64,000 bases of DNA. Origin: Methyloceanibacter caenitepidi. Lineage in GTDB: Bacteria > Pseudomonadota > Alphaproteobacteria > Rhizobiales > Methyloligellaceae. Shown piece after piece: positions 1-64,000 of the stretch (within the stretch, counting starts at the first letter, position 1; the number at the start of each line of letters is the position of its first letter). The notes beneath the pieces are model-generated. The model saw only the letters and a list, made by a program, of their open reading frames with translations. It was not told the origin of the DNA and did not search any database. The translations under genes and the position numbers were made by a program. The stretch is taken from positions 2,987,400 to 3,051,399 of the forward strand of contig NZ_AP014648.1 of NCBI RefSeq assembly GCF_000828475.1, given 5' to 3'.

Positions 1-2
1 TC

Positions 3-623
3 TCGGAACTCGCCGGGAATTTCCGGATCGCCTTCGGGCTGCCCTGGTTCGGCAAGTTTCTCGTTGCGCGGGCGCTGTACCTGTCGATCGAGCTCGCCAT
101 TCCTTTTTTCTCGATCCATGCCGCGACATTCCACGGAGAAAGCATCAGCGGGCTGAACACGCTGGTGATTGCGGCCAATATCGGCATCTTCGTGGGCGGC
201 TTCCTCTGGGCGCGCATCGGCCGCCGCTCCGTGGCGCGCATCATGGTCCTCGCGTCGTTTCTCGCTTGCGCCGCCGGACTGATGGCCCTGGGCATCGAGT
301 TCGGTGCGGTGCCGCCGACGCTGTTCTGCTACGCGCTTGTGTTCGTCGCGATCGCGCTCGGTGCTCAAGGCGTGAAGAACGGCCGGACGCTCTACCTGCT
401 TGGCCAAGCCAAGGAGCACGAGCGCCCCTACTGCATTGCCGTCGCGAACGTCACGACCGGCGTGGTGGCCGTCGCACTCGGCGCAGTGCTCGGCGCGCTC
501 GCGGGACTGAAAGGTGTGGCGTGGCCCATCGGAACGCTGATCGTTCTCAACATTGCCGCGGCCATCTACACGCTGCGACTTCCGAAAGAAACCGATACCG
601 AAACGCCGGGACGAGAAAAGTAG
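3..623 (+). CDS. MFS transporter, C-terminal part (5' end outside window)
   Basis: The reading frame is open from the left edge and ends with TAG at 621-623, leaving about 206 residues. It has about five to six hydrophobic helices and a basic loop reading WARIGRRS after a helix. That loop matches the degenerate motif A found between helices of the second half of major facilitator superfamily proteins. The product should therefore be an inner-membrane secondary transporter; the substrate cannot be inferred. The last residues are hydrophilic, as expected for a cytoplasmic tail. An AraC-type regulator follows on the same strand about 100 bases downstream and may control it. The N-terminal half lies outside the window. 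Confidence 0.75.
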   Translation, partial: SELAGNFRIAFGLPWFGKFLVARALYLSIELAIPFFSIHAATFHGESISGLNTLVIAANIGIFVGGFLWARIGRRSVARIMVLASFLACAAGLMALGIEFGAVPPTLFCYALVFVAIALGAQGVKNGRTLYLLGQAKEHERPYCIAVANVTTGVVAVALGAVLGALAGLKGVAWPIGTLIVLNIAAAIYTLRLPKETDTETPGREK

Positions 624-727
624 CCAACGCTTGTGAAACCAACACCTATTGCGTGCGGTTCGAGCAGACCTTAGTAATCGATGTTTGTCTCTGCGTATCC
701 CATAGCATCAGCGCGGAAACCGGTCCG

Positions 728-1756
728 GTGTCGATTGCGCCCCAAAATTCAGTCTTTCCGATAACGCGGGCAGCCGGGTTTGGCTCGCTGCCACATCTCA
801 TAACCGAATGGGAAAGCGAGCGGGCGCTTCACAAGGCCTTTCACGCGGAAGGGATTCCTCTCTCGGCGATCGACGACCCGAGTCTGTATGTTCCTCAGCC
901 GGCCATGGTCGGCGTATTCGAACATGCGGCCAGAAGCGCCGGTCGCAGGGACTTTGGTCTCCACGTGGGCCAGAGGATGCGTTTTCATACCTTCGGCCTG
1001 TGGGTGCAGTACTGCGCGCAGGCGCCGACGCTAAACGAGGGTATGGCGCGGGCCCGCAAGACCCTCCAATTTCACCAAAACTGCGCCCACTTCTCGCTGG
1101 AGCGGGAAGGCAACTATGCCCTCTGGCGTTATCGCCCAAGATTTAAGTTTGAGAAGAATACGCAGCATGCGGATCACCTTATTTTTCCATTGCTGCACTC
1201 CATCCAGGCGTTTCTTGGCCACTCGTGGCGTCCTGCCTGGTTCGAGTTGAACTATCCGCGCGATGCGGAGGCCCATATCATCGAGGAGGCGCTTCCGGCG
1301 CCGGTTCGCTTCGGTCAGAGCGCCATCGGAGTCGCGTTGCCCCTCGCATGCCTGTACCAAAAAGGGCCCGGCGCGCTGTGCAATCCGATTACGTTTCAAG
1401 ACGTCCAGGCAACCGAGACTCTCCCCTACCTACAAGATCCGCTGCGAACGATTATGGCGATGGCTACCTTACGCCTTCGGGATGGGAAGACCGACATCGA
1501 CGGGATTGCTCACATGGTCGGCGTCGGCGTGCGCACGTTGCAGCGCTATCTCGGTTCCGACGGCATGAGCTATCGCGATCTGCTGGCGGCCGTGCGCTCG
1601 AAACGCGCGATGGAGCTGTTGCGCGACACCGACATGACAATTACCGAAATCGCCCTGTCGCTCGGATACTCAGAGCATGCAAACTTCACCCGGGCCTTCA
1701 CGCGGTGGACCGGCAAGTCCCCCCTTCAGTATCGGCGCGAAAGACTGGGGTATTAG
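728..1756 (+). CDS. AraC-family transcriptional regulator with arabinose-binding-like N-terminal domain
   Basis: This 342-residue cytoplasmic regulator has the layout of the OruR/ArgR-like AraC group. Residues about 20-230 resemble the Arabinose_bd effector domain, and residues about 245-340 hold two helix-turn-helix units. The second unit carries the family pattern ITEIALSLGYSEHANFTRAF, followed by a WTGKSPLQYRR end. I place the start at GTG 728, preceded by GGAAACC. The open frame runs further upstream, but that part lies over the MFS gene and looks like shadow coding. The regulator probably acts on the upstream transporter or an unlinked target; its effector is unknown. Confidence 0.85.
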   Translation: MSIAPQNSVFPITRAAGFGSLPHLITEWESERALHKAFHAEGIPLSAIDDPSLYVPQPAMVGVFEHAARSAGRRDFGLHVGQRMRFHTFGLWVQYCAQAPTLNEGMARARKTLQFHQNCAHFSLEREGNYALWRYRPRFKFEKNTQHADHLIFPLLHSIQAFLGHSWRPAWFELNYPRDAEAHIIEEALPAPVRFGQSAIGVALPLACLYQKGPGALCNPITFQDVQATETLPYLQDPLRTIMAMATLRLRDGKTDIDGIAHMVGVGVRTLQRYLGSDGMSYRDLLAAVRSKRAMELLRDTDMTITEIALSLGYSEHANFTRAFTRWTGKSPLQYRRERLGY

Positions 1757-1906
1757 GAGAGCAGGCTCATTCCCGACCACGCGCGGCGCGACCTCAACAA
1801 AGCGGAACGGGCGTTGGTCGCCGCAACTCTAGGAGCGGTCACTTGGGCGTCGGACAGCTCTGCGATAGAATTCCGCGTAAGGAAAACAGTGTCGGGAATA
1901 TTGACC

Positions 1907-2455
1907 ATGAGGGCCATCGGCATCGCCAAGCGCATCGGCGCCGCCTGTCTATCTGCAGCCGCTCTAGTGCCGCCGCCTGCCGCCGCCGAGGTGGAAGGAG
2001 CGTGCGGCAAGGCCGTGGGTACCTTTCTCACGACCAACGAACTGGAGAATAACGGCCGCATCGGTACGAGCCGCAGCTTGCTCGTGCTGACGAACGGCGG
2101 TCATGCCCTGCGGTTCGATTCCGACGAAACCTCCGCGGCCATGGACACCCGCCCGTTCGGCAACAGCGCCGGCACGTGGCGCTGCGAGGGTGTCGACGAC
2201 GACGGCACCGTGCGCCTGACCGTCACGACCCTGGACTTCACCTATGCAAATGCCGAAGGCGACACGGGGCAGATTGCGCGGATCGATGCCAGCGGAACCT
2301 ATGCGCCAGAGACGGAGACCATGTCCCTCGAGGCAGCCCTGGCGTTCTTGCCCCTGAACGCCGAGGCCCAAAGCGCCGATGCTCTCTCGGCGGCGACGGG
2401 CAATGTCCTCATTACCCTCACCGGCAAGAGGATCGACCTGCCAAAGGCACCTTAG
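1907..2455 (+). CDS. Hypothetical secreted protein
   Basis: The product has 182 residues and I do not recognise its family. Starting at ATG 1907 gives a clean export signal: basic MRAIGIAKR, then an Ala/Leu-rich core, ending near PPPAAAE at residue 26. The longer frame from 1814 would bury this signal, so I reject it. The mature part looks beta-rich, with alternating Thr/Val/Asp strands, and has two cysteines (near CGKAVG and WRCEG) that could form a disulfide in the periplasm. It stands alone between a regulator and a convergent beta-propeller gene, so context gives no function. Confidence 0.65.
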   Translation: MRAIGIAKRIGAACLSAAALVPPPAAAEVEGACGKAVGTFLTTNELENNGRIGTSRSLLVLTNGGHALRFDSDETSAAMDTRPFGNSAGTWRCEGVDDDGTVRLTVTTLDFTYANAEGDTGQIARIDASGTYAPETETMSLEAALAFLPLNAEAQSADALSAATGNVLITLTGKRIDLPKAP

Positions 2456-2482
2456 CCGCGCGGCACCCGCCCGCCCGGCCGG

Positions 2483-3541
2483 TCACTCATCGGCCTTCGC
2501 ACCATCTGACTTCGCAGCGTACGGCTTCGCGGCTTGCACCTTGCCGATCGTCCCGCTATCGGCGCCGAACCAGATCAGGTCCGATTTGGGATCGAACATC
2601 ATATGGCGCACCGTACCGCCACCAGAGGGAACGGACGTTGTCGATATGATCCTCTCCGCCTCCGTATCGAACTCCACGATCTGATTGGGCTGCGGCCCCG
2701 TTTCGGCGACCCAAATACGGCCCGCGCCGTCGAGGGCCGTGCCATAGGGCAGGCTCTTGTCGCCGGCGGGAAGGTCCCATTCCGCGAACGCCTTTGTCTT
2801 GGGGTCGAAGCGGCCGAGTTTCCCGCGCGTATAGTCGGAGTACCAGACCCTGCCGTCATCCGTGATCTCGAGCCGGCGCGGCTGCGCTTCGGCCTCCGGA
2901 ATGTCGTACTCGGTCAGGCCGAGTGACTCCGGATCGATCGACGCCAGCTTGTTGGTGCCGAAGAGCGCGACCCAAGGAGTTCCGTCGGGGCCGACCTTGA
3001 TGCCGTAGGGACGCGCACCCTTGGTCGGAACCGGTATCAGATCCACTTGCCGGTCGGCGAGCCGCAAGCGGCCAACGAAGTTTCCATGCTGAACCGTGAA
3101 CCAGATATGGCTCCCATCCCCATCGAAGACCAGCGTGTGCGGATCCTTGGCCTTCGGGTCGGGCATCTCGATCCGTTCGATATTATCGGTCTTTGGATCG
3201 TAGCGGCCGATATAGGCGTTGCGATTGCCTGCGAACCAAACAATGCCGTCGGAATCGACAATCAGGTTGTGCGGACCGGCGCCTTCGCCGAGATCGCGCC
3301 GGAAGAAATCGCCGCTCGAAGGCGTGAGACGCCCTAAATATCCATTCGCCTGCCCGACGAACCAGATCTCGTCCTCACCGGCAGCGAAGGGATCGCGCGG
3401 GCGCCCGTCGTAAGGCACCTTCCATTCCTGGATCTCGACGACGCCGCCGGAAGCGAATGAGCTTGTCGGGAGTGCAATCGCGAGCACCGCAGCCAATGCG
3501 GCGACAGGAGCGATACCAAAACGCGGATCAGGACGAAACAT
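2483..3541 (-). CDS. Secreted Vgb-like (streptogramin lyase-type) beta-propeller protein
   Basis: This 352-residue protein starts with a signal peptide ending near SSFASGG. It then repeats a blade of about 42 residues in which IWFxxxxxxxxGRxDP is followed by a short hydrophilic strand, for example near IVWFAGNRNAYIGRYDP and VWYSDYTRGKLGRFDP. Six to seven blades can be counted, the architecture of virginiamycin B lyase and its many uncharacterised relatives. The start at 3541 is set by GGAGGTCCTG just upstream; the frame continues further but has no ribosome site there. Lyase activity should not be assumed: most exported family members are of unknown function and may simply bind ligands in the periplasm. 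Confidence 0.8.
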   Translation of the reverse strand: MFRPDPRFGIAPVAALAAVLAIALPTSSFASGGVVEIQEWKVPYDGRPRDPFAAGEDEIWFVGQANGYLGRLTPSSGDFFRRDLGEGAGPHNLIVDSDGIVWFAGNRNAYIGRYDPKTDNIERIEMPDPKAKDPHTLVFDGDGSHIWFTVQHGNFVGRLRLADRQVDLIPVPTKGARPYGIKVGPDGTPWVALFGTNKLASIDPESLGLTEYDIPEAEAQPRRLEITDDGRVWYSDYTRGKLGRFDPKTKAFAEWDLPAGDKSLPYGTALDGAGRIWVAETGPQPNQIVEFDTEAERIISTTSVPSGGGTVRHMMFDPKSDLIWFGADSGTIGKVQAAKPYAAKSDGAKADE

Positions 3542-3662
3542 CAGGACCTCCTTGAAATCAGCTTCGTATGCCAGGGTCGTCCAACCCATAACGAACAGTC
3601 CGGGTCCTGGTGTGACCGAACAGGCGCCCCGTCATCAGGTTTCCGTGATCGCCCGGTCGGAT

Positions 3663-3692
3663 CTGACACCCGCTCGCGGCTTTCGCTATACT
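3663..3692 (+). promoter_or_regulatory. Candidate sigma70-type promoter for the vWA gene
   Basis: CTGACA at 3663-3668 and TATACT at 3687-3692 are separated by 18 bases and lie about 35 bases before the start of the vWA-domain gene. Both boxes are close to the housekeeping consensus. This is inferred from sequence only. Confidence 0.45.
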
Positions 3693-3724
3693 GAAGCACT
3701 CAGGCTCATGCTTCCGGAGCACCA

Positions 3725-4489
3725 ATGCCGTCCCGCCATCTGCGCCACGCGACCCTATTGCTGCTTACAACGATCGCAATCGTGGCCACAGCAAACGTCC
3801 GGGTGCCGGCGGCACAAGAGGTGCCGTTTGACGACCAAGACCGTCCCTATTGCACCGAGGACGCGATGATCGTCTTCGATGCGTCGGGCTCAATGGCCGG
3901 CAACACGGTCCAGGGGCTGTTCAGCGACAAGACCCGCATCGGCGAGGTCCGCGCGGCGCTGGCGCAGGTCTTACCGGGCGTCACACGCTTTCGGAGGGTG
4001 GGCCTCATTACCTACGGCCCCGGACCCTATCAGCAATGCAATGTGCGGCTGAACTTTCCGCCCGAGCCGAATGCCAGCCAGCACATCCTAGGCATCGTCA
4101 ACGAGATCAACCCCGCTGGAAAAACGCCGCTCGTCAATGCGGTGGTCGTTGCGGCGCGGATTTTCGAACATGTATCGGCACCAGGGACGATCGTCCTGCT
4201 CACCGATGGTGAGGAGACGTGTGGCGGCGACCCTTGCGAACTCGGCAAGCTGCTCAAGCAGAAAAGCGAACATCTCACGGTTCACGTCATCGGCTATCAG
4301 CTAAGGAGCTTCCGCTGGACCGGGGCGCAGAGCTACCTCCAAACGAAGTGTCTCGCGGAGGAAACCGGCGGCTACTACATCACAGCCGACAACCGCGAGG
4401 ATCTCATCGAGGCGTTCCGCAAGACGCTGGGCTGTCCCATGATGTCAGCTCTTCCCCACTCCGCCCTCCCCCACGGCGCATTGCGCTAG
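3725..4489 (+). CDS. Secreted von Willebrand factor A domain protein
   Basis: The 254-residue product begins with a hydrophobic signal segment (residues 9-30). A single vWA domain follows at residues about 45-240. The metal-ion-dependent adhesion site is intact: DASGS gives Asp52, Ser54 and Ser56, a threonine lies in GKTPLVNAV, and an aspartate lies in LLTDGEETCGGD. Several cysteines around that last motif suggest periplasmic disulfides. Such free-standing exported vWA proteins usually bind partner proteins through Mg2+; no ATPase or chaperone partner lies nearby. The gene is preceded by a candidate promoter at 3663-3692 and stands alone. Confidence 0.8.
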   Translation: MPSRHLRHATLLLLTTIAIVATANVRVPAAQEVPFDDQDRPYCTEDAMIVFDASGSMAGNTVQGLFSDKTRIGEVRAALAQVLPGVTRFRRVGLITYGPGPYQQCNVRLNFPPEPNASQHILGIVNEINPAGKTPLVNAVVVAARIFEHVSAPGTIVLLTDGEETCGGDPCELGKLLKQKSEHLTVHVIGYQLRSFRWTGAQSYLQTKCLAEETGGYYITADNREDLIEAFRKTLGCPMMSALPHSALPHGALR

Positions 4490-4596
4490 CCCGTGGCGAG
4501 CCGACATCCCGCGCGGAGCCGTGTCGTGCGGGAACGGTCTTCCGGCTGACAAATGGCTGGGCCATACTCGCAGGCGCTGCGGGGGACAGACAGCCA

Positions 4597-5253
4597 ATGA
4601 AGCCATCCCACCTTTTATTTGTGACGACGATCGCGACGGGTACGCTCTATGTTGTGAGCTTCGTTGTGCTCGGCAATGAACGCCCGACGATCGAGACCGG
4701 CGGGCCAGAGGTCGTCTCTTGGCTCACGGAAAACGGCACTCGGGCGCGGACTTACGCTTGGCTGTCGGCGCTCGTGTCGATGGGCTTCACTGTGCTTGGC
4801 GGACTTCTCGCAAGCGTGATGCCCAGACCCCACCGGTACATCTTCCTCGGCGGCGCGCTAGGCTTCGCGGTCACCGCTCAGGTGCAAGCCTGGTTTTGGG
4901 CGGGGCTTGCCTTTCACCCGCAGGACCTCCCTCCGGGAACCGCGCGGGTGCTGCTCGACATCACCCAGTTTTGGGGACCGGTCGTCAACGCCTCCATGGT
5001 CGCCATGGCCGCGCCCGTCGCGGCCCTCGGTATCGGCGCCGACCCCACCGTCCCCCGCTGGCTCGCGTGGCTCAGCGCTGTGTTCGGTGTCGAGCAAGCG
5101 ATCGAGACCATCACCGTGTTCGGCCGGTCGGGCTTCATTGCGCCGGGCGGCGCCATGAACGTCTATCTCGGCGGCGTGCTCGGCTTTCTCTTCGTGGTGG
5201 GTCTGCTGGTGTGGGCCATGCCCCGCCTGGACCGAACCGCGCAGGCTACTTGA
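4597..5253 (+). CDS. Integral membrane protein of unknown function
   Basis: This 218-residue protein has about six predicted transmembrane helices: near residues 7-25, 50-72, 78-100, 120-145, 150-170 and 185-210. It has no charged catalytic motif I recognise. The start at ATG 4597 follows GGGGGAC, so I do not use the longer open frame that runs back into the vWA gene. Its 3' end overlaps the convergent TetR gene by eight bases. A DUF4386-like identity is possible but I cannot confirm it. It may be a target of the neighbouring TetR repressor, though nothing in the sequence shows this. Confidence 0.6.
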   Translation: MKPSHLLFVTTIATGTLYVVSFVVLGNERPTIETGGPEVVSWLTENGTRARTYAWLSALVSMGFTVLGGLLASVMPRPHRYIFLGGALGFAVTAQVQAWFWAGLAFHPQDLPPGTARVLLDITQFWGPVVNASMVAMAAPVAALGIGADPTVPRWLAWLSAVFGVEQAIETITVFGRSGFIAPGGAMNVYLGGVLGFLFVVGLLVWAMPRLDRTAQAT

Positions 5254-5863
5254 GCCGGGGCGAAAACAGCAGCTTCACGTATGACCGCAGGAGCATGATC
5301 TGCCGCGCGGTGATCGATGGCTCGGAAACAGCGCGCGACATCACGATGCCGCCCTCGATCACGGAGCTGACCATGTCGGCAAGATCGTCCAGCACGACAT
5401 CGTCGTGCGGCGGGTAGACCGCGACGATCGCGTCGAACATCTTCCGGAATCTTTTGCGCCACCCGAGAACCGCACGCCGGTTTGCTTCGCGGACGTCCGG
5501 GTTGAAGAGCCTGTCTTGATAAACGGCCGTCGCCACGATGCATCCGGGATGGCCGTTCGGCATATCTTCAATCAGCTCGGCCAACAGTTTGAGTGCAATC
5601 AAAGCCACCTGCAGCGGATCGTCGGCGAGATCCTTTGCGCGCGTGAACACATCATCGAAGAGCTGATCCTCGATCTCGATGTGGCGCTCGATCAAAGCGT
5701 GCGCCAGCGCGTTCTTGTCCCGGAAGTGATAGAAAAAGCCGCTCTTGGTCAGCTCCGCGCTGGCCACGATCTCGTCGATCGACGTGGCGTCGAACCCCTT
5801 CGTCAGGATAGCGTCCTGCGCCACGTCGAGAATCTTCTTCCGTGTGTCTTCTCCGCGCGCCAC
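5246..5863 (-). CDS. TetR/AcrR-family transcriptional regulator
   Basis: This 205-residue cytoplasmic repressor has the TetR DNA-binding region in its first 50 residues: TRKKILDVAQDAILTKGFDATSI, then the recognition helix in LTKSGFFYHFRDKNALAHAL. The C-terminal ligand domain resembles YcdC/TetR_C-type domains. The start is GTG 5863, with GGAAGGG eight bases upstream; the longer frame from 5962 runs through the operator region and is rejected. A perfect palindrome at 5889-5905 lies 26-42 bases before the start, which suggests autoregulation and control of the divergent homocysteine S-methyltransferase gene. Confidence 0.88.
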   Translation of the reverse strand: MARGEDTRKKILDVAQDAILTKGFDATSIDEIVASAELTKSGFFYHFRDKNALAHALIERHIEIEDQLFDDVFTRAKDLADDPLQVALIALKLLAELIEDMPNGHPGCIVATAVYQDRLFNPDVREANRRAVLGWRKRFRKMFDAIVAVYPPHDDVVLDDLADMVSSVIEGGIVMSRAVSEPSITARQIMLLRSYVKLLFSPRLK

Positions 5864-5888
5864 GCTCTGCCCTTCCAAAAACCTGACT

Positions 5889-5905
5889 GGTGGTACAGTA
5901 CCACC
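5889..5905. promoter_or_regulatory. TetR operator-like perfect palindrome
   Basis: GGTGGTAC and its exact reverse complement GTACCACC are separated by one base. The site lies between the TetR gene and the divergent methyltransferase gene. A further GTACC-ACC-GGTAC repeat (5898-5910) overlaps it. Size, symmetry and position fit a TetR dimer site; binding is inferred. Confidence 0.6.
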
Positions 5906-6074
5906 GGTACGGTTTTTACGTACCTCATAGGCGGCGTCTGCTCGGATGAACACGCACGGCATTGAAATTGCGGCCTAAAATTCAGTGCTCATTCTGCACC
6001 GCAAGTCGCCTTGTGCCACCGCCACCAAGGTCTACATACCGTGTCTCACATTCAACACGACGAGGAGACGCACG

Positions 6075-7022
6075 ATGGCCGATGTTCAGGCGCTGCTTAA
6101 GGCCGACCGCCCCTTCCTGACCGACGGCGGTTTCGAGACGTGGCTGTTTTTCCAGAAGGGCTTCGAGGCACCGGAGTTCGCGGCGATTGTGCTCATGGAT
6201 GACGAGGACGCACGCGCGGCGATGCGCAGCTATTTCGACGGCTTCTTGTCGATGGCGGAACGCGCAGGGACTGGCTACGTCCTCGATACCAACACCTGGC
6301 GCGGCTGCACACGTTGGGGACCCGCACTCAACAAGTCGGAGTCCGACATGCTGCGGTTGACGGAGGATGCTGTTTCATTTGCAAAAGATATCCGCGACGC
6401 ATGGCAGGCTCGCGTTTCGCCGATCCTGCTGAACGGCGTTGTCGGACCGGCCGGTGACGGTTATTCGCCCGATGAGTTGCCGACGCCGGAGACCGCCCGC
6501 GCGATGCACCGGCCTCAAATCGACGCTCTGGCCCGGTCGGGCGTGGATATGATCTCGGCAATCACCATGACCAATACGGGCGAGGCCACCGGCATTACCC
6601 GATGTGCGGCCGCGTTCGGACTGCCCGCAGTCATATCCTTTACGGTCGAAACCGATGGACGCCTACCCACTGGCGAGTCGTTGGGCGAGGCCATCGATAG
6701 TGTCGACGCGGCGACCGGCAACGGGCCGCTCTACTACATGGTGAATTGCGCCCACCCGGATCACTTTGCGGAGACGGTAAAGTCGGACGCGTCCTGGGTC
6801 GGGCGCATTGGCGGCGTACGCGCAAACGCATCGCGTATGAGTCACGCGGAGCTCGACAATTCGGATACGCTAGACCAAGGCGACCCCGAAGAGTTCGGCA
6901 CACTTCATGTGGAACTCGCCAAGCGCCTGCCGGGCCTGCGCGTGGTCGGCGGCTGCTGCGGCACGGATCATCGCCACGTGGGCTGCGTGTCGAAACACCT
7001 GCATGAAAAGGCGGCCGCCTGA
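6075..7022 (+). CDS. Homocysteine S-methyltransferase family protein
   Basis: This 315-residue cytoplasmic protein has the homocysteine S-methyltransferase TIM-barrel fold. It opens with LTDGGFETWLFF, the usual start of the barrel. The zinc ligands are all present: a cysteine in VNCAHPDH and the pair in GGCCGTDHRH near the C-terminus. The family moves a methyl group from S-methylmethionine, betaine or a similar donor to homocysteine, giving methionine; the donor here is unknown. The start at ATG 6075 follows GAGGAGA. No cobalamin or folate domain is attached. The TetR-type palindrome upstream suggests induction by a small molecule, possibly the methyl donor. Confidence 0.82.
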   Translation: MADVQALLKADRPFLTDGGFETWLFFQKGFEAPEFAAIVLMDDEDARAAMRSYFDGFLSMAERAGTGYVLDTNTWRGCTRWGPALNKSESDMLRLTEDAVSFAKDIRDAWQARVSPILLNGVVGPAGDGYSPDELPTPETARAMHRPQIDALARSGVDMISAITMTNTGEATGITRCAAAFGLPAVISFTVETDGRLPTGESLGEAIDSVDAATGNGPLYYMVNCAHPDHFAETVKSDASWVGRIGGVRANASRMSHAELDNSDTLDQGDPEEFGTLHVELAKRLPGLRVVGGCCGTDHRHVGCVSKHLHEKAAA

Positions 7023-7032
7023 ACGCGGCCGA

Positions 7033-7659
7033 TCAAACTTCGACGCCCTTCTTCGCGTAATAGGCCTTGATCGAGGGGTCTTTCATGACCCGTTGGAAGT
7101 GCTCGATGAGTCCGGGCGCGACCTTTTCAACAAGGTCGGTCGGCACGTGGTCCAAGATGCCCGACGTGAATTGCCGTGTCAGCATCGCCACTTTGAGATC
7201 GGCGATGGTGAGGCGGTCGTCCGCGAAGTAGCGCCCGCCGTGGTCAGCCAGGTTCTGGTTCAGCCGCTTGAGATAGAGCGGAAACATGCCCTCGACCAAC
7301 TCCTCGCGCCGCGCCTTCTTCTCGTCGTCCGGCATGAACATCGTCGGCACGATCTCATTCATGAGGTCCTCCACGGCATCCATGGTCTCGTCGCATAGCG
7401 CGGCTTGCCAAAAATCGGACGGATACAGCCCCGTCAGCTTGCCCACATAGCGGTTGATCGCATTCGACTGCGTCAACGTCTTGCCCTCGGCCACGAGCAC
7501 CGGCAGCGCTCCGAAGGGCGTGCTGGCCTTCCGCTCGGGCCAGTCGGCCATCGGAACACGGTCGTCGTCGAAGGGAACCCCGCCCATTGCGAGTGCGAGC
7601 CGTGCGGGTTCGCCGCGCCCGCCGTGAAAATCGAAATAGGTCAGTTTCAAATCGCTCAT
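7033..7659 (-). CDS. Glutathione S-transferase (sigma-like)
   Basis: The 208-residue protein has the thioredoxin-like N-terminal domain and helical C-terminal domain of glutathione transferases. Tyr8 in LTYFDF is the likely catalytic residue that activates glutathione, as in sigma and alpha classes. LPVL supplies the cis-proline and QSNAI the serine that binds the gamma-glutamyl group. The start at 7659 follows GAGGAAA; the 17 extra codons upstream have no support. It converges with the methyltransferase gene and lies 47 bases after an AcuI-type reductase on the same strand, so the two may be co-transcribed in handling electrophiles such as acrylate-type compounds. Confidence 0.85.
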   Translation of the reverse strand: MSDLKLTYFDFHGGRGEPARLALAMGGVPFDDDRVPMADWPERKASTPFGALPVLVAEGKTLTQSNAINRYVGKLTGLYPSDFWQAALCDETMDAVEDLMNEIVPTMFMPDDEKKARREELVEGMFPLYLKRLNQNLADHGGRYFADDRLTIADLKVAMLTRQFTSGILDHVPTDLVEKVAPGLIEHFQRVMKDPSIKAYYAKKGVEV

Positions 7660-7706
7660 CTGCGTTTCCTCACCTGTTCTCGGAGTCTCGTTCGTCCGGA
7701 CTCCGA

Positions 7707-8681
7707 TCATATCTCGACGACCAAGCGGCCGCGGACCTTGCCCGCCAGGATATCGTGAGCCGCTGGAATGACCTCATCACAAGCGATTGTTCGGGTCATC
7801 GACGCGAGTTTGTCGAGATCGAGATCCTTGGCCAGCCGGGCCCAAGCCTCGATGCGCCGCTCTTTGGGCGCATAGACGGAGTCGATGCCCAGCAGCGACA
7901 CGCTCCGCAAAATGAAGGGCATGACGGTGGCGGGGAGGTCCATGCCGCCGGCAAGACCGCAGGCGGTCACGGCGCCGCCATAGCACGTCATGGCGAGAGC
8001 ATTGGCCAGCGTGGTCGAGCCCACGGTGTCGACGCCTACGGCCCAGCGCTCCTTCGCGAGCGGCCGAGCGCGACCGCCGAGTTCGCTGCGGTCGATGATC
8101 TCGTTCGCGCCAAGCGAGATGAGGTAGTCGGCCTCCTCGGCGCGCCCCGTCGAGGCGATCACCCGCCAACCACGTCCCGCAAGAAGCGAGATTGCTACCG
8201 AGCCGACCCCGCCTGCGGCGCCCGTGACAAGGGCATCTCCACGATCCGGCGTCATGCCATGCCGCTCGAGCGCGAGCACGCACAGCATCGCCGTATAGCC
8301 GGCAGTGCCGATAGCCATGGCTTGGTGCCGTGAAAGACCTTCCGGCAAAGGGACAAGCCAATCGCCCTTCACGCGCGCCCGTTCCGCGTAGCCGCCGAGG
8401 TGGGTTTCGCCGAGGCCCCAGCCGTTCATGACGACCTCGTCACCGGGCTTGAAGTCCGAATGGTCGGATACTTCCACGATGCCGGAGAAATCTATCCCGC
8501 CGATCATGGGAAAACGCCGAACGACAGGCGCCTTGCCGGTGATCGCCAAACCGTCCTTGTAGTTGACCGTGGAATGGGTCACCCGGACCGTGACGTCGCC
8601 CTCCATGAGTGCGTTTTCCGGGAATTCCCCCAGCTTGGCGGTTGTTCCGTTCTCGGCCTTATCAATGACGATTGCGCGCAT
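7707..8681 (-). CDS. acuI: AcuI/YhdH-type NADPH-dependent oxidoreductase (acrylyl-CoA reductase family)
   Basis: This 324-residue medium-chain reductase lacks zinc ligands and matches the YhdH/AcuI branch. It has [15 protein letters not shown] near residue 40 and IGGIDFSG just after. The nucleotide loop is [16 protein letters not shown], and its ATGR-EEADY region accepts NADPH. AcuI reduces acrylyl-CoA to propionyl-CoA and so detoxifies acrylate from DMSP or 3-hydroxypropionate metabolism. The neighbouring glutathione transferase fits a detoxification role. I start at 8681 because the upstream ATG adds only MRFR. The family is clear; assigning acrylyl-CoA as the real substrate is inference. 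Confidence 0.8.
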
Positions 8682-8897
8682 TCTGAACCTCAAGTCAGTG
8701 TTCGATCAGTGTGCAGTATAGTTTGCGGCACGAAAGATACACCGAAGCTGCGGCCCAGCTTTGCACGTCGCCGAAACCGCCGGATCAATCCCATATCCGG
8801 TTCGGATAGTGTCCCACGGCGTATTTGGAAGTCTTGCCCTTGATAAAGCGTTCAAACAGGCCCCCCGTTGTAGGGCCGTAAAAAACGCGGCGGGGCC

Positions 8898-8923
8898 AAG
8901 GCGCGCTTCTAAGGCGCGCTTCT
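8898..8923. repeat. Tandem 13-bp direct repeat
   Basis: Two perfect head-to-tail copies of AAGGCGCGCTTCT lie in the leader of the EF-hand gene, 54 bases before its start. They may be slippage products or a regulatory repeat. No palindrome is present within the unit. The rest of 8682-8976 shows nothing else I can name. Confidence 0.6.
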
Positions 8924-8976
8924 ACTGTGGCCTGAATGAGAAGTGCCAAGTCACGCATCACTAGGGAGAATTTGCA

Positions 8977-9318
8977 ATGTCTAAATTCTGGGCCGCGCTC
9001 GTTGCGGTCATCATGCTCGCGGGATCGCCCGCCCTCGCCGCCAGCTGGACCGACGGTTTCAAGACCTGCGATACCGACGGCAGCGGCACGGTGAGCCGAG
9101 CCGAGTGGAACTCGTGCGAGTCCAAGGTCGGCGACCCGACCATGAATCCGACCTTCCGAACCATGGACAAGGACACGAACAACAGCATCGATGAGGCGGA
9201 ATGGGCCGGCGGCGAAAAGCAGAAGATGGCCATCGGCAACAATTGCCAGAAAGCCGAAGGATCCTGGTGCCCCTGCCAGAACAATCCTAACGATCCGGCC
9301 TGCCAGAAAAAGAACTAG
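8977..9318 (+). CDS. Secreted EF-hand calcium-binding protein
   Basis: The 113-residue precursor has a signal peptide cleaved near SPALAAS (residue 21). Two EF-hand loops follow. The first runs from Asp32 to Glu43 (DTDGSGTVSRAE) and has every calcium ligand. The second runs from Asp64 to Glu75 (DKDTNNSIDEAE) and also has acidic or amide residues at positions 1, 3, 5 and 12. The C-terminal tail is rich in cysteine (residues 90, 98, 100 and 109), which suggests disulfides in the periplasm. The function is probably calcium sensing or storage outside the cytoplasm. It is monocistronic, with a hairpin terminator at 9345-9375. Confidence 0.8.
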   Translation: MSKFWAALVAVIMLAGSPALAASWTDGFKTCDTDGSGTVSRAEWNSCESKVGDPTMNPTFRTMDKDTNNSIDEAEWAGGEKQKMAIGNNCQKAEGSWCPCQNNPNDPACQKKN

Positions 9319-9344
9319 CTCCCACTGCCTTCGACAGCGGCTTC

Positions 9345-9375
9345 AAAGGCGTTTGGCGGCAAGCCAAGCGCCTTT
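9345..9375 (+). terminator. Rho-independent-like hairpin after EF-hand gene
   Basis: AAAGGCG-TTGGC pairs with GCCAA-CGCCTTT around a short loop. The stem begins 26 bases after the EF-hand stop codon. The T-run that follows is weak and interrupted, so termination efficiency is uncertain. Confidence 0.55.
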
Positions 9376-9414
9376 GTCGCGTTTTGGCGCGCGGCATGGC
9401 GTGTGGCGTGCCAA

Positions 9415-9849
9415 TTAGGGGCCCGCGAAGGCCTCCTCCCAGTAGGCAAGAGCGTCTGCGTGATGGGCGATCATCTTCCATGCGCCCAGCTCCTTGCGGA
9501 ACACGCTGGACTCCCGGACATTCGTCTCGTTCGTTTGGCCGTCGGGCTGGCGCACCTGCCCGCGCGTCAAATGCTGGACCGCTGCTAGATCGCCGCAGAC
9601 GACAACATGAACCTCGGCCGGAGCGACCTGTCCGCCGGAACTCTTCTCGGCCTGCGCCTGCCAGTCCGCGTACGTCGCCTCCCAGCCGACGCGGAACGTT
9701 CCTTCGGCGCCCATATAGGTTACGTCGTCGGCGTGGGAGTAGAGATCCGCCAAAGGCTTCGGATCGCCGTTCAACATGGCATTCAGAACCACGATCCATT
9801 GGTCCACGGCCGCACAAACCGCCTTCTCCTCGCTCAATCGGTCAGTCAT
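9415..9849 (-). CDS. SnoaL/NTF2-like fold protein (DUF4440 type)
   Basis: This 144-residue protein has the cone-shaped NTF2-like fold pattern: a helical N-terminus with LNAMLNGDPKPLADLYSHAD, then VTYMG, and a strand-rich end with VFRKELGAWKMIAHHAD. Members include ketosteroid isomerase-like enzymes and small ligand-binding proteins; the actual activity is unknown. The start at 9849 is set by GGAGG nine bases upstream. A paralogue lies at 15904-16320 and shares VTYMG, GW-A, PAE, GDL and VFRKE-GAWKMI-HH-D at the same spacing. The paired histidines near the end may be functional. Confidence 0.75.
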   Translation of the reverse strand: MTDRLSEEKAVCAAVDQWIVVLNAMLNGDPKPLADLYSHADDVTYMGAEGTFRVGWEATYADWQAQAEKSSGGQVAPAEVHVVVCGDLAAVQHLTRGQVRQPDGQTNETNVRESSVFRKELGAWKMIAHHADALAYWEEAFAGP

Positions 9850-9956
9850 ATGAAGTCCTCCCAGCAAGCATCCTCGTGGCGCCGACGGAAGCGCTCAGTC
9901 TCGTCCCGCGCAGTCCAATCGCGGCTCTCGCGACGTCCCCCTACTTCGTCTAGGGC

Positions 9957-11219
9957 CTAGCGGCGCAAGGGTGCCTCGGATTCAGGGGTCAGATCGTTGT
10001 CGAGACTGTCGTCGGTCAGCGTCTTGAGAAAGGCGACGATTGCAGCCTCCTCCTCTTCAGTCAGACCGAGATTTCCGAGTTCTGTCTTGTTGACCGTCTC
10101 GGGCACCTCGGGCTTGGGCCAGCCGGTCACGCCGAAGCCGGGATCGGCAGCATCGGGCACCTCACCCAGCGTGTCGCGCGTGTTGTAGAAGTGGACGATC
10201 TGCTCGAGCGTCGCAAACACGCCGTTATGTCCGTAAGGCGCGGTCAGCTCGATGTTACGTAGCGTCGAGACCTTGAACTTGCCTTCCTGCGAACCGTCCG
10301 GATGCTTCGCGGCAATGTCCGGGCGTCCACCTAGGCCGAGATCGGGCGGCAGCTTGTCGACGCCGTGCAGCTCGGCAATCCGCGGGTTCACCGGAATCCC
10401 CAGATTGTCATAGGTGAAGTCCGTAAACAGCGTATGCGGATAGTTCTCGGGCGGCGTGCTGGTATGGCAGTTGGCGCACATGGCCTTGCCGTTGAAGAGC
10501 TCGAGGCCGAGCTTCTCCTGCGCGGTCAGTTCGGCCTGACCCGCAACGTAAAGATCGTATTTGGAGTTGAACTCGGCAAACTCGTCGGTCGGCTCGAAAG
10601 CTGCGATGGCGAGCCCGAATTTTGGATAGACCAAGTCGATCTGGTTCCATTTCAGATCCACGCCATAGAGCCGGCGGAACGCTTCCAGATAGACCGGGTT
10701 CTCGGCGAGGCGCGCAAGGACCGCCTTCTTGTCCGCCATCGCCATCTCCAGCGGATTCAGCGGCGGGCCGACCGCCTGATCGGCAAGCGAGTTCGCGCGC
10801 CCGTCCCAGAACTGTCCGCCCACATACGATCCATCCGCCTCGCTCCAATGGAAAGGCGGGCTAAAGGTCGCATAGGCCGATGTCTGCGCGTTGCGGGTGC
10901 CGTACTTGCCCGGCACGGAGCCCGGCGAAACCGGCATACCTTCGGGGTCCGCGGCGCTGCGGGGGTCGGCGAACCCTGCGGAATGCGCATGACAGGTGAC
11001 GCAGCCCGTGTTGCGGTTCGCCGAGATATTCAAGTCGTTATAGAGCATGTGCCCGAGTTCGACCGTATCTGGCGGCGTCTCCGTCAAGGGCAGGTGATCT
11101 GGAACCGCCGTCGTTTCCGCGGATACGGACCGAGGCGCCGTTCCAAGCCCGATCAATGAAAGCCACACCACAGCGACGAACCCTGCCCTCGCACGAAGCC
11201 CGATCGGTCGTCCCAACAT
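9957..11219 (-). CDS. Diheme cytochrome c peroxidase / MauG family protein
   Basis: The 420-residue precursor has a signal peptide ending near SVSAE. Two c-type heme sites follow, CVTCH and CANCH. The C-terminal pattern PYGHNGVFATLEQIVHFYN is the usual end of the diheme peroxidase/MauG family. Such periplasmic enzymes reduce hydrogen peroxide with electrons from cytochrome c, or in MauG oxidise a partner protein. No methylamine dehydrogenase genes are nearby, so peroxidase activity is more likely. I start at 11219, where GGAGG lies ten bases upstream; the open frame extends 17 codons further without support. Confidence 0.85.
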   Translation of the reverse strand: MLGRPIGLRARAGFVAVVWLSLIGLGTAPRSVSAETTAVPDHLPLTETPPDTVELGHMLYNDLNISANRNTGCVTCHAHSAGFADPRSAADPEGMPVSPGSVPGKYGTRNAQTSAYATFSPPFHWSEADGSYVGGQFWDGRANSLADQAVGPPLNPLEMAMADKKAVLARLAENPVYLEAFRRLYGVDLKWNQIDLVYPKFGLAIAAFEPTDEFAEFNSKYDLYVAGQAELTAQEKLGLELFNGKAMCANCHTSTPPENYPHTLFTDFTYDNLGIPVNPRIAELHGVDKLPPDLGLGGRPDIAAKHPDGSQEGKFKVSTLRNIELTAPYGHNGVFATLEQIVHFYNTRDTLGEVPDAADPGFGVTGWPKPEVPETVNKTELGNLGLTEEEEAAIVAFLKTLTDDSLDNDLTPESEAPLRR

Positions 11220-11494
11220 ACCCAGCCTCCCTCCAGCTGCGGCCAAGGCGGATTGCCCCACGAAATCCATTTCGCGCCTCGGCCGGCGTATCCGAGTACA
11301 ACGAGAAGTCTAGATCAGGATGAGAAACCCCACCAACACAGTTCGATGGCTTGCCGCTTGAAACTTCTGCGACAGCCGGGCATTTCCGCACTGCGAAACC
11401 TACACGGCGCTCACAGCGGAACGGTTGACCGAATCGCGGCTTCGGCCCGAGGATGGCGGACGCGGCTCCGCCGCGGCAGCTGAACGGGGGCAAA

Positions 11495-12109
11495 ATGCCG
11501 AACGGCACACGGATTGGTGGGACGAGGAAAGCGGCCGGTTTCATCCCCACGCGCCGGCTCGAAGCCCTGACCGACGCTGTGTTCGCGTTCGCAATGACGC
11601 TGCTCGTGCTCAATATCGAGCTGCCCGACGACTTCGACCCGAAGACGACGCGAGACTTCATGCAAGGCCTCGCCGGACTGTCGGACACGTTCATAGCCTA
11701 TCTCATCACCTTTCTCGTGCTCGTCGCCTTCTGGTCCGGACGCGCGCAAGCGACACACGAGCCGGAGATGGCCAGCCCGTCCTACGCCCGCGCGACGCTG
11801 TTCCATCTCCTGTGGGTGACGGTGCTGCCCTTCTCGATGCTGGCGGTGAGCCGCTACGACGTGGCCGGCGCCGTATGGCTCTATAGCGCCAACATGATCC
11901 TTCTGGCCGTGACGGGCATTCTCATCAGCCGCGCCACCAAGCGCGACAGCGGCCGCGAGGACGCGGGCGACGGCCGCATCGAATTCGGCCTGCTGATCGC
12001 CTCGGCCATCCTCTCGATGCTGATCAGCCTCATCTCGCCCGACTACGCCATGCTGGCCTATGTGCTCAACTTCGCCGCGCCGTTCCTACGCCGGCGTGTG
12101 GACGGATAG
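11495..12109 (+). CDS. TMEM175-like (DUF1211) predicted potassium channel
   Basis: The 204-residue membrane protein carries the TMEM175 signature in its first helix: RLEALTDAVFAFAMTLLVL, in place of the consensus R-x3-FSD. About six helices follow. Bacterial TMEM175 proteins form tetrameric potassium-permeable channels; the Phe-Ser of the usual FSD motif is Leu-Thr here, so conductance should not be taken for granted. The start at ATG 11495 follows GGGGG; an ATG 42 bases upstream is possible but less well placed. It is divergent from the peroxidase gene, with a 275-base intergenic region in which I see no other gene. Confidence 0.78.
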   Translation: MPNGTRIGGTRKAAGFIPTRRLEALTDAVFAFAMTLLVLNIELPDDFDPKTTRDFMQGLAGLSDTFIAYLITFLVLVAFWSGRAQATHEPEMASPSYARATLFHLLWVTVLPFSMLAVSRYDVAGAVWLYSANMILLAVTGILISRATKRDSGREDAGDGRIEFGLLIASAILSMLISLISPDYAMLAYVLNFAAPFLRRRVDG

Positions 12110-12150
12110 CCGTCGCTGATCGCCATAATCGATCGCCTTAAATTCTGTTG

Positions 12151-12187
12151 CCGGAAGGAAAAAACCCCGCTCGGGGGGAACGGGGTT
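12151..12187 (-). terminator. Rho-independent terminator
   Basis: On the minus strand AACCCCG pairs with CGGGGTT around an 11-base loop and is followed by a run of T residues. It lies 43 bases after the stop of the glycine-zipper gene. Confidence 0.75.
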
Positions 12188-12229
12188 ATCGAAGGCCAAT
12201 GCCAGCGGGGCATCCAGTGCCCCATGCAC

Positions 12230-12493
12230 CTACTCGTCCTTCGTGTCCTTCTCGTCTTCTTCCTTGTTCTTCTTGATCGCGCCGGCGGTTGCGCCAGCGG
12301 CGGCGCCAACAGCGGCGCCCGTGGCCGCTCCGCCACCGGTAACGGCACCGACCGCGCCGCCGATCACGCCGCCTTTGACAGCGCCTTTCGCGGCACTTGG
12401 ATCGTCCTCCGCGCTCGCAGGCGTTACCGCAAGGGCGGCAACCGGCAGCGTGGCGCCGAGCGCCAAAGCACGAAACGCTTTACTCATCGTCAT
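12230..12493 (-). CDS. Small exported glycine-zipper protein
   Basis: This 87-residue protein has a signal peptide ending near TPASAED. A glycine-zipper segment follows, with GGVIGGAVGAVTGGGAATG and further Gly/Ala spacing of four residues. It ends in a highly charged Lys/Glu/Asp tail. Glycine-zipper domains insert into or span membranes, as in the outer-membrane 17 kDa antigen group, but this protein has no lipobox. The start at 12493 is chosen because AAGGAG lies nine bases upstream; an ATG two codons further in is also possible. It is monocistronic, with its own terminator. Confidence 0.72.
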   Translation of the reverse strand: MTMSKAFRALALGATLPVAALAVTPASAEDDPSAAKGAVKGGVIGGAVGAVTGGGAATGAAVGAAAGATAGAIKKNKEEDEKDTKDE

Positions 12494-12758
12494 TGTCCGT
12501 TTCTCCTTTTTCGTATGGCGCAAGGATTAAGATACCCCCCGGCGCAATCGCGGCCGTTGGGAAACCAACGCGAAAGCGCGGTTTTTAGTCCTTGTGCGTC
12601 CTATTGAAACGCGCGGCGCTGCGATTGGTTGCAGCCGATGCCCCCTGACGCACCGGGCTCCTTGGCTCTCACCTCACCCACCAGGGTGACCACGGGGCCG
12701 AAAACGCGGTATGCTGATCCGAGAAGACGACGCGGCAAGAAGGCCACGCGGTAAGGGC

Positions 12759-13439
12759 ATGGAAGCACCCAGGTCACTCTCGCTCCCCTACGAGTTCGAT
12801 GGGGCATCGGTCGGCGCGATCGCGCATCTGTATCGCGGCGAAGTGTACCGCAGCACGATCTGGCGAACCCGTCTCGACAACACGACAAACTGGGCCGTGG
12901 TCACGCTCGGCATTGCGCTCTCGATCACCTTCTCCAGCCGCGAGGCCTCGCCGCTGCCGCTCCTGCTCGCAGGCATTCTGTGCGTCGTGTTCCTGATCTT
13001 CGAAGCGCGGCGATACCGCTACTTCAACGTCTGGCGCGCCCGCGCGCGCTGGATGGAGAACAATTTCTATGCGCCGATGCTGGACCGGGACCACATGAAG
13101 CCGGCCACCGGCTGGCGCGAGGTGCTCGCCCGCGATTATCGCGAGCCGCATCATCACATCACCTTCGCGCGCGCCATTGGGCGGCGCTTGCGCCGCAACT
13201 ACATCTGGATCCTCGGCATACAGACCATCGCCTATTACGGCAAGATCGCCATCGACCCGACACCGGTCACAAGCTTTTCCGAGCTCGTGCAGCGCGCGAC
13301 CCTCGGCCCCGTCCCCGGCGAGCTCGTCCTCGTCGGCGGCGTGTTCTTCAGCGGCGGCTGGATCGCGTTCGCGTTGTGGACCCTCTACCGGGACCGCGCC
13401 AAGCACGGAAAAGGCCCCGCCCGCGTCGCCATGGGTTAG
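12759..13439 (+). CDS. DUF2270 family integral membrane protein
   Basis: The product has 226 residues and matches the DUF2270 family, whose hallmark here is HLYRGEVYRSTIWRTRLDNT followed by NWAVV at the first helix. It has two early helices (near residues 45-85) and a C-terminal pair near 150-170 and 190-215, with a basic cytoplasmic loop between. No function is known for the family. I prefer ATG 12759, which follows TAAGGGC; ATG 12711 would add 16 residues. A REP-like palindrome and a long gene-free region follow it. Confidence 0.75.
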   Translation: MEAPRSLSLPYEFDGASVGAIAHLYRGEVYRSTIWRTRLDNTTNWAVVTLGIALSITFSSREASPLPLLLAGILCVVFLIFEARRYRYFNVWRARARWMENNFYAPMLDRDHMKPATGWREVLARDYREPHHHITFARAIGRRLRRNYIWILGIQTIAYYGKIAIDPTPVTSFSELVQRATLGPVPGELVLVGGVFFSGGWIAFALWTLYRDRAKHGKGPARVAMG

Positions 13440-13629
13440 GACGGGGTGATTCAGCCCCGGGTGGCCATCCACGTCTTCTCTGCCGCCTCTCAAATTCGTG
13501 GATGCCCGGATCAAGTCCGGGCATGACAGGTCAGAAGACAATCGGGCACGCCAAGGCATCCCGTCGCGTAGACACGACAAGGGCTCGGCAGATTCTCTAC
13601 GTCTCCTAAATCAGACCCGCGAAGCGGGA
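13440..13629. repeat. Gene-free stretch with REP-like palindrome
   Basis: ATGCCCGGA and TCCGGGCAT (13502-13524) form a perfect inverted repeat with a five-base loop. It is flanked by sequence of the kind seen in dispersed intergenic repeats of Hyphomicrobiales. A related palindrome lies at 43888-43912, and a degenerate relative near 14145-14215. Open frames here are short and have no ribosome site, so I call none. Confidence 0.6.
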
Positions 13630-13632
13630 CTT

Positions 13633-14023
13633 GCGGGGCGCTGGTCGGCCGCCGTCCTGTATTAGTATTGGGCAGCCTTCCGGCGCCCCGCATGGCGTAT
13701 CGAAGTCGCCCCGCGACATGATTCACAAGCCGTGAAGCGACGCCTCGACGCCGCGGCGATATTGCAGCCCCCATCTCCACTTATCTCCTGCCGTTCGGTA
13801 TGGACCCTTCGAAGGAAGGGCACGCCCGCATGGTGGGACCTTGGATGACTACGCCCAAGGCGGGAGGTAAGGGACCCCTGAGGCCGTTCCGTTGCTCATG
13901 ATGCGGGGGTCCGGGGTGTTAGCCCATCTTTACCGCACCTTCCTCAGGCGCCGCGTCCCCCGCCCCGAGAGCAGACGGTCTGCAGCTCGCGTCCTCATCG
14001 AACGAGGGATGAAGGCAGTATAC
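13633..14023. ncRNA. Densely structured non-coding region, candidate RNA of unknown class
   Basis: No credible coding frame crosses this stretch, yet long complementary segments abound. GCGGGGCGC (13633-13641) pairs with 13683-13691. A 13-base helix joins 13780-13792 to 13859-13871, with two positions that pair as G-U only if the plus strand is transcribed. CCTTGG pairs with CCAAGG inside that helix. GGGAC and CCTGAGG near 13871-13883 pair with CCTCAGG (13942-13948) and GTCCC (13955-13959). I do not recognise RNase P, tmRNA, SRP, 6S or a riboswitch. A TATACT box at 14017-14022 points the other way, so the strand is open. Confidence 0.4.
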
Positions 14024-14325
14024 GGCAGTTTTTGGGGGTGGGGATAAGGTTTGGGCGCGCAGGCTAATCAAGTCCGGAGTGACACTTTCTTTCTTGCGCT
14101 ACTAGCCTCCGGCCTACTTGAGCGCGCTCCTCTCTGCCTTGTCATAGCCCGGCTTGACCGGGTGATCCGATAACAACTGCCATTTCGGATCACGACGGGC
14201 GCCATCTACTGGATGGTCGCGTACGCGGGCATGACAGCCGACATCCGAGGGCGGGGATGACGTACTTGGCTGATTTCCGTTTCGTAGCAGAAGCAGATGG
14301 TGCCGAAACGTTGCACCTGCTCCAC
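14024..14325. other. Gene-free spacer with degenerate repeat
   Basis: Between the structured stretch and the cupin gene I see only fragments resembling the intergenic repeat family, with GCCCGGCTTGACCGGGT near 14147 and a GGGCATGAC end near 14228. No open frame has a ribosome site or family match. Confidence 0.5.
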
Positions 14326-14808
14326 TTACGGGGACTTGCGCGGATCGTCGCCGGGATTGACGTAGGTGATGTCCCAGGGACCAGTCGCAATCAATAGAAC
14401 GACGGACTCTTCATCGTTCCACAGATAGTGCGGATGGTCGGCCGGCAATATGAAGCTCGAACCTATATCGAGCAATTCGCCCTTCTCTCGGTCAAGCCGG
14501 TCCCCAAAGCCGTTTCCGACTCTCCCTTTCAGCACGGTCACGACCTCGGTGAAGGGGTGCGTATGAGCCGGGATCACATAGTTGGCGGGAAACTTGAGAT
14601 ACGCGATGAAGACGCCGGCTTTGCTGGGATCACCGACCACCAGAGCACTCCGGGCGCCGCGGGGGAGGATCGGTTCGTCTTTCCAATCAATCGTACCTTC
14701 TTCGAATACTTGGTGAGCATCTGCAACCATGCGTTCGATTTGCTGATCGCCCGCAAACGACGGGCTTGCCAACAAGCACAACATTGCGGTCGTCGCCAAA
14801 GTCTTCAT
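14326..14808 (-). CDS. Secreted cupin-domain protein
   Basis: The 160-residue precursor has a short signal peptide ending near SPSFAGD. A single cupin domain follows. Motif 1 is visible as AHTHPFTEVVTVLKGRVGNG and supplies two His and one Glu metal ligands. Motif 2 is ILPADHPHYLW, with the fourth ligand His. The protein should bind a divalent metal in the periplasm; whether it is an enzyme is unknown. The start at 14808 follows AGGAG, and the 21 upstream codons are rejected. It lies 55 bases after a SnoaL-like gene on the same strand, and both are divergent from an HxlR regulator that may control them. Confidence 0.8.
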   Translation of the reverse strand: MKTLATTAMLCLLASPSFAGDQQIERMVADAHQVFEEGTIDWKDEPILPRGARSALVVGDPSKAGVFIAYLKFPANYVIPAHTHPFTEVVTVLKGRVGNGFGDRLDREKGELLDIGSSFILPADHPHYLWNDEESVVLLIATGPWDITYVNPGDDPRKSP

Positions 14809-14863
14809 CGAGTTCTCCTGATCCTGTCGTGTTCCACCTTCGTCACGCGCCAGTGGACTTCCA

Positions 14864-15178
14864 TCATGCAATTACCAGTCGCGCAATTTTGTCGCCTTCC
14901 AACTGAAAGGCATGATCGAGTTCGACCGGACTGCCTGGGAACTCGCCCGAGATACGGCAGGTAACCACCGCTTGGTCTCCGCGGCGATCCAACGCGAGCA
15001 CATCTTGCCGGAAGCTGATTTGTCCCACCTCTTCACGCCAACGCAGTATGTCGCGTCGTCCGCGATAGCTACGCCGCTCGTCGGTAACAACACCCTCATC
15101 GGTGAAGCAGTCAGCGATCTGTGTCGGTGTCGTGGCAGAGAAATAGCGAGCGATCGGTGCTGGGAGTTCGTCTGTCAT
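14864..15178 (-). CDS. SnoaL-like / NTF2-fold small protein
   Basis: The 104-residue cytoplasmic protein has the SnoaL-like polyketide cyclase/limonene hydrolase fold pattern: PIARYFSATTPTQIADCFTD, an acidic GVVTDE turn, then strands ending HAFQLEGDKIARLVI. Family members bind small hydrophobic ligands or catalyse isomerisations; substrate unknown. I start at 15178, where GGAACAG precedes the ATG. An ATG 18 bases upstream is an alternative. It is divergent from the HxlR regulator at 15280 and is followed by a cupin gene, so the three probably form one regulated unit. Confidence 0.72.
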   Translation of the reverse strand: MTDELPAPIARYFSATTPTQIADCFTDEGVVTDERRSYRGRRDILRWREEVGQISFRQDVLALDRRGDQAVVTCRISGEFPGSPVELDHAFQLEGDKIARLVIA

Positions 15179-15236
15179 CGCGCTGTTCCGTGTCATTGTT
15201 GTTGCGGCTATCTGTGATTAATCTCACCAGAAGACA

Positions 15237-15261
15237 AGTACGCACGAAAAAGTTGGGTACT
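15237..15261. promoter_or_regulatory. Candidate HxlR operator
   Basis: AGTAC (15237-15241) and GTACT (15257-15261) form an inverted repeat with a 15-base spacer. It lies between the divergent SnoaL-like and HxlR genes, 19 bases before the regulator start. GTAC-type half-sites are known for HxlR/YodB relatives; use here is inferred. Confidence 0.4.
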
Positions 15262-15279
15262 CACCACTAGGTAAGGAAG

Positions 15280-15651
15280 ATGGCCGCCAAGACATACACG
15301 CGCTTCACTGCCGCCGAGGGCGTCGAGAACGCCCTGAAGATGCTGGAAGGGCGCTGGAAGCTGATCATCCTGTTTCACCTGTTCGGAGGGCGCGTCATGC
15401 GGTTCTCCGAGCTTGAGCGCGCGATTCCGGAAGTATCCCAAAAGATGCTGATCCAGCAATTGCGGCAGATGGAGACCGACGGGATTGTTTGTCGAACCGT
15501 CTATCCGGAAGTACCGCCGAAGGTCGAATACGGCCTGACGGAGTGGGGCCAAGCCCTATGTCCGGCGTTGGACGCGCTGCTCACTTGGGCTGAGGAAGGC
15601 CCGGCAATCCCGGCTGGCGCGCCCGATCACTCATCGCGCTCAATCACATGA
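15280..15651 (+). CDS. HxlR-family transcriptional regulator
   Basis: The 123-residue protein has the winged-helix HxlR layout: LEGRWKLIILFHLFGG, then RFSELERAIPEVSQKMLIQQ for the recognition region, and PKVEYGLTEWGQAL for the wing. HxlR proteins are dimeric repressors or activators that often sense electrophiles or redox changes through cysteine; Cys near GIVC and ALCPAL are candidates. The start follows TAAGGAAG. The gene is divergent from the SnoaL/cupin pair and overlaps the 3' end of the convergent repeat-protein gene by 25 bases, so the two transcripts are antisense there. Confidence 0.85.
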   Translation: MAAKTYTRFTAAEGVENALKMLEGRWKLIILFHLFGGRVMRFSELERAIPEVSQKMLIQQLRQMETDGIVCRTVYPEVPPKVEYGLTEWGQALCPALDALLTWAEEGPAIPAGAPDHSSRSIT

Positions 15652-15893
15652 AGGCGGCGGACGGTCAGGTCGTCGATCTCCACTTCGCCGAGCTTGAGCT
15701 TGTCCGCCTGCGCCTCGCGGACTCTTAAACGGCCGATCGCGAGCGCGCCGATTGCCAGGGCACCGATAGCCAGCGCCCCGACCGCAAGCACGCCGAGCGC
15801 GACAGAGCCCGCGGCCACACCGCCCGCGGCGACGCCTTGCACCCGGACCGAGGGCACTTCGATATCGCGTGTCTCGTCACGTCGCTTCCACAT
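15627..15893 (-). CDS. Ala/Gly/Ile-repeat protein at the end of the thiC operon
   Basis: This 88-residue protein has a charged N-terminus and then a five-residue periodicity of the form GALAI repeated through residues 30-55. A short beta-like tail follows with KLGEVEIDDLTVRRLHV. The repeat may be a membrane-associated hydrophobic segment or a small beta-helix; I do not recognise a function. It lies ten bases after the NTF2-like gene, with GAGGCGGG before its ATG, so it looks like the last gene of the TPP-riboswitch operon. Its end overlaps the convergent HxlR gene by 25 bases. Confidence 0.65.
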   Translation of the reverse strand: MWKRRDETRDIEVPSVRVQGVAAGGVAAGSVALGVLAVGALAIGALAIGALAIGRLRVREAQADKLKLGEVEIDDLTVRRLHVIERDE

Positions 15894-15903
15894 CGCCCGC
15901 CTC

Positions 15904-16320
15904 TCAGTCGCCGCCCGGCGCCAAGAACGGCAGCATGTCCGTGTGGTGGCCGATCATCTTCCAGGCGCCGTTCTCCTTGCGGAAGACGTTGGTCGCCCGG
16001 ATCGACACAGTGCCGGGCTTATCGCCCGTGTTGATGTTCTCGCCCTTCTCGTAGTTGTGCGTCACGCCGAGATCGCCAAGAACGGTGATGCGCATCTCCG
16101 CAGGCTCGACACGGCCGCCGAGTCTCTTCGCCGCCTGTATCTCCCACTCGGCGCGGATCGCGGGCCAGCCGTGCTGATAGCCGCCGTCCGGACCCATGTA
16201 TGTGACATCGTTCGCATGGGACCAAACCGCGAGCATCGGGCCCGCATCGCCCTCGAACATGGCGTTGAGCGCCGCGTAGAACCCGGCCGCCGCCGCCGCG
16301 ATCTCGTCTTGATCGGTCAT
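15904..16320 (-). CDS. NTF2-like fold protein (DUF4440 type) in the thiC operon
   Basis: The 138-residue protein is a paralogue of the gene at 9415-9849. It shares VTYMG, the GW-A turn, PAE, GDLG and the end VFRKENGAWKMIGHHTD. The NTF2-like fold forms a deep ligand pocket; no catalytic triad can be assigned. The start at 16320 is firm: its ATG overlaps the TGA of the DUF2267 gene as ATGA, which implies translational coupling. A much longer open frame upstream in this phase is a shadow of thiC. Its presence in a TPP-controlled operon suggests a link to thiamine or its precursors, but that is inference. Confidence 0.75.
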   Translation of the reverse strand: MTDQDEIAAAAAGFYAALNAMFEGDAGPMLAVWSHANDVTYMGPDGGYQHGWPAIRAEWEIQAAKRLGGRVEPAEMRITVLGDLGVTHNYEKGENINTGDKPGTVSIRATNVFRKENGAWKMIGHHTDMLPFLAPGGD

Positions 16321-16793
16321 TCCTGGGCTCCCTCGATGTAAATCTGCCCGCCCGTCCCGCGAGCCGTGCCCTCCTCCACCGCCCAGAACGCCCTGGCGGC
16401 TGGGGGCAAGCTCGACAGGACGCGCTCGAACGCCTGCGGTTCGACCGCGCGCCGGAGCGCGGCGGACACGTCGGAGATCGCGGATGGCGGCGCCAGATTG
16501 TGGTCGGGCCGGATCGCCTTGACCTCTCGGGTCAACGCAGCGCACGACGGAAACGGCGCAGGCGTACCCGACGGCCGCCAACCTTCCACGAAGATCGCGC
16601 GCGGCACTGCCGGCAGCACGCCGGCGAAGGTCAGCGCGTCCGCGACGCTCACATGATCGCGGAAGACATGCAGCACGGCGCGGAGCGTGTGATAGGCTTG
16701 GTTCACGGAGCTGAGCATGCAGGTGTCGCGCACGTCGACAAGCAGCGCCTCGAAATCCTTGGACGCACGCAGATATTCCGGCGGCACCGTCAT
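16317..16793 (-). CDS. DUF2267 family protein
   Basis: The 158-residue protein matches DUF2267: the core ALHTLRAV-type helix appears here as YHTLRAVLHVFRDHVSVADA, followed by FAGVLPAVPRAIFVEGWRPS. The family is helical and cytoplasmic, with no known activity. The gene starts three bases after the thiC stop and overlaps the next gene by four bases, so it belongs to the thiC operon. The C-terminal third (about 60 residues) contains a second, weaker helical repeat. What a DUF2267 protein does in thiamine synthesis is unknown. Confidence 0.75.
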   Translation of the reverse strand: MTVPPEYLRASKDFEALLVDVRDTCMLSSVNQAYHTLRAVLHVFRDHVSVADALTFAGVLPAVPRAIFVEGWRPSGTPAPFPSCAALTREVKAIRPDHNLAPPSAISDVSAALRRAVEPQAFERVLSSLPPAARAFWAVEEGTARGTGGQIYIEGAQE

Positions 16794-16796
16794 CGG

Positions 16797-18692
<1,896 letters not shown>

Positions 18693-19079
18693 TCAAGCAA
18701 AATATCCAAAGTAGCAGAGCACGGCGCCGATGATCAGCCAGACCACGCCGCCGATGGTTGCAGCACCCGGTTTGTCCAGCATGGCATAGCCGATCTTCTT
18801 GACCGCGCTGAAACAAAGCATACGGATGGCGCCGCCGATGACGGCCATCCAGCCGAACAGCGTGATGATGAGGCGCCAGTCTAAGGCCCACACATTGTGA
18901 TTGAGCACAACGGCAAGACCCGCGGTCATCACGATAAAGCCGGTGACGTAGATCAGCGGAGGACTGTCGAGAAACTGCCGCGCCATGTCCCGCTGCGCCT
19001 CCGGGTTGACCAGAAGGCCGATCGCGGCCACGAGCATCACGGGGCCCATGAGCTGCGCCAGAAAGACCGATGTGTTCAC
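18693..19079 (-). CDS. Small integral membrane protein between TPP riboswitch and thiC
   Basis: The 128-residue protein has about four hydrophobic helices: near residues 5-25, 38-60, 66-88 and 105-127. It has no recognised motif. The start is GTG 19079 with AGGAG eight bases upstream, and that ribosome site abuts the end of the TPP riboswitch. It is therefore the first gene under riboswitch control and is followed nine bases later by thiC. By position it could take part in uptake or release of thiamine or its pyrimidine precursor, but it resembles none of ThiT, PnuT, YkoE, ThiV or the ABC-type permeases in size. Function unknown. Confidence 0.7.
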   Translation of the reverse strand: MNTSVFLAQLMGPVMLVAAIGLLVNPEAQRDMARQFLDSPPLIYVTGFIVMTAGLAVVLNHNVWALDWRLIITLFGWMAVIGGAIRMLCFSAVKKIGYAMLDKPGAATIGGVVWLIIGAVLCYFGYFA

Positions 19080-19093
19080 CGCAAAATCTCCTG

Positions 19094-19180
19094 TCCCTTC
19101 GCCGGTGCAAGCCGGATCAGGTTCTAAGGGTCTCCGCAGGTTTGCGGACTCTCAGCCCAGCATGGGGCTCCCCTCGGATG
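19094..19180 (-). promoter_or_regulatory. TPP riboswitch (THI element)
   Basis: Read on the minus strand, the conserved pieces appear in order: GAGGGGAGCCCC, GGGCTGAGAG, a variable hairpin with CCGCA/TGCGG, ACCCTTAGAACCTGATCCGG, and CACCGGCGAAGGGA closing the P1 helix. These are the pyrimidine- and pyrophosphate-sensor arms of the TPP aptamer. The element ends only two bases before AGGAG of the first gene. Control is thus likely to be at translation start, by masking the ribosome site when TPP is bound. Confidence 0.93.
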
Positions 19181-19438
19181 AGGTTCACCTTACGCCGACC
19201 GCTCGCGCTTCGAAAGGGGGCAGCACGATCGTGATCGAAAAGCTCTGCCTTTCGCGCTCGCTTGGCGCTCCAGGAGGCTCATAGACCGGGCACAGACCAA
19301 GGTTCCGGCCCGCGACTTGCGGCCTTAGGCCGCTGGGTCTAAGGCTGGCCATGAATATGCCTTGCTTCCCGCCGAATAACGGGCGCTAGACGACGCCGGA
19401 TTTCATTGGCCGCCGCGCAATACAGAGTGGACGAGAAC

Positions 19439-20578
19439 GTGAGTCAGACCGCCAAGAGTTCCGAAAAAGCACAAGATAATTCCGAGGATGCCGAAAAGAC
19501 CTCGAAGAACGGGGGCGCCAAGCTGCGCTGGATCGCGCTTGGTGTCCTGTTCGCGATCACGGTCATCGGCGTTTTCGGCTATTGGCGCTACGCGGAGATC
19601 TACCCCTCGACCGACAATGCCTATACGGGCGCCGATATCGTGCGGATCGCGCCGCTTGTCGCCGGCCAGGTGATCGAAGTCTATGTCGAGGACGACCAGA
19701 AGGTCTCCAAGGGCGATCCCCTGTTCGACATCGACCCCGTGCCCTATGACGCCGCCCTTCGCGGTGCCCGCGCCCAGTTTGATGCAGCCGCGGATGCGGC
19801 CGGAACCGAAGGCGAACCGCTGAAGGAAGCGGCGGGAGAGATGGAAGCTAAGCGCGTGGCCCTGGTCGACGCCTTGGGCCAATACCGCGCGGCCGAAAAA
19901 GCCCAGCGCGCGAAGGGCTCCTCGGACGCAGCGCCCAGTCCCGCCGTCGCAAAAGCCCTCGTCACGGTCCGCGAAGCGGAAGCCGCCTTTCAGACTGCCC
20001 ATAAGGCGTTCAGCGAGGCGCAGGACAAGAACATGGTCGTCACCGTTCCCACGGCGAAGCTCCGCGGGGCTGCCGCGCAGCTCGACAAGGCGACCGAAGA
20101 TCGCGTGAAGACACATGTGCTCTCGCCGGGTGACGGCTGGGTCTCCGATGTGCGGATCCGGCCGGGCGCGGTCATGGATGCCGGCACGCCGGCATTTCCG
20201 TTGGTGGAGGCCGGCCCTTGGTGGGTGAATGCGAACTTCAAGGAAACCGACCTCCAGCGCATCCGGAAAGGGCAGCCGGCGACCATCAAGCTGGATATGT
20301 ATCCGGGCTACGCCATCGAGGGCACGGTTGAGAGCATCAGCCCCGGATCGGGCGCCCTGTTCTCGGTGCTGCCGCCGGAGAACGCCACCGGCAACTGGGT
20401 GAAGGTGACGCAACGCTTCCCGGTGCGGATCAGGATCGACGGCAAGCCGGATCCGAAACGGCCCTTGCGGGTCGGCGCCACCGCCACGGTAACAGTCGAT
20501 ACGACGGGCGACGATAAGACGGCGGGGGCACAAGCGGAACCCGCCCCGCAGAACACCGCGAGTGCGGGCACGCAATGA
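19439..20578 (+). CDS. HlyD/EmrA-type membrane fusion protein
   Basis: This 379-residue protein is the periplasmic adaptor of a tripartite or two-part efflux system. A hydrophilic N-terminus precedes one anchor helix (about residues 30-52). The motif TDNAYTGADIVRIAPLVAGQV then opens the lipoyl half-domain, followed by a helical hairpin and the second half-motif LSPGDGWVSDVRIRPGAV. The next gene overlaps its stop by four bases and encodes the 14-helix pump. I start at GTG 19439, after GGACGAG; GTG 19427 and TTG 19406 are in-frame alternatives. The pump probably exports hydrophobic toxic compounds; no dedicated regulator is adjacent. Confidence 0.85.
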   Translation: MSQTAKSSEKAQDNSEDAEKTSKNGGAKLRWIALGVLFAITVIGVFGYWRYAEIYPSTDNAYTGADIVRIAPLVAGQVIEVYVEDDQKVSKGDPLFDIDPVPYDAALRGARAQFDAAADAAGTEGEPLKEAAGEMEAKRVALVDALGQYRAAEKAQRAKGSSDAAPSPAVAKALVTVREAEAAFQTAHKAFSEAQDKNMVVTVPTAKLRGAAAQLDKATEDRVKTHVLSPGDGWVSDVRIRPGAVMDAGTPAFPLVEAGPWWVNANFKETDLQRIRKGQPATIKLDMYPGYAIEGTVESISPGSGALFSVLPPENATGNWVKVTQRFPVRIRIDGKPDPKRPLRVGATATVTVDTTGDDKTAGAQAEPAPQNTASAGTQ

Positions 20579-22386
20579 CCGATCGGCCGCGCGGGGGGAC
20601 CGGCGGCCGAAGCGCCGGAGGGCAGCGTCGGCCGGGCCGTACGCCGAGAAAATCGGCGGCGAAGACGGAATCCCTCAACTCCCAAAGCCCAAAGTCTCAG
20701 AGCCCAAAGTCTGAGAGCCCAGAGGCGGCGCGAGCGTCCGCACCTGCCAAAACGGCCGCCAAGACGCCACCCAAGACATCGGCGAAAAAGCCGCGCAGCA
20801 AGACGAACGCCGCGAAGCCTGCAGGCGGCGGCACCCGCCCCCCGGCTCCGAAACAGACCCCGCTCCCGCGGCCGCCAAAAGATCCGGACTCGCCTCCCGT
20901 GGCGCTTGTCGTCGCCGTAGTGCTGACGGCCATTCTGGAAGTGCTGGACATCACGATCGTCAACGTCGCCGTGCCCCATATGCTCGGCGCGTTCGCGGCC
21001 ACGCCCGATCAGATCACTTGGATCCTGACCTCATACATTGTAGCGGCGGCCGTCGTCGTACCGCTCACCGGCTTCCTGTCGAACTGGCTCGGCCGCAGGC
21101 GGCTGCTGCTCGGATCGATCACCGGCTTCGTCATCTCCTCGGTCCTGTGCGGACTGTCGTGGAATCTGGAGAGCATGGTCGTGTTCCGGCTGGCACAAGG
21201 CGTGTTCGGCGCACCGCTCGTGCCGCTCAGCCAGGCCATTCTGATGGATGCCTTCCCGCGCGACAAGCAAGGCCAAGCGCTGGCCATCTTCGGCCTCGGC
21301 ATCATGGTGGCCCCGGTCATCGGACCCTCCTTGGGCGGCTGGCTCACCGAGACCTATTCGTGGCGCATGGTGTTCTACATCAACATCCCGGTCGGGGTGT
21401 TGGCGCTCCTGCTTTCGGTCGGCTATCTGCCGAAGCGGTCCATCAAGGACATTACGACGGACTGGATGGGGCTCGCCCTCCTCATCGTCGCCGTGGGAAC
21501 ACTGCAATTGGTGCTGGACCAGGGGCATATGCGCGACTGGTTCGATTCCAAGCTCATCGTCGCTCTCACGATCATCTGCATCTTCACGACAATCGCCTTC
21601 TTCATGCGTGGCTGGAACAAGACGAACAACATCATCGATCTTTCGCTCCTGAAAGATCGGAGCTTCGTCGCCGGAACGCTGGCGATCACGCTGTTCGGCA
21701 TCAGCCTGTTCGGCTGGATGGCGATCATGCCGCTCCTCACGCAACGTCTTCTCGGCTATCCGGCCGACCTCGCCGGCATGCTGTTCATTCCGCGCGGCCT
21801 CGTGAGCGCGGCCATGCTCGCCATCACGGGCGGTCTCCTAATGCGCTTCGTCGACCCGCGCTGGCTTATCGGCTGCGGCCTGATCCTGACGGCTGCAGGA
21901 ACGCTACCGATGGCCTTCTTCAACCTTCAGGTGGATCCCTGGGCCATCATTGCGCCGACGCTGCTGGCGGGAGCGGGGACCGGCCTCTTCTTCGTGCCGC
22001 TCACGGCCGTTGCCTTCGCGAACGTGCCGAATTCAAAATACGACGAGGCGGCGGGAATCTATGCCTTGATGCGTGGAATCGGCGCATCGGCCGGCATCGC
22101 CATCGTGAGCTGGCTGTTCGTGCGCCAGGCGCACATTCACTTCGCCGAGCTCACCGCTCACATCACGCCCTATAACCGCGATCTCCTGCCCTATCTCACC
22201 GAGCGCGGGCTGACGCCGCAGGACCCGCAAGCGGGCGCAGCCGTGATGCAGGAGATCGCGCGCCAGGCGCAAATTCTCGCCTTCGACGATATCTTCTGGT
22301 TCATCGGGATCTGCACCATCGCCATCGTGCCGGTGATCTTCTTCATGTCCCGGCCGAAGACCACAGGTGTGGTGGTCGCGCACTAA
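20575..22386 (+). CDS. DHA2-family drug:proton antiporter (EmrB/QacA type) with long N-terminal extension
   Basis: The 603-residue protein has the 14 transmembrane helices of the DHA2 group. Motif A appears as GFLSNWLGRRRLLLGS, motif C as GLGIMVAPVIGPSLGGWL, and helix 1 carries LDITIVNVAVPHM. It should drive drug export using the proton gradient with the upstream EmrA-like adaptor, to which it is coupled by an ATGA overlap. The first 100 residues are unusual: a Lys/Pro/Ala/Ser-rich tail with tandem SQSPK-type units and KTAAKTPPKTSAKK. Typical EmrB proteins lack this. The tail is predicted cytoplasmic and could bind nucleic acid, membrane lipid or a partner. Confidence 0.9.
   Translation: MTDRPRGGTGGRSAGGQRRPGRTPRKSAAKTESLNSQSPKSQSPKSESPEAARASAPAKTAAKTPPKTSAKKPRSKTNAAKPAGGGTRPPAPKQTPLPRPPKDPDSPPVALVVAVVLTAILEVLDITIVNVAVPHMLGAFAATPDQITWILTSYIVAAAVVVPLTGFLSNWLGRRRLLLGSITGFVISSVLCGLSWNLESMVVFRLAQGVFGAPLVPLSQAILMDAFPRDKQGQALAIFGLGIMVAPVIGPSLGGWLTETYSWRMVFYINIPVGVLALLLSVGYLPKRSIKDITTDWMGLALLIVAVGTLQLVLDQGHMRDWFDSKLIVALTIICIFTTIAFFMRGWNKTNNIIDLSLLKDRSFVAGTLAITLFGISLFGWMAIMPLLTQRLLGYPADLAGMLFIPRGLVSAAMLAITGGLLMRFVDPRWLIGCGLILTAAGTLPMAFFNLQVDPWAIIAPTLLAGAGTGLFFVPLTAVAFANVPNSKYDEAAGIYALMRGIGASAGIAIVSWLFVRQAHIHFAELTAHITPYNRDLLPYLTERGLTPQDPQAGAAVMQEIARQAQILAFDDIFWFIGICTIAIVPVIFFMSRPKTTGVVVAH
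20684..20724 (+). repeat. Short tandem coding repeat in the EmrB-like tail
   Basis: About two copies of a unit near AGCCCAAAGTCTCAG, plus a partial third, encode the repeated Ser-Pro-Lys-Ser motif of the tail. Small differences (CAG/GAG) distinguish the copies. This looks like recent slippage growth within an otherwise conserved gene. Confidence 0.6.
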
Positions 22387-22454
22387 GGGCGGCGCGGTCC
22401 GTACAGAGCGGCTAACGGCACCCCGGCTCATACGCCTTCACTGCCCGGCTATCG

Positions 22455-22823
22455 CTACCAGCAGACTTTGGCGCCCGACGTGCAGACCGATGGCGACACG
22501 ACGCCTCGCCAGCACGTCGTGTGGGCGGTCGATGTGATGATGTCGGGCTTCTGGTAGAGGTCCGGCGTCACCTCCCCGCGCCAATATGGATTGGGCTTTG
22601 GCTGAGCCGGCGAGAGCGTGACCTGGCTCACACGCCACTTTGCCTTGACGCCTTCGATCTCGTTCTTCAGAGCGGTCAGAGACGCCTGGACGGCGAATGA
22701 CTTGAAGGGCCCGTCATCTGTGGCAAACACAGTCGCACACCGAGCCTCAGCGCCTCCACTTTGTGCCATGACGAATCCAATCGCCGCGATTGTCAGTGCA
22801 AGAGCACGCCGATACGACCCCAT
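22455..22823 (-). CDS. Small secreted cysteine-rich protein, paralogue A
   Basis: The 122-residue precursor has a signal peptide ending near GGAEARC. The C-terminal 50 residues share a strict pattern with the neighbouring paralogue: PYWR, V-P-LYQKPD, HT-CW-GVVSP-VCTSGAK-CW. The protein ends exactly at CW. Three cysteines in that block plus one after the signal could form two disulfides. I recognise no family or function; a secreted binding protein or inhibitor is possible. Its ribosome site AAGGAGGCTTCG is identical to that of the paralogue, so the duplication included the leader. It is likely co-transcribed with the paralogue, 27 bases upstream. Confidence 0.68.
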   Translation of the reverse strand: MGSYRRALALTIAAIGFVMAQSGGAEARCATVFATDDGPFKSFAVQASLTALKNEIEGVKAKWRVSQVTLSPAQPKPNPYWRGEVTPDLYQKPDIITSTAHTTCWRGVVSPSVCTSGAKVCW

Positions 22824-22850
22824 CGAAGCCTCCTTGGAATGCGCTGGTCG

Positions 22851-23219
22851 CTACCAGCAGATCTTCGCGCCGGACGTGCACACCGTCGGCGAGACCACGC
22901 CCGACCAGCAGATCGTGTGTCCCTGCGATGTGACCACATCGGGCTTCTGATAAAGGTTCGGAGACACGGAGTCGCGCCAGTAAGGCTGCGGCTTCGCGCG
23001 CATGGGCGAGATGGACACGCTGCGGAGGCGTTTCGAGGCCTTGAATTCCGCAATCGCTTCCTTGAGGGCGTTCTGAGACCGGGCAACCGCCGTCCTCTTG
23101 TCGACGCCATCGGCTGTCCCGGACAACCCAACGCAGCCCGCTTGCGCGCTCGCGCCAAGAGACAGGCAGAACCCAGCCGCCAAGAATGCCAGTGCAACGG
23201 CGCGCCAATACGACCTCAT
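22851..23219 (-). CDS. Small secreted cysteine-rich protein, paralogue B
   Basis: The 122-residue precursor has a signal peptide ending near ASAQAGC and is a tandem paralogue of the next gene downstream. The C-terminal block (YWR, SPNLYQKPDVVTS, TICWSGVVSPTVCTSGAKICW) is strongly conserved, while the N-terminal 60 residues have diverged. That pattern suggests the C-terminal disulfide-rich part is the functional unit. I start at 23219, which has AAGGAGG at the proper distance; 16 upstream codons are rejected. No relative of known function comes to mind. It lies near an efflux operon, but on the other strand. Confidence 0.68.
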   Translation of the reverse strand: MRSYWRAVALAFLAAGFCLSLGASAQAGCVGLSGTADGVDKRTAVARSQNALKEAIAEFKASKRLRSVSISPMRAKPQPYWRDSVSPNLYQKPDVVTSQGHTICWSGVVSPTVCTSGAKICW

Positions 23220-23406
23220 CGAAGCCTCCTTAGGACGTGTAGGATGGGAAAGTTGTACGAGCCGCAATCACCCGATTCCAGCCGCTTGCGCTCGCGGCAA
23301 ATGGGTTCTCCACTTCCTGTTACCCATCTGCCACAGTCTAAGGCCGTTTTTTAAGCGAATTGGTCGTCAGCGCACGTCCTGCGCTGCAATATGAAGGTAG
23401 GTCGAC

Positions 23407-24210
23407 ATGTCCTCCAAGCTCGTTGTTGTGACCGGCGCTTCCAGCGGGATCGGAGAAGCCACGGCGCGGCGCTTCGGCCAGGCCGGCGCGCATGTGGTGC
23501 TATTGGCTCGCAACGCCGACCGTCTGGAGCGCGCCGCGCACGAGGTGCGCGCCGCCGGCGGCACGGCGACCGCGCTCGCTATCGACCTGCAAAACAGGGC
23601 CGAAACGCTGGACGCGGCAGCACGCATCTCGGGCGATATCGGAACGCCCGACCTTCTCGTCAACAATGCCGGCATCGGCCGCTGGCGGCCCCTCGTCGAA
23701 ACCGGCCCCGACGAAGCCGCGGCCATGATCGGCGTTCCTTACCTTGCCGCCTTCAACCTGACCCGCGCCTTCGTGCCTGCCATGATCGAGCGCGGCTCCG
23801 GCGGCATCGCCTTCGTGACTTCGCCCGCTTCCTATCTCGCCTGGCCCAACGCGAGCGCCTACATCGCCGCACGGCGGGCTATCGCCGGATTCGCAGAGTC
23901 GCTGCAGAGCGAGCTGAAGACGGCGGGCATCGTCGTCACCATCGTGGTGCTGGGAACCGTCGAGACCCCCTATTTCGACAACAATCCCGGGAGCCGCGAA
24001 AACATCCCGGAGCTCGACTCCCGGCTCGCGCCCGTGTTGACGGCGGACCAGGCGGCGGAGGCTCTGTTCCAAGGCACGGAGCAAAGGAAGCGGTTCGTCG
24101 TGAAGCCTGGAATTTACCGGGCCTTGTTCGTCATGAACGCGCTGTTTCCGAAAACGGTCGCGAGCCAAATCCGCCGCGCCGCCAAGAAGGGACGACGAAC
24201 CGGCGCCTAG
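23407..24210 (+). CDS. Short-chain dehydrogenase/reductase with Arg in place of catalytic Lys
   Basis: The 267-residue protein has the classical SDR Rossmann fold: TGASSGIG at residues 9-16, NNAG at 86-89 and a catalytic serine at 139 in VTSPASY. The catalytic pair is altered: Tyr152 is followed by Ile-Ala-Ala-Arg156, where nearly all SDRs have lysine. The lysine lowers the tyrosine pKa and binds ribose; arginine may do part of this, but activity is uncertain. The basic residue after the second strand (ARNADR) suggests NADPH. It ends with a basic tail, and its stop overlaps the convergent transporter gene by four bases. Confidence 0.82.
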   Translation: MSSKLVVVTGASSGIGEATARRFGQAGAHVVLLARNADRLERAAHEVRAAGGTATALAIDLQNRAETLDAAARISGDIGTPDLLVNNAGIGRWRPLVETGPDEAAAMIGVPYLAAFNLTRAFVPAMIERGSGGIAFVTSPASYLAWPNASAYIAARRAIAGFAESLQSELKTAGIVVTIVVLGTVETPYFDNNPGSRENIPELDSRLAPVLTADQAAEALFQGTEQRKRFVVKPGIYRALFVMNALFPKTVASQIRRAAKKGRRTGA

Positions 24211-25268
24211 CGCCGCAGCATGCCGAGGCGCTTCAAGATCAAAAAGACCAAGCCCGACGCCCCGAAAAGCAGCAGCAGGGTCACGATGAAGCCCGAGCGG
24301 TCGTGTTCCAGCGGCAAACCGCCGACATTCATGCCGAAGATCGACGAGATCACGCCGGCAGGCAAAAACACCGTCGTCACGATCGTCAGCAGTTGAAGGT
24401 TGCGGTTGGTCTGGTCGGTCATACGCAGCGAAACCTCTTCCTGCAGCAGGTGCGCGCGGTCCCGCAAGGCGACCATCTCATGATCGAGCCAGTCGAGCCG
24501 CTGCGCGATAGGGCTCGTTTTCAGCACATGGGCTTGGCCCGCCGTTTGCGAGGTGTTCTGCTCGTACCGTCCAATCACGGACCGTTGCGTCGACAGCAGC
24601 CGATGCAGCCGCACCGCAAGACGCCGGCATTTGGCCAGACGCTTCGGGATGTCGTCGTCGAGATCGACGATCAGCCGTTCCTCGATGAGGTCCAGCTCGT
24701 CGCCGATAGTCTCGTACTTCTCCTCGACCCCTGAAGCGACTTGCATGAGGATCGACTCAAGCAGGGCCGTATGGCTCTTCGGACCTTGGCCCGAGCGAAG
24801 CGATTTGCGCACGGCTTCGATCGAATGCAGGCCGTCGCGACGCCCCGTGATCAGAAGCTTTTCCGTCGCCACGAAATGTAGAAGACCGAGTTCGTTGGAA
24901 AGCCCCTCGAGCCGGCGGACCAAGTCGCCAAAAACCCCATAGATGCATGCACCGTCCGCATGCAGCTGCTGGCGATCCTCAACCGACAACAGGAGAGACA
25001 CGGCCGCCTGGGGAACGTCTTCGAGACGCGCACGCAGGTACGGCCCGACACGCGCGTCCGCCAGGTTGACGTGCACCCAAAGCCAGCGACCGTCTCCCGT
25101 GTCGCCGAGCCCGTTGGGCGGCAACATGCACTCGGAAAGTTCCTGCGATGTCCCGTCGGCGCTGAAGCGGAATGCCCAAACAAGCCCCGGGCAATGGTCC
25201 AGAGACGGTTCTGCGGCGGGAGGCTGTACCGAACCTACTGCGGACTTAGCGGCCTGAGTTTGCGACAT
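24207..25268 (-). CDS. CorA/ZntB-family metal ion transporter
   Basis: The 353-residue protein has the CorA-type funnel: a large soluble N-terminal domain (residues 1-260), a long helix, then two C-terminal transmembrane helices. The signature loop is FGMNVGGLP at the end of the first helix, in which GMN is the pore entrance motif. The soluble part, with WLWVHVNLAD near residue 60, is closer to ZntB than to the Mg-specific CorA. ZntB moves zinc by proton-coupled uptake or export; the metal here is not certain. The length and topology are complete. The short C-terminal tail ends in basic residues inside the cell. Confidence 0.85.
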   Translation of the reverse strand: MSQTQAAKSAVGSVQPPAAEPSLDHCPGLVWAFRFSADGTSQELSECMLPPNGLGDTGDGRWLWVHVNLADARVGPYLRARLEDVPQAAVSLLLSVEDRQQLHADGACIYGVFGDLVRRLEGLSNELGLLHFVATEKLLITGRRDGLHSIEAVRKSLRSGQGPKSHTALLESILMQVASGVEEKYETIGDELDLIEERLIVDLDDDIPKRLAKCRRLAVRLHRLLSTQRSVIGRYEQNTSQTAGQAHVLKTSPIAQRLDWLDHEMVALRDRAHLLQEEVSLRMTDQTNRNLQLLTIVTTVFLPAGVISSIFGMNVGGLPLEHDRSGFIVTLLLLFGASGLVFLILKRLGMLRR

Positions 25269-25353
25269 GTTCTCCTCTTAAGCTGTGAGGAGAGACTCCA
25301 AACATTGCACTCTTGTGACAGTCGTTGGCCGCCCTGCCGGCGGGTGGAAGGCC

Positions 25354-25797
25354 TTAGGGCGCCGCGGGAATGGCGAGCAAGGACTTGAGGGCCGAGCGAG
25401 GCCTGGCAAGGTCGGCCAAGGTGTAGCCGTCAAGAACCTCCAGAAAGGCCTCTCCCGCTTTGTGAAGGGCTTTGCGCAGCACGCAGCACCGTTCGATGGC
25501 GCAGCCTTCGTCCAGCGGCGGGAAGCACGGCACCAGCGCCATATCCGGTTCCGTATGGCGCACCACGTCGCCCAGAGAGATGCGCTCCGGCCGGCGGGCA
25601 AGGCGCAAGCCGCCGCCCCGCCCCCGCACAGTCTCCACGTAGCCGGCAACGCCAAGTTCATACGCGACTTTTGTCAGATGGTTCTTCGAGATGCCGTACG
25701 CGCCGGCAACTTCGGCGATGGTCGCCAGATCCCCGTCCTTGACCGCGACGTACATCAGCAGCCGCAGCGCATAGTCGCTGTAGACGGTGAGACGCAT
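25354..25797 (-). CDS. nsrR: Rrf2-family regulator, NsrR-like nitric oxide sensor
   Basis: The 147-residue protein has the Rrf2 winged helix (MRLTVYSDYALRLLMYVAV, then ISKNHLTKVAYELG and RGRGGGLRLAR in the wing). Three to four cysteines, at 91, 99, 104 and 105, match the cluster-binding positions of NsrR, which loses its [4Fe-4S] or [2Fe-2S] cluster on reaction with nitric oxide. It would then release target genes. I start at 25797 because GGAG lies six bases before it; an ATG two codons upstream overlaps that site. The divergent gene encodes a truncated haemoglobin, a typical NsrR target, and NsrR-like palindromes lie between them. Confidence 0.85.
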   Translation of the reverse strand: MRLTVYSDYALRLLMYVAVKDGDLATIAEVAGAYGISKNHLTKVAYELGVAGYVETVRGRGGGLRLARRPERISLGDVVRHTEPDMALVPCFPPLDEGCAIERCCVLRKALHKAGEAFLEVLDGYTLADLARPRSALKSLLAIPAAP

Positions 25798-25822
25798 GGC
25801 CATCTCCTTTCGGCTTAAACAT

Positions 25823-25835
25823 ATATTTCAAATAT
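25823..25835. promoter_or_regulatory. AT-rich palindrome in nsrR promoter region
   Basis: ATATTT-C-AAATAT is a perfect 6-1-6 palindrome 25 bases before the NsrR start. Its size and AT-rich core fit a half-degenerate NsrR site, which suggests autoregulation. Confidence 0.45.
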
Positions 25836-25860
25836 TGCTTTATCTCAAGCCGCGCGATAA

Positions 25861-25883
25861 AAGGTGCATCTACAGTATATCTT
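25861..25883. promoter_or_regulatory. Candidate NsrR operator before haemoglobin gene
   Basis: AAGGTGCATCT and CAGTATATCTT flank one base. This agrees closely with the known NsrR pattern of AAGATGYATTT half-sites in inverted orientation with one spacer base. It lies 25-47 bases before the haemoglobin ATG. Confidence 0.6.
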
Positions 25884-25907
25884 TCCGGTCCTGCGATGGA
25901 GTTGAAT

Positions 25908-26363
25908 ATGACGGACTGCCCCGGCGTGGATTGTATCCCCCAAGAGTCTAGCGAGGCTCCGCTGACAGAGAACGGCATCCGGCTTCTGGTCGACCGCTTC
26001 TACGACAAGGTGCGTCAAGACGCGTTGCTCGGTCCTGTCTTCGCGCGCGCCATCCCCGACGACGCATGGCCGGCACACCTGGCCACCATGCGCGACTTCT
26101 GGTCGTCGGTGATGCTCACCTCCGGCCGCTACCATGGGAACCCGGTAGCCGCCCATCGGCGCCTCGACGGCATCAAACCGGCACACTTCGAGCGCTGGCT
26201 CGCACTGTTCGGCGAGACTTGCCGAGAGCTGTTCGGCGACAAGACGGCGGCGGCGTTCGTGGACAAGGCAAATCGGATCGCCACGAGCCTCCAGCTCGCG
26301 ATGTTTTACCGGCCCGAGAACGATCTGCTGGCGCCTCAGCGGAAGCTCGCCGGCAGGGCCTAG
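25908..26363 (+). CDS. Group III truncated haemoglobin
   Basis: The 151-residue protein has the two-over-two globin fold of group III. The E-helix region reads MRDFWSSVMLTSGRYHG, and the proximal histidine is His93 in PAHFERWLALF. These heme proteins bind O2 and NO in the cytoplasm and, in Campylobacter, moderate nitrosative stress. The start is ATG 25908 with GGAG six bases upstream; ATG 25896 is less well placed. A NsrR-type operator before it supports NO induction. The first 15 residues contain two cysteines (CPGVDC), which is unusual for this group. The 3' end overlaps the convergent ClC gene by four bases. Confidence 0.88.
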   Translation: MTDCPGVDCIPQESSEAPLTENGIRLLVDRFYDKVRQDALLGPVFARAIPDDAWPAHLATMRDFWSSVMLTSGRYHGNPVAAHRRLDGIKPAHFERWLALFGETCRELFGDKTAAAFVDKANRIATSLQLAMFYRPENDLLAPQRKLAGRA

Positions 26364-27991
26364 CGATGCTCCTCGACGCTCGTGGCGATGAGTTCTTTGT
26401 TGAAAGCCCGCAGCGCATGGGCCTGGGAGATCCTGCCGACGATCCGGCCGCGATCGTGCGGATCCACGACGGGCAGAGCTTCGGCGCCGAGCGTGTCGAA
26501 GGCGCGCAAGGCCGTTTCCAGCGTCTCGTTGGACGGGATCGCGTGTTCGCGATCGCTCTCGGGCAGTTCGGTCGGCTCGCCCTCTGCCAAGGGGCGCATG
26601 ATATCCGACACGCGCAGATCCTTCATGATCGTGCGGTGAGGGCCCTCATGGAGGACAATGCCGCGCGATTCCAGCTGAGCCTGGAACAGAGAGCGGCCGA
26701 GGACGGCCTGGTTGATGCCGTTGGCGACGGCGACCGTGAGAAGCAGCGCAAGGCTCAGTTCGAAGCCGCCGGTGAGCTCGAACACCATCACCGTCGTTGA
26801 GATCGGCGCGCCGAGCACGGCCGCGGCTACGGCGCCCATCCCGAGAATGGCATAAAGACCCTCGCTGGAGCCGACCTCGGGGACAGCTGCGGCCGCGATC
26901 AGACCGAAGGCGCCGCCCGTCATGGCGCCGAGATACAGGGCCGGAGAAAACACCCCGCCGCCGAAACGCGAACTCAGCGTGATGGCCGTCGCCACGGTCT
27001 TGAGCCCAATCAGCAGCAGCATCATGCCGATGGTCAGCTGGTCCTTTAGCGCCGCATCCGTCGTGTCGTAACCAACACCCAGCACCTCAGGGAACCAGAT
27101 GGCGATGATGCCCACCATCAGACCGCCGATCACCGGCCGCATGACAAGCGGGATCTTGACGTTGCGCGCCGCCCAGTCGGTGCTGAGGATGGTCAGCTGA
27201 AACACGACGGCGACGGCGGCCGCGACGATGCCGAGCAAGATGAAGGCCGGCACTTCGAGATAGGAGGCGATGCTGTAGCTCGGGACGATGAACGCCGCGA
27301 CATTTCCGAACCAGGCTTGCGACACGATCGTGGCCACGACCGACGAGAGCACCAGCGGCACGAAGGTCCGGATCGAAAAGTGACCGAGGATGACCTCCTG
27401 CGCGAACAGCACGCCCGCGATCGGCGCGTTGAACGATGCGGCGACCGCACCTGCGGCGCCCGAGGCGAGCAGCGTCCGCCGCGCCGCGTTGGGAAGATTG
27501 AGGTTCTCCGAACAGGCGACGGCAATGCTGGCGCCGAGGTGGACGATCGGCCCCTCGCGGCCGGCGCTGCCGCCGCAACCGAGCGAGAGCGCGCTCGTCA
27601 CGGCGCTGATCAGGCCCTGGCCGAGATGAAGCCCGCGTCCGCCGTTGACGCGCGCTTCCATGACGTCGGGGACCGCCACGGTTCGTTTGGCCGTCAACGC
27701 ATAGCGCAGCAGCAGCCCGACAAGCAGACCGCCGGCGGCGGGGGCCAGCATGACGACCCACCACGGCTGGTGACGCGCCGCCGCCGCCACATGTTCCGAC
27801 ATGGTATGGAGCCACGGCAGTTGGAAGACGCCGATGGCGAGGCGGAACAGGATGGCCGCCACACCCGTCGCCAACCCGATCAGCGGCGCCAGAAGCCAGA
27901 CGGTCGTCTGGCGTGTCTCCTGGAAATGCTTGAGATTGGGGATCGTCCAGCGTCGTGCCGTATCCAGGAGTTGGGCGCGTCTCAAAGCCAT
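26360..27991 (-). CDS. ClC-family chloride channel/transporter with C-terminal CBS domains
   Basis: The 543-residue protein has the duplicated ClC fold. The gating glutamate is Glu146 in GREGP and the anion-site motif GGVFSP is present. The serine motif GSGIP is replaced by AVP (residues 106-108). The second glutamate, which carries protons in exchangers (Glu203 of E. coli ClcA), aligns with Val200 in LFAQEVIL, as in channel-type ClCs. That suggests uncoupled chloride flux or an altered exchanger. A pair of CBS motifs, about residues 455-540, ends the protein and may sense adenine nucleotides. It converges with the haemoglobin gene. Start at 27991 is not strongly supported by a ribosome site. 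Confidence 0.88.
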   Translation of the reverse strand: MALRRAQLLDTARRWTIPNLKHFQETRQTTVWLLAPLIGLATGVAAILFRLAIGVFQLPWLHTMSEHVAAAARHQPWWVVMLAPAAGGLLVGLLLRYALTAKRTVAVPDVMEARVNGGRGLHLGQGLISAVTSALSLGCGGSAGREGPIVHLGASIAVACSENLNLPNAARRTLLASGAAGAVAASFNAPIAGVLFAQEVILGHFSIRTFVPLVLSSVVATIVSQAWFGNVAAFIVPSYSIASYLEVPAFILLGIVAAAVAVVFQLTILSTDWAARNVKIPLVMRPVIGGLMVGIIAIWFPEVLGVGYDTTDAALKDQLTIGMMLLLIGLKTVATAITLSSRFGGGVFSPALYLGAMTGGAFGLIAAAAVPEVGSSEGLYAILGMGAVAAAVLGAPISTTVMVFELTGGFELSLALLLTVAVANGINQAVLGRSLFQAQLESRGIVLHEGPHRTIMKDLRVSDIMRPLAEGEPTELPESDREHAIPSNETLETALRAFDTLGAEALPVVDPHDRGRIVGRISQAHALRAFNKELIATSVEEHR

Positions 27992-28085
27992 AGAATGGGT
28001 TTAAGGTTGCGCGCCTCCCCACTCAAGCAATTGTGGCGCTCCGTTCACGGATTCCGCCGCAAACGCAATGGCCCAAAGCCGCGTC

Positions 28086-28532
28086 CTATGGTGCCCCGGG
28101 AGGCATCTCCGCGAAGGTGGGGATATCCGGATCGAGGTAGCGCCAGGACGGGGCGCGACTCGCATAAACGATCATCTGCGGCTTGGCGATCTCCAGATCG
28201 TCGAGGCTGGACGCCCGCACAAGGATCTTGCCGGGCATGTTCGAATTTCGCGAAAAGATTGGGGAAGCGCATTCGGGACAAAACCCGCGACTTACGATGC
28301 TGCCGCTGTCGGCCGGGAAATCGAAAAATTTCAGCGTGCCGGTGACCGTGAAGCCATTCTCCGGAACCATCAGATGGGTAACGTGGTCGGTCCCGCTGGT
28401 CTTTCGGCAATCTTCACAGTGACATTGGCCAACGATAAGCGGCGGCGCCGCGCTTTGATAGCGAACCGCGCCGCACAGACAGCCTCCGGCGAAGCCGTCC
28501 GCGTTTTCCGTCGTCGATTCATCGTCCGCCAT
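28086..28532 (-). CDS. GFA family (CENP-V/GFA) zinc-binding protein
   Basis: The 148-residue protein carries the full zinc pattern of the GFA family: GCLCGAVRY, then CHCEDCRKTSG, then FCPECASP. Founder members were named glutathione-dependent formaldehyde-activating enzymes, but most are of uncertain function and may bind other thiol adducts. The start has AAGGAGG upstream. It is divergent from an HxlR regulator with a palindrome-rich intergenic region, so it is the probable target of that regulator. If the organism is methylotrophic, a formaldehyde-related role would make sense, but the sequence does not show this. Confidence 0.85.
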   Translation of the reverse strand: MADDESTTENADGFAGGCLCGAVRYQSAAPPLIVGQCHCEDCRKTSGTDHVTHLMVPENGFTVTGTLKFFDFPADSGSIVSRGFCPECASPIFSRNSNMPGKILVRASSLDDLEIAKPQMIVYASRAPSWRYLDPDIPTFAEMPPGAP

Positions 28533-28615
28533 CGGTCCCTCCTTGCGTTTCCGGCGATGCCGAAGCCCTTTTCTCTGTCTCAGTCAGAGATACGGAGCCT
28601 GGGCCATGATAGCTC

Positions 28616-28645
28616 GTCACTTGTCACTTGCAAGTTAAGAGTGAC
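28616..28645. promoter_or_regulatory. Candidate operator of second HxlR regulator
   Basis: Two direct copies of GTCACTT (28616-28622, 28623-28629) overlap the palindrome ACTTGCAAGT (28626-28635). A wider inverted repeat has GTCACT (28623-28628) and AGTGAC (28640-28645). The cluster lies just before the HxlR start and would also cover the GFA promoter. Confidence 0.5.
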
Positions 28646-28657
28646 ATACTGGATTTC

Positions 28658-29014
28658 ATGGATGATTCGCGATCAGGCTGCCCCGTCGCCATGACCCTCG
28701 ATATTGTGGGGGACCGCTGGACGCTGGTGATCCTCCGCGATCTCTTCATGGGGAAGCAGCGGTTCTCCCAGTTCCTGGACTCGCCCGAGCGGATCGCCAC
28801 GAACGTTCTCACCGATCGTCTGGTCATGATGGAACGCGAAGGGCTGGTGACGAAAGCGCTCTACCAGGAGCGGCCGAAGCGCTACGAATTCCGGCTTACG
28901 GAACGGGGAGAAGCGTTGCTGCCGGTGCTCCAGGCCATGGCCCGCTGGGGCAATCGATTCTTTCCCGACTCCTGGCGCGTGCCACAAGAGTTCCTTGACC
29001 GCAAAGCGCCTTGA
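28658..29014 (+). CDS. HxlR-family transcriptional regulator
   Basis: The 118-residue protein has the HxlR winged helix: GCPVAMTLDIVGDRWTLVIL, RFSQFLDSPERIATNVLTDR in the recognition region, and KRYEFRLTERGEALLP in the wing. The single Cys8 lies at the position used for redox sensing in several HxlR proteins such as HypR and YodB. I start at ATG 28658; a TTG 30 bases upstream is in frame but lies within the operator. It is divergent from the GFA gene. The PQEF end of the protein is typical for the subgroup that controls small detoxification genes. Confidence 0.85.
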   Translation: MDDSRSGCPVAMTLDIVGDRWTLVILRDLFMGKQRFSQFLDSPERIATNVLTDRLVMMEREGLVTKALYQERPKRYEFRLTERGEALLPVLQAMARWGNRFFPDSWRVPQEFLDRKAP

Positions 29015-29069
29015 ATCCCCGCGCCTTCCCATAAAAAGCCCCAAAAATGGGGCCCATCCGACCTTAGTA

Positions 29070-29084
29070 TTGTGCAGTGCACAA
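29070..29084. promoter_or_regulatory. PhaR-type operator 1
   Basis: TTGTGCA-G-TGCACAA is a perfect 7-1-7 palindrome of the TGC/GCA type bound by the polyhydroxybutyrate repressor PhaR. It lies 80 bases before the phasin ATG. Confidence 0.6.
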
Positions 29085-29098
29085 TGCCCTTGAACTTC

Positions 29099-29113
29099 AT
29101 TGTGCAGCGCAAT
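29099..29113. promoter_or_regulatory. PhaR-type operator 2
   Basis: ATTGTGCAGCGCAAT repeats the first operator with one mismatch in the arms. The centres are 29 bases apart, and TATATA follows at once as a possible -10 box. Two sites suggest co-operative repression of the phasin gene. Confidence 0.55.
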
Positions 29114-29163
29114 ATATACAGGCCGTGGTTCACCGGCGCTCACAATAGGAAAGGAGCACTGAT

Positions 29164-29535
29164 ATGTTGGAATTTGACAAGACGGCCCTCGACAAGGCCA
29201 CCAAGGACTTCCAGAAACTGGGTAAGGACAACTACGAAGCCGTGGTTAAGTCCTATGGCCAGATGAACAAGGGTTTCCAGGACATCGGCACCAGCTTCAC
29301 CGACTACACGAAGCAGGCGTTCGCCGAGGCGACCGCGACCTTCGAAAAGCTCGTCGGCGCCAAGTCGCTCGAGCATGCCATCGAGATCCAGTCCGAGTAT
29401 GCCAAGAAGGCGTATGAGACCTGGTTGGCCGAGGTCACGAAAATCGGCGAGATGTATGCCTCCGTCGCGCGCGACGCGTACAAGCCGGTTGAAAAGGCCG
29501 TGGAGAAGACCACTGCCACGGTGACCGCGTCCTAA
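29164..29535 (+). CDS. Phasin family protein
   Basis: The 123-residue protein is almost entirely helical and amphipathic, beginning MLEFDKTALDKATKDFQKLG and ending with a Lys/Ala/Thr tail, as in phasin_2 proteins. Phasins coat polyhydroxyalkanoate granules and set their number and size. The pattern FEKLVGAKSLEHAIEIQSEY is typical of the granule-binding core. The ribosome site AAAGGAG is strong. Two PhaR-type operators lie upstream, so expression should rise when granules form. A strong terminator follows. No phaC or phaR gene is in this window. Confidence 0.88.
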   Translation: MLEFDKTALDKATKDFQKLGKDNYEAVVKSYGQMNKGFQDIGTSFTDYTKQAFAEATATFEKLVGAKSLEHAIEIQSEYAKKAYETWLAEVTKIGEMYASVARDAYKPVEKAVEKTTATVTAS

Positions 29536-29558
29536 TCGGCGGCTACCGCACGCAGTTG

Positions 29559-29595
29559 AAAAGGCCTGGAGGCTCCGCCTCCGGGCCTTTTTCTT
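29559..29595 (+). terminator. Rho-independent terminator of phasin gene
   Basis: AAGGCC-GGAGGC pairs with GCCTCC-GGCCTT around TCC and is followed by TTTTTC. It is a textbook hairpin 24 bases after the phasin stop. Confidence 0.88.
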
Positions 29596-29647
29596 TGCCG
29601 TATTTGTATGGGCCTGACTGGGACTGCGGCTCCGGCGCGCGTGCCCG

Positions 29648-31024
29648 CTAGGACGCCAGCTTCAGCGACTCGTCCTTGGCCGGTGACGGCGGCGTGCTCT
29701 CACCCATCGTGCGCATCTCGCCTGCCGGCAGCGCGTTGCCGCCGAACTTCTTCAGTAGGCGCTTCATGTAGCGGCGGAAGCGCAGGTGATGAATCTCAAA
29801 CCGGTGCCACGGCGTGTCCTGGCGTTTGATGCCGTGGCCGATATCGGGGGCGCCCTGTCTCTTCAAATCCCGGAACCAAGCGGCGCGCTCAGGATCGTTC
29901 TCCTGGGCCCTGATGAAGGCGGCGATCAGACGCGCCTGGTGGTCCGCGACCTGCCACACCCCACCCTCGGCCGGATCAAACAGGCCAACCGCGAAAAAGT
30001 CGTCCCAGTCGCGGTGGAAGGTGTGGATGAACAACTTCGACCAGCCGTGCTCGTCCAGCACGTAAGAGTCGTCCATGAACGGGAAATGGACTTTGAAGCC
30101 CGTTGCCCAGATGACCATGTCGACTTCCTCCGACGTCTCGTCGGTGAAATAGACACGGCGGCCTTCCAGACGGTCGACGCCCGGCTTGGCGACCACGCGC
30201 CCGTGAACGAGATGGTCCAGATAGGTGTTGGAGGCAGTGGGGTGGGCCTCGAAGAGATCGTGGTCGGGCTTCGGCAGACCGTAACGCTCATGGGACCCGA
30301 TCAGGACAAGCATCCCGAGCTTGTAGACCTTGTACATGATCTTGCGCGGGATCGGCGCACGGCTGATCCTGTCGATCACCGTATCGGTCGGCTTCCCGAA
30401 TAGAAGCTTCGGGAAGAAATAGTAAGTGCGGCGCATGGAATGGATCGCCGCCTTCCCGCCATGCACGGCATCGTCCAGGATATCGACGGCAGAATTGCCG
30501 GCGCCCACCACCAGGACCCGCTTGTCCTTGAGCTGCGCCTTCGATTTCACGTCGTGGGAATGCAGCATCTCGCCTTCGAACGTGCCGGGATATGCCGGTA
30601 CGGACGGGTGCCAATGATGGCCCGTCGCCATGACCACGCCGTCGTAGCGGCGAGGCTCGGCTTCTCCGGCAAGCGTGACCAGCCATCCCTCGTCGTCGCG
30701 TTCGATATGGTCGACCCGGGTGTTGAACGTGATGTGGTCGTAGAGACCGAACTCTTCCGCATAAGCTCGAAAATATGCCTGCGCCTGCGCCGCGCTCGCA
30801 TAGACCGGCCAGTCCTCGGCGAAGTCGAAGTCGAGATAGCGGGTCAGCTTCTTGGAGGAATTGAGGTGGGTCGAGCCGTACACCGCATGGGGACTGTCGA
30901 GGTTCCAAATGCCCCCGACGTCGCTCTCCGCCTCGAAACAGTCGAAGGCGATGCCGCTCTCCGCGAACCGCTTGACCACGGGTAACCCGCAAGCACCGGC
31001 GCCAATAATGCAGTATCGCCTCAC
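29648..31024 (-). CDS. Flavin-containing monooxygenase
   Basis: The 458-residue protein has two dinucleotide folds: GAGACG near residue 8 for FAD and VVGAGNSAVD near residue 175 for NADPH. Between them is the FMO/BVMO fingerprint FEGEMLHSHDVK, with its histidine but not the W/P end that marks true Baeyer-Villiger enzymes. A second ATG motif (MVIWATGFKVHFP) follows near residue 320. It should oxygenate a soft nucleophile such as an amine or sulfide; bacterial trimethylamine monooxygenases belong to this family, but the substrate here is unknown. It converges with the phasin gene. A 252-base gap on its 5' side shows no gene. Confidence 0.88.
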   Translation of the reverse strand: MRRYCIIGAGACGLPVVKRFAESGIAFDCFEAESDVGGIWNLDSPHAVYGSTHLNSSKKLTRYLDFDFAEDWPVYASAAQAQAYFRAYAEEFGLYDHITFNTRVDHIERDDEGWLVTLAGEAEPRRYDGVVMATGHHWHPSVPAYPGTFEGEMLHSHDVKSKAQLKDKRVLVVGAGNSAVDILDDAVHGGKAAIHSMRRTYYFFPKLLFGKPTDTVIDRISRAPIPRKIMYKVYKLGMLVLIGSHERYGLPKPDHDLFEAHPTASNTYLDHLVHGRVVAKPGVDRLEGRRVYFTDETSEEVDMVIWATGFKVHFPFMDDSYVLDEHGWSKLFIHTFHRDWDDFFAVGLFDPAEGGVWQVADHQARLIAAFIRAQENDPERAAWFRDLKRQGAPDIGHGIKRQDTPWHRFEIHHLRFRRYMKRLLKKFGGNALPAGEMRTMGESTPPSPAKDESLKLAS

Positions 31025-31276
31025 GTCACCTCCAAGAGCGTAGGTGCGGCAAAAGCACCCGAGACTAGCTCCATATTACGGCAGACCAAAGCACTCCAGA
31101 CCCTGCGCATCAACCCATAGGAATTTGGTTCTGGCTCATTGATTTGGCTCAAGTCGCAGCCTCTCCGGGGAAGCTCTCTAAGGGAAAAGGGGCATTTCGC
31201 TTGTGCCTGAATTCGATGGAAGTTACCCGTATGGTCACCGGCCGCAATACCCAGCACCGCGAGTTGAGGGATTTTC

Positions 31277-32638
31277 ATGGACAGTGAGCAGGACGTCACT
31301 ATCAAGAACTGGGACGGCACTTGGACCTACCACCCCCGCGTGAAGGCCAGGCCCGAAAGCGTCGAGGATCTCATCGAGATCGTCACCGACCCGGTGCGCT
31401 TTCCCTCCCCCGTTCGCCCCGCCGGCTCCATGCACTCCACCGCGCGCATGAACGGCGACGACGAGGGCGGCACCATGGTCGACATGACGGCCATGAACCG
31501 CATCCTCCACTTCACGGACGACACGGTGACCGTCGAGGCCGGCGTGACCCACGGCGACCTCGCCAAGGCCCTCAAGGCGCGCGGCCTCCAGCCCTACATC
31601 ACCACGGAAATCGGAAACACGACCCTCGCCGCCTTCGCCTGCGCCGCCACAAAGGACAGCTCCTTCCCGGGCGAATATGGGCAGGTCAGCTCCTACGTCG
31701 TGGGAATTCGCTACGTGAACGCCGACGGCGAAATCAAGGAGATCACGGAGGCGAACGATCCTCAGGAGATGCAGCTCTTCCGGACGAGCTACGGCATGTT
31801 CGGCCTCATCTTCGAGGTCACCATCAAGGTGCGTCCCACGCAAGCGCTCGAGGTGCGGCACTACGGACTCAGCATCGACGAGTTCCGCAAGTTTCTGCCC
31901 GTCTACAAGGCGCGCGGCCACGCGGTCATGTACTACATCTACCCCTACGCGCGACGGGTCGTGGTCGAGTTGCGCAAGCAGCACCCCGACAAGAAGCCCA
32001 CCTCGCGGCTCCGCTGGCAGTACCGCAACAAGTTCTGGAAGCAGTGGGCTCCCGCAGTCGCGACCTGGATCGACACCAACATCAAGAACAAGAAGTGGCG
32101 GGCCTCCGCGCACGATGCCTTCTTCTTTCTGCAGCGGCAGTTGATGGTGCGGCTCATGCGCTACAATCACAGCTGGCCGCATGCGCAGATCATCACCTAC
32201 CCCCGCAAGCCGAAGGTGTTTTACCTGTTCAGCATGTGGTCGTTCCGCGAGACCGACTTCTTCGACATCCTCGAGCGGTATTGCGACTTCTGCATCGCCT
32301 ACGAGAAGGGCACAGGCTTCCGCTGCAACCTGCCGTCCGTCGGCTACGTGATCAGCCGGGACTGCGAGGCCTTGTTCTCCTACACCTGGGAAGGCCCGGG
32401 CATGAGCATCGATCCCGCCTCGACCGGAGGGCGGGAGTGGGAAGAGTTTCTCCACGCCTATAACGATTTCTGCAGCGAGCATGGCGGGACGCCGCTCTTC
32501 AATCAGACGCCGTTCCTCACCCGTGAGATGGTGCGCCACTCCTTTGGGGCGCGTCTGCAGAAATTCGCCGCCGCGCGGGCCGAGCGCGATCCCAAAGAGC
32601 GGTTCCTCGACCAGCACTTCCGCGATCTTCTATCTTAG
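31277..32638 (+). CDS. FAD-linked oxidoreductase of the VAO/aldonolactone oxidase type
   Basis: The 453-residue protein has the FAD_binding_4 domain in its first 190 residues. RPAGSMHS has the histidine that, in aldonolactone and alditol oxidases, bonds covalently to FAD. TVEAGVTHGDLAKAL and the GIRYVN strand follow. The C-terminal half resembles the D-arabinono-lactone oxidase cap, but with long Trp/Lys-rich insertions near residues 235-280. It probably oxidises a sugar lactone or alcohol; the substrate is not known. The start has GAGGGA upstream. An aldo/keto reductase gene follows 38 bases later and is likely co-transcribed. Confidence 0.8.
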   Translation: MDSEQDVTIKNWDGTWTYHPRVKARPESVEDLIEIVTDPVRFPSPVRPAGSMHSTARMNGDDEGGTMVDMTAMNRILHFTDDTVTVEAGVTHGDLAKALKARGLQPYITTEIGNTTLAAFACAATKDSSFPGEYGQVSSYVVGIRYVNADGEIKEITEANDPQEMQLFRTSYGMFGLIFEVTIKVRPTQALEVRHYGLSIDEFRKFLPVYKARGHAVMYYIYPYARRVVVELRKQHPDKKPTSRLRWQYRNKFWKQWAPAVATWIDTNIKNKKWRASAHDAFFFLQRQLMVRLMRYNHSWPHAQIITYPRKPKVFYLFSMWSFRETDFFDILERYCDFCIAYEKGTGFRCNLPSVGYVISRDCEALFSYTWEGPGMSIDPASTGGREWEEFLHAYNDFCSEHGGTPLFNQTPFLTREMVRHSFGARLQKFAAARAERDPKERFLDQHFRDLLS

Positions 32639-32676
32639 CGGCCGAACAAAACGCCACGACCACGAGGCCTGCACCA

Positions 32677-33663
32677 ATGGAGCAGATCAGCATTCCGGGA
32701 CTTCCCTTTGCCGCATCGCGCATCGCGCTCGGCACCTGGGCGATCGGCGGCTGGATGTGGGGCGGCCCCGACGATGACAATGCCATCGCCACGATCCACC
32801 GCGCCCTCGATCTCGGCATCAACCTCGTGGACACGGCGCCGGTCTACGGCTTCGGCCACTCCGAGGAGATCGTCGGGCGTGCGCTCGAGGGACGGCGGGA
32901 CGATGTCCTGATCGCCACCAAGGTAGGACTCGACTGGAGCAGCGGGCGCCCGCGCCGCAATTCAACACCGGAACGTCTGCGTCAGGAGCTCGAGGATTCG
33001 CTGCGGCGGCTCCGAACCGACGTCATCGATATCTACCAAATCCACTGGCCCGACGACGCGACGGCGTTCGAGGTCACGGCCGAAACGCTCGACGAATTCC
33101 GGCGCGAGGGAAAAATTCGCGCCATCGGCGTCAGCAATTTCGATGTCGCGCAAATGGAGCGCTTTCGGACCAGGGCGCCGATTGCGACAGTCCAGCCGCC
33201 CTACAATCTCTTCGAGCGCGGCGCTGAGGATGCGGTGCTGCCCTACGCCAAGACCCACGGCATCGTGGCGCTGACTTACGGTGCGCTCTGCCGCGGGCTG
33301 CTGAGCGGGAAGATGACCGAAGACACCACGTTCGAGGGCGACGACCTGCGCAAGATGGACCCGAAATTCAAGCAGAGCCGGCGCGGGCAATACCTCGCCG
33401 CCGTTGCCGAGCTCGACACGCTGGCGCGTGACAAGTTCGGCAAGTCCGTTCTGGCGCTCGCCGTGCGTTGGATTCTGGATCAGGGCGATACGGTCGCGCT
33501 TTGGGGCGCCCGGCGGCCCGCCCAGCTCGACGCCGTGCCCGAGATCATGGGCTGGCATGTCGACGCCGAGACCATGGCGGAGATCGACGCGATTCTCGCC
33601 AAGACGGTCACAGACCCCGTCGGCCCCGAGTTCATGGCGCCGCCGCGCACGAAAGTCGCCTAG
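32677..33663 (+). CDS. Aldo/keto reductase
   Basis: The 328-residue TIM-barrel reductase has the AKR signatures: LGINLVDTAPVYGFGHSEE with the catalytic Asp and Tyr, a lysine in LIATKVGLDW, and IYQIHWPD with the active-site His. The NADPH-binding C-terminal region reads ALAVRWILDQGDTVALWGAR. The protein belongs to the YajO/YhdN-like group of general reductases for aldehydes and ketones. Together with the upstream FAD oxidase it could interconvert sugar-derived compounds. Its end is 16 bases from the convergent DinB gene. Confidence 0.88.
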   Translation: MEQISIPGLPFAASRIALGTWAIGGWMWGGPDDDNAIATIHRALDLGINLVDTAPVYGFGHSEEIVGRALEGRRDDVLIATKVGLDWSSGRPRRNSTPERLRQELEDSLRRLRTDVIDIYQIHWPDDATAFEVTAETLDEFRREGKIRAIGVSNFDVAQMERFRTRAPIATVQPPYNLFERGAEDAVLPYAKTHGIVALTYGALCRGLLSGKMTEDTTFEGDDLRKMDPKFKQSRRGQYLAAVAELDTLARDKFGKSVLALAVRWILDQGDTVALWGARRPAQLDAVPEIMGWHVDAETMAEIDAILAKTVTDPVGPEFMAPPRTKVA

Positions 33664-33679
33664 GTCGGGCGGAGAATGC

Positions 33680-34207
33680 TCAGCCTGATGTAGCGGTTCG
33701 GTCGAGGCCGATCCCGGTCTGACGCTGATAGAGGATCAGGTCGAGCGAAGGCGCCTCGCCCGTGAGCTTGGTCAGCAGGCAATGCGCCTGGCCGCGGTGA
33801 TGGGTCTGATGATTGAACACGTGCGACAAAGCGGAACTGAGCGGCTGCACGACCCTGGCGGGCTGAACGATCGTGCCGTAGTGGACGTCGCTCGCGGCGT
33901 CAGCGTCAGTCAGACCGCCCACATAGGCGGCGATGCGCTCATCCTCCACACGCCGCGCTTTGCGCAACGGCTCGAACTCCTCATACAGGATCGCATCGAG
34001 CGACGGCGGCAGCGCGCCCTCGCCCGTGAAACGGTGCATCCATATGCGGTCCGCCACCAAAATGTGGTTGAGCGTGCCGTGCATCGACTTGAAGAAAGCA
34101 CCCTGATCGGCGCGGTAATCCGCATCGGATAGGCGCGAAGCCGCATCGTAGAGTCGCTCGTTGGCCCACGCGTTGTAGCCAGCGAACATCACGAATGTCT
34201 GGCGCAT
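33680..34207 (-). CDS. DinB family (YfiT/DinB superfamily) metal-binding protein
   Basis: The 175-residue protein is a four-helix bundle of the DinB type. It has the histidine triad: one in TLNHILVADRIW and two in HVFNHQTHHRG. These bind a divalent metal. Some family members are thiol-S-transferases that use mycothiol or bacillithiol; in proteobacteria most have no assigned role. The start is firm, lying two bases after the stop of the SDR gene, so both are in one operon. The long open frame in this phase runs through the SDR gene and is not coding there. Confidence 0.8.
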   Translation of the reverse strand: MRQTFVMFAGYNAWANERLYDAASRLSDADYRADQGAFFKSMHGTLNHILVADRIWMHRFTGEGALPPSLDAILYEEFEPLRKARRVEDERIAAYVGGLTDADAASDVHYGTIVQPARVVQPLSSALSHVFNHQTHHRGQAHCLLTKLTGEAPSLDLILYQRQTGIGLDRTATSG

Positions 34208-34209
34208 CG

Positions 34210-34983
34210 CTACGCCCCCGTCGCCTTGATGAACCAGCGCACGAGCGGGAAAGACGCCGCGCGCGGCAGGTTGCGCACCGTCTTGAGGAAGAGCGCCACC
34301 TGGGGCGGAAAGGCGATCTCGTAAGGCCGCTTCGGCAGCTTCTCCAGGATCTTCCGCGCGCAGCGCTCCTTCGACATCACGAACAGCTTCTTCTTCGGGT
34401 CGTAGGAGGCATTGAGTGGCGTATCGACGAAGCCCGGATTGACGAGCGTCAGATCGACGCCTGTGCCCCGCAGCTCCAGCTTCAGGCTCTCCGCGAGATT
34501 GATGACCGCCGCCTTGCTCGCCCCGTAGCCGCCATTGCCCGGCCAGCCGGCATAGCCGAACAGCGAGCCCATGATGGCGAGATGGCCCTCGCCTCGCTCC
34601 AGCATGGCTGGCAGCACGGCCGCGACGCCGTTCAGCACGCCGTCCACGTTGAGCGCCATCGTCTGGCGGAAGCCCTCCGCGTCGATATTGCGGATGTCGA
34701 ACGGCACGTACATTCCAGCGCCCAGCAGCGCCAAATCGATCGGCCCCAGCTCGGCCTCGACCTTGGCCGCGCAGGCCTTGAGCGCTTCGACGTCCAGGAC
34801 GTCCGCGGGAAAGGCCGTGATGTTGGCGCTGGACGCCGCAAGCGCATCGAGCTTCTCGCTCGGCCGTGCGGTCGCCGCGACTTTCACGCCCGCATCGGCC
34901 AGGCGCCGCGCGATCTCTCCGCAAATCGCGCCCGATGCGCCCGTGATCCAGGCGGTTTTCCAAGGATAGGTCTTGTCGGCCAT
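34210..34983 (-). CDS. Short-chain dehydrogenase/reductase with altered glycine motif
   Basis: The 257-residue SDR has the catalytic tyrosine and lysine in GGYGASKAAV and serine in IMGSLFGYAG. The cofactor loop is unusual: residues 14-21 read TGASGAIC rather than TGxxxGIG, so two of three glycines are changed to Ala and Cys. A following Gly22 might compensate by register shift. ARPSEK after the second strand suggests NADP(H). The C-terminal end, with ASFPLVRWFIKA, is hydrophobic and may bind the membrane. It is the first gene of a two-gene unit with DinB. Confidence 0.85.
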   Translation of the reverse strand: MADKTYPWKTAWITGASGAICGEIARRLADAGVKVAATARPSEKLDALAASSANITAFPADVLDVEALKACAAKVEAELGPIDLALLGAGMYVPFDIRNIDAEGFRQTMALNVDGVLNGVAAVLPAMLERGEGHLAIMGSLFGYAGWPGNGGYGASKAAVINLAESLKLELRGTGVDLTLVNPGFVDTPLNASYDPKKKLFVMSKERCARKILEKLPKRPYEIAFPPQVALFLKTVRNLPRAASFPLVRWFIKATGA

Positions 34984-35116
34984 AGGGTCCCCGTTTGGCT
35001 AAGTGTGGCGCGCCCCGGGATCGATACTGCCCGGCCGCATCGTGCGCAAGGCGGCATCATGCCCAAGGAGGTATCATGCCAAAGCCGGGTTTTCCGCCGC
35101 GGCACGCGGTCTTGCC

Positions 35117-37288
35117 CTACTGCTTCCCTGTCTGAGAAAGTCCGTCCCAGTCGGCGGGCGGTGGCGACTTGGCGAAAGCTTCGCAGCGGGCGCGCATGAT
35201 CCTCGCCGGCTCGTCCTCCGGCTTCTGCTTCAGGATAGCGGCAAAAGCGGCCGCGGCGGCTTCCCACTCCCGGCTGAAATACAGGTCCATGGCCTCGGTA
35301 CAGGCCTGCGCCAGTGCGATCTCGTCTTCCGACAAGGCGGCGCGCTCGCCGATCAGGGCGTAGATCACAATCCCCTCCTGACGCCCCTTGACCGCGACCT
35401 TGTCGATCGGCCGGGTGACGATGACATCGTCCACCGCGCGCCGGGTCACGTCGCTGATGAGAATGTCCGTCCCGTAGATCTGGTTCAGGCCTTCGAGCCG
35501 GCTCGCGACATTGACCGTATCGCCGATGGCCGTGTAGTCGAGCCGGTCCGGACTGCCGAAATTGCCGACCATCGCCGAGCCGGTGTGAATGCCCGTACGG
35601 GTGCGCAGCGGGGGAAACCCCTCCTTCGCCCAAACTTCGCAAAGACTTTCCAGCTTTCCACGATTGGCGAGGGCCGCACGGCAAGCGCCCAGCGCGTCGC
35701 GGCCGTGGGAACGCGGCGCGCCCCAAAGGGCCATGATGCCGTCGCCGATGAATTTGTCGACCGTTCCGCCATGATGAAGAATCTGCCCCGTCATCTCGTC
35801 GAGATAGCGTGCGAGAATTTCCACGAGCGTGTCGGGCGGCAGAGTCTCCGACATCGAGGTGAAGCCCTCGAGGTCGGAGAAATAGACTGTGATCTCGGTG
35901 CGGGCGCCACCGAGCTTCGCCTCTTCGCCGGACTCCAGCAGTAGACGGACCAAATCGGCCGGCACGTATTTTTGAAACGACCTGAGGCCCGTCTTCATTT
36001 CCTCGACAGCCGTCGCAAGCGTGCTGATTTCGCGAATGCGGCTCTGTACGGGCGGTTTGGGATCGAGGCGGAACTGTCCGATCCTGCGGGTCTCGTCCGC
36101 GATGGCGCGGAGATAGCCGGCGATCCGCTTCGATAGAAGGACGGACAGTGCCGCTGCGACCAGCACGCCCCCGAGGCCGAGATAGACCATGAGTTGGGCC
36201 ATGCGTTGAACGTCGCCGAAGATCTCGTCTTCGGGCAGCGCCATGCCGATGATCCAGTTGGGTCCGCCTTCGCGGCCAAGATGCCGATAGCTGCCGAGAT
36301 AGGTGCGGCCATCTGCTTCGAACGTGATGTCCTGCAACGACGCGGGAACGCCGGTCAGATCGGCGCCGAGCGGCTTGAGGAAGTTGGCGACGCGCGGGTC
36401 CGCAATGTCCTCGGCGCGGATCGTGACACGGCCGCCGCCGTCCGGCGCCGGTTGCGTCAGATCGATCCGCTTCGCTTCGTTAGGATCTGCCGCGGCCGGA
36501 TGGGCGATGACGCGTCGCGCGCCGTCGTTCGTGACCTCCAATAGAAAGGAAATGCCGGCCGAGCCCAGCTTTATGTCGCGCAGGAACCGGCTCAGCGCGT
36601 AAAGGTCGAAATCGGCCGTCAGGACGCCGACAAACTCCCCGTCGGGCCCCACGGCCGGCACGGCCCGGCTGACCCCCGGAACGTCGAGCGCTTCGCCCGA
36701 GCCGAGGAACACATACGACTCCGTCCAGATCGGCTGTTCGGCCTTATACGCTGCCAGGTAATAAGGCCGCTCATAAGGAGGCGTCCGCTTAGAATTGGGA
36801 ATGTCCCGCAGCTTCGACCACGTCTCTCCGGGCACCACCGTGAACTCCCGGAGATATCGGCTTCCGTCATCCTTCGGCGTCAGCCACAGCACGCTGAGAT
36901 CGCCGTTCTTGTCTCGGAAGGCGTGGTAGTACTTCCCGCTCGGCATGCCGAAGGACATGTAGGACAGGCTCGGACGCGCCTCCAGCGCCGCCGCGAAATA
37001 GGTGCTGAGCCGCTTCTCGTCGTCCGGATCAATCCAGCCTTCGGTGATGAGCCTGCCGACGGTGTCCGCCTCGTCCTCGGCTACGTCCAGCGCATGCTGC
37101 ACGTGCTGTTCAACCCGCTCGGACGCCTGAGTGAGAACCTGTGCACCGAGATCCTGCACAGCGAAGCGCGCATACAGATACGCCGCCGTCCCGAGCAGCG
37201 CTACGGCCGTCAGCAGCACGGCCAGCATCAGTGTGAGAAGTGTGGCCCGAAAGCTAATGCGCACGATTTGAGGACCTTGCACTGACAC
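35117..37288 (-). CDS. Membrane-bound class III adenylate cyclase with Cache sensor
   Basis: This protein of about 723 residues has an N-terminal helix (16-40), a periplasmic double-Cache-type sensor (45-360), a second helix (365-387), a HAMP-like linker and a class III cyclase domain (about 463-630). The metal-binding aspartate lies in YFSDLEGF, the second in KFIGDGIMALWG, whose lysine favours adenine, and GDTVNVASRLE supplies the transition-state residues. It should make cAMP in response to an external ligand. A helical tail of about 80 residues resembles a TPR. The start is uncertain: GTG 37288 is my choice, and an ATG at 37354 and GTGs at 37282 and 37264 are alternatives. Confidence 0.87.
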   Translation of the reverse strand: MSVQGPQIVRISFRATLLTLMLAVLLTAVALLGTAAYLYARFAVQDLGAQVLTQASERVEQHVQHALDVAEDEADTVGRLITEGWIDPDDEKRLSTYFAAALEARPSLSYMSFGMPSGKYYHAFRDKNGDLSVLWLTPKDDGSRYLREFTVVPGETWSKLRDIPNSKRTPPYERPYYLAAYKAEQPIWTESYVFLGSGEALDVPGVSRAVPAVGPDGEFVGVLTADFDLYALSRFLRDIKLGSAGISFLLEVTNDGARRVIAHPAAADPNEAKRIDLTQPAPDGGGRVTIRAEDIADPRVANFLKPLGADLTGVPASLQDITFEADGRTYLGSYRHLGREGGPNWIIGMALPEDEIFGDVQRMAQLMVYLGLGGVLVAAALSVLLSKRIAGYLRAIADETRRIGQFRLDPKPPVQSRIREISTLATAVEEMKTGLRSFQKYVPADLVRLLLESGEEAKLGGARTEITVYFSDLEGFTSMSETLPPDTLVEILARYLDEMTGQILHHGGTVDKFIGDGIMALWGAPRSHGRDALGACRAALANRGKLESLCEVWAKEGFPPLRTRTGIHTGSAMVGNFGSPDRLDYTAIGDTVNVASRLEGLNQIYGTDILISDVTRRAVDDVIVTRPIDKVAVKGRQEGIVIYALIGERAALSEDEIALAQACTEAMDLYFSREWEAAAAAFAAILKQKPEDEPARIMRARCEAFAKSPPPADWDGLSQTGKQ

Positions 37289-37387
37289 CGCCGTCCCGGC
37301 AATTGCGATTAAGACCTCGATTTCGTACCGCGCCCGCTCCTTAGGACGCAACACGGAGCAGTTGCGTGTCTCGGCTTGGCCGCTCTC

Positions 37388-38686
<1,299 letters not shown>

Positions 38687-38810
38687 GATGAAATCCCCTA
38701 AATCCTGGATGAAACACAGAAACGGCCCCGCGAGAGCGCAGGGCCGTATGCCGTTATAGCCCGGCTCGCGGGCCGATGCGAGCCTTGGGATGCGAGCCTT
38801 GGAACGAACC

Positions 38811-39986
38811 TTAGGCCAGCTCGCCCAGCGCCTCCTTCTCGCACGCGAAGGCCCAGTCGAGCCAGGGCAGCAAGGCTTCGACATCAGACCGCTCCACCGT
38901 GGACCCGGTCCAGATCCGAATGCCCGGCGGTGCCGTGCGGTAAGAGGCGATATCGAAGGCGACGCCCTCTTTCTCGAGCCGCTTGACCATACGCTTGGCG
39001 AACCCGGCCTGCTCGTCCGCCGGGAGCGCTGTCACGGCCGGATCGACTAACGTCAGGCAAATCGATGTGTTGGAGCGTGTCTCGGGATCGACGGCGAGAA
39101 AGTCCACCCATGGGGTCGCAGCGACCCACTTCGATATGGTTGCCGCGTTGGCGTCTGCGCGCGCGATGGTGCCCTCGAGGCCGCCGACGCGCTCAGCAAA
39201 CGCAAGGGCCGCCAAATAATCTTCGATGCACAACATGGACGGCGTATTGATGGTGGAGCCCTCGAAGACGGACTCCATCAGCTTGCCGTCCTTGGTCATA
39301 CGGAAGAGTTTCGGCATCGGCCATGGCGGCGTGTAGGTTTCCAGCCGCTCGACCGCGCGCGGCGAGAGGATCAGCATGCCGTGCTGCGCTTCGCCGCCGA
39401 GCACCTTCTGCCAGGAATACGTGGTGACATCGAGCTTTCGCCAATCCATGTCCTGCGCGAAGACGGCGGACGTGCCATCGCAAATCGTCAGGCCTTCGCG
39501 CGTTCCTGATATCCACTCAGCGTTCGGCACCCGCACACCCGAGGTGGTGCCGTTCCAGGCGAATACGACGTCGCGCGCGAAGTCGACTTGGGCGAGATCG
39601 GGAAGCTCGCCGTAGGGGGCCGTGAGAACGCGCACATCGCTCAGCTTGAGTTCGTCGACGATGTCCGTCACCCAGTCCGCGCTGAACGCTTCCCAAGCCA
39701 ACACATCGACCCCACGGGGACCGAGCAGATTCCAGAGCGCCATCTCGACCGCGCCCGTATCGGACGCCGGCACCAGCGCGATTCTATAATCGTCCGGCAA
39801 TTTCAACAGCGCGCGCGTGCGATCGAGCGCCTGCGCGATCCGCCCCTGCGTGTCTTTCTGCCGGTGATTGCGCCCCAGCAACGCCCCGCTGAGCGCATCG
39901 AGAGACCAGCCCTTATGCTTGGTGCACGGGCCGGATGAGAAGCGCGGATTTTCGGGACGACGGGTAGGCTTGTTCGACGATGTCAC
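38811..39986 (-). CDS. serC: Phosphoserine aminotransferase
   Basis: SerC converts 3-phosphohydroxypyruvate and glutamate to phosphoserine. At 391 residues it matches the alphaproteobacterial form. The N-terminus has [14 protein letters not shown], and the pyridoxal phosphate lysine is in [10 protein letters not shown]. The start is GTG 39986 after GGAGCC. In many Hyphomicrobiales serC is followed by serA, but here purA follows instead, so serA must lie elsewhere. The enzyme may also act on the vitamin B6 precursor. Confidence 0.95.
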
Positions 39987-40120
39987 GGGAAGGCTCCAAC
40001 AGGGTCATCACCAAGCGGCCCCTGTTCGCGCTGCTTGGCGGAATGCCGTGCACTTATCGCGCCGCCATTCGGCCCGTCAAGCTGACCTTTCGGTCGCGCA
40101 CCCCGCCAGAGCAGACGGCC

Positions 40121-40153
40121 GAAAGAAAACCGCCCGTCGCAAGCGACGGGCGG
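40121..40153 (-). terminator. Rho-independent terminator of outer-membrane protein gene
   Basis: CCGCCCGTCG and CGACGGGCGG form a perfect ten-pair stem with a four-base loop. On the minus strand TTTTCTTTC follows. It lies 28 bases after the stop codon. Confidence 0.9.
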
Positions 40154-40181
40154 TCAGGCTGTCAGTCGGCTGGACGATGGG

Positions 40182-41036
40182 CTACTTGAACGCGACCGGC
40201 ATCGGGGCGGGAACAACCGGTGCGTGGCCCAGTTTCCAGCGCATGCCCAACATGAGGTCATGCGAGGTCACACTGCCGAGATCCACGCCAGCATAGGAGC
40301 TGGTGCCGTCGTACGCCGTCACGGTCCCGCTCTTCGCTTCTCCGAGATCGGTGTAGCGATAGGACAGGTCGAGCGTCACGGACTCGTTCACGTCATAGGC
40401 GATACCGCCATAGACGGCCCAAGCGAAATTCGTCTCCGTGTTGTCGGCACCGTAGGCAACGCCGCCGTTCGGGACGTTGACGTCCTTGAGGCCAAGCACG
40501 GAAACCGAGGCGATACCGATACCGGCACCGACATAGGGCGTGAAGCACCAATAGGTTCCGAGATCCGCGTAGGCATTCCACAGACCGACCCAGCTCTCGA
40601 TGTCGGCTGTGTATTCATTGGTGCCGGGCAGGAACGTACCGTCGGCGTCATTGCTGGCCCGGCTGAAGGTGCCGTTGCCGCCCGGATATTTGTCCTGGGC
40701 GATGAAGAGTGATTTGCCGCGATACTCTGCCGTCATGTCGAAGCGGAGCCAGTTGTTGAACTGGTAGCCGACACCGAGGCCGAACAGCGGCGAGCTCTTG
40801 ATGTCTTCATGGACGACCGTGAAGTCGTTGAACTGGAAGAGTTCGGAGCTGATGCCATCCACAACGGGATTGGCGGCGCCGATGAAGCCCCTCAAATAGA
40901 TCGGTCCCGTGCAACCGACGCACGGCGCCTCGATAACGGGCGGCGGCGGCGGAAGGCCGAGATCGGCCGCATGCGTCGCCGTGATCGGCGTCATGGCCAA
41001 TGCACTGGCGAGAAGTAGTGAACGTGTCTGTCCCAT
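40182..41036 (-). CDS. Outer-membrane beta-barrel protein (Omp25/RopB-like)
   Basis: The 284-residue precursor has a signal peptide ending near ATHAADL and then a proline-rich segment (GLPPPPPV). About eight amphipathic strands follow, with aromatic girdles such as WLRFDMTAEYRG and TLDLSYRYTDLG. The final strand reads HDLMLGMRWKLG, then a short tail ending in Lys. The eight-stranded barrel of this family is a major structural outer-membrane protein in Hyphomicrobiales. Two cysteines in APCVGCTG after the linker are unusual. The gene has AAAGGGG upstream and its own terminator, typical of a strongly expressed monocistronic gene. Confidence 0.85.
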   Translation of the reverse strand: MGQTRSLLLASALAMTPITATHAADLGLPPPPPVIEAPCVGCTGPIYLRGFIGAANPVVDGISSELFQFNDFTVVHEDIKSSPLFGLGVGYQFNNWLRFDMTAEYRGKSLFIAQDKYPGGNGTFSRASNDADGTFLPGTNEYTADIESWVGLWNAYADLGTYWCFTPYVGAGIGIASVSVLGLKDVNVPNGGVAYGADNTETNFAWAVYGGIAYDVNESVTLDLSYRYTDLGEAKSGTVTAYDGTSSYAGVDLGSVTSHDLMLGMRWKLGHAPVVPAPMPVAFK

Positions 41037-41239
41037 CTGATTACCCCTTTCGACTGCAGCCCTGGCGAAGCTCGGCCAGTCGGGCCGATTCGCATTGGCT
41101 GTCTCGTGTGGGGACTATCGAGGGGTTTGGTTAATGGACCCCTAATGGGCGGCTCAAACCGGCACAACCTGAGCGCACCCGCGCGCGTGTGCGGCCAAAA
41201 ATGCCGGTTTTCCGAGGTATTTCAGGACACGGAGGGTTC

Positions 41240-42589
41240 TCAAGCGGCGGCGGCGTCCGAGAGGGCATGGACGATGTCGGAGACCACCGTTTTGACGAGT
41301 CCCTCGTCATCGCCTTCGGCCATCACACGAATCACGGGCTCCGTACCAGACGGACGAATGACGAGACGGCCGGCGTTGCCGAGCCTCGTCTTCCCGTCGT
41401 TGATCGCGCGCTGCACGCCGACATTGTCGAGCGGCTGGCTGTTCTTGTAGCGCACGTTCTCGAGAACCTGGGGAAGCGGCTCGAAGCGCTTGCAGACCTC
41501 ACTCACCGGGCGGCCGCTCTGGACCACCACGGCCAGGATCTGGAGCGCCGTGACCAGGCCGTCGCCCGTCGTCGAGAAGTCGGACAATACGATGTGTCCG
41601 GACTGTTCGCCGCCCACGTTGTAGCCGTGCTGGCGCATGTGTTCGGTCACGTAGCGGTCGCCCACGGGCGTGCGGGCCATGCCGAGACCGAGGTCTTCCA
41701 GGTAACGCTCGAGACCCAGGTTGGACATGACCGTGGCGACGATGCCACCGCCGGCGAGCCGTCCGCGCCGGAGCCAGAATTCGCCGATCACCGCCATGAG
41801 CTGATCGCCATCGATGATGCGGCCTTTCTCGTCAACGATCACGACGCGGTCCGCATCGCCGTCCAACGCGATGCCGATATCGGCGCGAACCTCCTGAACC
41901 TTGCGGATCAGGTTTTGCGGCGATGTCGAACCGCAATCCTTGTTGATGTTGAGACCGTTCGGTTCGACGCCGATCTTGATGACCTCGGTTCCAAGCTCCC
42001 ATAGCGCCTCTGGCGCGACCTTGTAGGCCGCGCCGTTCGCGCAGTCGATGACAGCCCGGATTCCATCGAAGCGCAGATTGCGCGGCAAGGTGCGCTTGGC
42101 GAATTCGATATAGCGTTCGCGGGCGCTCTCGATACGCGTCGCACGGCCGATCCGTTCGGCCGATGCGAGCAGGCTCATCGAATCGCCCTCGATCAAAGCC
42201 TCGATCTCGCCCTCTTGCTCATCGGAGAGCTTATAGCCTTCCGGCCCGAATAGCTTGATGCCGTTGTCGAGGTAGGGATTGTGGGAGGCCGAGATCATCA
42301 CGCCGAGATCGGCGCGCAGCGAGCGCGTCAGCATCGCCACGGCAGGCGTCGGCATCGGCCCGAGCTGAAATACGTCCATCCCGGCCGCGGTGAAACCGGA
42401 CACGAGCGCGGACTCGATCATGTAGCCCGAAAGGCGCGTGTCCTTGCCGATCACCACACGGTGGCGATAGGAGCCGTTGGTGAACAGCTTGCCAGCGGCC
42501 ATGCCGACCTTGAGCGCGACTTCCGACGTCATCGGATGCGCATTGGCGCTGCCACGGATACCGTCCGTGCCAAAGTAGTTTCTGGCCAT
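41240..42589 (-). CDS. glmM: Phosphoglucosamine mutase
   Basis: GlmM interconverts glucosamine-6-phosphate and glucosamine-1-phosphate, on the way to UDP-N-acetylglucosamine for cell wall and lipid A. The 449 residues begin [12 protein letters not shown]. The phosphoserine is in [15 protein letters not shown], magnesium ligands are in DGDADR, and the phosphate-binding end is [12 protein letters not shown]. The start is ATG 42589; eleven upstream codons are rejected. It is the last gene of the ftsH-folP-glmM block. The gap of 203 bases before the next gene upstream of its stop shows no gene. Confidence 0.97.
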
Positions 42590-42747
42590 CCCGGTTATTC
42601 CCCCATCCTTGCCGCCTGGCATGCGCTCCCCGCCGCCCAGCTCATTCTTTGGAATATACCACTCGCCCGACGCGAGACGTGTCTCGGCGGTACCCTCGTG
42701 CGAGAGGACGGATTATGCGCTCGCGAATGGCCAAAATGGGTTCAAAA

Positions 42748-42768
42748 AATGTAAGCAAAAGTTACATT
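42748..42768. repeat. Inverted repeat between folP and glmM
   Basis: AATGTAA and TTACATT form a perfect seven-base inverted repeat with spacer GCAAAAG. It sits in the 207-base spacer, 28 bases after the folP stop. It may be an operator for glmM; no T-run supports termination. Confidence 0.4.
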
Positions 42769-42796
42769 CCGAAGGACCCAAAATGGCGGTTTTCCC

Positions 42797-43864
42797 TTAG
42801 TTTTCAGCGCCAAACATTGCAGCCCGCCAGACGCCGAGGGCCTGGCTGGTCCCCGCCACGTCGTGCACCCGGAAGAGTTGCGCCCCCTGCGAGGCCGTGG
42901 CGATAGCGGCGGCGTGGCTTCCCGGCTCTCGCGACTTTGGTTCGGCTCCCTGACCGAACCCGCGAATGAACTGCTTGCGCGACGCCCCGATCAGAAGCGG
43001 CACGCCCAATCCGTGGAAGAGACTGGTATTGGCAAAGAGCGCGAGATTGTGCTCGAGCGTCTTGCCGAAGCCGAGACCGGGATCGGCGGCGATGCGCGCT
43101 TTCGGGATGCCGGCGGCGACGCAAGTCTGGATGCGGGCCTCGAGATAGTCGAACACCTCCAGTACCACGTCGTCGTAGCTGGGGTTGTCCTGCATCGTCT
43201 TGGGCTCGCCTTGCGCATGCATCAGCACCACGTCCATGCCCATCTCCGCGGCCGCCTGCAACGAGTCTGGATCGTAGGTGAAGGCCGAAACGTCGTTGAA
43301 GATCTTGGCGCCCGCCTTGGCTGCCGCGCGGGCGACATCGGCCTTGCGCGTGTCGATGGAGATGATCGCGCCGTTGCCTTTCAGGCCCTTTAGTACGGGA
43401 ATGACACGGTCGAGCTCTTCGTCCACGGCGACAGTGTCGGAGCCCGGCCGCGTGGACTCCCCGCCAATGTCGACGATAGCCGCCCCGTCCTTCTTCAGCT
43501 GCGCCGCATGGGTCACCGCGCCCTCGGTCTCGTCGTAGAGGCCGCCGTCGGAGAAGGAGTCCGGCGTCACGTTCACGATACCCATGAGGGCCGGGCGTGA
43601 CAGGTCCAGACCCGCGAAAGGCGGGCGCGGTTGCATCACCTGGTCGAGCCGCGCACGTAGGTCAGGATCGCCAGCCTCGCTCAGCATGGGCACGGAGAAC
43701 ATAAAGGCCTTGGACTTCTTGGGCTCGCCCTCGATCAGCTCGACACTTGTGAAGGCGATGGCACTACCGGCAAGAGGCAGCGCAAGCCCGTCCTCAATGG
43801 CGGCATAGGCCTGCGGTCCATAGAGAAAACCGAGCGGCCGGAGATAGATCTTTCTGTCTGACAT
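42797..43864 (-). CDS. folP: Dihydropteroate synthase with N-terminal extension
   Basis: FolP condenses p-aminobenzoate with hydroxymethyl-dihydropterin pyrophosphate to give dihydropteroate, the target of sulfonamides. The barrel starts near residue 90 with ALMGIVNVTPDSFSDGG, then DIGGESTRPGS and ISIDTRKADVA, and ends with LIGASRKQFI for the pyrophosphate site. At 355 residues it exceeds the common 270-290: the first 90 form an extra domain with Gly/Pro-rich turns that is not part of the catalytic barrel. Similar extensions occur in some alphaproteobacteria. It follows ftsH on the same strand, with a REP-like palindrome between. Confidence 0.95.
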   Translation of the reverse strand: MSDRKIYLRPLGFLYGPQAYAAIEDGLALPLAGSAIAFTSVELIEGEPKKSKAFMFSVPMLSEAGDPDLRARLDQVMQPRPPFAGLDLSRPALMGIVNVTPDSFSDGGLYDETEGAVTHAAQLKKDGAAIVDIGGESTRPGSDTVAVDEELDRVIPVLKGLKGNGAIISIDTRKADVARAAAKAGAKIFNDVSAFTYDPDSLQAAAEMGMDVVLMHAQGEPKTMQDNPSYDDVVLEVFDYLEARIQTCVAAGIPKARIAADPGLGFGKTLEHNLALFANTSLFHGLGVPLLIGASRKQFIRGFGQGAEPKSREPGSHAAAIATASQGAQLFRVHDVAGTSQALGVWRAAMFGAEN

Positions 43865-43887
43865 AGGTGAGCCTTAGCACAAAGCAT

Positions 43888-43912
43888 CATGCCCGGCTTG
43901 GGGCCGGGCATG
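43888..43912. repeat. REP-like palindrome, second copy
   Basis: CATGCCCGGC and GCCGGGCATG are exact inverses around TTGGG, in the 83-base gap between ftsH and folP. It shares the ATGCCCGG core with the palindrome at 13502-13524. The T-run lies on the wrong side for a terminator of ftsH, so I read it as a dispersed element. Confidence 0.65.
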
Positions 43913-43947
43913 ACTGAAAAAAATTGCCTGTGAGCGCGTAGAGCGGC

Positions 43948-45876
43948 CTAGGTCGGCTGGGGCTCCATGCCGCCCGCATCCGGTGCCGGCGGCTTCTTGC
44001 TCCGACCCGCGACTGGCACGGCAGACTGCGGCCCGCCCTTCTCGGTGTCGTCGGCGGGGAAGTCCCGGACCGGCGGCTTGCCGTTCAGCAGATCCTTGAT
44101 CTCCTGACCGGAGAGCGTCTCGTACTCCAGAAGGCCACGGGCGATCGTGTGCAGATCGTCCAGGTTCTCGGAGATGACTTTCCGGGCCGTCTCGAAGCCC
44201 TCGTCCACGATGCGGTGAATTTCCTCATCGACCATGGATTGGGTCTCGTCGGACAAATGCTGCTGCCGGGCGATGGAGTGACCGAGGAAGACTTCCTCCT
44301 CGTTGTCGCCATAGGCCAAAGGTCCGAGCTTATCGGACATGCCGAATTGCGTGACCATGGCCCGGGCAAGCTGGGTCGCCATCTTGATGTCGGAGGACGC
44401 GCCCGAGGTGACCTTGTCGTAGCCGAACACGACCTCCTCGGCGACGCGGCCGCCCATGGCCACCGCGACGTCCGCCTTGAGCTTGGCGCGCGTGTGCGAG
44501 AGCAGGTCGCGCTCCGGCAGACGCATCACCATGCCCAGCGCGCGGCCGCGCGGAATGATCGTCGCCTTGTGCACCGGATCGGACGCAGGCTGATGCAGCG
44601 CCACGAGCGCATGACCGCCCTCGTGATAAGCCGTCAACGTCTTCTCTTCCTCGGTCATGGCCATGGAGCGGCGTTCAGCGCCCATCATGACCTTGTCCTT
44701 GGCATCCTCGAACTCGTGCTGCGTGACGAGGCGCTTGGACCGGCGCGCGGCCAGTAGCGCGGCCTCGTTGACGAGGTTCGCAAGATCGGCGCCCGAGAAG
44801 CCCGGCGTACCGCGCGCGATGACGCGCAGGTCCACGTCCGGCGCCAACGGCACCTTGCGCACATGAACCTTGAGGATTTTCTCGCGGCCGATGATGTCGG
44901 GACGCGGCACGACGACCTGACGGTCGAAGCGGCCCGGACGCAACAACGCGGGATCGAGCACATCGGGACGGTTGGTCGCGGCGACAAGGATGATGCCCTC
45001 GTTCGCCTCGAAGCCGTCCATCTCGACCAGCAACTGGTTCAGAGTCTGCTCGCGCTCGTCGTTACCGCCGCCGAGACCGGCGCCACGGTGACGGCCGACC
45101 GCGTCGATTTCGTCGATGAAGATAATGCACGGCGCGTTCTTCTTCGCCTGATCGAACATGTCGCGGACGCGGCTCGCGCCCACACCGACGAACATCTCGA
45201 CGAAGTCGGAGCCCGAGATCGTGAAGAACGGCACGTTGGCCTCGCCGGCGATCGCGCGCGCCAGAAGCGTCTTACCGGTGCCCGGAGGGCCGACCAGCAG
45301 CGCACCGTGCGGGATGCGCCCGCCGAGCTTCTGGAACTTCTGCGGGTCGCGCAGGAATTCCACGATCTCCTGCAAATCTTCCTTCGCCTCGTTGACGCCG
45401 GCGACATCGTCGAAGGTCACGCGGCCATGGCGCTCAGTGAGCAGTTTGGCCTTGGACTTGCCGAAGCCCATGGCGCGGCCGCCGCCGGACTGCATCTGGC
45501 GCATGAAGAAGATCCACACGGCGATGAGCAGCAGCATCGGGAACCAGGAGATCAGCACACCGAACAACGAGGGCACGTCCTCTTCGGACGGCTTGGCCGT
45601 GATCTTCACGCCCTTCCCGTGCAGCGTTTGAACAAGGCTCGGATCGTCTGGCGCGTAGGTCTGGAAGGTGCGGCCGTCGGAGAAATGTCCGGTGATCTTG
45701 TTCCCGGCGATGGTCACATCTTGAACGCGACCGCCTTCGACTTCTGAAAGAAGCTGAGAAAAGCTGATTTCGTTGCCGCGGACCTGGACGCTGTCGCTTT
45801 GGAACAAGTTGAACAGGGCGACCAGCAACAGGCCGATGAAGACCCAGACGATGAAGTTACGGAAGTTCGAGTTCAT
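43948..45876 (-). CDS. ftsH: ATP-dependent zinc metalloprotease FtsH
   Basis: FtsH degrades misfolded membrane proteins and short-lived regulators. This 642-residue form is complete. It has two membrane helices (about residues 7-24 and 105-125) around a periplasmic domain. The AAA domain has GPPGTGKT and the second-region RPGRFDRQV, and HEGGH is the zinc site. The C-terminal tail ([10 protein letters not shown] onward) is variable. The start is ATG 45876 with CAGG upstream; 21 upstream codons are rejected. It lies downstream of tilS, as is usual for alphaproteobacteria. Confidence 0.98.
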
Positions 45877-46098
45877 ACAGTGACCTGATGGATTGAATGT
45901 CGCGGCACACGGGGATGAGGGGTTATCCGGCCCCCGCACGGGACGGCATAGTTAAGCCCGATTAACATAGGAACGGGCAGCACTTTTGCCAAGTAAAGCT
46001 AACGGCAAGTCATGGACGCTTTCTGAACGATTCCAGCGGGAAACGCCTGAAATTTAGCCAGCGGGGACCGCCGCACACCCCGGCAAGCGCGCCGGAGC

Positions 46099-47403
46099 CT
46101 AAGGCGTCCTCCAAAGGAATGTCGCCCGGCAGTCAAACCCTGCTTCATGGCGCGACAATGGCGCGGGCAGCGGAGCGCCGCCTTGACCGAAATCAGGCAA
46201 CAGCAGCCGCCCATCTCCAAGGCGGCAAACCGGGAGCGTACAGACCGCCAGGCGAGGCAGGCAGAGCGCCCCCTCCTCGTCTTTCAGGAGCGCCTCGATC
46301 CCGCCCTCGCCCAGCGCCTCGACGGTTACGGCTTCCGGCTCGCCCGCACCGAGCTCAAGGCGGAATCGGTTGTCCCAGAGGAGGCGCTCGCCGGGCCGAA
46401 GCGCGCCGCGCGGCAGGCCTGCTTTGCGAACCTCGCGGAACACAGCAACCCGCCCGCGGGCTGGAACGATCCGGCAGCGCCCCAAGGTCTGCGCCTTGTC
46501 CGGCTCCGCGCGCAGCCCGTCGACGAGCGCTTCGAGCTTGGCGAGCCGCAAGGGCTCGCTCGAACCTCCGACCGCGGCAACGAGCCGGTCAAGCGCCCGC
46601 AGGCCCACCTCCTCGGGCGCTTCCAACAGTGCGGAGAGGGAGACCGACGCATAGCCGGCGGGGCTCCGCTCGCAGTGTGCGTCGAGGAAGGACCCGGCCG
46701 CCGCCTCGAGTGCCGAGCGCGCCCGGCGCAGACGCCGCGCCGACAGAGCGATCGCCTCCGGCTCGAGGCCGATCTGCGCCAGCGCCGCCATAGCCTCCCG
46801 CAGGCGAACGCGCTCGAACCGGGCATCTTCGTTGCTCGGATCGTTGCTGAGGGGCAATCCGGCCGCCTCGGCGGTCGCGACAAGCTGCGCCTTGGAGGCT
46901 TCCAGCAGCGGCCTCAGGAGCGTCAGGCCGGCCCACTCCCCCTCCTTCGGGATCGCCGCAAGCCCATCGAGACCGCTGCCCCGCTTGAGCCGCATCAGGA
47001 ACGTCTCCGCTTGATCGTCGAGATGATGGGCGGTCACGAGCACCGGGATGTCGCGGGCCGTGCAGTAGGCCGCCATGAGGTCGTAGCGCGCCGCCCGGGC
47101 GCGTGCCTGGAGGCGCGCGTCGATGGGCCCATGCCGCCAGGTCAGGATGGCGTGCGGTGCCCCCAGCCTTTCCGCGATCTCGGCCACCCTCTCGGCCTCG
47201 GCCCGGGAGCCCGGCCGAAGGTCGTGGTCCACGGTCAGGGCCACGGGCGCGGCCAGCCCGTGCCGGAGGGCGAAGTCCACACAGAGGTGTAGCAGGGCAA
47301 CGCTGTCCGGCCCCCCAGAGACGGCGAGCGCAGTGCGCCCATAGCGCGCCAACGGCGCCAGGAACCGGTCGGTCTCGGCCTCGGTGAGCGGAGTGGCTGT
47401 CAT
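46099..47403 (-). CDS. tilS: tRNA(Ile)-lysidine synthetase
   Basis: TilS attaches lysine to C34 of a minor isoleucine tRNA so that it reads AUA; it is essential. The N-terminal PP-loop is SGGPDSVALLHL, followed by VDHDLRPGS and AHHLDDQAETFLMR. The 434 residues also cover the central and C-terminal tRNA-binding domains, with WDNRFRLEL in the latter. I start at ATG 47403; an ATG twelve bases upstream is possible. It lies 61 bases after pal. The C-terminal third is rich in Arg, Ala and Gly and less conserved than the N-terminus. Confidence 0.93.
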   Translation of the reverse strand: MTATPLTEAETDRFLAPLARYGRTALAVSGGPDSVALLHLCVDFALRHGLAAPVALTVDHDLRPGSRAEAERVAEIAERLGAPHAILTWRHGPIDARLQARARAARYDLMAAYCTARDIPVLVTAHHLDDQAETFLMRLKRGSGLDGLAAIPKEGEWAGLTLLRPLLEASKAQLVATAEAAGLPLSNDPSNEDARFERVRLREAMAALAQIGLEPEAIALSARRLRRARSALEAAAGSFLDAHCERSPAGYASVSLSALLEAPEEVGLRALDRLVAAVGGSSEPLRLAKLEALVDGLRAEPDKAQTLGRCRIVPARGRVAVFREVRKAGLPRGALRPGERLLWDNRFRLELGAGEPEAVTVEALGEGGIEALLKDEEGALCLPRLAVCTLPVCRLGDGRLLLPDFGQGGAPLPAPLSRHEAGFDCRATFLWRTP

Positions 47404-47464
47404 AGGGCCCAGCATTGGCGCAAGGCGCCCCATCCGGCAAGTCCAGGCAGTCGCGCAGGAGGTG

Positions 47465-48025
47465 TCAGCGCAAGGTCGGCGGCAGGGTGACGACCGTCCG
47501 CGCCCGGCGGTTACGCGCCCGGCATGAGAGAGCGTCGCAGTTGGCGACCAGGCGCTCCCGGCCATAGGAGACGGTCGGGATCGCCGCGGCGTGGACGCCG
47601 TTATTCTCCAGATACGTCTTTACGGCCACGGCCCGCTCGGCGCCGAGCATCAGATTGTGCTGGGAATCTCCCCATTCGTCCGCATGCCCCTCCACGAGAA
47701 TACGATAATCGGGGTTGGCCCGCAGCCAGCGGACCTGGCGGCTAAGGGTCGCTTTCGCGGCCGGGGACAGTTCGGAACTGTCGCCGTCGAAATAGACCAC
47801 ATCGCCGGCGGAGGCTGCGAATTCCGCGGACCCGGCAGGACGCGCAGCGGTATCGACCTTGGCCGATGCCTCGGCGACGAGCCCTCCGGCATCGCCCGCG
47901 CCGGCGGCGCCGAGCGAGTACTCCTGCGGCGGGGTCGTTGGACCGAGACAAGCGGATAGACACGAAGACAGGAAAAACGCGCCCACAAGGGCGCCGGCGC
48001 GGCCGAAGCCACCGCACAGACGCAT
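47465..48025 (-). CDS. pal: Peptidoglycan-associated lipoprotein Pal
   Basis: The 186-residue lipoprotein has a signal ending at one of two candidate lipobox cysteines (LSSC or LSAC) near residues 22-26. The OmpA-like C-terminal domain includes YFDGDSSELSP and the peptidoglycan-binding EGHADEWGDSQHNLMLG, where the common form is GHTDERG. Pal anchors the outer membrane to peptidoglycan and to TolB. Cysteines near VANCDALSC may form a disulfide, unusual in Pal. The start is ATG 48025, after GGGAG. Upstream the expected tolB, tolA and tolR genes are missing; a small lipoprotein gene is there instead. Confidence 0.9.
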   Translation of the reverse strand: MRLCGGFGRAGALVGAFFLSSCLSACLGPTTPPQEYSLGAAGAGDAGGLVAEASAKVDTAARPAGSAEFAASAGDVVYFDGDSSELSPAAKATLSRQVRWLRANPDYRILVEGHADEWGDSQHNLMLGAERAVAVKTYLENNGVHAAAIPTVSYGRERLVANCDALSCRARNRRARTVVTLPPTLR

Positions 48026-48327
48026 AACCGGGTACTCCCAACACACTTGGTTTTGGGAGGAGCCTAGGGGCCAAGCTGTTAAAGTGGTGTTAGCCGTTTA
48101 AGGAGGGGGAAAGCAAAACCGCAGCGGGCACGAAATGGCGCCGCACTCGGAAAGCCCCGTCATGACCGGGGCTGAAATCGCAGAAGCCAAAACTGGGCCC
48201 CAAAAAGGAAAAGGATGCCCAAGGCGCCGAAATCTCTAGCGCGCTGGACATCCCAAATCCCGTAGTGAAACCCGAGAGTTTCCGCAAATCCGAGCGCCGA
48301 CGGCGCTCAGGATCTGCCATACCGGTG
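48026..48327. other. Gene-free spacer between pal and small lipoprotein gene
   Basis: This stretch of about 300 bases shows no convincing gene. It contains AGCCCCG/CGGGGCT (48153-48173), a hairpin that could end the small lipoprotein transcript, though its T-run is weak. Short open frames have no ribosome site. Confidence 0.5.
48153..48173 (-). terminator. Possible terminator hairpin
   Basis: AGCCCCG pairs with CGGGGCT around a seven-base loop. On the minus strand it is followed by only TTTCC. It lies 155 bases after the small lipoprotein stop. Confidence 0.4.
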
Positions 48328-48447
48328 TTAGCCGAGCTTCAGCGGCTCAACAACAACGGCCTTCTCGTGGTGGCCGAAGCAACCGCCGAGCGAAACGGCA
48401 GCAGCAACGAGCATGACAGCGGCGATAACGCCCTTCAAACCCTGCAT
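48328..48447 (-). CDS. Small lipoprotein of 39 residues
   Basis: On the minus strand a strong ribosome site AAGGAG lies nine bases before ATG 48447. The frame encodes 39 residues: a basic and hydrophobic signal (MQGLKGVIAAVMLVAAAVS), lipobox SLGGC with Cys23, and a mature peptide of 17 residues containing FGHHEKAVVVEPLKLG. The signal and lipobox are well formed, so export and lipid attachment are likely. It resembles entericidin-type small lipoproteins only in size. It occupies the place where tolR, tolA and tolB would be expected. Function unknown. Confidence 0.75.
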   Translation of the reverse strand: MQGLKGVIAAVMLVAAAVSLGGCFGHHEKAVVVEPLKLG

Positions 48448-48916
48448 GGTCTTCTCTCCTTTGGTTAATACGGCAAGTGCCGTCTTTGCGTGTACCGGTG
48501 CAGCGCATTCAGATCAAGATCGGACTGAGGTCTCCATACGGATTTGCCAGCCCATGATGCGAAAATGCCACGCCGAATCTTGTCGTTCGTCAAGGGCAAG
48601 CTATCCCCCGCTGATACGCGGATCAAGGCGCGGTTAACCACGTTGGGTGGTTGGCGTTAAGGAAAGGTAACCATGTGTTGCACAGCCGACACAAGTGGGC
48701 CCCAAACGCCGAAAAACAAAGCAAAAACGCAAAAAAAGCGGCCGTTGAAATGCGCGCTCGCCGTGGCCGAATCGCATCACATGGGAGTGGGCCCAACGGA
48801 TGGGATGACCCGCGGCCCGTATCACCTGATTTGGCTGCTGGAATCCAGACGGAGGAGCACGTGCCGCGGGGCAAGAGCGGCCGGAGCCGCCCATGCCGCA
48901 GCGCAGCAAAATCGTC
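48448..48916. other. Long spacer after tolQ in place of tolR-tolA-tolB
   Basis: No gene of normal composition fits here. Just after the tolQ stop, a minus-strand frame begins MGGSGRSCPAARAP, which resembles the Gly/Arg-rich start of alphaproteobacterial TolR, but it then loses all similarity. T-rich runs near 48717-48745 could end the tolQ transcript. I read the region as the scar of a deletion, though this is inference. Confidence 0.45.
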
Positions 48917-49642
48917 CTAGATGGCCCTGTCGATCTGCCGCGATAGGATGGCGGAGAACTCGTCGGCGAAGCCTCGCAGGCGCGCCGTATAGCGGGCCCG
49001 CTCCACGTCGAACTTCAAGGCAAAGATCTTGGCCGGAATCGCCACGAGCCAGCCCAGTGCCGCCGCCAGAAGGCCCTGGGCAACCCCTGGGGACACTGAG
49101 GCCAGGCTGGCGAGATCGCTGCCCGCTGCCCCCTGGAAGGCCGACATCAGGCCCCAGGCGAGGCCAAACAGGCCGACAAGAGGCGCAGCAGCGGCAATGG
49201 CGGGCAGCACTGTCAACCCGCGCCCCAGGCCTTCCACGTCCCGCGACAGGGTGACGTTGGTCACCGCCTCGATGCGGTCCTGGACGCCGGTCATGGGGCG
49301 AGCCGCCGGCTGGCCGTTCTCTGTTTCCGTGGAGCGCTTCCATTCGCGCATTGCCGCCACGAACAGCGAGGCCATGCCGCCGTTCCGGCGCTGCGCCAGT
49401 GCCTGATAGAGTTCGTCCAGCGCCTGGCCCGACCAGAACACCTTCTCGAATTTGTCCGCCTCTTTACGCGCCCGCGCGAACTGAATCAGCTTCCTAACGA
49501 TTACGGTGAGGCCCCAGACCAAGGCGATCAGAAGCGCGGCGATGGCCAGTTGCACGCCTAGCGGCGCATCGAGGATCAGCCCCAGCACAGTCGGGCCGAT
49601 CATCGATGGATCGCTAACGGCGAGCGCGGCATCGGGATTCAT
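48917..49642 (-). CDS. tolQ: TolQ/ExbB-family proton channel protein
   Basis: The 241-residue inner-membrane protein has the three helices of the MotA/TolQ/ExbB family: near residues 28-52, about 145-170 and 185-210. The signature stretch reads LPAIAAAAPLVGLFGLAWGL, and the last helix has GLLAAALGWLVAIPA. With TolR it converts the proton gradient to mechanical force on TolA. The start at 49642 follows GAGAGG. It lies 151 bases after ybgC, as in the usual order, but its partner genes tolR and tolA are not present next to it. ExbB identity is not excluded, but context favours TolQ. Confidence 0.88.
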   Translation of the reverse strand: MNPDAALAVSDPSMIGPTVLGLILDAPLGVQLAIAALLIALVWGLTVIVRKLIQFARARKEADKFEKVFWSGQALDELYQALAQRRNGGMASLFVAAMREWKRSTETENGQPAARPMTGVQDRIEAVTNVTLSRDVEGLGRGLTVLPAIAAAAPLVGLFGLAWGLMSAFQGAAGSDLASLASVSPGVAQGLLAAALGWLVAIPAKIFALKFDVERARYTARLRGFADEFSAILSRQIDRAI

Positions 49643-49793
49643 CGCAATCCTCTCAAGCACGGCCCCGAGATCAAAACTCTCGCAAGACTCGAATTCCAGA
49701 AGTCCCACTCTCGCGGGACATCAAAATGGTTGTAAAAACCGACGGTTAAAACCCCCAAGCCCCTACCAAGTTCCGGTGCGGCGGCCCTTAGGT

Positions 49794-50267
49794 TCAATCG
49801 CGCACCTTAACGAAACGTTCAAGCGCATCGCGCACTAGCCGCCCCAGCCGTTGCGGCTTCCCGGCTTTGGAGACCAGCACCACGGACACTTTGAGGCGCG
49901 CCAGCACTACATCGTCGCGGCGCACCTCCTGGGATAGGATCAGCGTGGCGCCCCCGATCTCCGCGCAATGCGTCACCACCTCGAGCACCTCGTCGATATG
50001 GGCGGGTCTTAGATAATCCACCTCGATACGGCGCACGACGAACACGGCCGGATCGCCCTCAACCGGGTTCTCGAGGCTGCGGTGATCGATGCCGAGATTG
50101 CGGATGAAGTCGGACCTGCCCCGCTCGGCGAACTTCAGGAAGTTGGCGTGATAGACGAGCCCGGTGAAATCGGTGTCTTCGAAATAGACGCGCACGGGCA
50201 GAATGTGGCGGTCCCCCTCGATCCGTCCGGCAAGATCGGGCCACTCTGTCGACCGTTCCCCGCTCAA
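49794..50267 (-). CDS. ybgC: YbgC-type acyl-CoA thioesterase of the Tol-Pal cluster
   Basis: The 157-residue hotdog-fold protein has [20 protein letters not shown], with the catalytic aspartate and histidine of the 4-hydroxybenzoyl-CoA thioesterase group, then ERGRSDF. YbgC hydrolyses short-chain or other acyl-CoA in the cytoplasm and is usually encoded first in the tol-pal operon. The start is TTG 50267, whose codon overlaps the ruvB stop; no strong ribosome site is seen, so expression may be coupled to ruvB. Confidence 0.9.
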
Positions 50268-51313
50268 CCGTCTTCGTCCCCGTTTTCGTCGTTCGTGAAG
50301 AGCATGCCTTGTGCGGCCTGCGGCGGCGCGGCGACGCCAAGATGCTGGAAGGCCTGCCCCGTCAGCACCCGGCCGCGCGGCGTGCGCGCGATGAAGCCCT
50401 GCTGCAGCAGATACGGCTCAATGATTTCCTCGATGGCGTCGCGCGGCTCCGACAGCCCTGCGGCGATGGTCTCGATCCCGACGGGACCGCCGCCGTAGTT
50501 CACGGCGATCAGGCGCAAGTAGCGGTGATCCAGCGCATCGAGCCCGCGACCGTCCACTTCAAGCTGCGACAGCGCGCTGTCCGCCAGCGCCGCGTCCACG
50601 GCCCCGTCGCCTTGCACGGCTGCGAAATCGCGCACCCGGCGCAACAGACGCGCCGCCACGCGCGGCGTGCCCCGCGATCGCTTCGCGACCTCCATGGCGC
50701 CGTCTTCCGTCAGCGGCAGTCCCAAGAGCCGGGCGCCCCGGCGCACGATCTCCTGCAGCTCGCTCACCTCGTAGAACATGAGCCGGATGGGAATGCCGAA
50801 GCGCTCGCGCAAGGGCGTCGTCAAAAGCCCGGTGCGCGTGGTGGCGGCGACAAGCGTGAAGCGCGCGAGGTCGATGCGCACGGACCGTGCCGCCGGTCCT
50901 TCGCCGATAATAAGATCGAGCTGAAAGTCCTCCATGGCGGGATAGAGGATTTCCTCCACCGCCGGGCTCAGGCGATGAATCTCGTCGATGAAGAGCACGT
51001 CCCGCTCTTCCAGATTGGTGAGGAGCGCGGCGAGATCGCCCGCCTTCGCTATCACTGGGCCGGAGGTTGCCCGGAAATTGACCCCGAGCTCGCGCGCCAC
51101 GATCTGCGCCAGCGTCGTCTTGCCGAGGCCGGGCGGCCCTGCGAACAGCACATGATCCAGCGCCTCGCCTCGCGAGCGCGCTGCATCGATGAAGACCTTG
51201 AGATTGGCGCGGACCTTGGCCTGACCGATGAACTCGGACAGCGTCTGCGGCCGAAGCGCGGCTTCCGGCTGATCGTCGTCGCGTTTTGCTGAGGCCAGGA
51301 CCCGCTCGGTCAT
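50264..51313 (-). CDS. ruvB: Holliday junction branch-migration ATPase RuvB
   Basis: RuvB is the hexameric motor that drives branch migration with RuvA. The 349 residues include the Walker A motif [12 protein letters not shown], Walker [10 protein letters not shown] and sensor [17 protein letters not shown]. The winged-helix C-terminus ends with [13 protein letters not shown]. The tail has an acidic end (NDENGDEDG). The start overlaps the ruvA stop as ATGA, so the ruvC-ruvA-ruvB genes are translationally coupled. Confidence 0.98.
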
Positions 51314-51927
51314 TGCGACAGCTCCTTCAGCCCCAGCCGGATCAGTTCGGCGGCGCCCGCCTCATTGCCGGCCATTCGGATGGCGGCGCTGACGGCGCTC
51401 GCGGCCTCCCCATGGGCATAGCCGAGATTGGTGAGCGCGGACACCGCATCGCGCGCGGCGAGCCCCTCGGGCAATTCCGTTACTGGAGACGGCACGCCGC
51501 CGGGCACGGAGATGGCGGGGGCGAGCGCCGGCATCTTGTCCTTCAATTCGGCGACGATCCGTGCGGCGACTTTCGGTCCCACGCCTTGGGCCCGAGACAC
51601 GTGAGCCTTATCCTGTAGCGCCACCGCGTTGGCGAGGTCGGCCACAGTGAGCGACCCAAGTACCGCCAGGGCCACCTTGGCGCCCACGCCCTGCACGGTC
51701 TGCAGCGCGCGGAACCAGGCGCGCTCATGCTCGGAGGCAAACCCATAAAGGCGCACGCCGTCCTCTCTCATATAGGTGTCGATGGCGAGCGACACGGGCT
51801 GGCCCACGGGCGGTAAGGCGCCGAGCTGACGCGCGCCCATGGTGACCTCGTATCCGACGCCGCCCACGTCGATGATAGCGGTCGACACAGACACCGAATC
51901 GACGAGCCCCGTCAGCTTGCCGATCAT
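51310..51927 (-). CDS. ruvA: Holliday junction DNA helicase subunit RuvA
   Basis: RuvA tetramers bind four-way junctions and load RuvB. The 205 residues begin [13 protein letters not shown]. The helix-hairpin-helix motifs include [17 protein letters not shown] and [17 protein letters not shown]. The flexible linker and C-terminal RuvB-binding domain ([16 protein letters not shown]) are present. The start at ATG 51927 overlaps the ruvC stop. An in-frame extension of 30 codons reads through the ruvC end and is rejected. Confidence 0.97.
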
Positions 51928-52493
51928 GGCGTCGTCCTCTGAGCCCGCGAGCGTTTGGCCTGCAAGTTTTTGACCTGCAAGTCCGCCCGCGCCACGGCCG
52001 CTTCGAGCTTGGACCAACTCCGCGAATGTGCGTGGGTGATGGCGATAGCGAGTGCATCGGCCGCATCGGCGCTGCCGGGGTCGGCCTTAGGCAGCAGGTA
52101 TTTCACCATGGCCCGAATCTGGTCCTTGTCGCCGTGGCCCGCGCCGATCACGGTCTTCTTGACGGCGTTGGGCGCGTATTCGGCGATTGCGAGCCCAGCC
52201 ATGGCCGGGACCAGCATGGCGATGCCGCGCGCCTGGCCGAGCTTCAAGGTCGCGGCCCCGTCCCGGTTCACGAAGGTCTGCTCGATGGCCGCTTCCACCG
52301 GGGCCATCTCCGCCAGCACGCCCGACAGCCCATCGAAGATCTGCCGCAGCCGCACGCCGAGACTCTCGGCGGCGTCGGACGACACCGACCCGCAGGCGAT
52401 GAAGCCGAGCTTCACCCCATCCGTGTCGATGACACCCCACCCCGTGTTTCGTAACCCAGGATCGATGCCGATAATGCGAATCGCGCCCCTCAT
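51924..52493 (-). CDS. ruvC: Crossover junction endodeoxyribonuclease RuvC
   Basis: RuvC cuts Holliday junctions symmetrically. The 189-residue protein has the RNase H-like acidic residues: Asp in [14 protein letters not shown], Glu in AAIEQTFVN, and the pair in [14 protein letters not shown]. The start is ATG 52493 after GGGG. A much longer frame upstream overlaps the plus-strand gene region and has no support. It is the first gene of the ruvC-ruvA-ruvB-ybgC-tolQ unit. LexA-type control cannot be judged from the short promoter region. Confidence 0.97.
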
Positions 52494-52667
52494 CCCCGAA
52501 TCGTAGCACAGCGCGAGACATTGGCAGGCGGCTCGCGTAGTCGAAATTCCCCCGATTCGGGAACGGACGGCGGGGTACGGCGTTGGACCCTCTGGTATGG
52601 GTAGCTTCCCTTGTGCGCATGACCTATCGCCGAGGTTTGCGGCCCCTGCCCAAGGGGGAGCACCGCC

Positions 52668-53609
52668 ATGGCCGGCGCGAAACGCGAAATCACCGACCCT
52701 GTCGAAGCGGCCAAGCACGGCATTGGCAGCTCGAAGCGTCTGATCGCCGCCACGCTGGACGACCTCAGCGCCCACCACAGCTGGCTCGAGACCTATCACC
52801 GCGACGAGCGGCTGCGGGCCGAACGTCTGCGCCGCCGGGAACTGCGCGAGCGGCTGGAGCGCGGCGTTCAACACGCCGTGGCCAGGACAAAACGCGCTGC
52901 GCGCATATCCTATGTCGCCGGCCACCGCATGGCGCGCTTCACGAGGCGGCATGCTCTTGTCTTCGCGCGCTGGGCGTCGCCACGGCTGCAGACACTCGCT
53001 CAGCACGCCGCGGAGACAACTGCGGCGGCGTGGCGCTGGTTGGCGCATCACACGCCCATTTTCACGCGCCGCGCTTACGCCACCGCGCGGGACGGCTTCA
53101 ACTGGTCGGTTCAGGCTTCTGAGGAGGCCGGTCACATCTTCCGGCAGCGTGTGGCCATGTTCGCCGACGAAGCCGCGGCCGAGTTTTGGCTCCGCTCAGC
53201 CCCCATGCGCCGCCGCGGTAGGATCGAATGGGTCCGGGCGCGGCTGCGCGCGCGGCGAGCCCGCGCCGAGGCTGAGATGCGCCTCGCGGGCGCGTTCGCC
53301 ACCTCGCGGACGCTTGCCCATGCCCGCAAGAGATTCCATCGCTGGGCCATCCGGGGGCTCCGGATCGGCGCGCCTGCAGGACGGCGCACATACGCGACAG
53401 CACTCCGCATCGAGCACGATTTGTCCAACCGCATCATTCGGGTCGCGCCGGAATTCCGCCGGCTCCTGCGCGCCCATATGCCGGCGACCGACATGCCGGC
53501 GAAGGCGGCCGCCTCCGAACCAAGCCGCGCCCTGATCGTGCGGCCAAGCACTGCTCTCGCCTGCGTTGCACCGGCCCAACACAAGCTGCCCGTGCGGTAT
53601 CACGCCTAG
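52668..53609 (+). CDS. Hypothetical Arg/Ala-rich helical protein
   Basis: The 313-residue protein is rich in Arg, Ala, His and Trp and is predicted mostly helical; a basic coiled segment lies near residues 40-75 ([15 protein letters not shown]). No signal peptide or membrane helix is clear, and I recognise no domain. The ribosome site AAGGGGGAG is good and codon use is like that of its neighbours, so the frame is likely real. It is divergent from ruvC. The tail from residue 270 is less structured, with Pro and Ala. Nucleic acid or peptidoglycan binding is possible given the charge, but this is only a guess. Confidence 0.6.
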
Positions 53610-53629
53610 GGCCGTGCGCCTGCCCGTTG

Positions 53630-54046
53630 CTACCGCTCCAGGAAACGCGCCTTCAGATCCTTGGTTCGAGCGGTGGTGTGGTCGAGAAGACAGAAGACCA
53701 CGGCATTTGACCGGCCTGTGCCGCCAAACCACTCGTAGCCGACGGCCTCGCAGTCCTCTTCCTTGAACTTGATCCAGTCGCGCTGCGAGGCCAGGAGCGC
53801 GTCTTTCCAAGCCTTTAGATCCTCGGCGGTCATGTAGTCGTTGTCCTTGAAGGTCGCCATGACCTGCTTCCACGCCGCGTTCAGTTCGGCGTCGGCCTTG
53901 TCGTATTCCTTGCTGACGCACTCGCCGATCTCGATCGTGGTTTGCGCGTTCTCGCAGATCGACGTCTCCTCTGCGAACGCTGAGCTCCCGACAAGCAGCC
54001 CCGCCGCCAAGATCGCCGCTAAGGTCATCGGTATCCAAACGCGCAT
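53630..54046 (-). CDS. LprI/DUF1311 family secreted protein
   Basis: The 138-residue precursor has a signal peptide ending near SSAFAEE. The DUF1311 pattern follows: CENAQTTIEIGECVSKEYDKADAEL in two parts, then an LxxxQRDWIKFKEEDCE end. LprI of Mycobacterium inhibits lysozyme and gives the family its name, but most members are uncharacterised. Four cysteines suggest two disulfides in the periplasm. The start at 54046 has AGGGAC upstream. It converges with the Arg/Ala-rich protein gene and lies 61 bases after the histidine kinase gene on the same strand. Confidence 0.85.
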   Translation of the reverse strand: MRVWIPMTLAAILAAGLLVGSSAFAEETSICENAQTTIEIGECVSKEYDKADAELNAAWKQVMATFKDNDYMTAEDLKAWKDALLASQRDWIKFKEEDCEAVGYEWFGGTGRSNAVVFCLLDHTTARTKDLKARFLER

Positions 54047-54107
54047 CTTGTCCCTCCGCTGACGATCTGCGATCTCGCTTTACTATCCCCCGTGCCCGTG
54101 GCGCTTC

Positions 54108-55379
54108 TCAAGCGCTGTCTGTGTCCGCTTCGGGCTCACGCACTTCGGGCAGGAAGACAGTCTGCAGCAAGCCGCCGCCGGGCCTGTTGACGATCTGAAT
54201 GCTGCCGCCCGCCCGCGTCACGATCTCATGGGCGATGGTCAGGCCGAGCCCGGCGCCGGGGATGTTTTGACGCCGCGCGGGATCGGCCCGGAAAAACGGC
54301 TCGAATACCTGGCCGAGGACTTCTTCGGGGATGCCAGGGCCGTCGTCTTCGATGGTTACCATGGCGTTGGTACCGTCGCCGCCGACGCCGACCCGTGCGC
54401 GAACGCCATGCGTTGCCGCGTTGATAATGAGATTGCGTAAGGCGCGATTCAGTTTGAGGCGCCCCGCAAAGACGTTGACCGGATGGGTTGCCGCCAAGGT
54501 GACGTCGAAGTCCTGCTGTTTCAGTTCCGTACAGATATTTTCGACGAGATCGTCAAGCTGTATCCGCTCCGGCGCCTCTGCGCCCGTTTCCTCGCGCACG
54601 AGCAGGATGGCGCTATCGGCAATGCGCTCCAACTCATCGATGTCGTTGAGCCATTTCTCCCGCTCCTCCTCGTCCGACACGAACTCGGCGCGCAGGCGCA
54701 TGCGGGTGATGGGCGTGCGCATATCGTGTCCGGCGGCCGCCACGAGCCGCATTCGGCTCTCCATCGCACGCTTCAGTCGCGCCGACAGGGAGTTCAGCGC
54801 CCGCGCCGTCGCGCGAACCTCCGCCGGGCCCTTCTCGGGCAGTTCGGACATCATGCCGTCCGGTCCTACGGACTCCACGGCGTTCTCGAGGAACACGAGC
54901 GGACGCACCATGCGGCTCGAGGCGAAAACCGCCACGGCCGTCGCGCCCACGGTGATGAGAAAGAGCCAGCGCAAAAGCCCCCACCACGGCACACCCTGAG
55001 GGGGCAGCCGCGTGATCGGCATTGGGAACCAGCCTTTGTCCTCCAGCGGAATCCACACAGCCAGCGACCCGGGGCGCCAACGGCGGGAGTGCGTCACGAC
55101 CACATCGAGGTCGTAGCCCCGGTCTCGCAGCTTCTCCCGCAGGGCGTCCGTCGTGCGGCTATAGGGATGGCCGCGCGGTTCGGGGCGCAGGCGCACGGAA
55201 TCGGGAGACTTCTCGGCCAATTCGGAAACCAACGCGACTTGCTTGGCCGCGATATCGAGGGCCCGCCCCGACCGGGGCGGCGGGCCGAGCAGCAAGAACA
55301 GCACGAAGGTCATGAGCGCCATGACCGAGACAATCGCGATCACGAGAAGGACCGCGATTTTCACGCGGAGCGTATTCAT
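54108..55379 (-). CDS. Sensor histidine kinase (EnvZ/CpxA-like)
   Basis: The 423-residue kinase has two membrane helices (about residues 8-32 and 135-155) around a small periplasmic domain with PPPRSGRALDIAAKQ. A HAMP domain follows, then the dimerisation box GHDMRTPITRMRLRAE with the phospho-accepting histidine. The ATPase region includes NLIINAATHG (N box), DDGPGIP and GAGLGLTIAHE. Its gene overlaps the response regulator stop by four bases as ATGA. The divergent Spy-like gene suggests the pair senses envelope stress, metal or misfolded protein, as in CpxA/CpxR. Confidence 0.93.
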   Translation of the reverse strand: MNTLRVKIAVLLVIAIVSVMALMTFVLFLLLGPPPRSGRALDIAAKQVALVSELAEKSPDSVRLRPEPRGHPYSRTTDALREKLRDRGYDLDVVVTHSRRWRPGSLAVWIPLEDKGWFPMPITRLPPQGVPWWGLLRWLFLITVGATAVAVFASSRMVRPLVFLENAVESVGPDGMMSELPEKGPAEVRATARALNSLSARLKRAMESRMRLVAAAGHDMRTPITRMRLRAEFVSDEEEREKWLNDIDELERIADSAILLVREETGAEAPERIQLDDLVENICTELKQQDFDVTLAATHPVNVFAGRLKLNRALRNLIINAATHGVRARVGVGGDGTNAMVTIEDDGPGIPEEVLGQVFEPFFRADPARRQNIPGAGLGLTIAHEIVTRAGGSIQIVNRPGGGLLQTVFLPEVREPEADTDSA

Positions 55380-56095
55380 GCGGGGCCTTCCTCGGTGTCG
55401 ACCTTCACGGCGAGCTGATAGCCGCCATTGCGGACCGTCTTGATGAGCTGCGTGCCGCGCCCACCCAGCTTCCGCCGCAGCCGGCTGATGAGCACGTCGA
55501 TGGACCGGTCGAACCCGTCGCCCTCGCGTCCCCGCGTCAGGTCGAGCAACTGGTCGCGCGACAAGACGCGCCCCGGTCGCTCAAGAAACGTCTTGAGGAG
55601 ATCGAACTCGGCCCCCGTCAGATCGACATCGCCATTCGGGCCGGTGACGGACCGCGTTTGCGGATCCGCCGTGTAGCCCTCGAAGCTGTAGACCTTCTCA
55701 ATCGGCGCCTCGGCGGGCGCATCCCCGCGGCGGCGCAAGACCGCCCGTACGCGGGCGATCAGCTCGCGCGGGTTGAACGGCTTGCCGAGATAGTCGTCCG
55801 CGCCGATCTCGAGCCCGATGATGCGGTCCACATCCTCCTTGAGGGCCGTGAGAAGAATAATGGGCACGTTGGACCGGGCAGCCCTGAGATCGCGGCAGGC
55901 ATCCAGGCCCGAACCGTCGGGAAGCATCACGTCGAGGACGACGAGATCCACATGGTGGGTCGCCAATTGCTCATGCAGTTCGCGGCAGCTGGCGGCCAGA
56001 AGCACGCGGAACCCCTGGCTCTCCACATAGCGTGCGAGGAGTTTCCGGATTTCGGGGTCGTCGTCGACGACGAGGATTCGTGGCGGCGTGGTCAT
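55376..56095 (-). CDS. OmpR-family response regulator
   Basis: The 239-residue regulator has a receiver domain (residues about 5-120) with phospho-acceptor Asp in LVVLDVMLPDGSG and the conserved KPFNPRELIARV. A winged-helix DNA-binding domain follows (residues about 135-230) with LTGAEFDLLKTFL and the recognition region DRSIDVLISRLRRKLG, ending in IKTVRNGGYQL. It is encoded just upstream of its kinase. A 194-base intergenic region separates it from the divergent Spy-like gene and should hold its binding sites. Confidence 0.94.
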   Translation of the reverse strand: MTTPPRILVVDDDPEIRKLLARYVESQGFRVLLAASCRELHEQLATHHVDLVVLDVMLPDGSGLDACRDLRAARSNVPIILLTALKEDVDRIIGLEIGADDYLGKPFNPRELIARVRAVLRRRGDAPAEAPIEKVYSFEGYTADPQTRSVTGPNGDVDLTGAEFDLLKTFLERPGRVLSRDQLLDLTRGREGDGFDRSIDVLISRLRRKLGGRGTQLIKTVRNGGYQLAVKVDTEEGPA

Positions 56096-56289
56096 GGAAG
56101 CGTCTTCTAGCGCCTCTCCGCCCCGGCCACGAGACCCATGTTGTTACGAAAGTGCATGGATCGGTCCCCAGCAATGTTTCGACACAAATTTGCAGGGGCC
56201 GGAAACGTTCCGATACGCGGGAGACCTAGGCCCGCAACGTAAGCCCTCTAAATTTCGGTTCAGCAGCAACAGACAAGGATGCACGTCAA

Positions 56290-56940
56290 ATGAAGCTGAC
56301 CAAGACACTTGCGGCCGTCGCGGTTGCCGGCGCTCTCAGCGTCGCCGGCCTTACGGCAGTCACCCTGGCAACCGGCACCGAGCGGGCCTGGGCCTATCCC
56401 GGATCCCACGGCGACGGACCGAAAGGCAAAATGTGCGAGCGCGGCAAACACGGAAAATATGGCCACCATAGCCGCGACCCCAAGGGTCCTGACCGTCTGG
56501 CCGCGCGCCTGAGCGCGATGGAGACGCAAATCGGCATCCGGGCCGAACAGCTGGACGACTGGCGCGATTTCACCGATGCCCTGCAGGCGACCATGAAGCC
56601 GCCGTTCATGCGTCCGGGCGGCCCCGCCAAGATGGCGCCGGGCGAGACGCCCGCCCCGTTCTCGATGGCCGAGGGGCTCGCCGACCGTACGATCGAGCGC
56701 GGCGAGGACGCCGAAAAACTGAAGGCCGCGGTCGCCAAGCTCAGGACCACCCTCACGCCGGAGCAGCTCGAGAAGGTCTCGCAGATCGAGCAGCAGTTCC
56801 GTGACCGCATGGCCCGGCATCATGGCTGGAAGCACGGCAAGCGCGGTCCTGGCGCCCCTAAGCCGCCGGCAGCCGCGCCCGATAGCGGCCCCGGTCCCGA
56901 TGCTCCCGATGGACCCGACGAGGATGAGGACAACACTTAA
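56290..56940 (+). CDS. Spy/CpxP-like periplasmic LTxxQ-motif protein
   Basis: The 216-residue precursor has a signal peptide ending near RAWAYPG. A His/Lys-rich stretch follows (KGKMCERGKHGKYGHHS), which may bind metal. The mature helical part has two LTxxQ-like repeats: IGIRAEQLDDWRDF and RTTLTPEQLEKVSQ. This is the Spy/CpxP family, whose members act as periplasmic chaperones or as negative regulators of the Cpx kinase. A Pro/Gly/Asp-rich tail ends the protein. It is divergent from a two-component system that probably regulates it. A terminator lies at 57010-57043. Confidence 0.85.
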   Translation: MKLTKTLAAVAVAGALSVAGLTAVTLATGTERAWAYPGSHGDGPKGKMCERGKHGKYGHHSRDPKGPDRLAARLSAMETQIGIRAEQLDDWRDFTDALQATMKPPFMRPGGPAKMAPGETPAPFSMAEGLADRTIERGEDAEKLKAAVAKLRTTLTPEQLEKVSQIEQQFRDRMARHHGWKHGKRGPGAPKPPAAAPDSGPGPDAPDGPDEDEDNT

Positions 56941-57009
56941 AGGCCTTGCACTCTCCTAGGCCTGAGCCTCCTGGCCGTGCGCTTCCCCACAGTCATGGCC
57001 GGGAGAGCG

Positions 57010-57043
57010 AAAGGCGGGAGCCCTTCCGGGGCTTCCGCCTTTT
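57010..57043 (+). terminator. Rho-independent terminator of Spy-like gene
   Basis: AAAGGCGG-AGCCC pairs with GGGCT-CCGCCTTT and is followed by TTTCATTT. It lies 70 bases after the stop codon. Confidence 0.8.
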
Positions 57044-57099
57044 CATTTGAGCCGCCCATCCTTCTCCGCTTGCTTTGACGCCCCGAGGCGCGCCGCCGC

Positions 57100-57951
57100 T
57101 CACTTTGCGGCCGGCATCGGGACCGCATTGGCGAACAACCCCTCACCCCATTCATGGAGCGGATTGCCGAAGTCGGACACCGTGTGGATGGCCCTCCCCT
57201 TCCGGGCCTCCCATTTCGCGCCGTAGGTCTCGTAGGGAAAGTGCCGCAGATAGTAGTCGCAGGTCTCTTCCCAATGATCGACCGACAGCGACTTGCCATA
57301 GTGCTGGCAGTACAGATCCGTCTTGACGGAGGTCATGCCTCGAGGCGTGCGCCCGTCGCCTTCCGCAAAGCCGATAGCCTCGCGGTTGCGCCAGAACATG
57401 AGAATGTCGCGTTGCTCGGGACCGTAGAAGCGCCGGAAATCCATCAGCGCGCGGTCGGATGAATAAGGGGCCTGGTCCTCGGCCGTCATGTACGCGTCGA
57501 ACAGCCGGACCCGCAGCGCGTCGACATCCGGGCCGAGCCCCCGCAGATAGGCGCGCACATCGCCGGTCACGCGCTCGTCCGGATCGAAACAGAACATCCA
57601 GTCGTGAGGCAGTTGCGTCCGCGCCATCTCGAGCAGCAGCCCGCGATGGCGTCCTTCGGCCCGCTTGCGCGCATCGACATCTCGTTCCCATGCCTGGTTG
57701 GCAACGATCAGGGCGACCTTCGGATGGGCACGCAACAGATCGACCGTCTCGTCCGTGCTGGCGTCGTCATACGCGATGACCGCGTCCACATGGCTCGCGA
57801 GATAGTCCAGAGTATCGGGGAGGATCAGCGCTTCGTTGCGCACCCGCGTCATGGCGACGAGCTGGTGGGATTGCCCCAGCAGCGCCTCGTTTCCCACGAT
57901 GACGCTCTCGGTCTCCCGAACCTGCCAATTGCCGGTGCCCGCTGACGTCAT
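57100..57951 (-). CDS. Family 2-type glycosyltransferase
   Basis: The 283-residue protein has a GT-A fold. The start VAMTRVRNEALILPDTL and the motif IAYDDASTDET with its nucleotide-binding aspartates are typical of family 2, and FCFDPDERVTGDV corresponds to the metal-binding DxD region. Members without membrane helices, as here, often act on cell-surface glycans. No other polysaccharide genes are nearby, so the acceptor is unknown. A GT2/GT92-like protein is the best description. The gene lies 39 bases after the dgkA start side and is divergent from none, so it is likely the last gene of a yebC-dgkA-GT run, though the gaps allow separate promoters. Confidence 0.75.
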   Translation of the reverse strand: MTSAGTGNWQVRETESVIVGNEALLGQSHQLVAMTRVRNEALILPDTLDYLASHVDAVIAYDDASTDETVDLLRAHPKVALIVANQAWERDVDARKRAEGRHRGLLLEMARTQLPHDWMFCFDPDERVTGDVRAYLRGLGPDVDALRVRLFDAYMTAEDQAPYSSDRALMDFRRFYGPEQRDILMFWRNREAIGFAEGDGRTPRGMTSVKTDLYCQHYGKSLSVDHWEETCDYYLRHFPYETYGAKWEARKGRAIHTVSDFGNPLHEWGEGLFANAVPMPAAK

Positions 57952-57990
57952 GCGCCGATCACCTTTTCATGCGCCTGAGGCCTTACCGGC

Positions 57991-58419
57991 TCACAGAAAA
58001 AACCGATCGACCACTGCCAGGATCCAAACCATTGCGGTGATGGCGATCACGCAGAATACGCCGGCGGACGCCAGATCCTTGGTGACCTTGATGGCCTCAT
58101 GCCGCTCGGGATGCACATGGTTGCAGAGCCGCTCAATGGCTGTGTTGAGAAACTCCGCGGCGAGCATCAGGGCGATACTCCCCATCAGCGCCGCCCAGAC
58201 CCACAAATTGTCGGCGATGAAGATCGAGACCGGCAGCGCGAGCACGCCCAACGCCACCTCCTGCTTGATGGCCGCCTCTGTCGCCAAGCCCTCGCGAAAA
58301 CCGCCCATCGTGTTCCAAAAGGCGCGGCCGATGCGGACGAGACCGCCCTTTCCCGGCAACGCAGCCTGTCCGTGCACGGGCCGGGAGGCGGTGCCTTCAC
58401 GCGGCGGAATGGCGTCCAT
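57991..58419 (-). CDS. dgkA: Diacylglycerol kinase DgkA
   Basis: The 142-residue membrane enzyme phosphorylates diacylglycerol, which recycles lipid from membrane-derived oligosaccharide synthesis. Three helices follow an amphipathic N-terminus. The family residues are in EAAIKQEVALG, AEFLNTAIERL and KVTKDLASAGVF. The first 30 residues form a Pro/Gly-rich extension not found in the E. coli protein. I start at ATG 58419, one codon inside the longest frame. It lies 19 bases after yebC on the same strand and is probably co-transcribed. Confidence 0.93.
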   Translation of the reverse strand: MDAIPPREGTASRPVHGQAALPGKGGLVRIGRAFWNTMGGFREGLATEAAIKQEVALGVLALPVSIFIADNLWVWAALMGSIALMLAAEFLNTAIERLCNHVHPERHEAIKVTKDLASAGVFCVIAITAMVWILAVVDRFFL

Positions 58420-58438
58420 CATATTGCCTTTCGCAGCC

Positions 58439-59188
58439 TCAGGCTGCCGTCAGCTTCTGCAAAACCTCGTCGGACAAATCGAAATTGGCGTAGACCTGCT
58501 GCACGTCGTCGGAATCTTCCAAGGCGTCGATCATGCGCAAGAGCGTCCCGCCGGCGTCCTCGTCGATCGGCACTTCCAGCTTCGGCCGCCATAGGATCTG
58601 CATGCTGCTCGCCTCGCCGAAGCGATCTTCCAGCACCTTGCCGACCTGGTGTAACTCGTCAGGCGTACAGTAGATCGTGTGACCTTCCTCGGTCGTCTCC
58701 ACATCGTCTCCGCCGGCCTCGATGGCTGCTTCCAGCATGTCGTCGGCCGACCCCTTGTCCAGATCATATTGGATCGCGCCCACGCGGTCGAAATTGAACG
58801 AGACGGAACCCGTTTCGCCGAGATTGCCCCCGTGCTTGGAAAAGATAGAGCGCACTTCGCTGGCGGTACGATTGCGGTTGTCGGTCAGGGCCTCGACGAT
58901 CACGCCGACGCCCGCAACGCCAAAGCCCTCGTACCGAACCTCTTCGTAGTTGTCGCCGCCCGCCTCCTGGCTCTTCTTGATCGCGCGGTCGATATTGTCG
59001 TTGGGCATGTTCTGAGCCCGCGCTGCCTGGATCGCGGTCCGGAGGCGCGGGTTCATCGCCGGGTCCGCCATGCCCAGCTTTGCCGCCGTGGTGATCTCTC
59101 GCGCGAGCTTGGAGAACAGCTTCGAGCGCTTCTTATCCTGAGCTCCCTTGCGGAACTGGATATTCTTGAATTTGGAATGGCCTGCCAT
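58439..59188 (-). CDS. yebC: YebC/PmpR family protein
   Basis: The 249-residue protein begins [20 protein letters not shown], the hallmark of the YebC/TACO1 family, and has [17 protein letters not shown] with NRTASEVR in the centre and the [18 protein letters not shown] end. Some members regulate transcription; recent work shows that others help ribosomes translate proline-rich stretches. In many alphaproteobacteria yebC lies next to ruvC, but here about 6 kb separates them. Confidence 0.96.
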
Positions 59189-59300
59189 GGCCTGTTCCCT
59201 AGTCGCTTCGGCCCGTTTCGGTCAAGCCCTTGGAACTTGAGCCTGTGGGCGGATCAGGCCCTGGACGGCCTGGCGATGGATGTGCCGGCCTGCATTAGGC

Positions 59301-59330
59301 AAAAAAGAAGCCGCCCCGAGGGGCGGCTTC
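59301..59330 (-). terminator. Rho-independent terminator of porin gene
   Basis: GAAGCCGCCC and GGGCGGCTTC form a perfect ten-pair stem with loop CGAG, followed on the minus strand by TTTTTTGCC. It lies 25 bases after the porin stop. Confidence 0.92.
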
Positions 59331-59355
59331 CGTAAGTGTCGTCTGGATTGGTGGA

Positions 59356-60870
59356 TTAGAAGAAGATGATGCCACCAACCTGGAACAGATCGTAGTCTTC
59401 GAAGCCCTGGCTGACGTTCCGGGTCGTGCCCGTTGCGCCATTGACGCCGATGAAGTCGATGTCGGCTGCCTGGTGCTGCCAGCGAGCGAACACGTGCATC
59501 GCTGCCGCGTCGATCTCCTGGACCGCGCCAAGACCCCAGCGCTGGATTTCCGAACCCGTCACGTACAGGCCGTTGACGAAGTTGCCGTTCACGTCCACGC
59601 CACCGGCGCCGCAGAAGTTGGAGGCCGTGCCGCCGACCCCGGCGAAGCTGGCGCAGTTGTTCGTACCAGCAACACCGTTGAAGCCGTCGTTATACTGGCC
59701 GTACTCGCCGTAAAGGACCGTCGCGCCGAGCGGGTTCCACGTCCGCTTCAGGAAGCCCTTCAAGTACCAGGAGTCCCAGCTCGGGATGCCCTGCTGCACG
59801 CCGTTGTAGTTCACGTAGTTCGCGTCGATCTCTTCGTAGTTGTAGTAACCGTAGATACCGAGACCGGTCGGAGCGTGCATGACCGTACCGCCGAACTGGT
59901 TGATCGAGGTCGACCCCGTCTGGTTCGCGCTGAACAGGTTGCCGTTCGACTGCGTGTACGAATATGCCGCCGAAATCTTAAAGTCACCCCAGTCGCCCGT
60001 GTAGAACACGGCCAGGTCCCAGATCTCAGGCGCATCGTTCACCGGAGCAGCCCGGAAGCTGTTCGAGTAATCGTCCGTGTAAGACGCCTCGATCCGGAAG
60101 CCCCCAAACGTCGGCGAGTCGTACCGGATACCGCTCTGCGGAGCACCGTAGCAGTCGCCGCCGACCGGACCGACCAGCGAACAGTTCAGGAAGTTGCCCC
60201 AGGTCATGCCCGAAAGGCCGTTGAACCCGGAAGCGCCGTTCTTCGGACGAAGCAGGAACCCGCCGCCTTCGAAGAACACCGCGTTCGATTCGATCACCGT
60301 GCCGGAAATGTCGGCCAGAACAGCCGCGTTATCCGACGCAGGGCTCAGATAGCCCAGGTTGATCGTGCCGTAGTCGTCGCTCTTGATGTACATGTACGAG
60401 TACAGCGTCTGGATGCTGCCAAGGCTCAGCGAATCCTGGGCAAACTGGTTCGAAAAGATACCGAAGTTGTTGCCGTTCAGCAGATTGCCGGCCCACGCGC
60501 CAGGCGTCGTAACCGTCAAGTTGTAACCGCCCGACCACCCAGGAGCGATCGTCGCAGAACCCGTGATCGCAAAACGGGAACCAAGGTCGACGTCCTTCGT
60601 GCCAACCCAGCTGTCCGTCAGCGCGCCGTCATCCCACCAGTTCATCGACTCGATGACCCAGCCAGATACCGTCACGGATACCTTCTTGTTCCCCTTCTGC
60701 ACCGCAGATGCTTCAAGCTCGGCTACCCGCTCTTCAAGATCCGCGCAGCAATTGCCGCCGTAGCCCTGCGCACTCGCAGGCGCAGCGCTCAGAGCGTAAA
60801 CCCCAAGCCCAAGCGCGGCTGCAATGGCAATGCGGCTGGATGTTCTTGTCAGTCCCCCAAACATCTCCAT
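59356..60870 (-). CDS. Outer-membrane porin
   Basis: The 504-residue precursor has a signal peptide ending near PASAQGY, then a short coiled-coil, ADLEERVAELEAS, and VSVTVSGWVIESMNW, the usual first strand of Hyphomicrobiales-type porins. About sixteen aromatic-rich strands follow, ending in QVGGIIFF with a terminal phenylalanine for BAM recognition. Two cysteine pairs in loops (NCSLV-DCYG and NNCAS-NFCGAG) are notable. It is probably the main general porin: ribosome site GGGGGAAGGAC, a strong terminator and highly biased codons all suggest high expression. I start at the first of two close ATGs. Confidence 0.88.
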   Translation of the reverse strand: MEMFGGLTRTSSRIAIAAALGLGVYALSAAPASAQGYGGNCCADLEERVAELEASAVQKGNKKVSVTVSGWVIESMNWWDDGALTDSWVGTKDVDLGSRFAITGSATIAPGWSGGYNLTVTTPGAWAGNLLNGNNFGIFSNQFAQDSLSLGSIQTLYSYMYIKSDDYGTINLGYLSPASDNAAVLADISGTVIESNAVFFEGGGFLLRPKNGASGFNGLSGMTWGNFLNCSLVGPVGGDCYGAPQSGIRYDSPTFGGFRIEASYTDDYSNSFRAAPVNDAPEIWDLAVFYTGDWGDFKISAAYSYTQSNGNLFSANQTGSTSINQFGGTVMHAPTGLGIYGYYNYEEIDANYVNYNGVQQGIPSWDSWYLKGFLKRTWNPLGATVLYGEYGQYNDGFNGVAGTNNCASFAGVGGTASNFCGAGGVDVNGNFVNGLYVTGSEIQRWGLGAVQEIDAAAMHVFARWQHQAADIDFIGVNGATGTTRNVSQGFEDYDLFQVGGIIFF

Positions 60871-61150
60871 GTCCTTCCCCCGTTGTCTTAGCCGTTCCGC
60901 ATGACACGTGAAAAATAGCGAGTCGCGGAAATCTCCCCGCCTTTATACGTCGCAGGGCCGCGACGATAAATCGCGAAAAGGCCCGTTCGTGCCGATTTTG
61001 ACTCTCTTGTGACATTTTAGTCCCGGTCTTACCAAGTCTCGGCCCGCGCGTGCCCGTCGCCTATCGGCCGCTTAGGAAAGCCTTAACCCTAATGCGTTGA
61101 AATATAACGGCTTGGGTGCTCGAAAGCCCGTGCTGGATTGGGGGGATGAA

Positions 61151-61435
61151 ATGGCAATCAAGCTATCCGAACTTGGCAGATCACAGGGAGAACAGGCAGA
61201 ATTGCCTGCCGAGGAGCCCGGTGTCGCCAATGTCTGCGGGCGGGCCGCCGAGCACATGTCCAAGGCCCGGATCGCCCTGGACGGCGAGTCGTTCGACATG
61301 GGCCGCGCCCTCGAGCATCTCGACGACGCCATCTCCTGTCTGCAGGGGCTCTCGCGCCGGGCGAAGGCGCCGTCAGCCACGGACGGAAATACGGTCGTGG
61401 CCTTTCAGCCCGCCAAGGAACGGCGTTCGGCCTAG
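61151..61435 (+). CDS. Small cytoplasmic protein of unknown function
   Basis: The 94-residue protein has no signal or membrane helix. It is acidic in the first half and has a helical middle (AAEHMSKARIALDGESF, then LEHLDDAISCLQGL) that resembles a single TPR-like hairpin. The start at ATG 61151 follows GGGGGATGA; an upstream frame of 18 codons lacks such a site. Its stop overlaps the convergent ymdB stop by four bases. I recognise no family. Its role may be regulatory or structural, but there is no direct clue. Confidence 0.62.
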   Translation: MAIKLSELGRSQGEQAELPAEEPGVANVCGRAAEHMSKARIALDGESFDMGRALEHLDDAISCLQGLSRRAKAPSATDGNTVVAFQPAKERRSA

Positions 61436-62262
61436 GCTTCTTCGTCCCAGAAGGCCGGTTCGGTTTGAGAGAGCCGGCCACCCAGACGCACCGGCCCGAT
61501 AGCCCGGGCAAGCCCCGTTGCGTCATCCACGTCGATCGCCACGCCACAGACCGTGGCGTCACCCTTGGACGGCGCAAATCGCCGCGAGGGTATCTTGCTC
61601 AGGAAGCGGCTGATCGGCTCTTCCTTGTCCATGCCGAGTACGGAATCGAAATCCCCGCACATGCCCGCATCGCTCATATAGGCGGTCCCGCCCGACAAGA
61701 TCTGGTGGTCCGCCGTCGGGACATGGGTATGCGTGCCGACGACGGCCGTGGCCCGGCCATCCACGAAATGCCCGAGCGCCTCCTTCTCGGACGTCGCTTC
61801 CGCGTGGAAATCGATGAAGATAACATCGGCGCCCGTCTTGAGCGGGCAGGCCGCGAGCTGCTCGTCGATGGCGCGGAACGGATCGTCCAGGTCGCCCATG
61901 AACACGCGGCCCATCGCGTTGACCACCAGAACATCGGCGCCGTTGGCGGCCTTGAAGAGGCCCGCGCCCTTGCCCGGCGTGCCGGCCGGGAAGTTGAGGG
62001 GGCGCAGCAGGCGGTCGTACCGCTCGATGAACACGAGCGCCTCGCGCTGGTCCCAGACATGGTTGCCGGTGGTGACCACATCGGCCCCGGCATCCATCAA
62101 CTCGTTCAGGATCGTCTCCGAAATGCCAAATCCGCCGGCCGAGTTCTCGCCGTTGATGACGACGAAGTCCGCGGCGTAGCGCGCGCGCAATTTCGGCAGG
62201 GTCTCGAGGACCGCCACACGCCCGGCACGGCCGACGACATCGCCTAGAAAAAGAAAACGCAT
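61432..62262 (-). CDS. ymdB: YmdB-family metallophosphoesterase
   Basis: The 276-residue protein has the calcineurin-like fold of the YmdB (TIGR00282) family: FLGDVVGRAG, INGENSAGGFG, TTGNHVWDQ, IDFHAEATSEK and GTHTHVPTAD give the binuclear metal ligands. In Bacillus YmdB hydrolyses 2',3'-cyclic nucleotides or cAMP and affects biofilm and motility; the role in alphaproteobacteria is not settled. It lies downstream of zapA and 6S RNA on the same strand, a conserved arrangement, but the 5-formyltetrahydrofolate cyclo-ligase gene often found between them is missing. Confidence 0.93.
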   Translation of the reverse strand: MRFLFLGDVVGRAGRVAVLETLPKLRARYAADFVVINGENSAGGFGISETILNELMDAGADVVTTGNHVWDQREALVFIERYDRLLRPLNFPAGTPGKGAGLFKAANGADVLVVNAMGRVFMGDLDDPFRAIDEQLAACPLKTGADVIFIDFHAEATSEKEALGHFVDGRATAVVGTHTHVPTADHQILSGGTAYMSDAGMCGDFDSVLGMDKEEPISRFLSKIPSRRFAPSKGDATVCGVAIDVDDATGLARAIGPVRLGGRLSQTEPAFWDEEA

Positions 62263-62416
62263 GAAGACGGGCGCATCCGAGCTGATTTGACCATGCGGGG
62301 GTCAATACAGAATTGTCAGGCGCCCCGCCACCCTGCGGATACAACCGAACGCCGGTCCAGGGCGGCCGGCGCTGGCGAGACGCGCCGCATGCGGCTGCGG
62401 GCGCGCCGCTGGGGTA

Positions 62417-62574
62417 ATGGGGGCCGCGGTGGCCGTCGGAGCGAAGATCCCGGGTGTCCCTACTTAAGTAGGTGGGCGCCGAGTGACAGAGACCACGATC
62501 TCCGTCAGGGTCAGCTCCCATGGAATCTTATAGGGCCCTGGAATAAATGCTCCTAACGCACCCCGCAGCCCGGA
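62417..62574 (-). ncRNA. ssrS: 6S RNA
   Basis: The minus strand between zapA and ymdB has a TATAAT box (62581-62586) and then about 158 bases that fold as 6S RNA. GGGCTGC and GGTG at the 5' end pair with CACC and GCGGCCC at the 3' end (62421-62431). An inner GGAGC/GCTCC helix follows, then the open central region and an apical hairpin with GGAGATCGTGGTCTCTG. The segment CCCACCTACTTAAGTAGG is also typical of alphaproteobacterial 6S, as far as I recall. The RNA mimics an open promoter and holds sigma70 RNA polymerase in stationary phase. Location next to zapA strongly supports the call. Confidence 0.78.
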
Positions 62575-62660
62575 CCCATTATTATAGGGAGTGCAACGGC
62601 CTGGGAACAGATGTCGGATAGACGGTATCGCACGCGTGGCGCGCCCGTGGGCGCCGGGGC

Positions 62661-63035
62661 CTAGTGTCCGCCGCCGGGATTTTCCGTAATCCGTGAATTG
62701 AGCCCCTCGAGCCGCACCGCCGCCTCACCGATCTTGGCGAAGAGCTGGGACTCGATCGACCGGGCGTTCTCGTCCGACGCCGATTTGTCGCGCCGCGCCT
62801 CGGCGAGCTGCGCGCGCAGGTTCTCCACATCGGCCCGCAGCGCCCACAGCTCGTCCGTGACGACCAGGGCAGCCATGAGAATGAGACGATCGTCGCCCAC
62901 TTGGCCGAATTTCCGCCGCATCTCCTCCACATGTGCACCGATATACTCGGCCAGTTCCGCGAGGTGACTTTCTTCGCCTTCGTTGCATTCCAGCCGGTAG
63001 GTCCGGCTGTTCAACGTCACAACGACTTGCCCCAT
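62661..63035 (-). CDS. zapA: Cell division protein ZapA
   Basis: The 124-residue protein has the ZapA start: VVVTLNSRTYRLECNEGEE, then HLAELAEYIGAHVEEM and the long coiled-coil helix. ZapA binds and bundles FtsZ at the division ring. The tail, from residue 105 on, is Gly/His-rich and variable. It lies 36 bases after a DUF4164-type gene, and 6S RNA follows about 87 bases downstream. This is the conserved order for alphaproteobacteria. Confidence 0.92.
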   Translation of the reverse strand: MGQVVVTLNSRTYRLECNEGEESHLAELAEYIGAHVEEMRRKFGQVGDDRLILMAALVVTDELWALRADVENLRAQLAEARRDKSASDENARSIESQLFAKIGEAAVRLEGLNSRITENPGGGH

Positions 63036-63071
63036 ATGCTGCTCCTAGCCTCCTGCCAGCCCGTCGCGGAC

Positions 63072-63380
63072 CTACCCCTGCATCGCGGGGGCCATGTCCT
63101 TCAGCGCGCCCACGACGGCGTCGAGCCGGTCGGACACTTCCTGGTTCGCCGCCTTCAGGCGCCGCACGCGGGTGCGCTCGACCTCCAGATCGGCCAGAAG
63201 CTGGTCGCGCTCGTCAGTCAAAAACTTGACCTGCTCGCGCAGTTCCAAAATCTCCGCCGAATGGGCCTGACCCTGGTCGTCCGCAAGAACGCGGGCCAGA
63301 TTTCCTTCAAGCGCGTCCAGCGCTGCATCAAAACGCGCGAGGGGATCGCTTGGGTCCAATTTCATCATGGTTTGCGCCAT
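63072..63380 (-). CDS. DUF4164-type coiled-coil protein upstream of zapA
   Basis: The 102-residue protein is a short coiled coil: LDPSDPLARFDAALDALEG, then heptads through LRE-VKFLTDERDQLLADLE to QEVSDRLDAVVGAL. Such small coiled-coil proteins are encoded next to zapA in many Hyphomicrobiales and may act in division, but no activity has been shown to my knowledge. The start at 63380 follows GGAGGGCG; the longer frame to 63629 includes sequence unlike protein. It should be co-transcribed with zapA. Confidence 0.78.
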   Translation of the reverse strand: MAQTMMKLDPSDPLARFDAALDALEGNLARVLADDQGQAHSAEILELREQVKFLTDERDQLLADLEVERTRVRRLKAANQEVSDRLDAVVGALKDMAPAMQG

Positions 63381-63634
63381 CACGTTCGCCCTCCCAGCCA
63401 AGCGCCATCGATTCTCGCGAAAGCCAGCTGTCTCAAAAGCCATGTTCTGCATATGGAACAGTCGGCTGGCGAAATATGTGGTGACGCCATGTTCAATCGG
63501 AAACGGCGCGCCGACAAGCCTCTTCTCACGCAACCCTGTGCAAAGTTTGACAGTCGCGCGAGGGCTGTGATTTGAGACAAGCCCTCGCGACCCGCCTCCC
63601 CGCAACAATCCATGCCCCCGCGCAGACACCGATC

Positions 63635-64000
63635 ATGTCAAAACTGAAGCCCCGATGCCGCCTCTACCTTCAGGTAGCGCCGCCGTTCACAGCCAGGCAG
63701 AACGAGTATCTTTCCCAGGCATTAGCGGAGCTTTCGCCCGCTTGCGTGCTGATCCGCAGTGACGGCGCAGCGCTCGACCCGGCCGTCCTCGACGGGCTCA
63801 TCGACAGGATCCAAGGCGCAGGCGCCGCCTGCCTGATCGAAGACGGCATCGCCGCGGCCGAGGACCTTGGAGCGGACGGCGTTCACATCGCCGCGGACGA
63901 AAAAATTTACGCCGACGCCCGGAAGAGCTTGGGTGAAAGCGCCAATATCGGCGTGGCGTGCGGTCTTGGCCGGCACGACGCCATGGCCCTGGCCGAATCG
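63635..64000 (+). CDS. ThiE/TenI-like protein, 5' part (continues past window)
   Basis: The frame is open from ATG 63635 to the window edge (122 residues). It has the TIM-barrel pattern of thiamine phosphate synthase: CRLYLQVAPP at the start and DLGADGVHIAADE in the middle. Key residues are altered. LIED stands for the usual IND, HIAADE for HIGQED, and GVACGL for GVSxHT, so several pyrophosphate- and pyrimidine-binding residues are missing. It may be a non-catalytic ThiE paralogue, of a kind known in alphaproteobacteria. No strong ribosome site precedes it. It is divergent from the DUF4164-zapA pair. Confidence 0.75.
   Translation, partial: MSKLKPRCRLYLQVAPPFTARQNEYLSQALAELSPACVLIRSDGAALDPAVLDGLIDRIQGAGAACLIEDGIAAAEDLGADGVHIAADEKIYADARKSLGESANIGVACGLGRHDAMALAES

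Follow-up and report, generated by a model that had tools for sequence, protein, structure and literature searches.

A small membrane protein gene that recurs beside thiC in Alphaproteobacteria, often with a TPP riboswitch, may encode a membrane accessory of ThiC

What does a small membrane protein gene do between a TPP riboswitch and thiC? The window analyzed here (the whole 64,000-nucleotide stretch of Methyloceanibacter caenitepidi contig NZ_AP014648.1, positions 2,987,400 to 3,051,399) raises this question with an arrangement on its minus strand in which a TPP aptamer is followed by a 128-codon gene with a GTG start, here called mem, and then by thiC. The elements are as follows.

19184-19076, minus strand: TPP riboswitch aptamer (RF00059; cmscan 66.3 bits, E of 8e-11 across the whole window).
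19175..19179, minus strand: 5′ strand of the closing stem P1, AUCCG, partner of the Shine-Dalgarno sequence and imperfect in the window (Rfam alignment with mismatch marks).
19092-19088, minus strand: Shine-Dalgarno sequence of mem, AGGAG, also the 3′ strand of P1 (Rfam structure line and sequence).
19079-18693, minus strand: mem, GTG start, encoding a predicted 128-residue four-helix membrane protein of no named family (open reading frame and homologues).
18683-16797, minus strand: thiC, HMP-P synthase, 628 amino acids, beginning 9 bases after the mem stop (PF01964, 613.8 bits, and PF13667).

The aptamer matched RF00059 over the full length of the model (positions 1 to 105) with a score well above the gathering score of 54.3 bits, in agreement with the original prediction of a well-formed TPP aptamer directly ahead of a membrane gene, and it was the sole TPP riboswitch detected in the 3.42-Mb genome. 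Minimum-energy folding of the leader was no better than that of shuffled sequences (z of -0.64), so the evidence for the aptamer is the covariance-model match; TPP binding and an effect on downstream expression are predicted from the same match. The aptamer had been thought to end two bases before the ribosome site, which needs correction: AGGAG, located 8 bases ahead of the GTG, lies within the 3′ strand of P1, so that closure of P1 would mask the ribosome site. P1 has mismatches in the window, and in the two nearest relatives (GTCC opposite GGAC) it pairs better by eye. In the window clade and in a separate second clade (L043, L044, L047, and L053), the start codon is found 11 to 16 bases beyond the aptamer core (11 bases in the second clade), which places the Shine-Dalgarno sequence in or beside P1. 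At other loci the aptamer lies 64 to 142 bases upstream; these distances leave out L082 and L074, where the start codon is not fixed.

The aptamer, thiC, and the apparent control at the level of the Shine-Dalgarno sequence are all standard for TPP-riboswitch thiC operons (the THI element regulon). The first gene is what differs; to our knowledge, mem is not among the thiamine genes of this regulon. A genome survey of TPP regulons (PMC3766115) lists 20 orthologue groups for biosynthesis and 19 for transporters.

We first consider whether mem is a gene at all. Of 30 genomes from the family, 27 carried similar-length homologues, and Ka/Ks against four relatives was about 0.1 to 0.27; a chance open reading frame was ruled out on these two grounds, and codon-level comparison indicates that mem is a real gene under purifying selection. 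The spacing of exactly 9 bases to thiC, the only copy found in the genome, bears out the original prediction. Several neighbors were recorded in passing. A DUF2267 gene (PF10025, 82 bits; 16317-16793, minus strand) begins a few bases past the thiC stop and may belong to the same operon; upstream of the riboswitch, a divergent pair encoding an HlyD-type membrane-fusion protein and an MFS transporter (19406-22386, plus strand) is probably an unrelated efflux pump; and a 6S RNA (RF00013, 66.1 bits) lies at window positions 62417-62574 on the minus strand.

To place the protein, we scanned it against family databases. NCBIfam returned no family at E values up to 10, and Pfam returned only DUF2065 below its cutoff (16.7 versus 24.3 bits) and a chance-level DUF7470 match. 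Among 51 relatives, DUF2065 recurred weakly in 16, and no consistent transporter family appeared. The Mem protein is a member of an unnamed family without an accepted Pfam or NCBIfam match, and it matches no named transporter model, in keeping with what had been proposed; a known thiamine transporter was rejected because no family matched. SMR (EmrE-type) transporters resemble Mem in size (about 110 to 130 residues) and in having four helices, but Mem has no Pfam match to them and lacks their conserved TM1 glutamate. Aspartate and glutamate together average 0.02 per protein in TM1-TM3 (TM1 included) and 0.08 in TM4, and no acidic residue is conserved within any helix; an SMR protein was set aside for these reasons.

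When the alignment of 51 members was split in two, the profiles of the N-terminal and C-terminal halves matched each other with a score of 30.1 (probability of 87, E of 4.5e-6), whereas none of 60 column shuffles exceeded 15.7 and the C-terminal half in reverse gave 19.4. The parts of the protein are given below.

18900..19067, minus strand: first putative hairpin, TM1, amphipathic helix, and TM2, residues 5-60 (comparison of N- and C-half profiles).
18873..18899, minus strand: linker HNVWALDWR, residues 61-69 (alignment and conservation count, 51 members).
18699..18872, minus strand: second putative hairpin, TM3, amphipathic helix, and TM4, residues 70-127, DUF2065-like (hhalign).

DUF2065 (PF09838; E. 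coli YjeT) has the same hairpin plan, a transmembrane helix, a short amphipathic helix, and a second transmembrane helix, with glycines and prolines at similar positions. It aligned end to end with the C-terminal half of Mem at a probability of 89 (88.6, with E of 2.6e-6; reversed control, 1.4) and with the whole protein at a probability of 75 over residues 72-123, whereas the N-terminal half gave 16.0 and did not exceed its own reversed control (21.3). The C-terminal half of one relative, L031, passed the Pfam cutoff (24.5 versus 24.3 bits), while the window protein stayed below it. Since the N-terminal half resembles the C-terminal half, which in turn resembles DUF2065, these profiles suggest a protein made of a pair of DUF2065-like (YjeT-like) hairpins in tandem, with a conserved HNxWxxDW loop between them. 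DUF2065 itself has only one hairpin, roughly 60 residues long, and the HNxWxxDW linker, conserved in the mem family (H61 in 98%, N62 in 88%, W64 in 92%, and W68 in 100% of the 51 members), is absent from DUF2065 proteins. A separate true DUF2065 gene is also present in the window genome.

A single-sequence AlphaFold2 model of low confidence (pLDDT of 63.5) placed helices at residues 3-24, 26-38, 41-59, 68-101, and 107-127; a model from two sequences gave the same helices at a pLDDT of 52.7, with no trustworthy fold. Both the sequence and these modeled helices fit four transmembrane stretches. Comparison of the poor single-sequence model with PDB structures gave a designed bundle as the best match (Z of 7.7), and a profile search of PDB sequences gave a best E of 0.16. 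Lysine and arginine are richest in the two amphipathic helices (2.3 and 2.2 per protein), which by the positive-inside rule hints at cytoplasmic amphipathic helices and an outward-facing HNxW linker; the hint is weak because acidic residues are as frequent as basic ones in the first amphipathic helix.

To determine how strong the link to thiC is, we compared the coordinates of mem, thiC, and TPP riboswitches within each of 249 genomes of the order. mem was found in 49 genomes, thiC in 131, and both in 40. The two genes lay within 2.5 kb of each other in 27 of these 40 genomes, from 9 families, where chance would give about 0.06; for one of the 27 (G074, L042), the count relies on the beginning of a thiC gene broken by a contig end beside mem. 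mem was also more frequent in genomes with thiC (40/131) than in those without it (9/118; Fisher P of 5e-6, with members of a family not independent). A class/phylum-level search added three further families of the class with the link (L060/L139, L074/L268, and L082/L141). Judged from gene positions, the adjacency is thus kept in at least 12 families of Alphaproteobacteria, and the coupling to thiC that the original prediction read from a single locus recurs far beyond the window. The companion expectation, that homologues should not mostly lack a link to thiamine genes, had a divided outcome: 27 of the 49 mem-bearing genomes have linked copies, but the remaining 22 have only unlinked or undecidable ones.

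Three gene orders were seen. TPP-mem-thiC, the window type, is the commonest; mem-TPP-thiC occurs at L008, L009, L013, L018, L020, L021, L024, L026, L032, and L034; and TPP-thiC-mem occurs at L139. In L035, mem precedes thiC and no riboswitch was detected. Tandem mem pairs stand ahead of thiC in L017 and L052, and another (L012) stands at a contig end. The window's genus contains both of the first two orders, with mem ahead of the riboswitch, and therefore not under its control, in about half of the genus; the same contrast separates L264 from L268, which share at least a family and perhaps a genus. On a protein tree of 127 columns in which many forks are poorly supported, the thiC-linked label was clustered but still required 11 changes, compared with about 30 in shuffles. 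Since at least 4 of the 11 are forced by starred branches, the tree suggests that the pairing has been repeatedly made or broken, whether it was ancestral with many losses or had several origins.

These patterns bear on the explanation that mem is an old neighbor of thiC retained through slow rearrangement. The linkage is partly inherited within families, and genes other than mem also adjoin thiC: an FAD-binding gene in L102 and an acyltransferase gene in L264, each separating mem from the riboswitch, and an unrelated gene in L227. However, mem and thiC stay close even where, inside a single genus, their order and their position around the riboswitch shift (the window genus; L264 versus L268), and tandem duplicates are retained beside thiC as well, so we regard hitch-hiking as very improbable. 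The L227 gene (L227:3260-4024, minus strand, genome G150) encodes 254 residues with a signal-peptide-like start and lies between the TPP riboswitch and thiC.

Homologues away from thiC were examined for clues to function. Most are apparently single genes in varied contexts, whether or not the genome has thiC, and they extend to Bacillota and to Legionella plasmid records; in the plasmid records every copy is annotated as a hypothetical protein or is unannotated. Their neighbors include a tRNA synthetase gene (one genus), a two-component pair, MreB, alanine dehydrogenase, ankyrin proteins, and a folate dehydrogenase/cyclohydrolase, among others, and comparison revealed no common theme; deriving a function from unlinked relatives was therefore given up. 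With homologues this common and in such varied company, with and without thiC, the family's core activity is not thiamine-specific. Two contexts may be recorded for their own sake. In L110, L111, and L113 (genus f21 g26), the homologue adjoins a gene for a 593-residue D/K/N-class tRNA synthetase (Pfam was run on L110 only; L111 and L113 have the same length). In Methylocystis and Rhizobium plasmids (L202:4716-5288 and L203:5633-6307), the homologue has an isoprenylcysteine carboxylmethyltransferase-family gene nearby, which may be chance. Very weak distant matches (L092-L098; 18 to 22 bits, mostly in frames of 370 to 455 amino acids) were set aside as chance.

The unlinked homologues, including those in thiC-lacking genomes and in other phyla, together with the similarity to DUF2065, favor a second explanation: a general envelope family, a YjeT/DUF2065-like helper of membrane complexes with no direct role in thiamine metabolism; some lineages would have put it in the thiC operon for expression at low TPP or simply along with a housekeeping operon. 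The E. coli DUF2065 gene presumably stands beside hflKC. Linkage to thiC in 12 families, in three gene orders, with repeated changes and far above chance, argues against this explanation, and we consider it unlikely.

Might mem instead transport the pyrimidine? A new small importer or exporter of HMP, thiamine, or a related pyrimidine, acting as an oligomer of four-helix subunits, would fit a membrane gene under riboswitch control. It would also fit the riboswitch counts: at most one TPP riboswitch was found in 22 of 27 thiC genomes with linked mem but in 34 of 104 without it (Fisher P of 6e-6, a value that is too small because genomes within a family are not independent and the comparison is confounded by phylogeny). 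mem could replace other TPP-controlled uptake operons, leaving no need for another, or these lineages could simply rely on synthesis. The genomes that lack thiC point the other way. In six inspected that carry a mem homologue (G065, G077, G139, G169, G182, and G251), no TPP match was found within 7 kb on either side of the homologue, contigs permitting, and yet each has two or three TPP riboswitches. Such auxotrophs should keep an importer under TPP control, which disfavors a general importer; neither a transporter-family match nor a conserved acidic residue within the helices was found. We rate a transporter as rather unlikely; a stand-alone thiamine importer or a general HMP importer is less likely than an accessory of ThiC. 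TPP with mem in the absence of thiC was never seen except in L012, from G028, one of the nine mem-bearing genomes of the order without thiC, where the contig ends behind a TPP riboswitch and two mem copies; thiC may there be merely unsequenced.

We therefore tentatively favor the reading, to which we assign a probability of roughly 0.4, that mem encodes a membrane accessory co-produced with ThiC for HMP-P synthesis. The TPP-bound aptamer would hide the mem Shine-Dalgarno sequence in P1, and as a result the protein would be made mainly at low TPP; mem, presumably co-transcribed with thiC, would be translated just ahead of it and probably coupled to it. The product, a small inner-membrane protein of two tandem DUF2065-like hairpins, would then serve as a docking or scaffold subunit for ThiC at the membrane, or as a small-molecule path for it, for example in electron supply or in disposal of the by-products formate and CO. 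In favor of a ThiC accessory are the linkage in 27 of 40 two-gene genomes, the three gene orders and repeated changes, the tandem copies beside thiC, the position of the Shine-Dalgarno sequence in or beside P1 in two clades, and the restriction of TPP with mem to thiC loci, save at one contig end. Against it, mem went undetected in 91 of the order's 131 genomes with thiC, so it is not a general requirement of ThiC; unlinked members are common, without shared neighbors, some in genomes lacking thiC; other genes adjoin thiC too (L227, L102, and L264); in about half of the window genus mem lies outside riboswitch control; and no structural or sequence feature of Mem indicates ThiC binding.

A stricter form of the accessory reading, in which Mem is a dedicated membrane partner of ThiC that brings HMP-P synthesis to the membrane or serves the radical-SAM enzyme (by supplying electrons or by clearing CO, formate, or HMP), with TPP switching the two together, is doubtful; it would be the first of its kind known to us. 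The ThiC reaction requires a reduced iron-sulphur cluster and gives off formate and CO, according to a paper that is silent on membranes (PMC11117688). This chemistry supplies concrete candidate roles, and the data point to none in particular. The original prediction had offered a new uptake, release, or assembly factor for the pyrimidine moiety; an accessory, assembly, or release function linked to ThiC holds up better than general import of thiamine or HMP. Uptake is less supported, given the six thiC-lacking genomes without a nearby TPP riboswitch and the lack of TPP-controlled copies away from thiC, the contig-end case L012 aside. Literature searches on DUF2065/YjeT function and on this gene beside thiC returned nothing about function; subscription papers and supplements lay outside their reach, and an earlier mention is possible.

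ThiC is usually regarded as a soluble enzyme that works on its own through a complex radical reaction (PMC11117688). By gene position the pairing of mem with thiC is well supported, and we rank its possible functions as ThiC accessory, then small transporter, then general envelope protein. The presence of mem beside thiC in at least 12 alphaproteobacterial families, often with the same riboswitch and sometimes duplicated, suggests that a membrane step accompanies pyrimidine synthesis in these bacteria. Its role, be it transport, docking, redox, or by-product removal, would be the first function for an unnamed family that is found in other bacterial groups as well.
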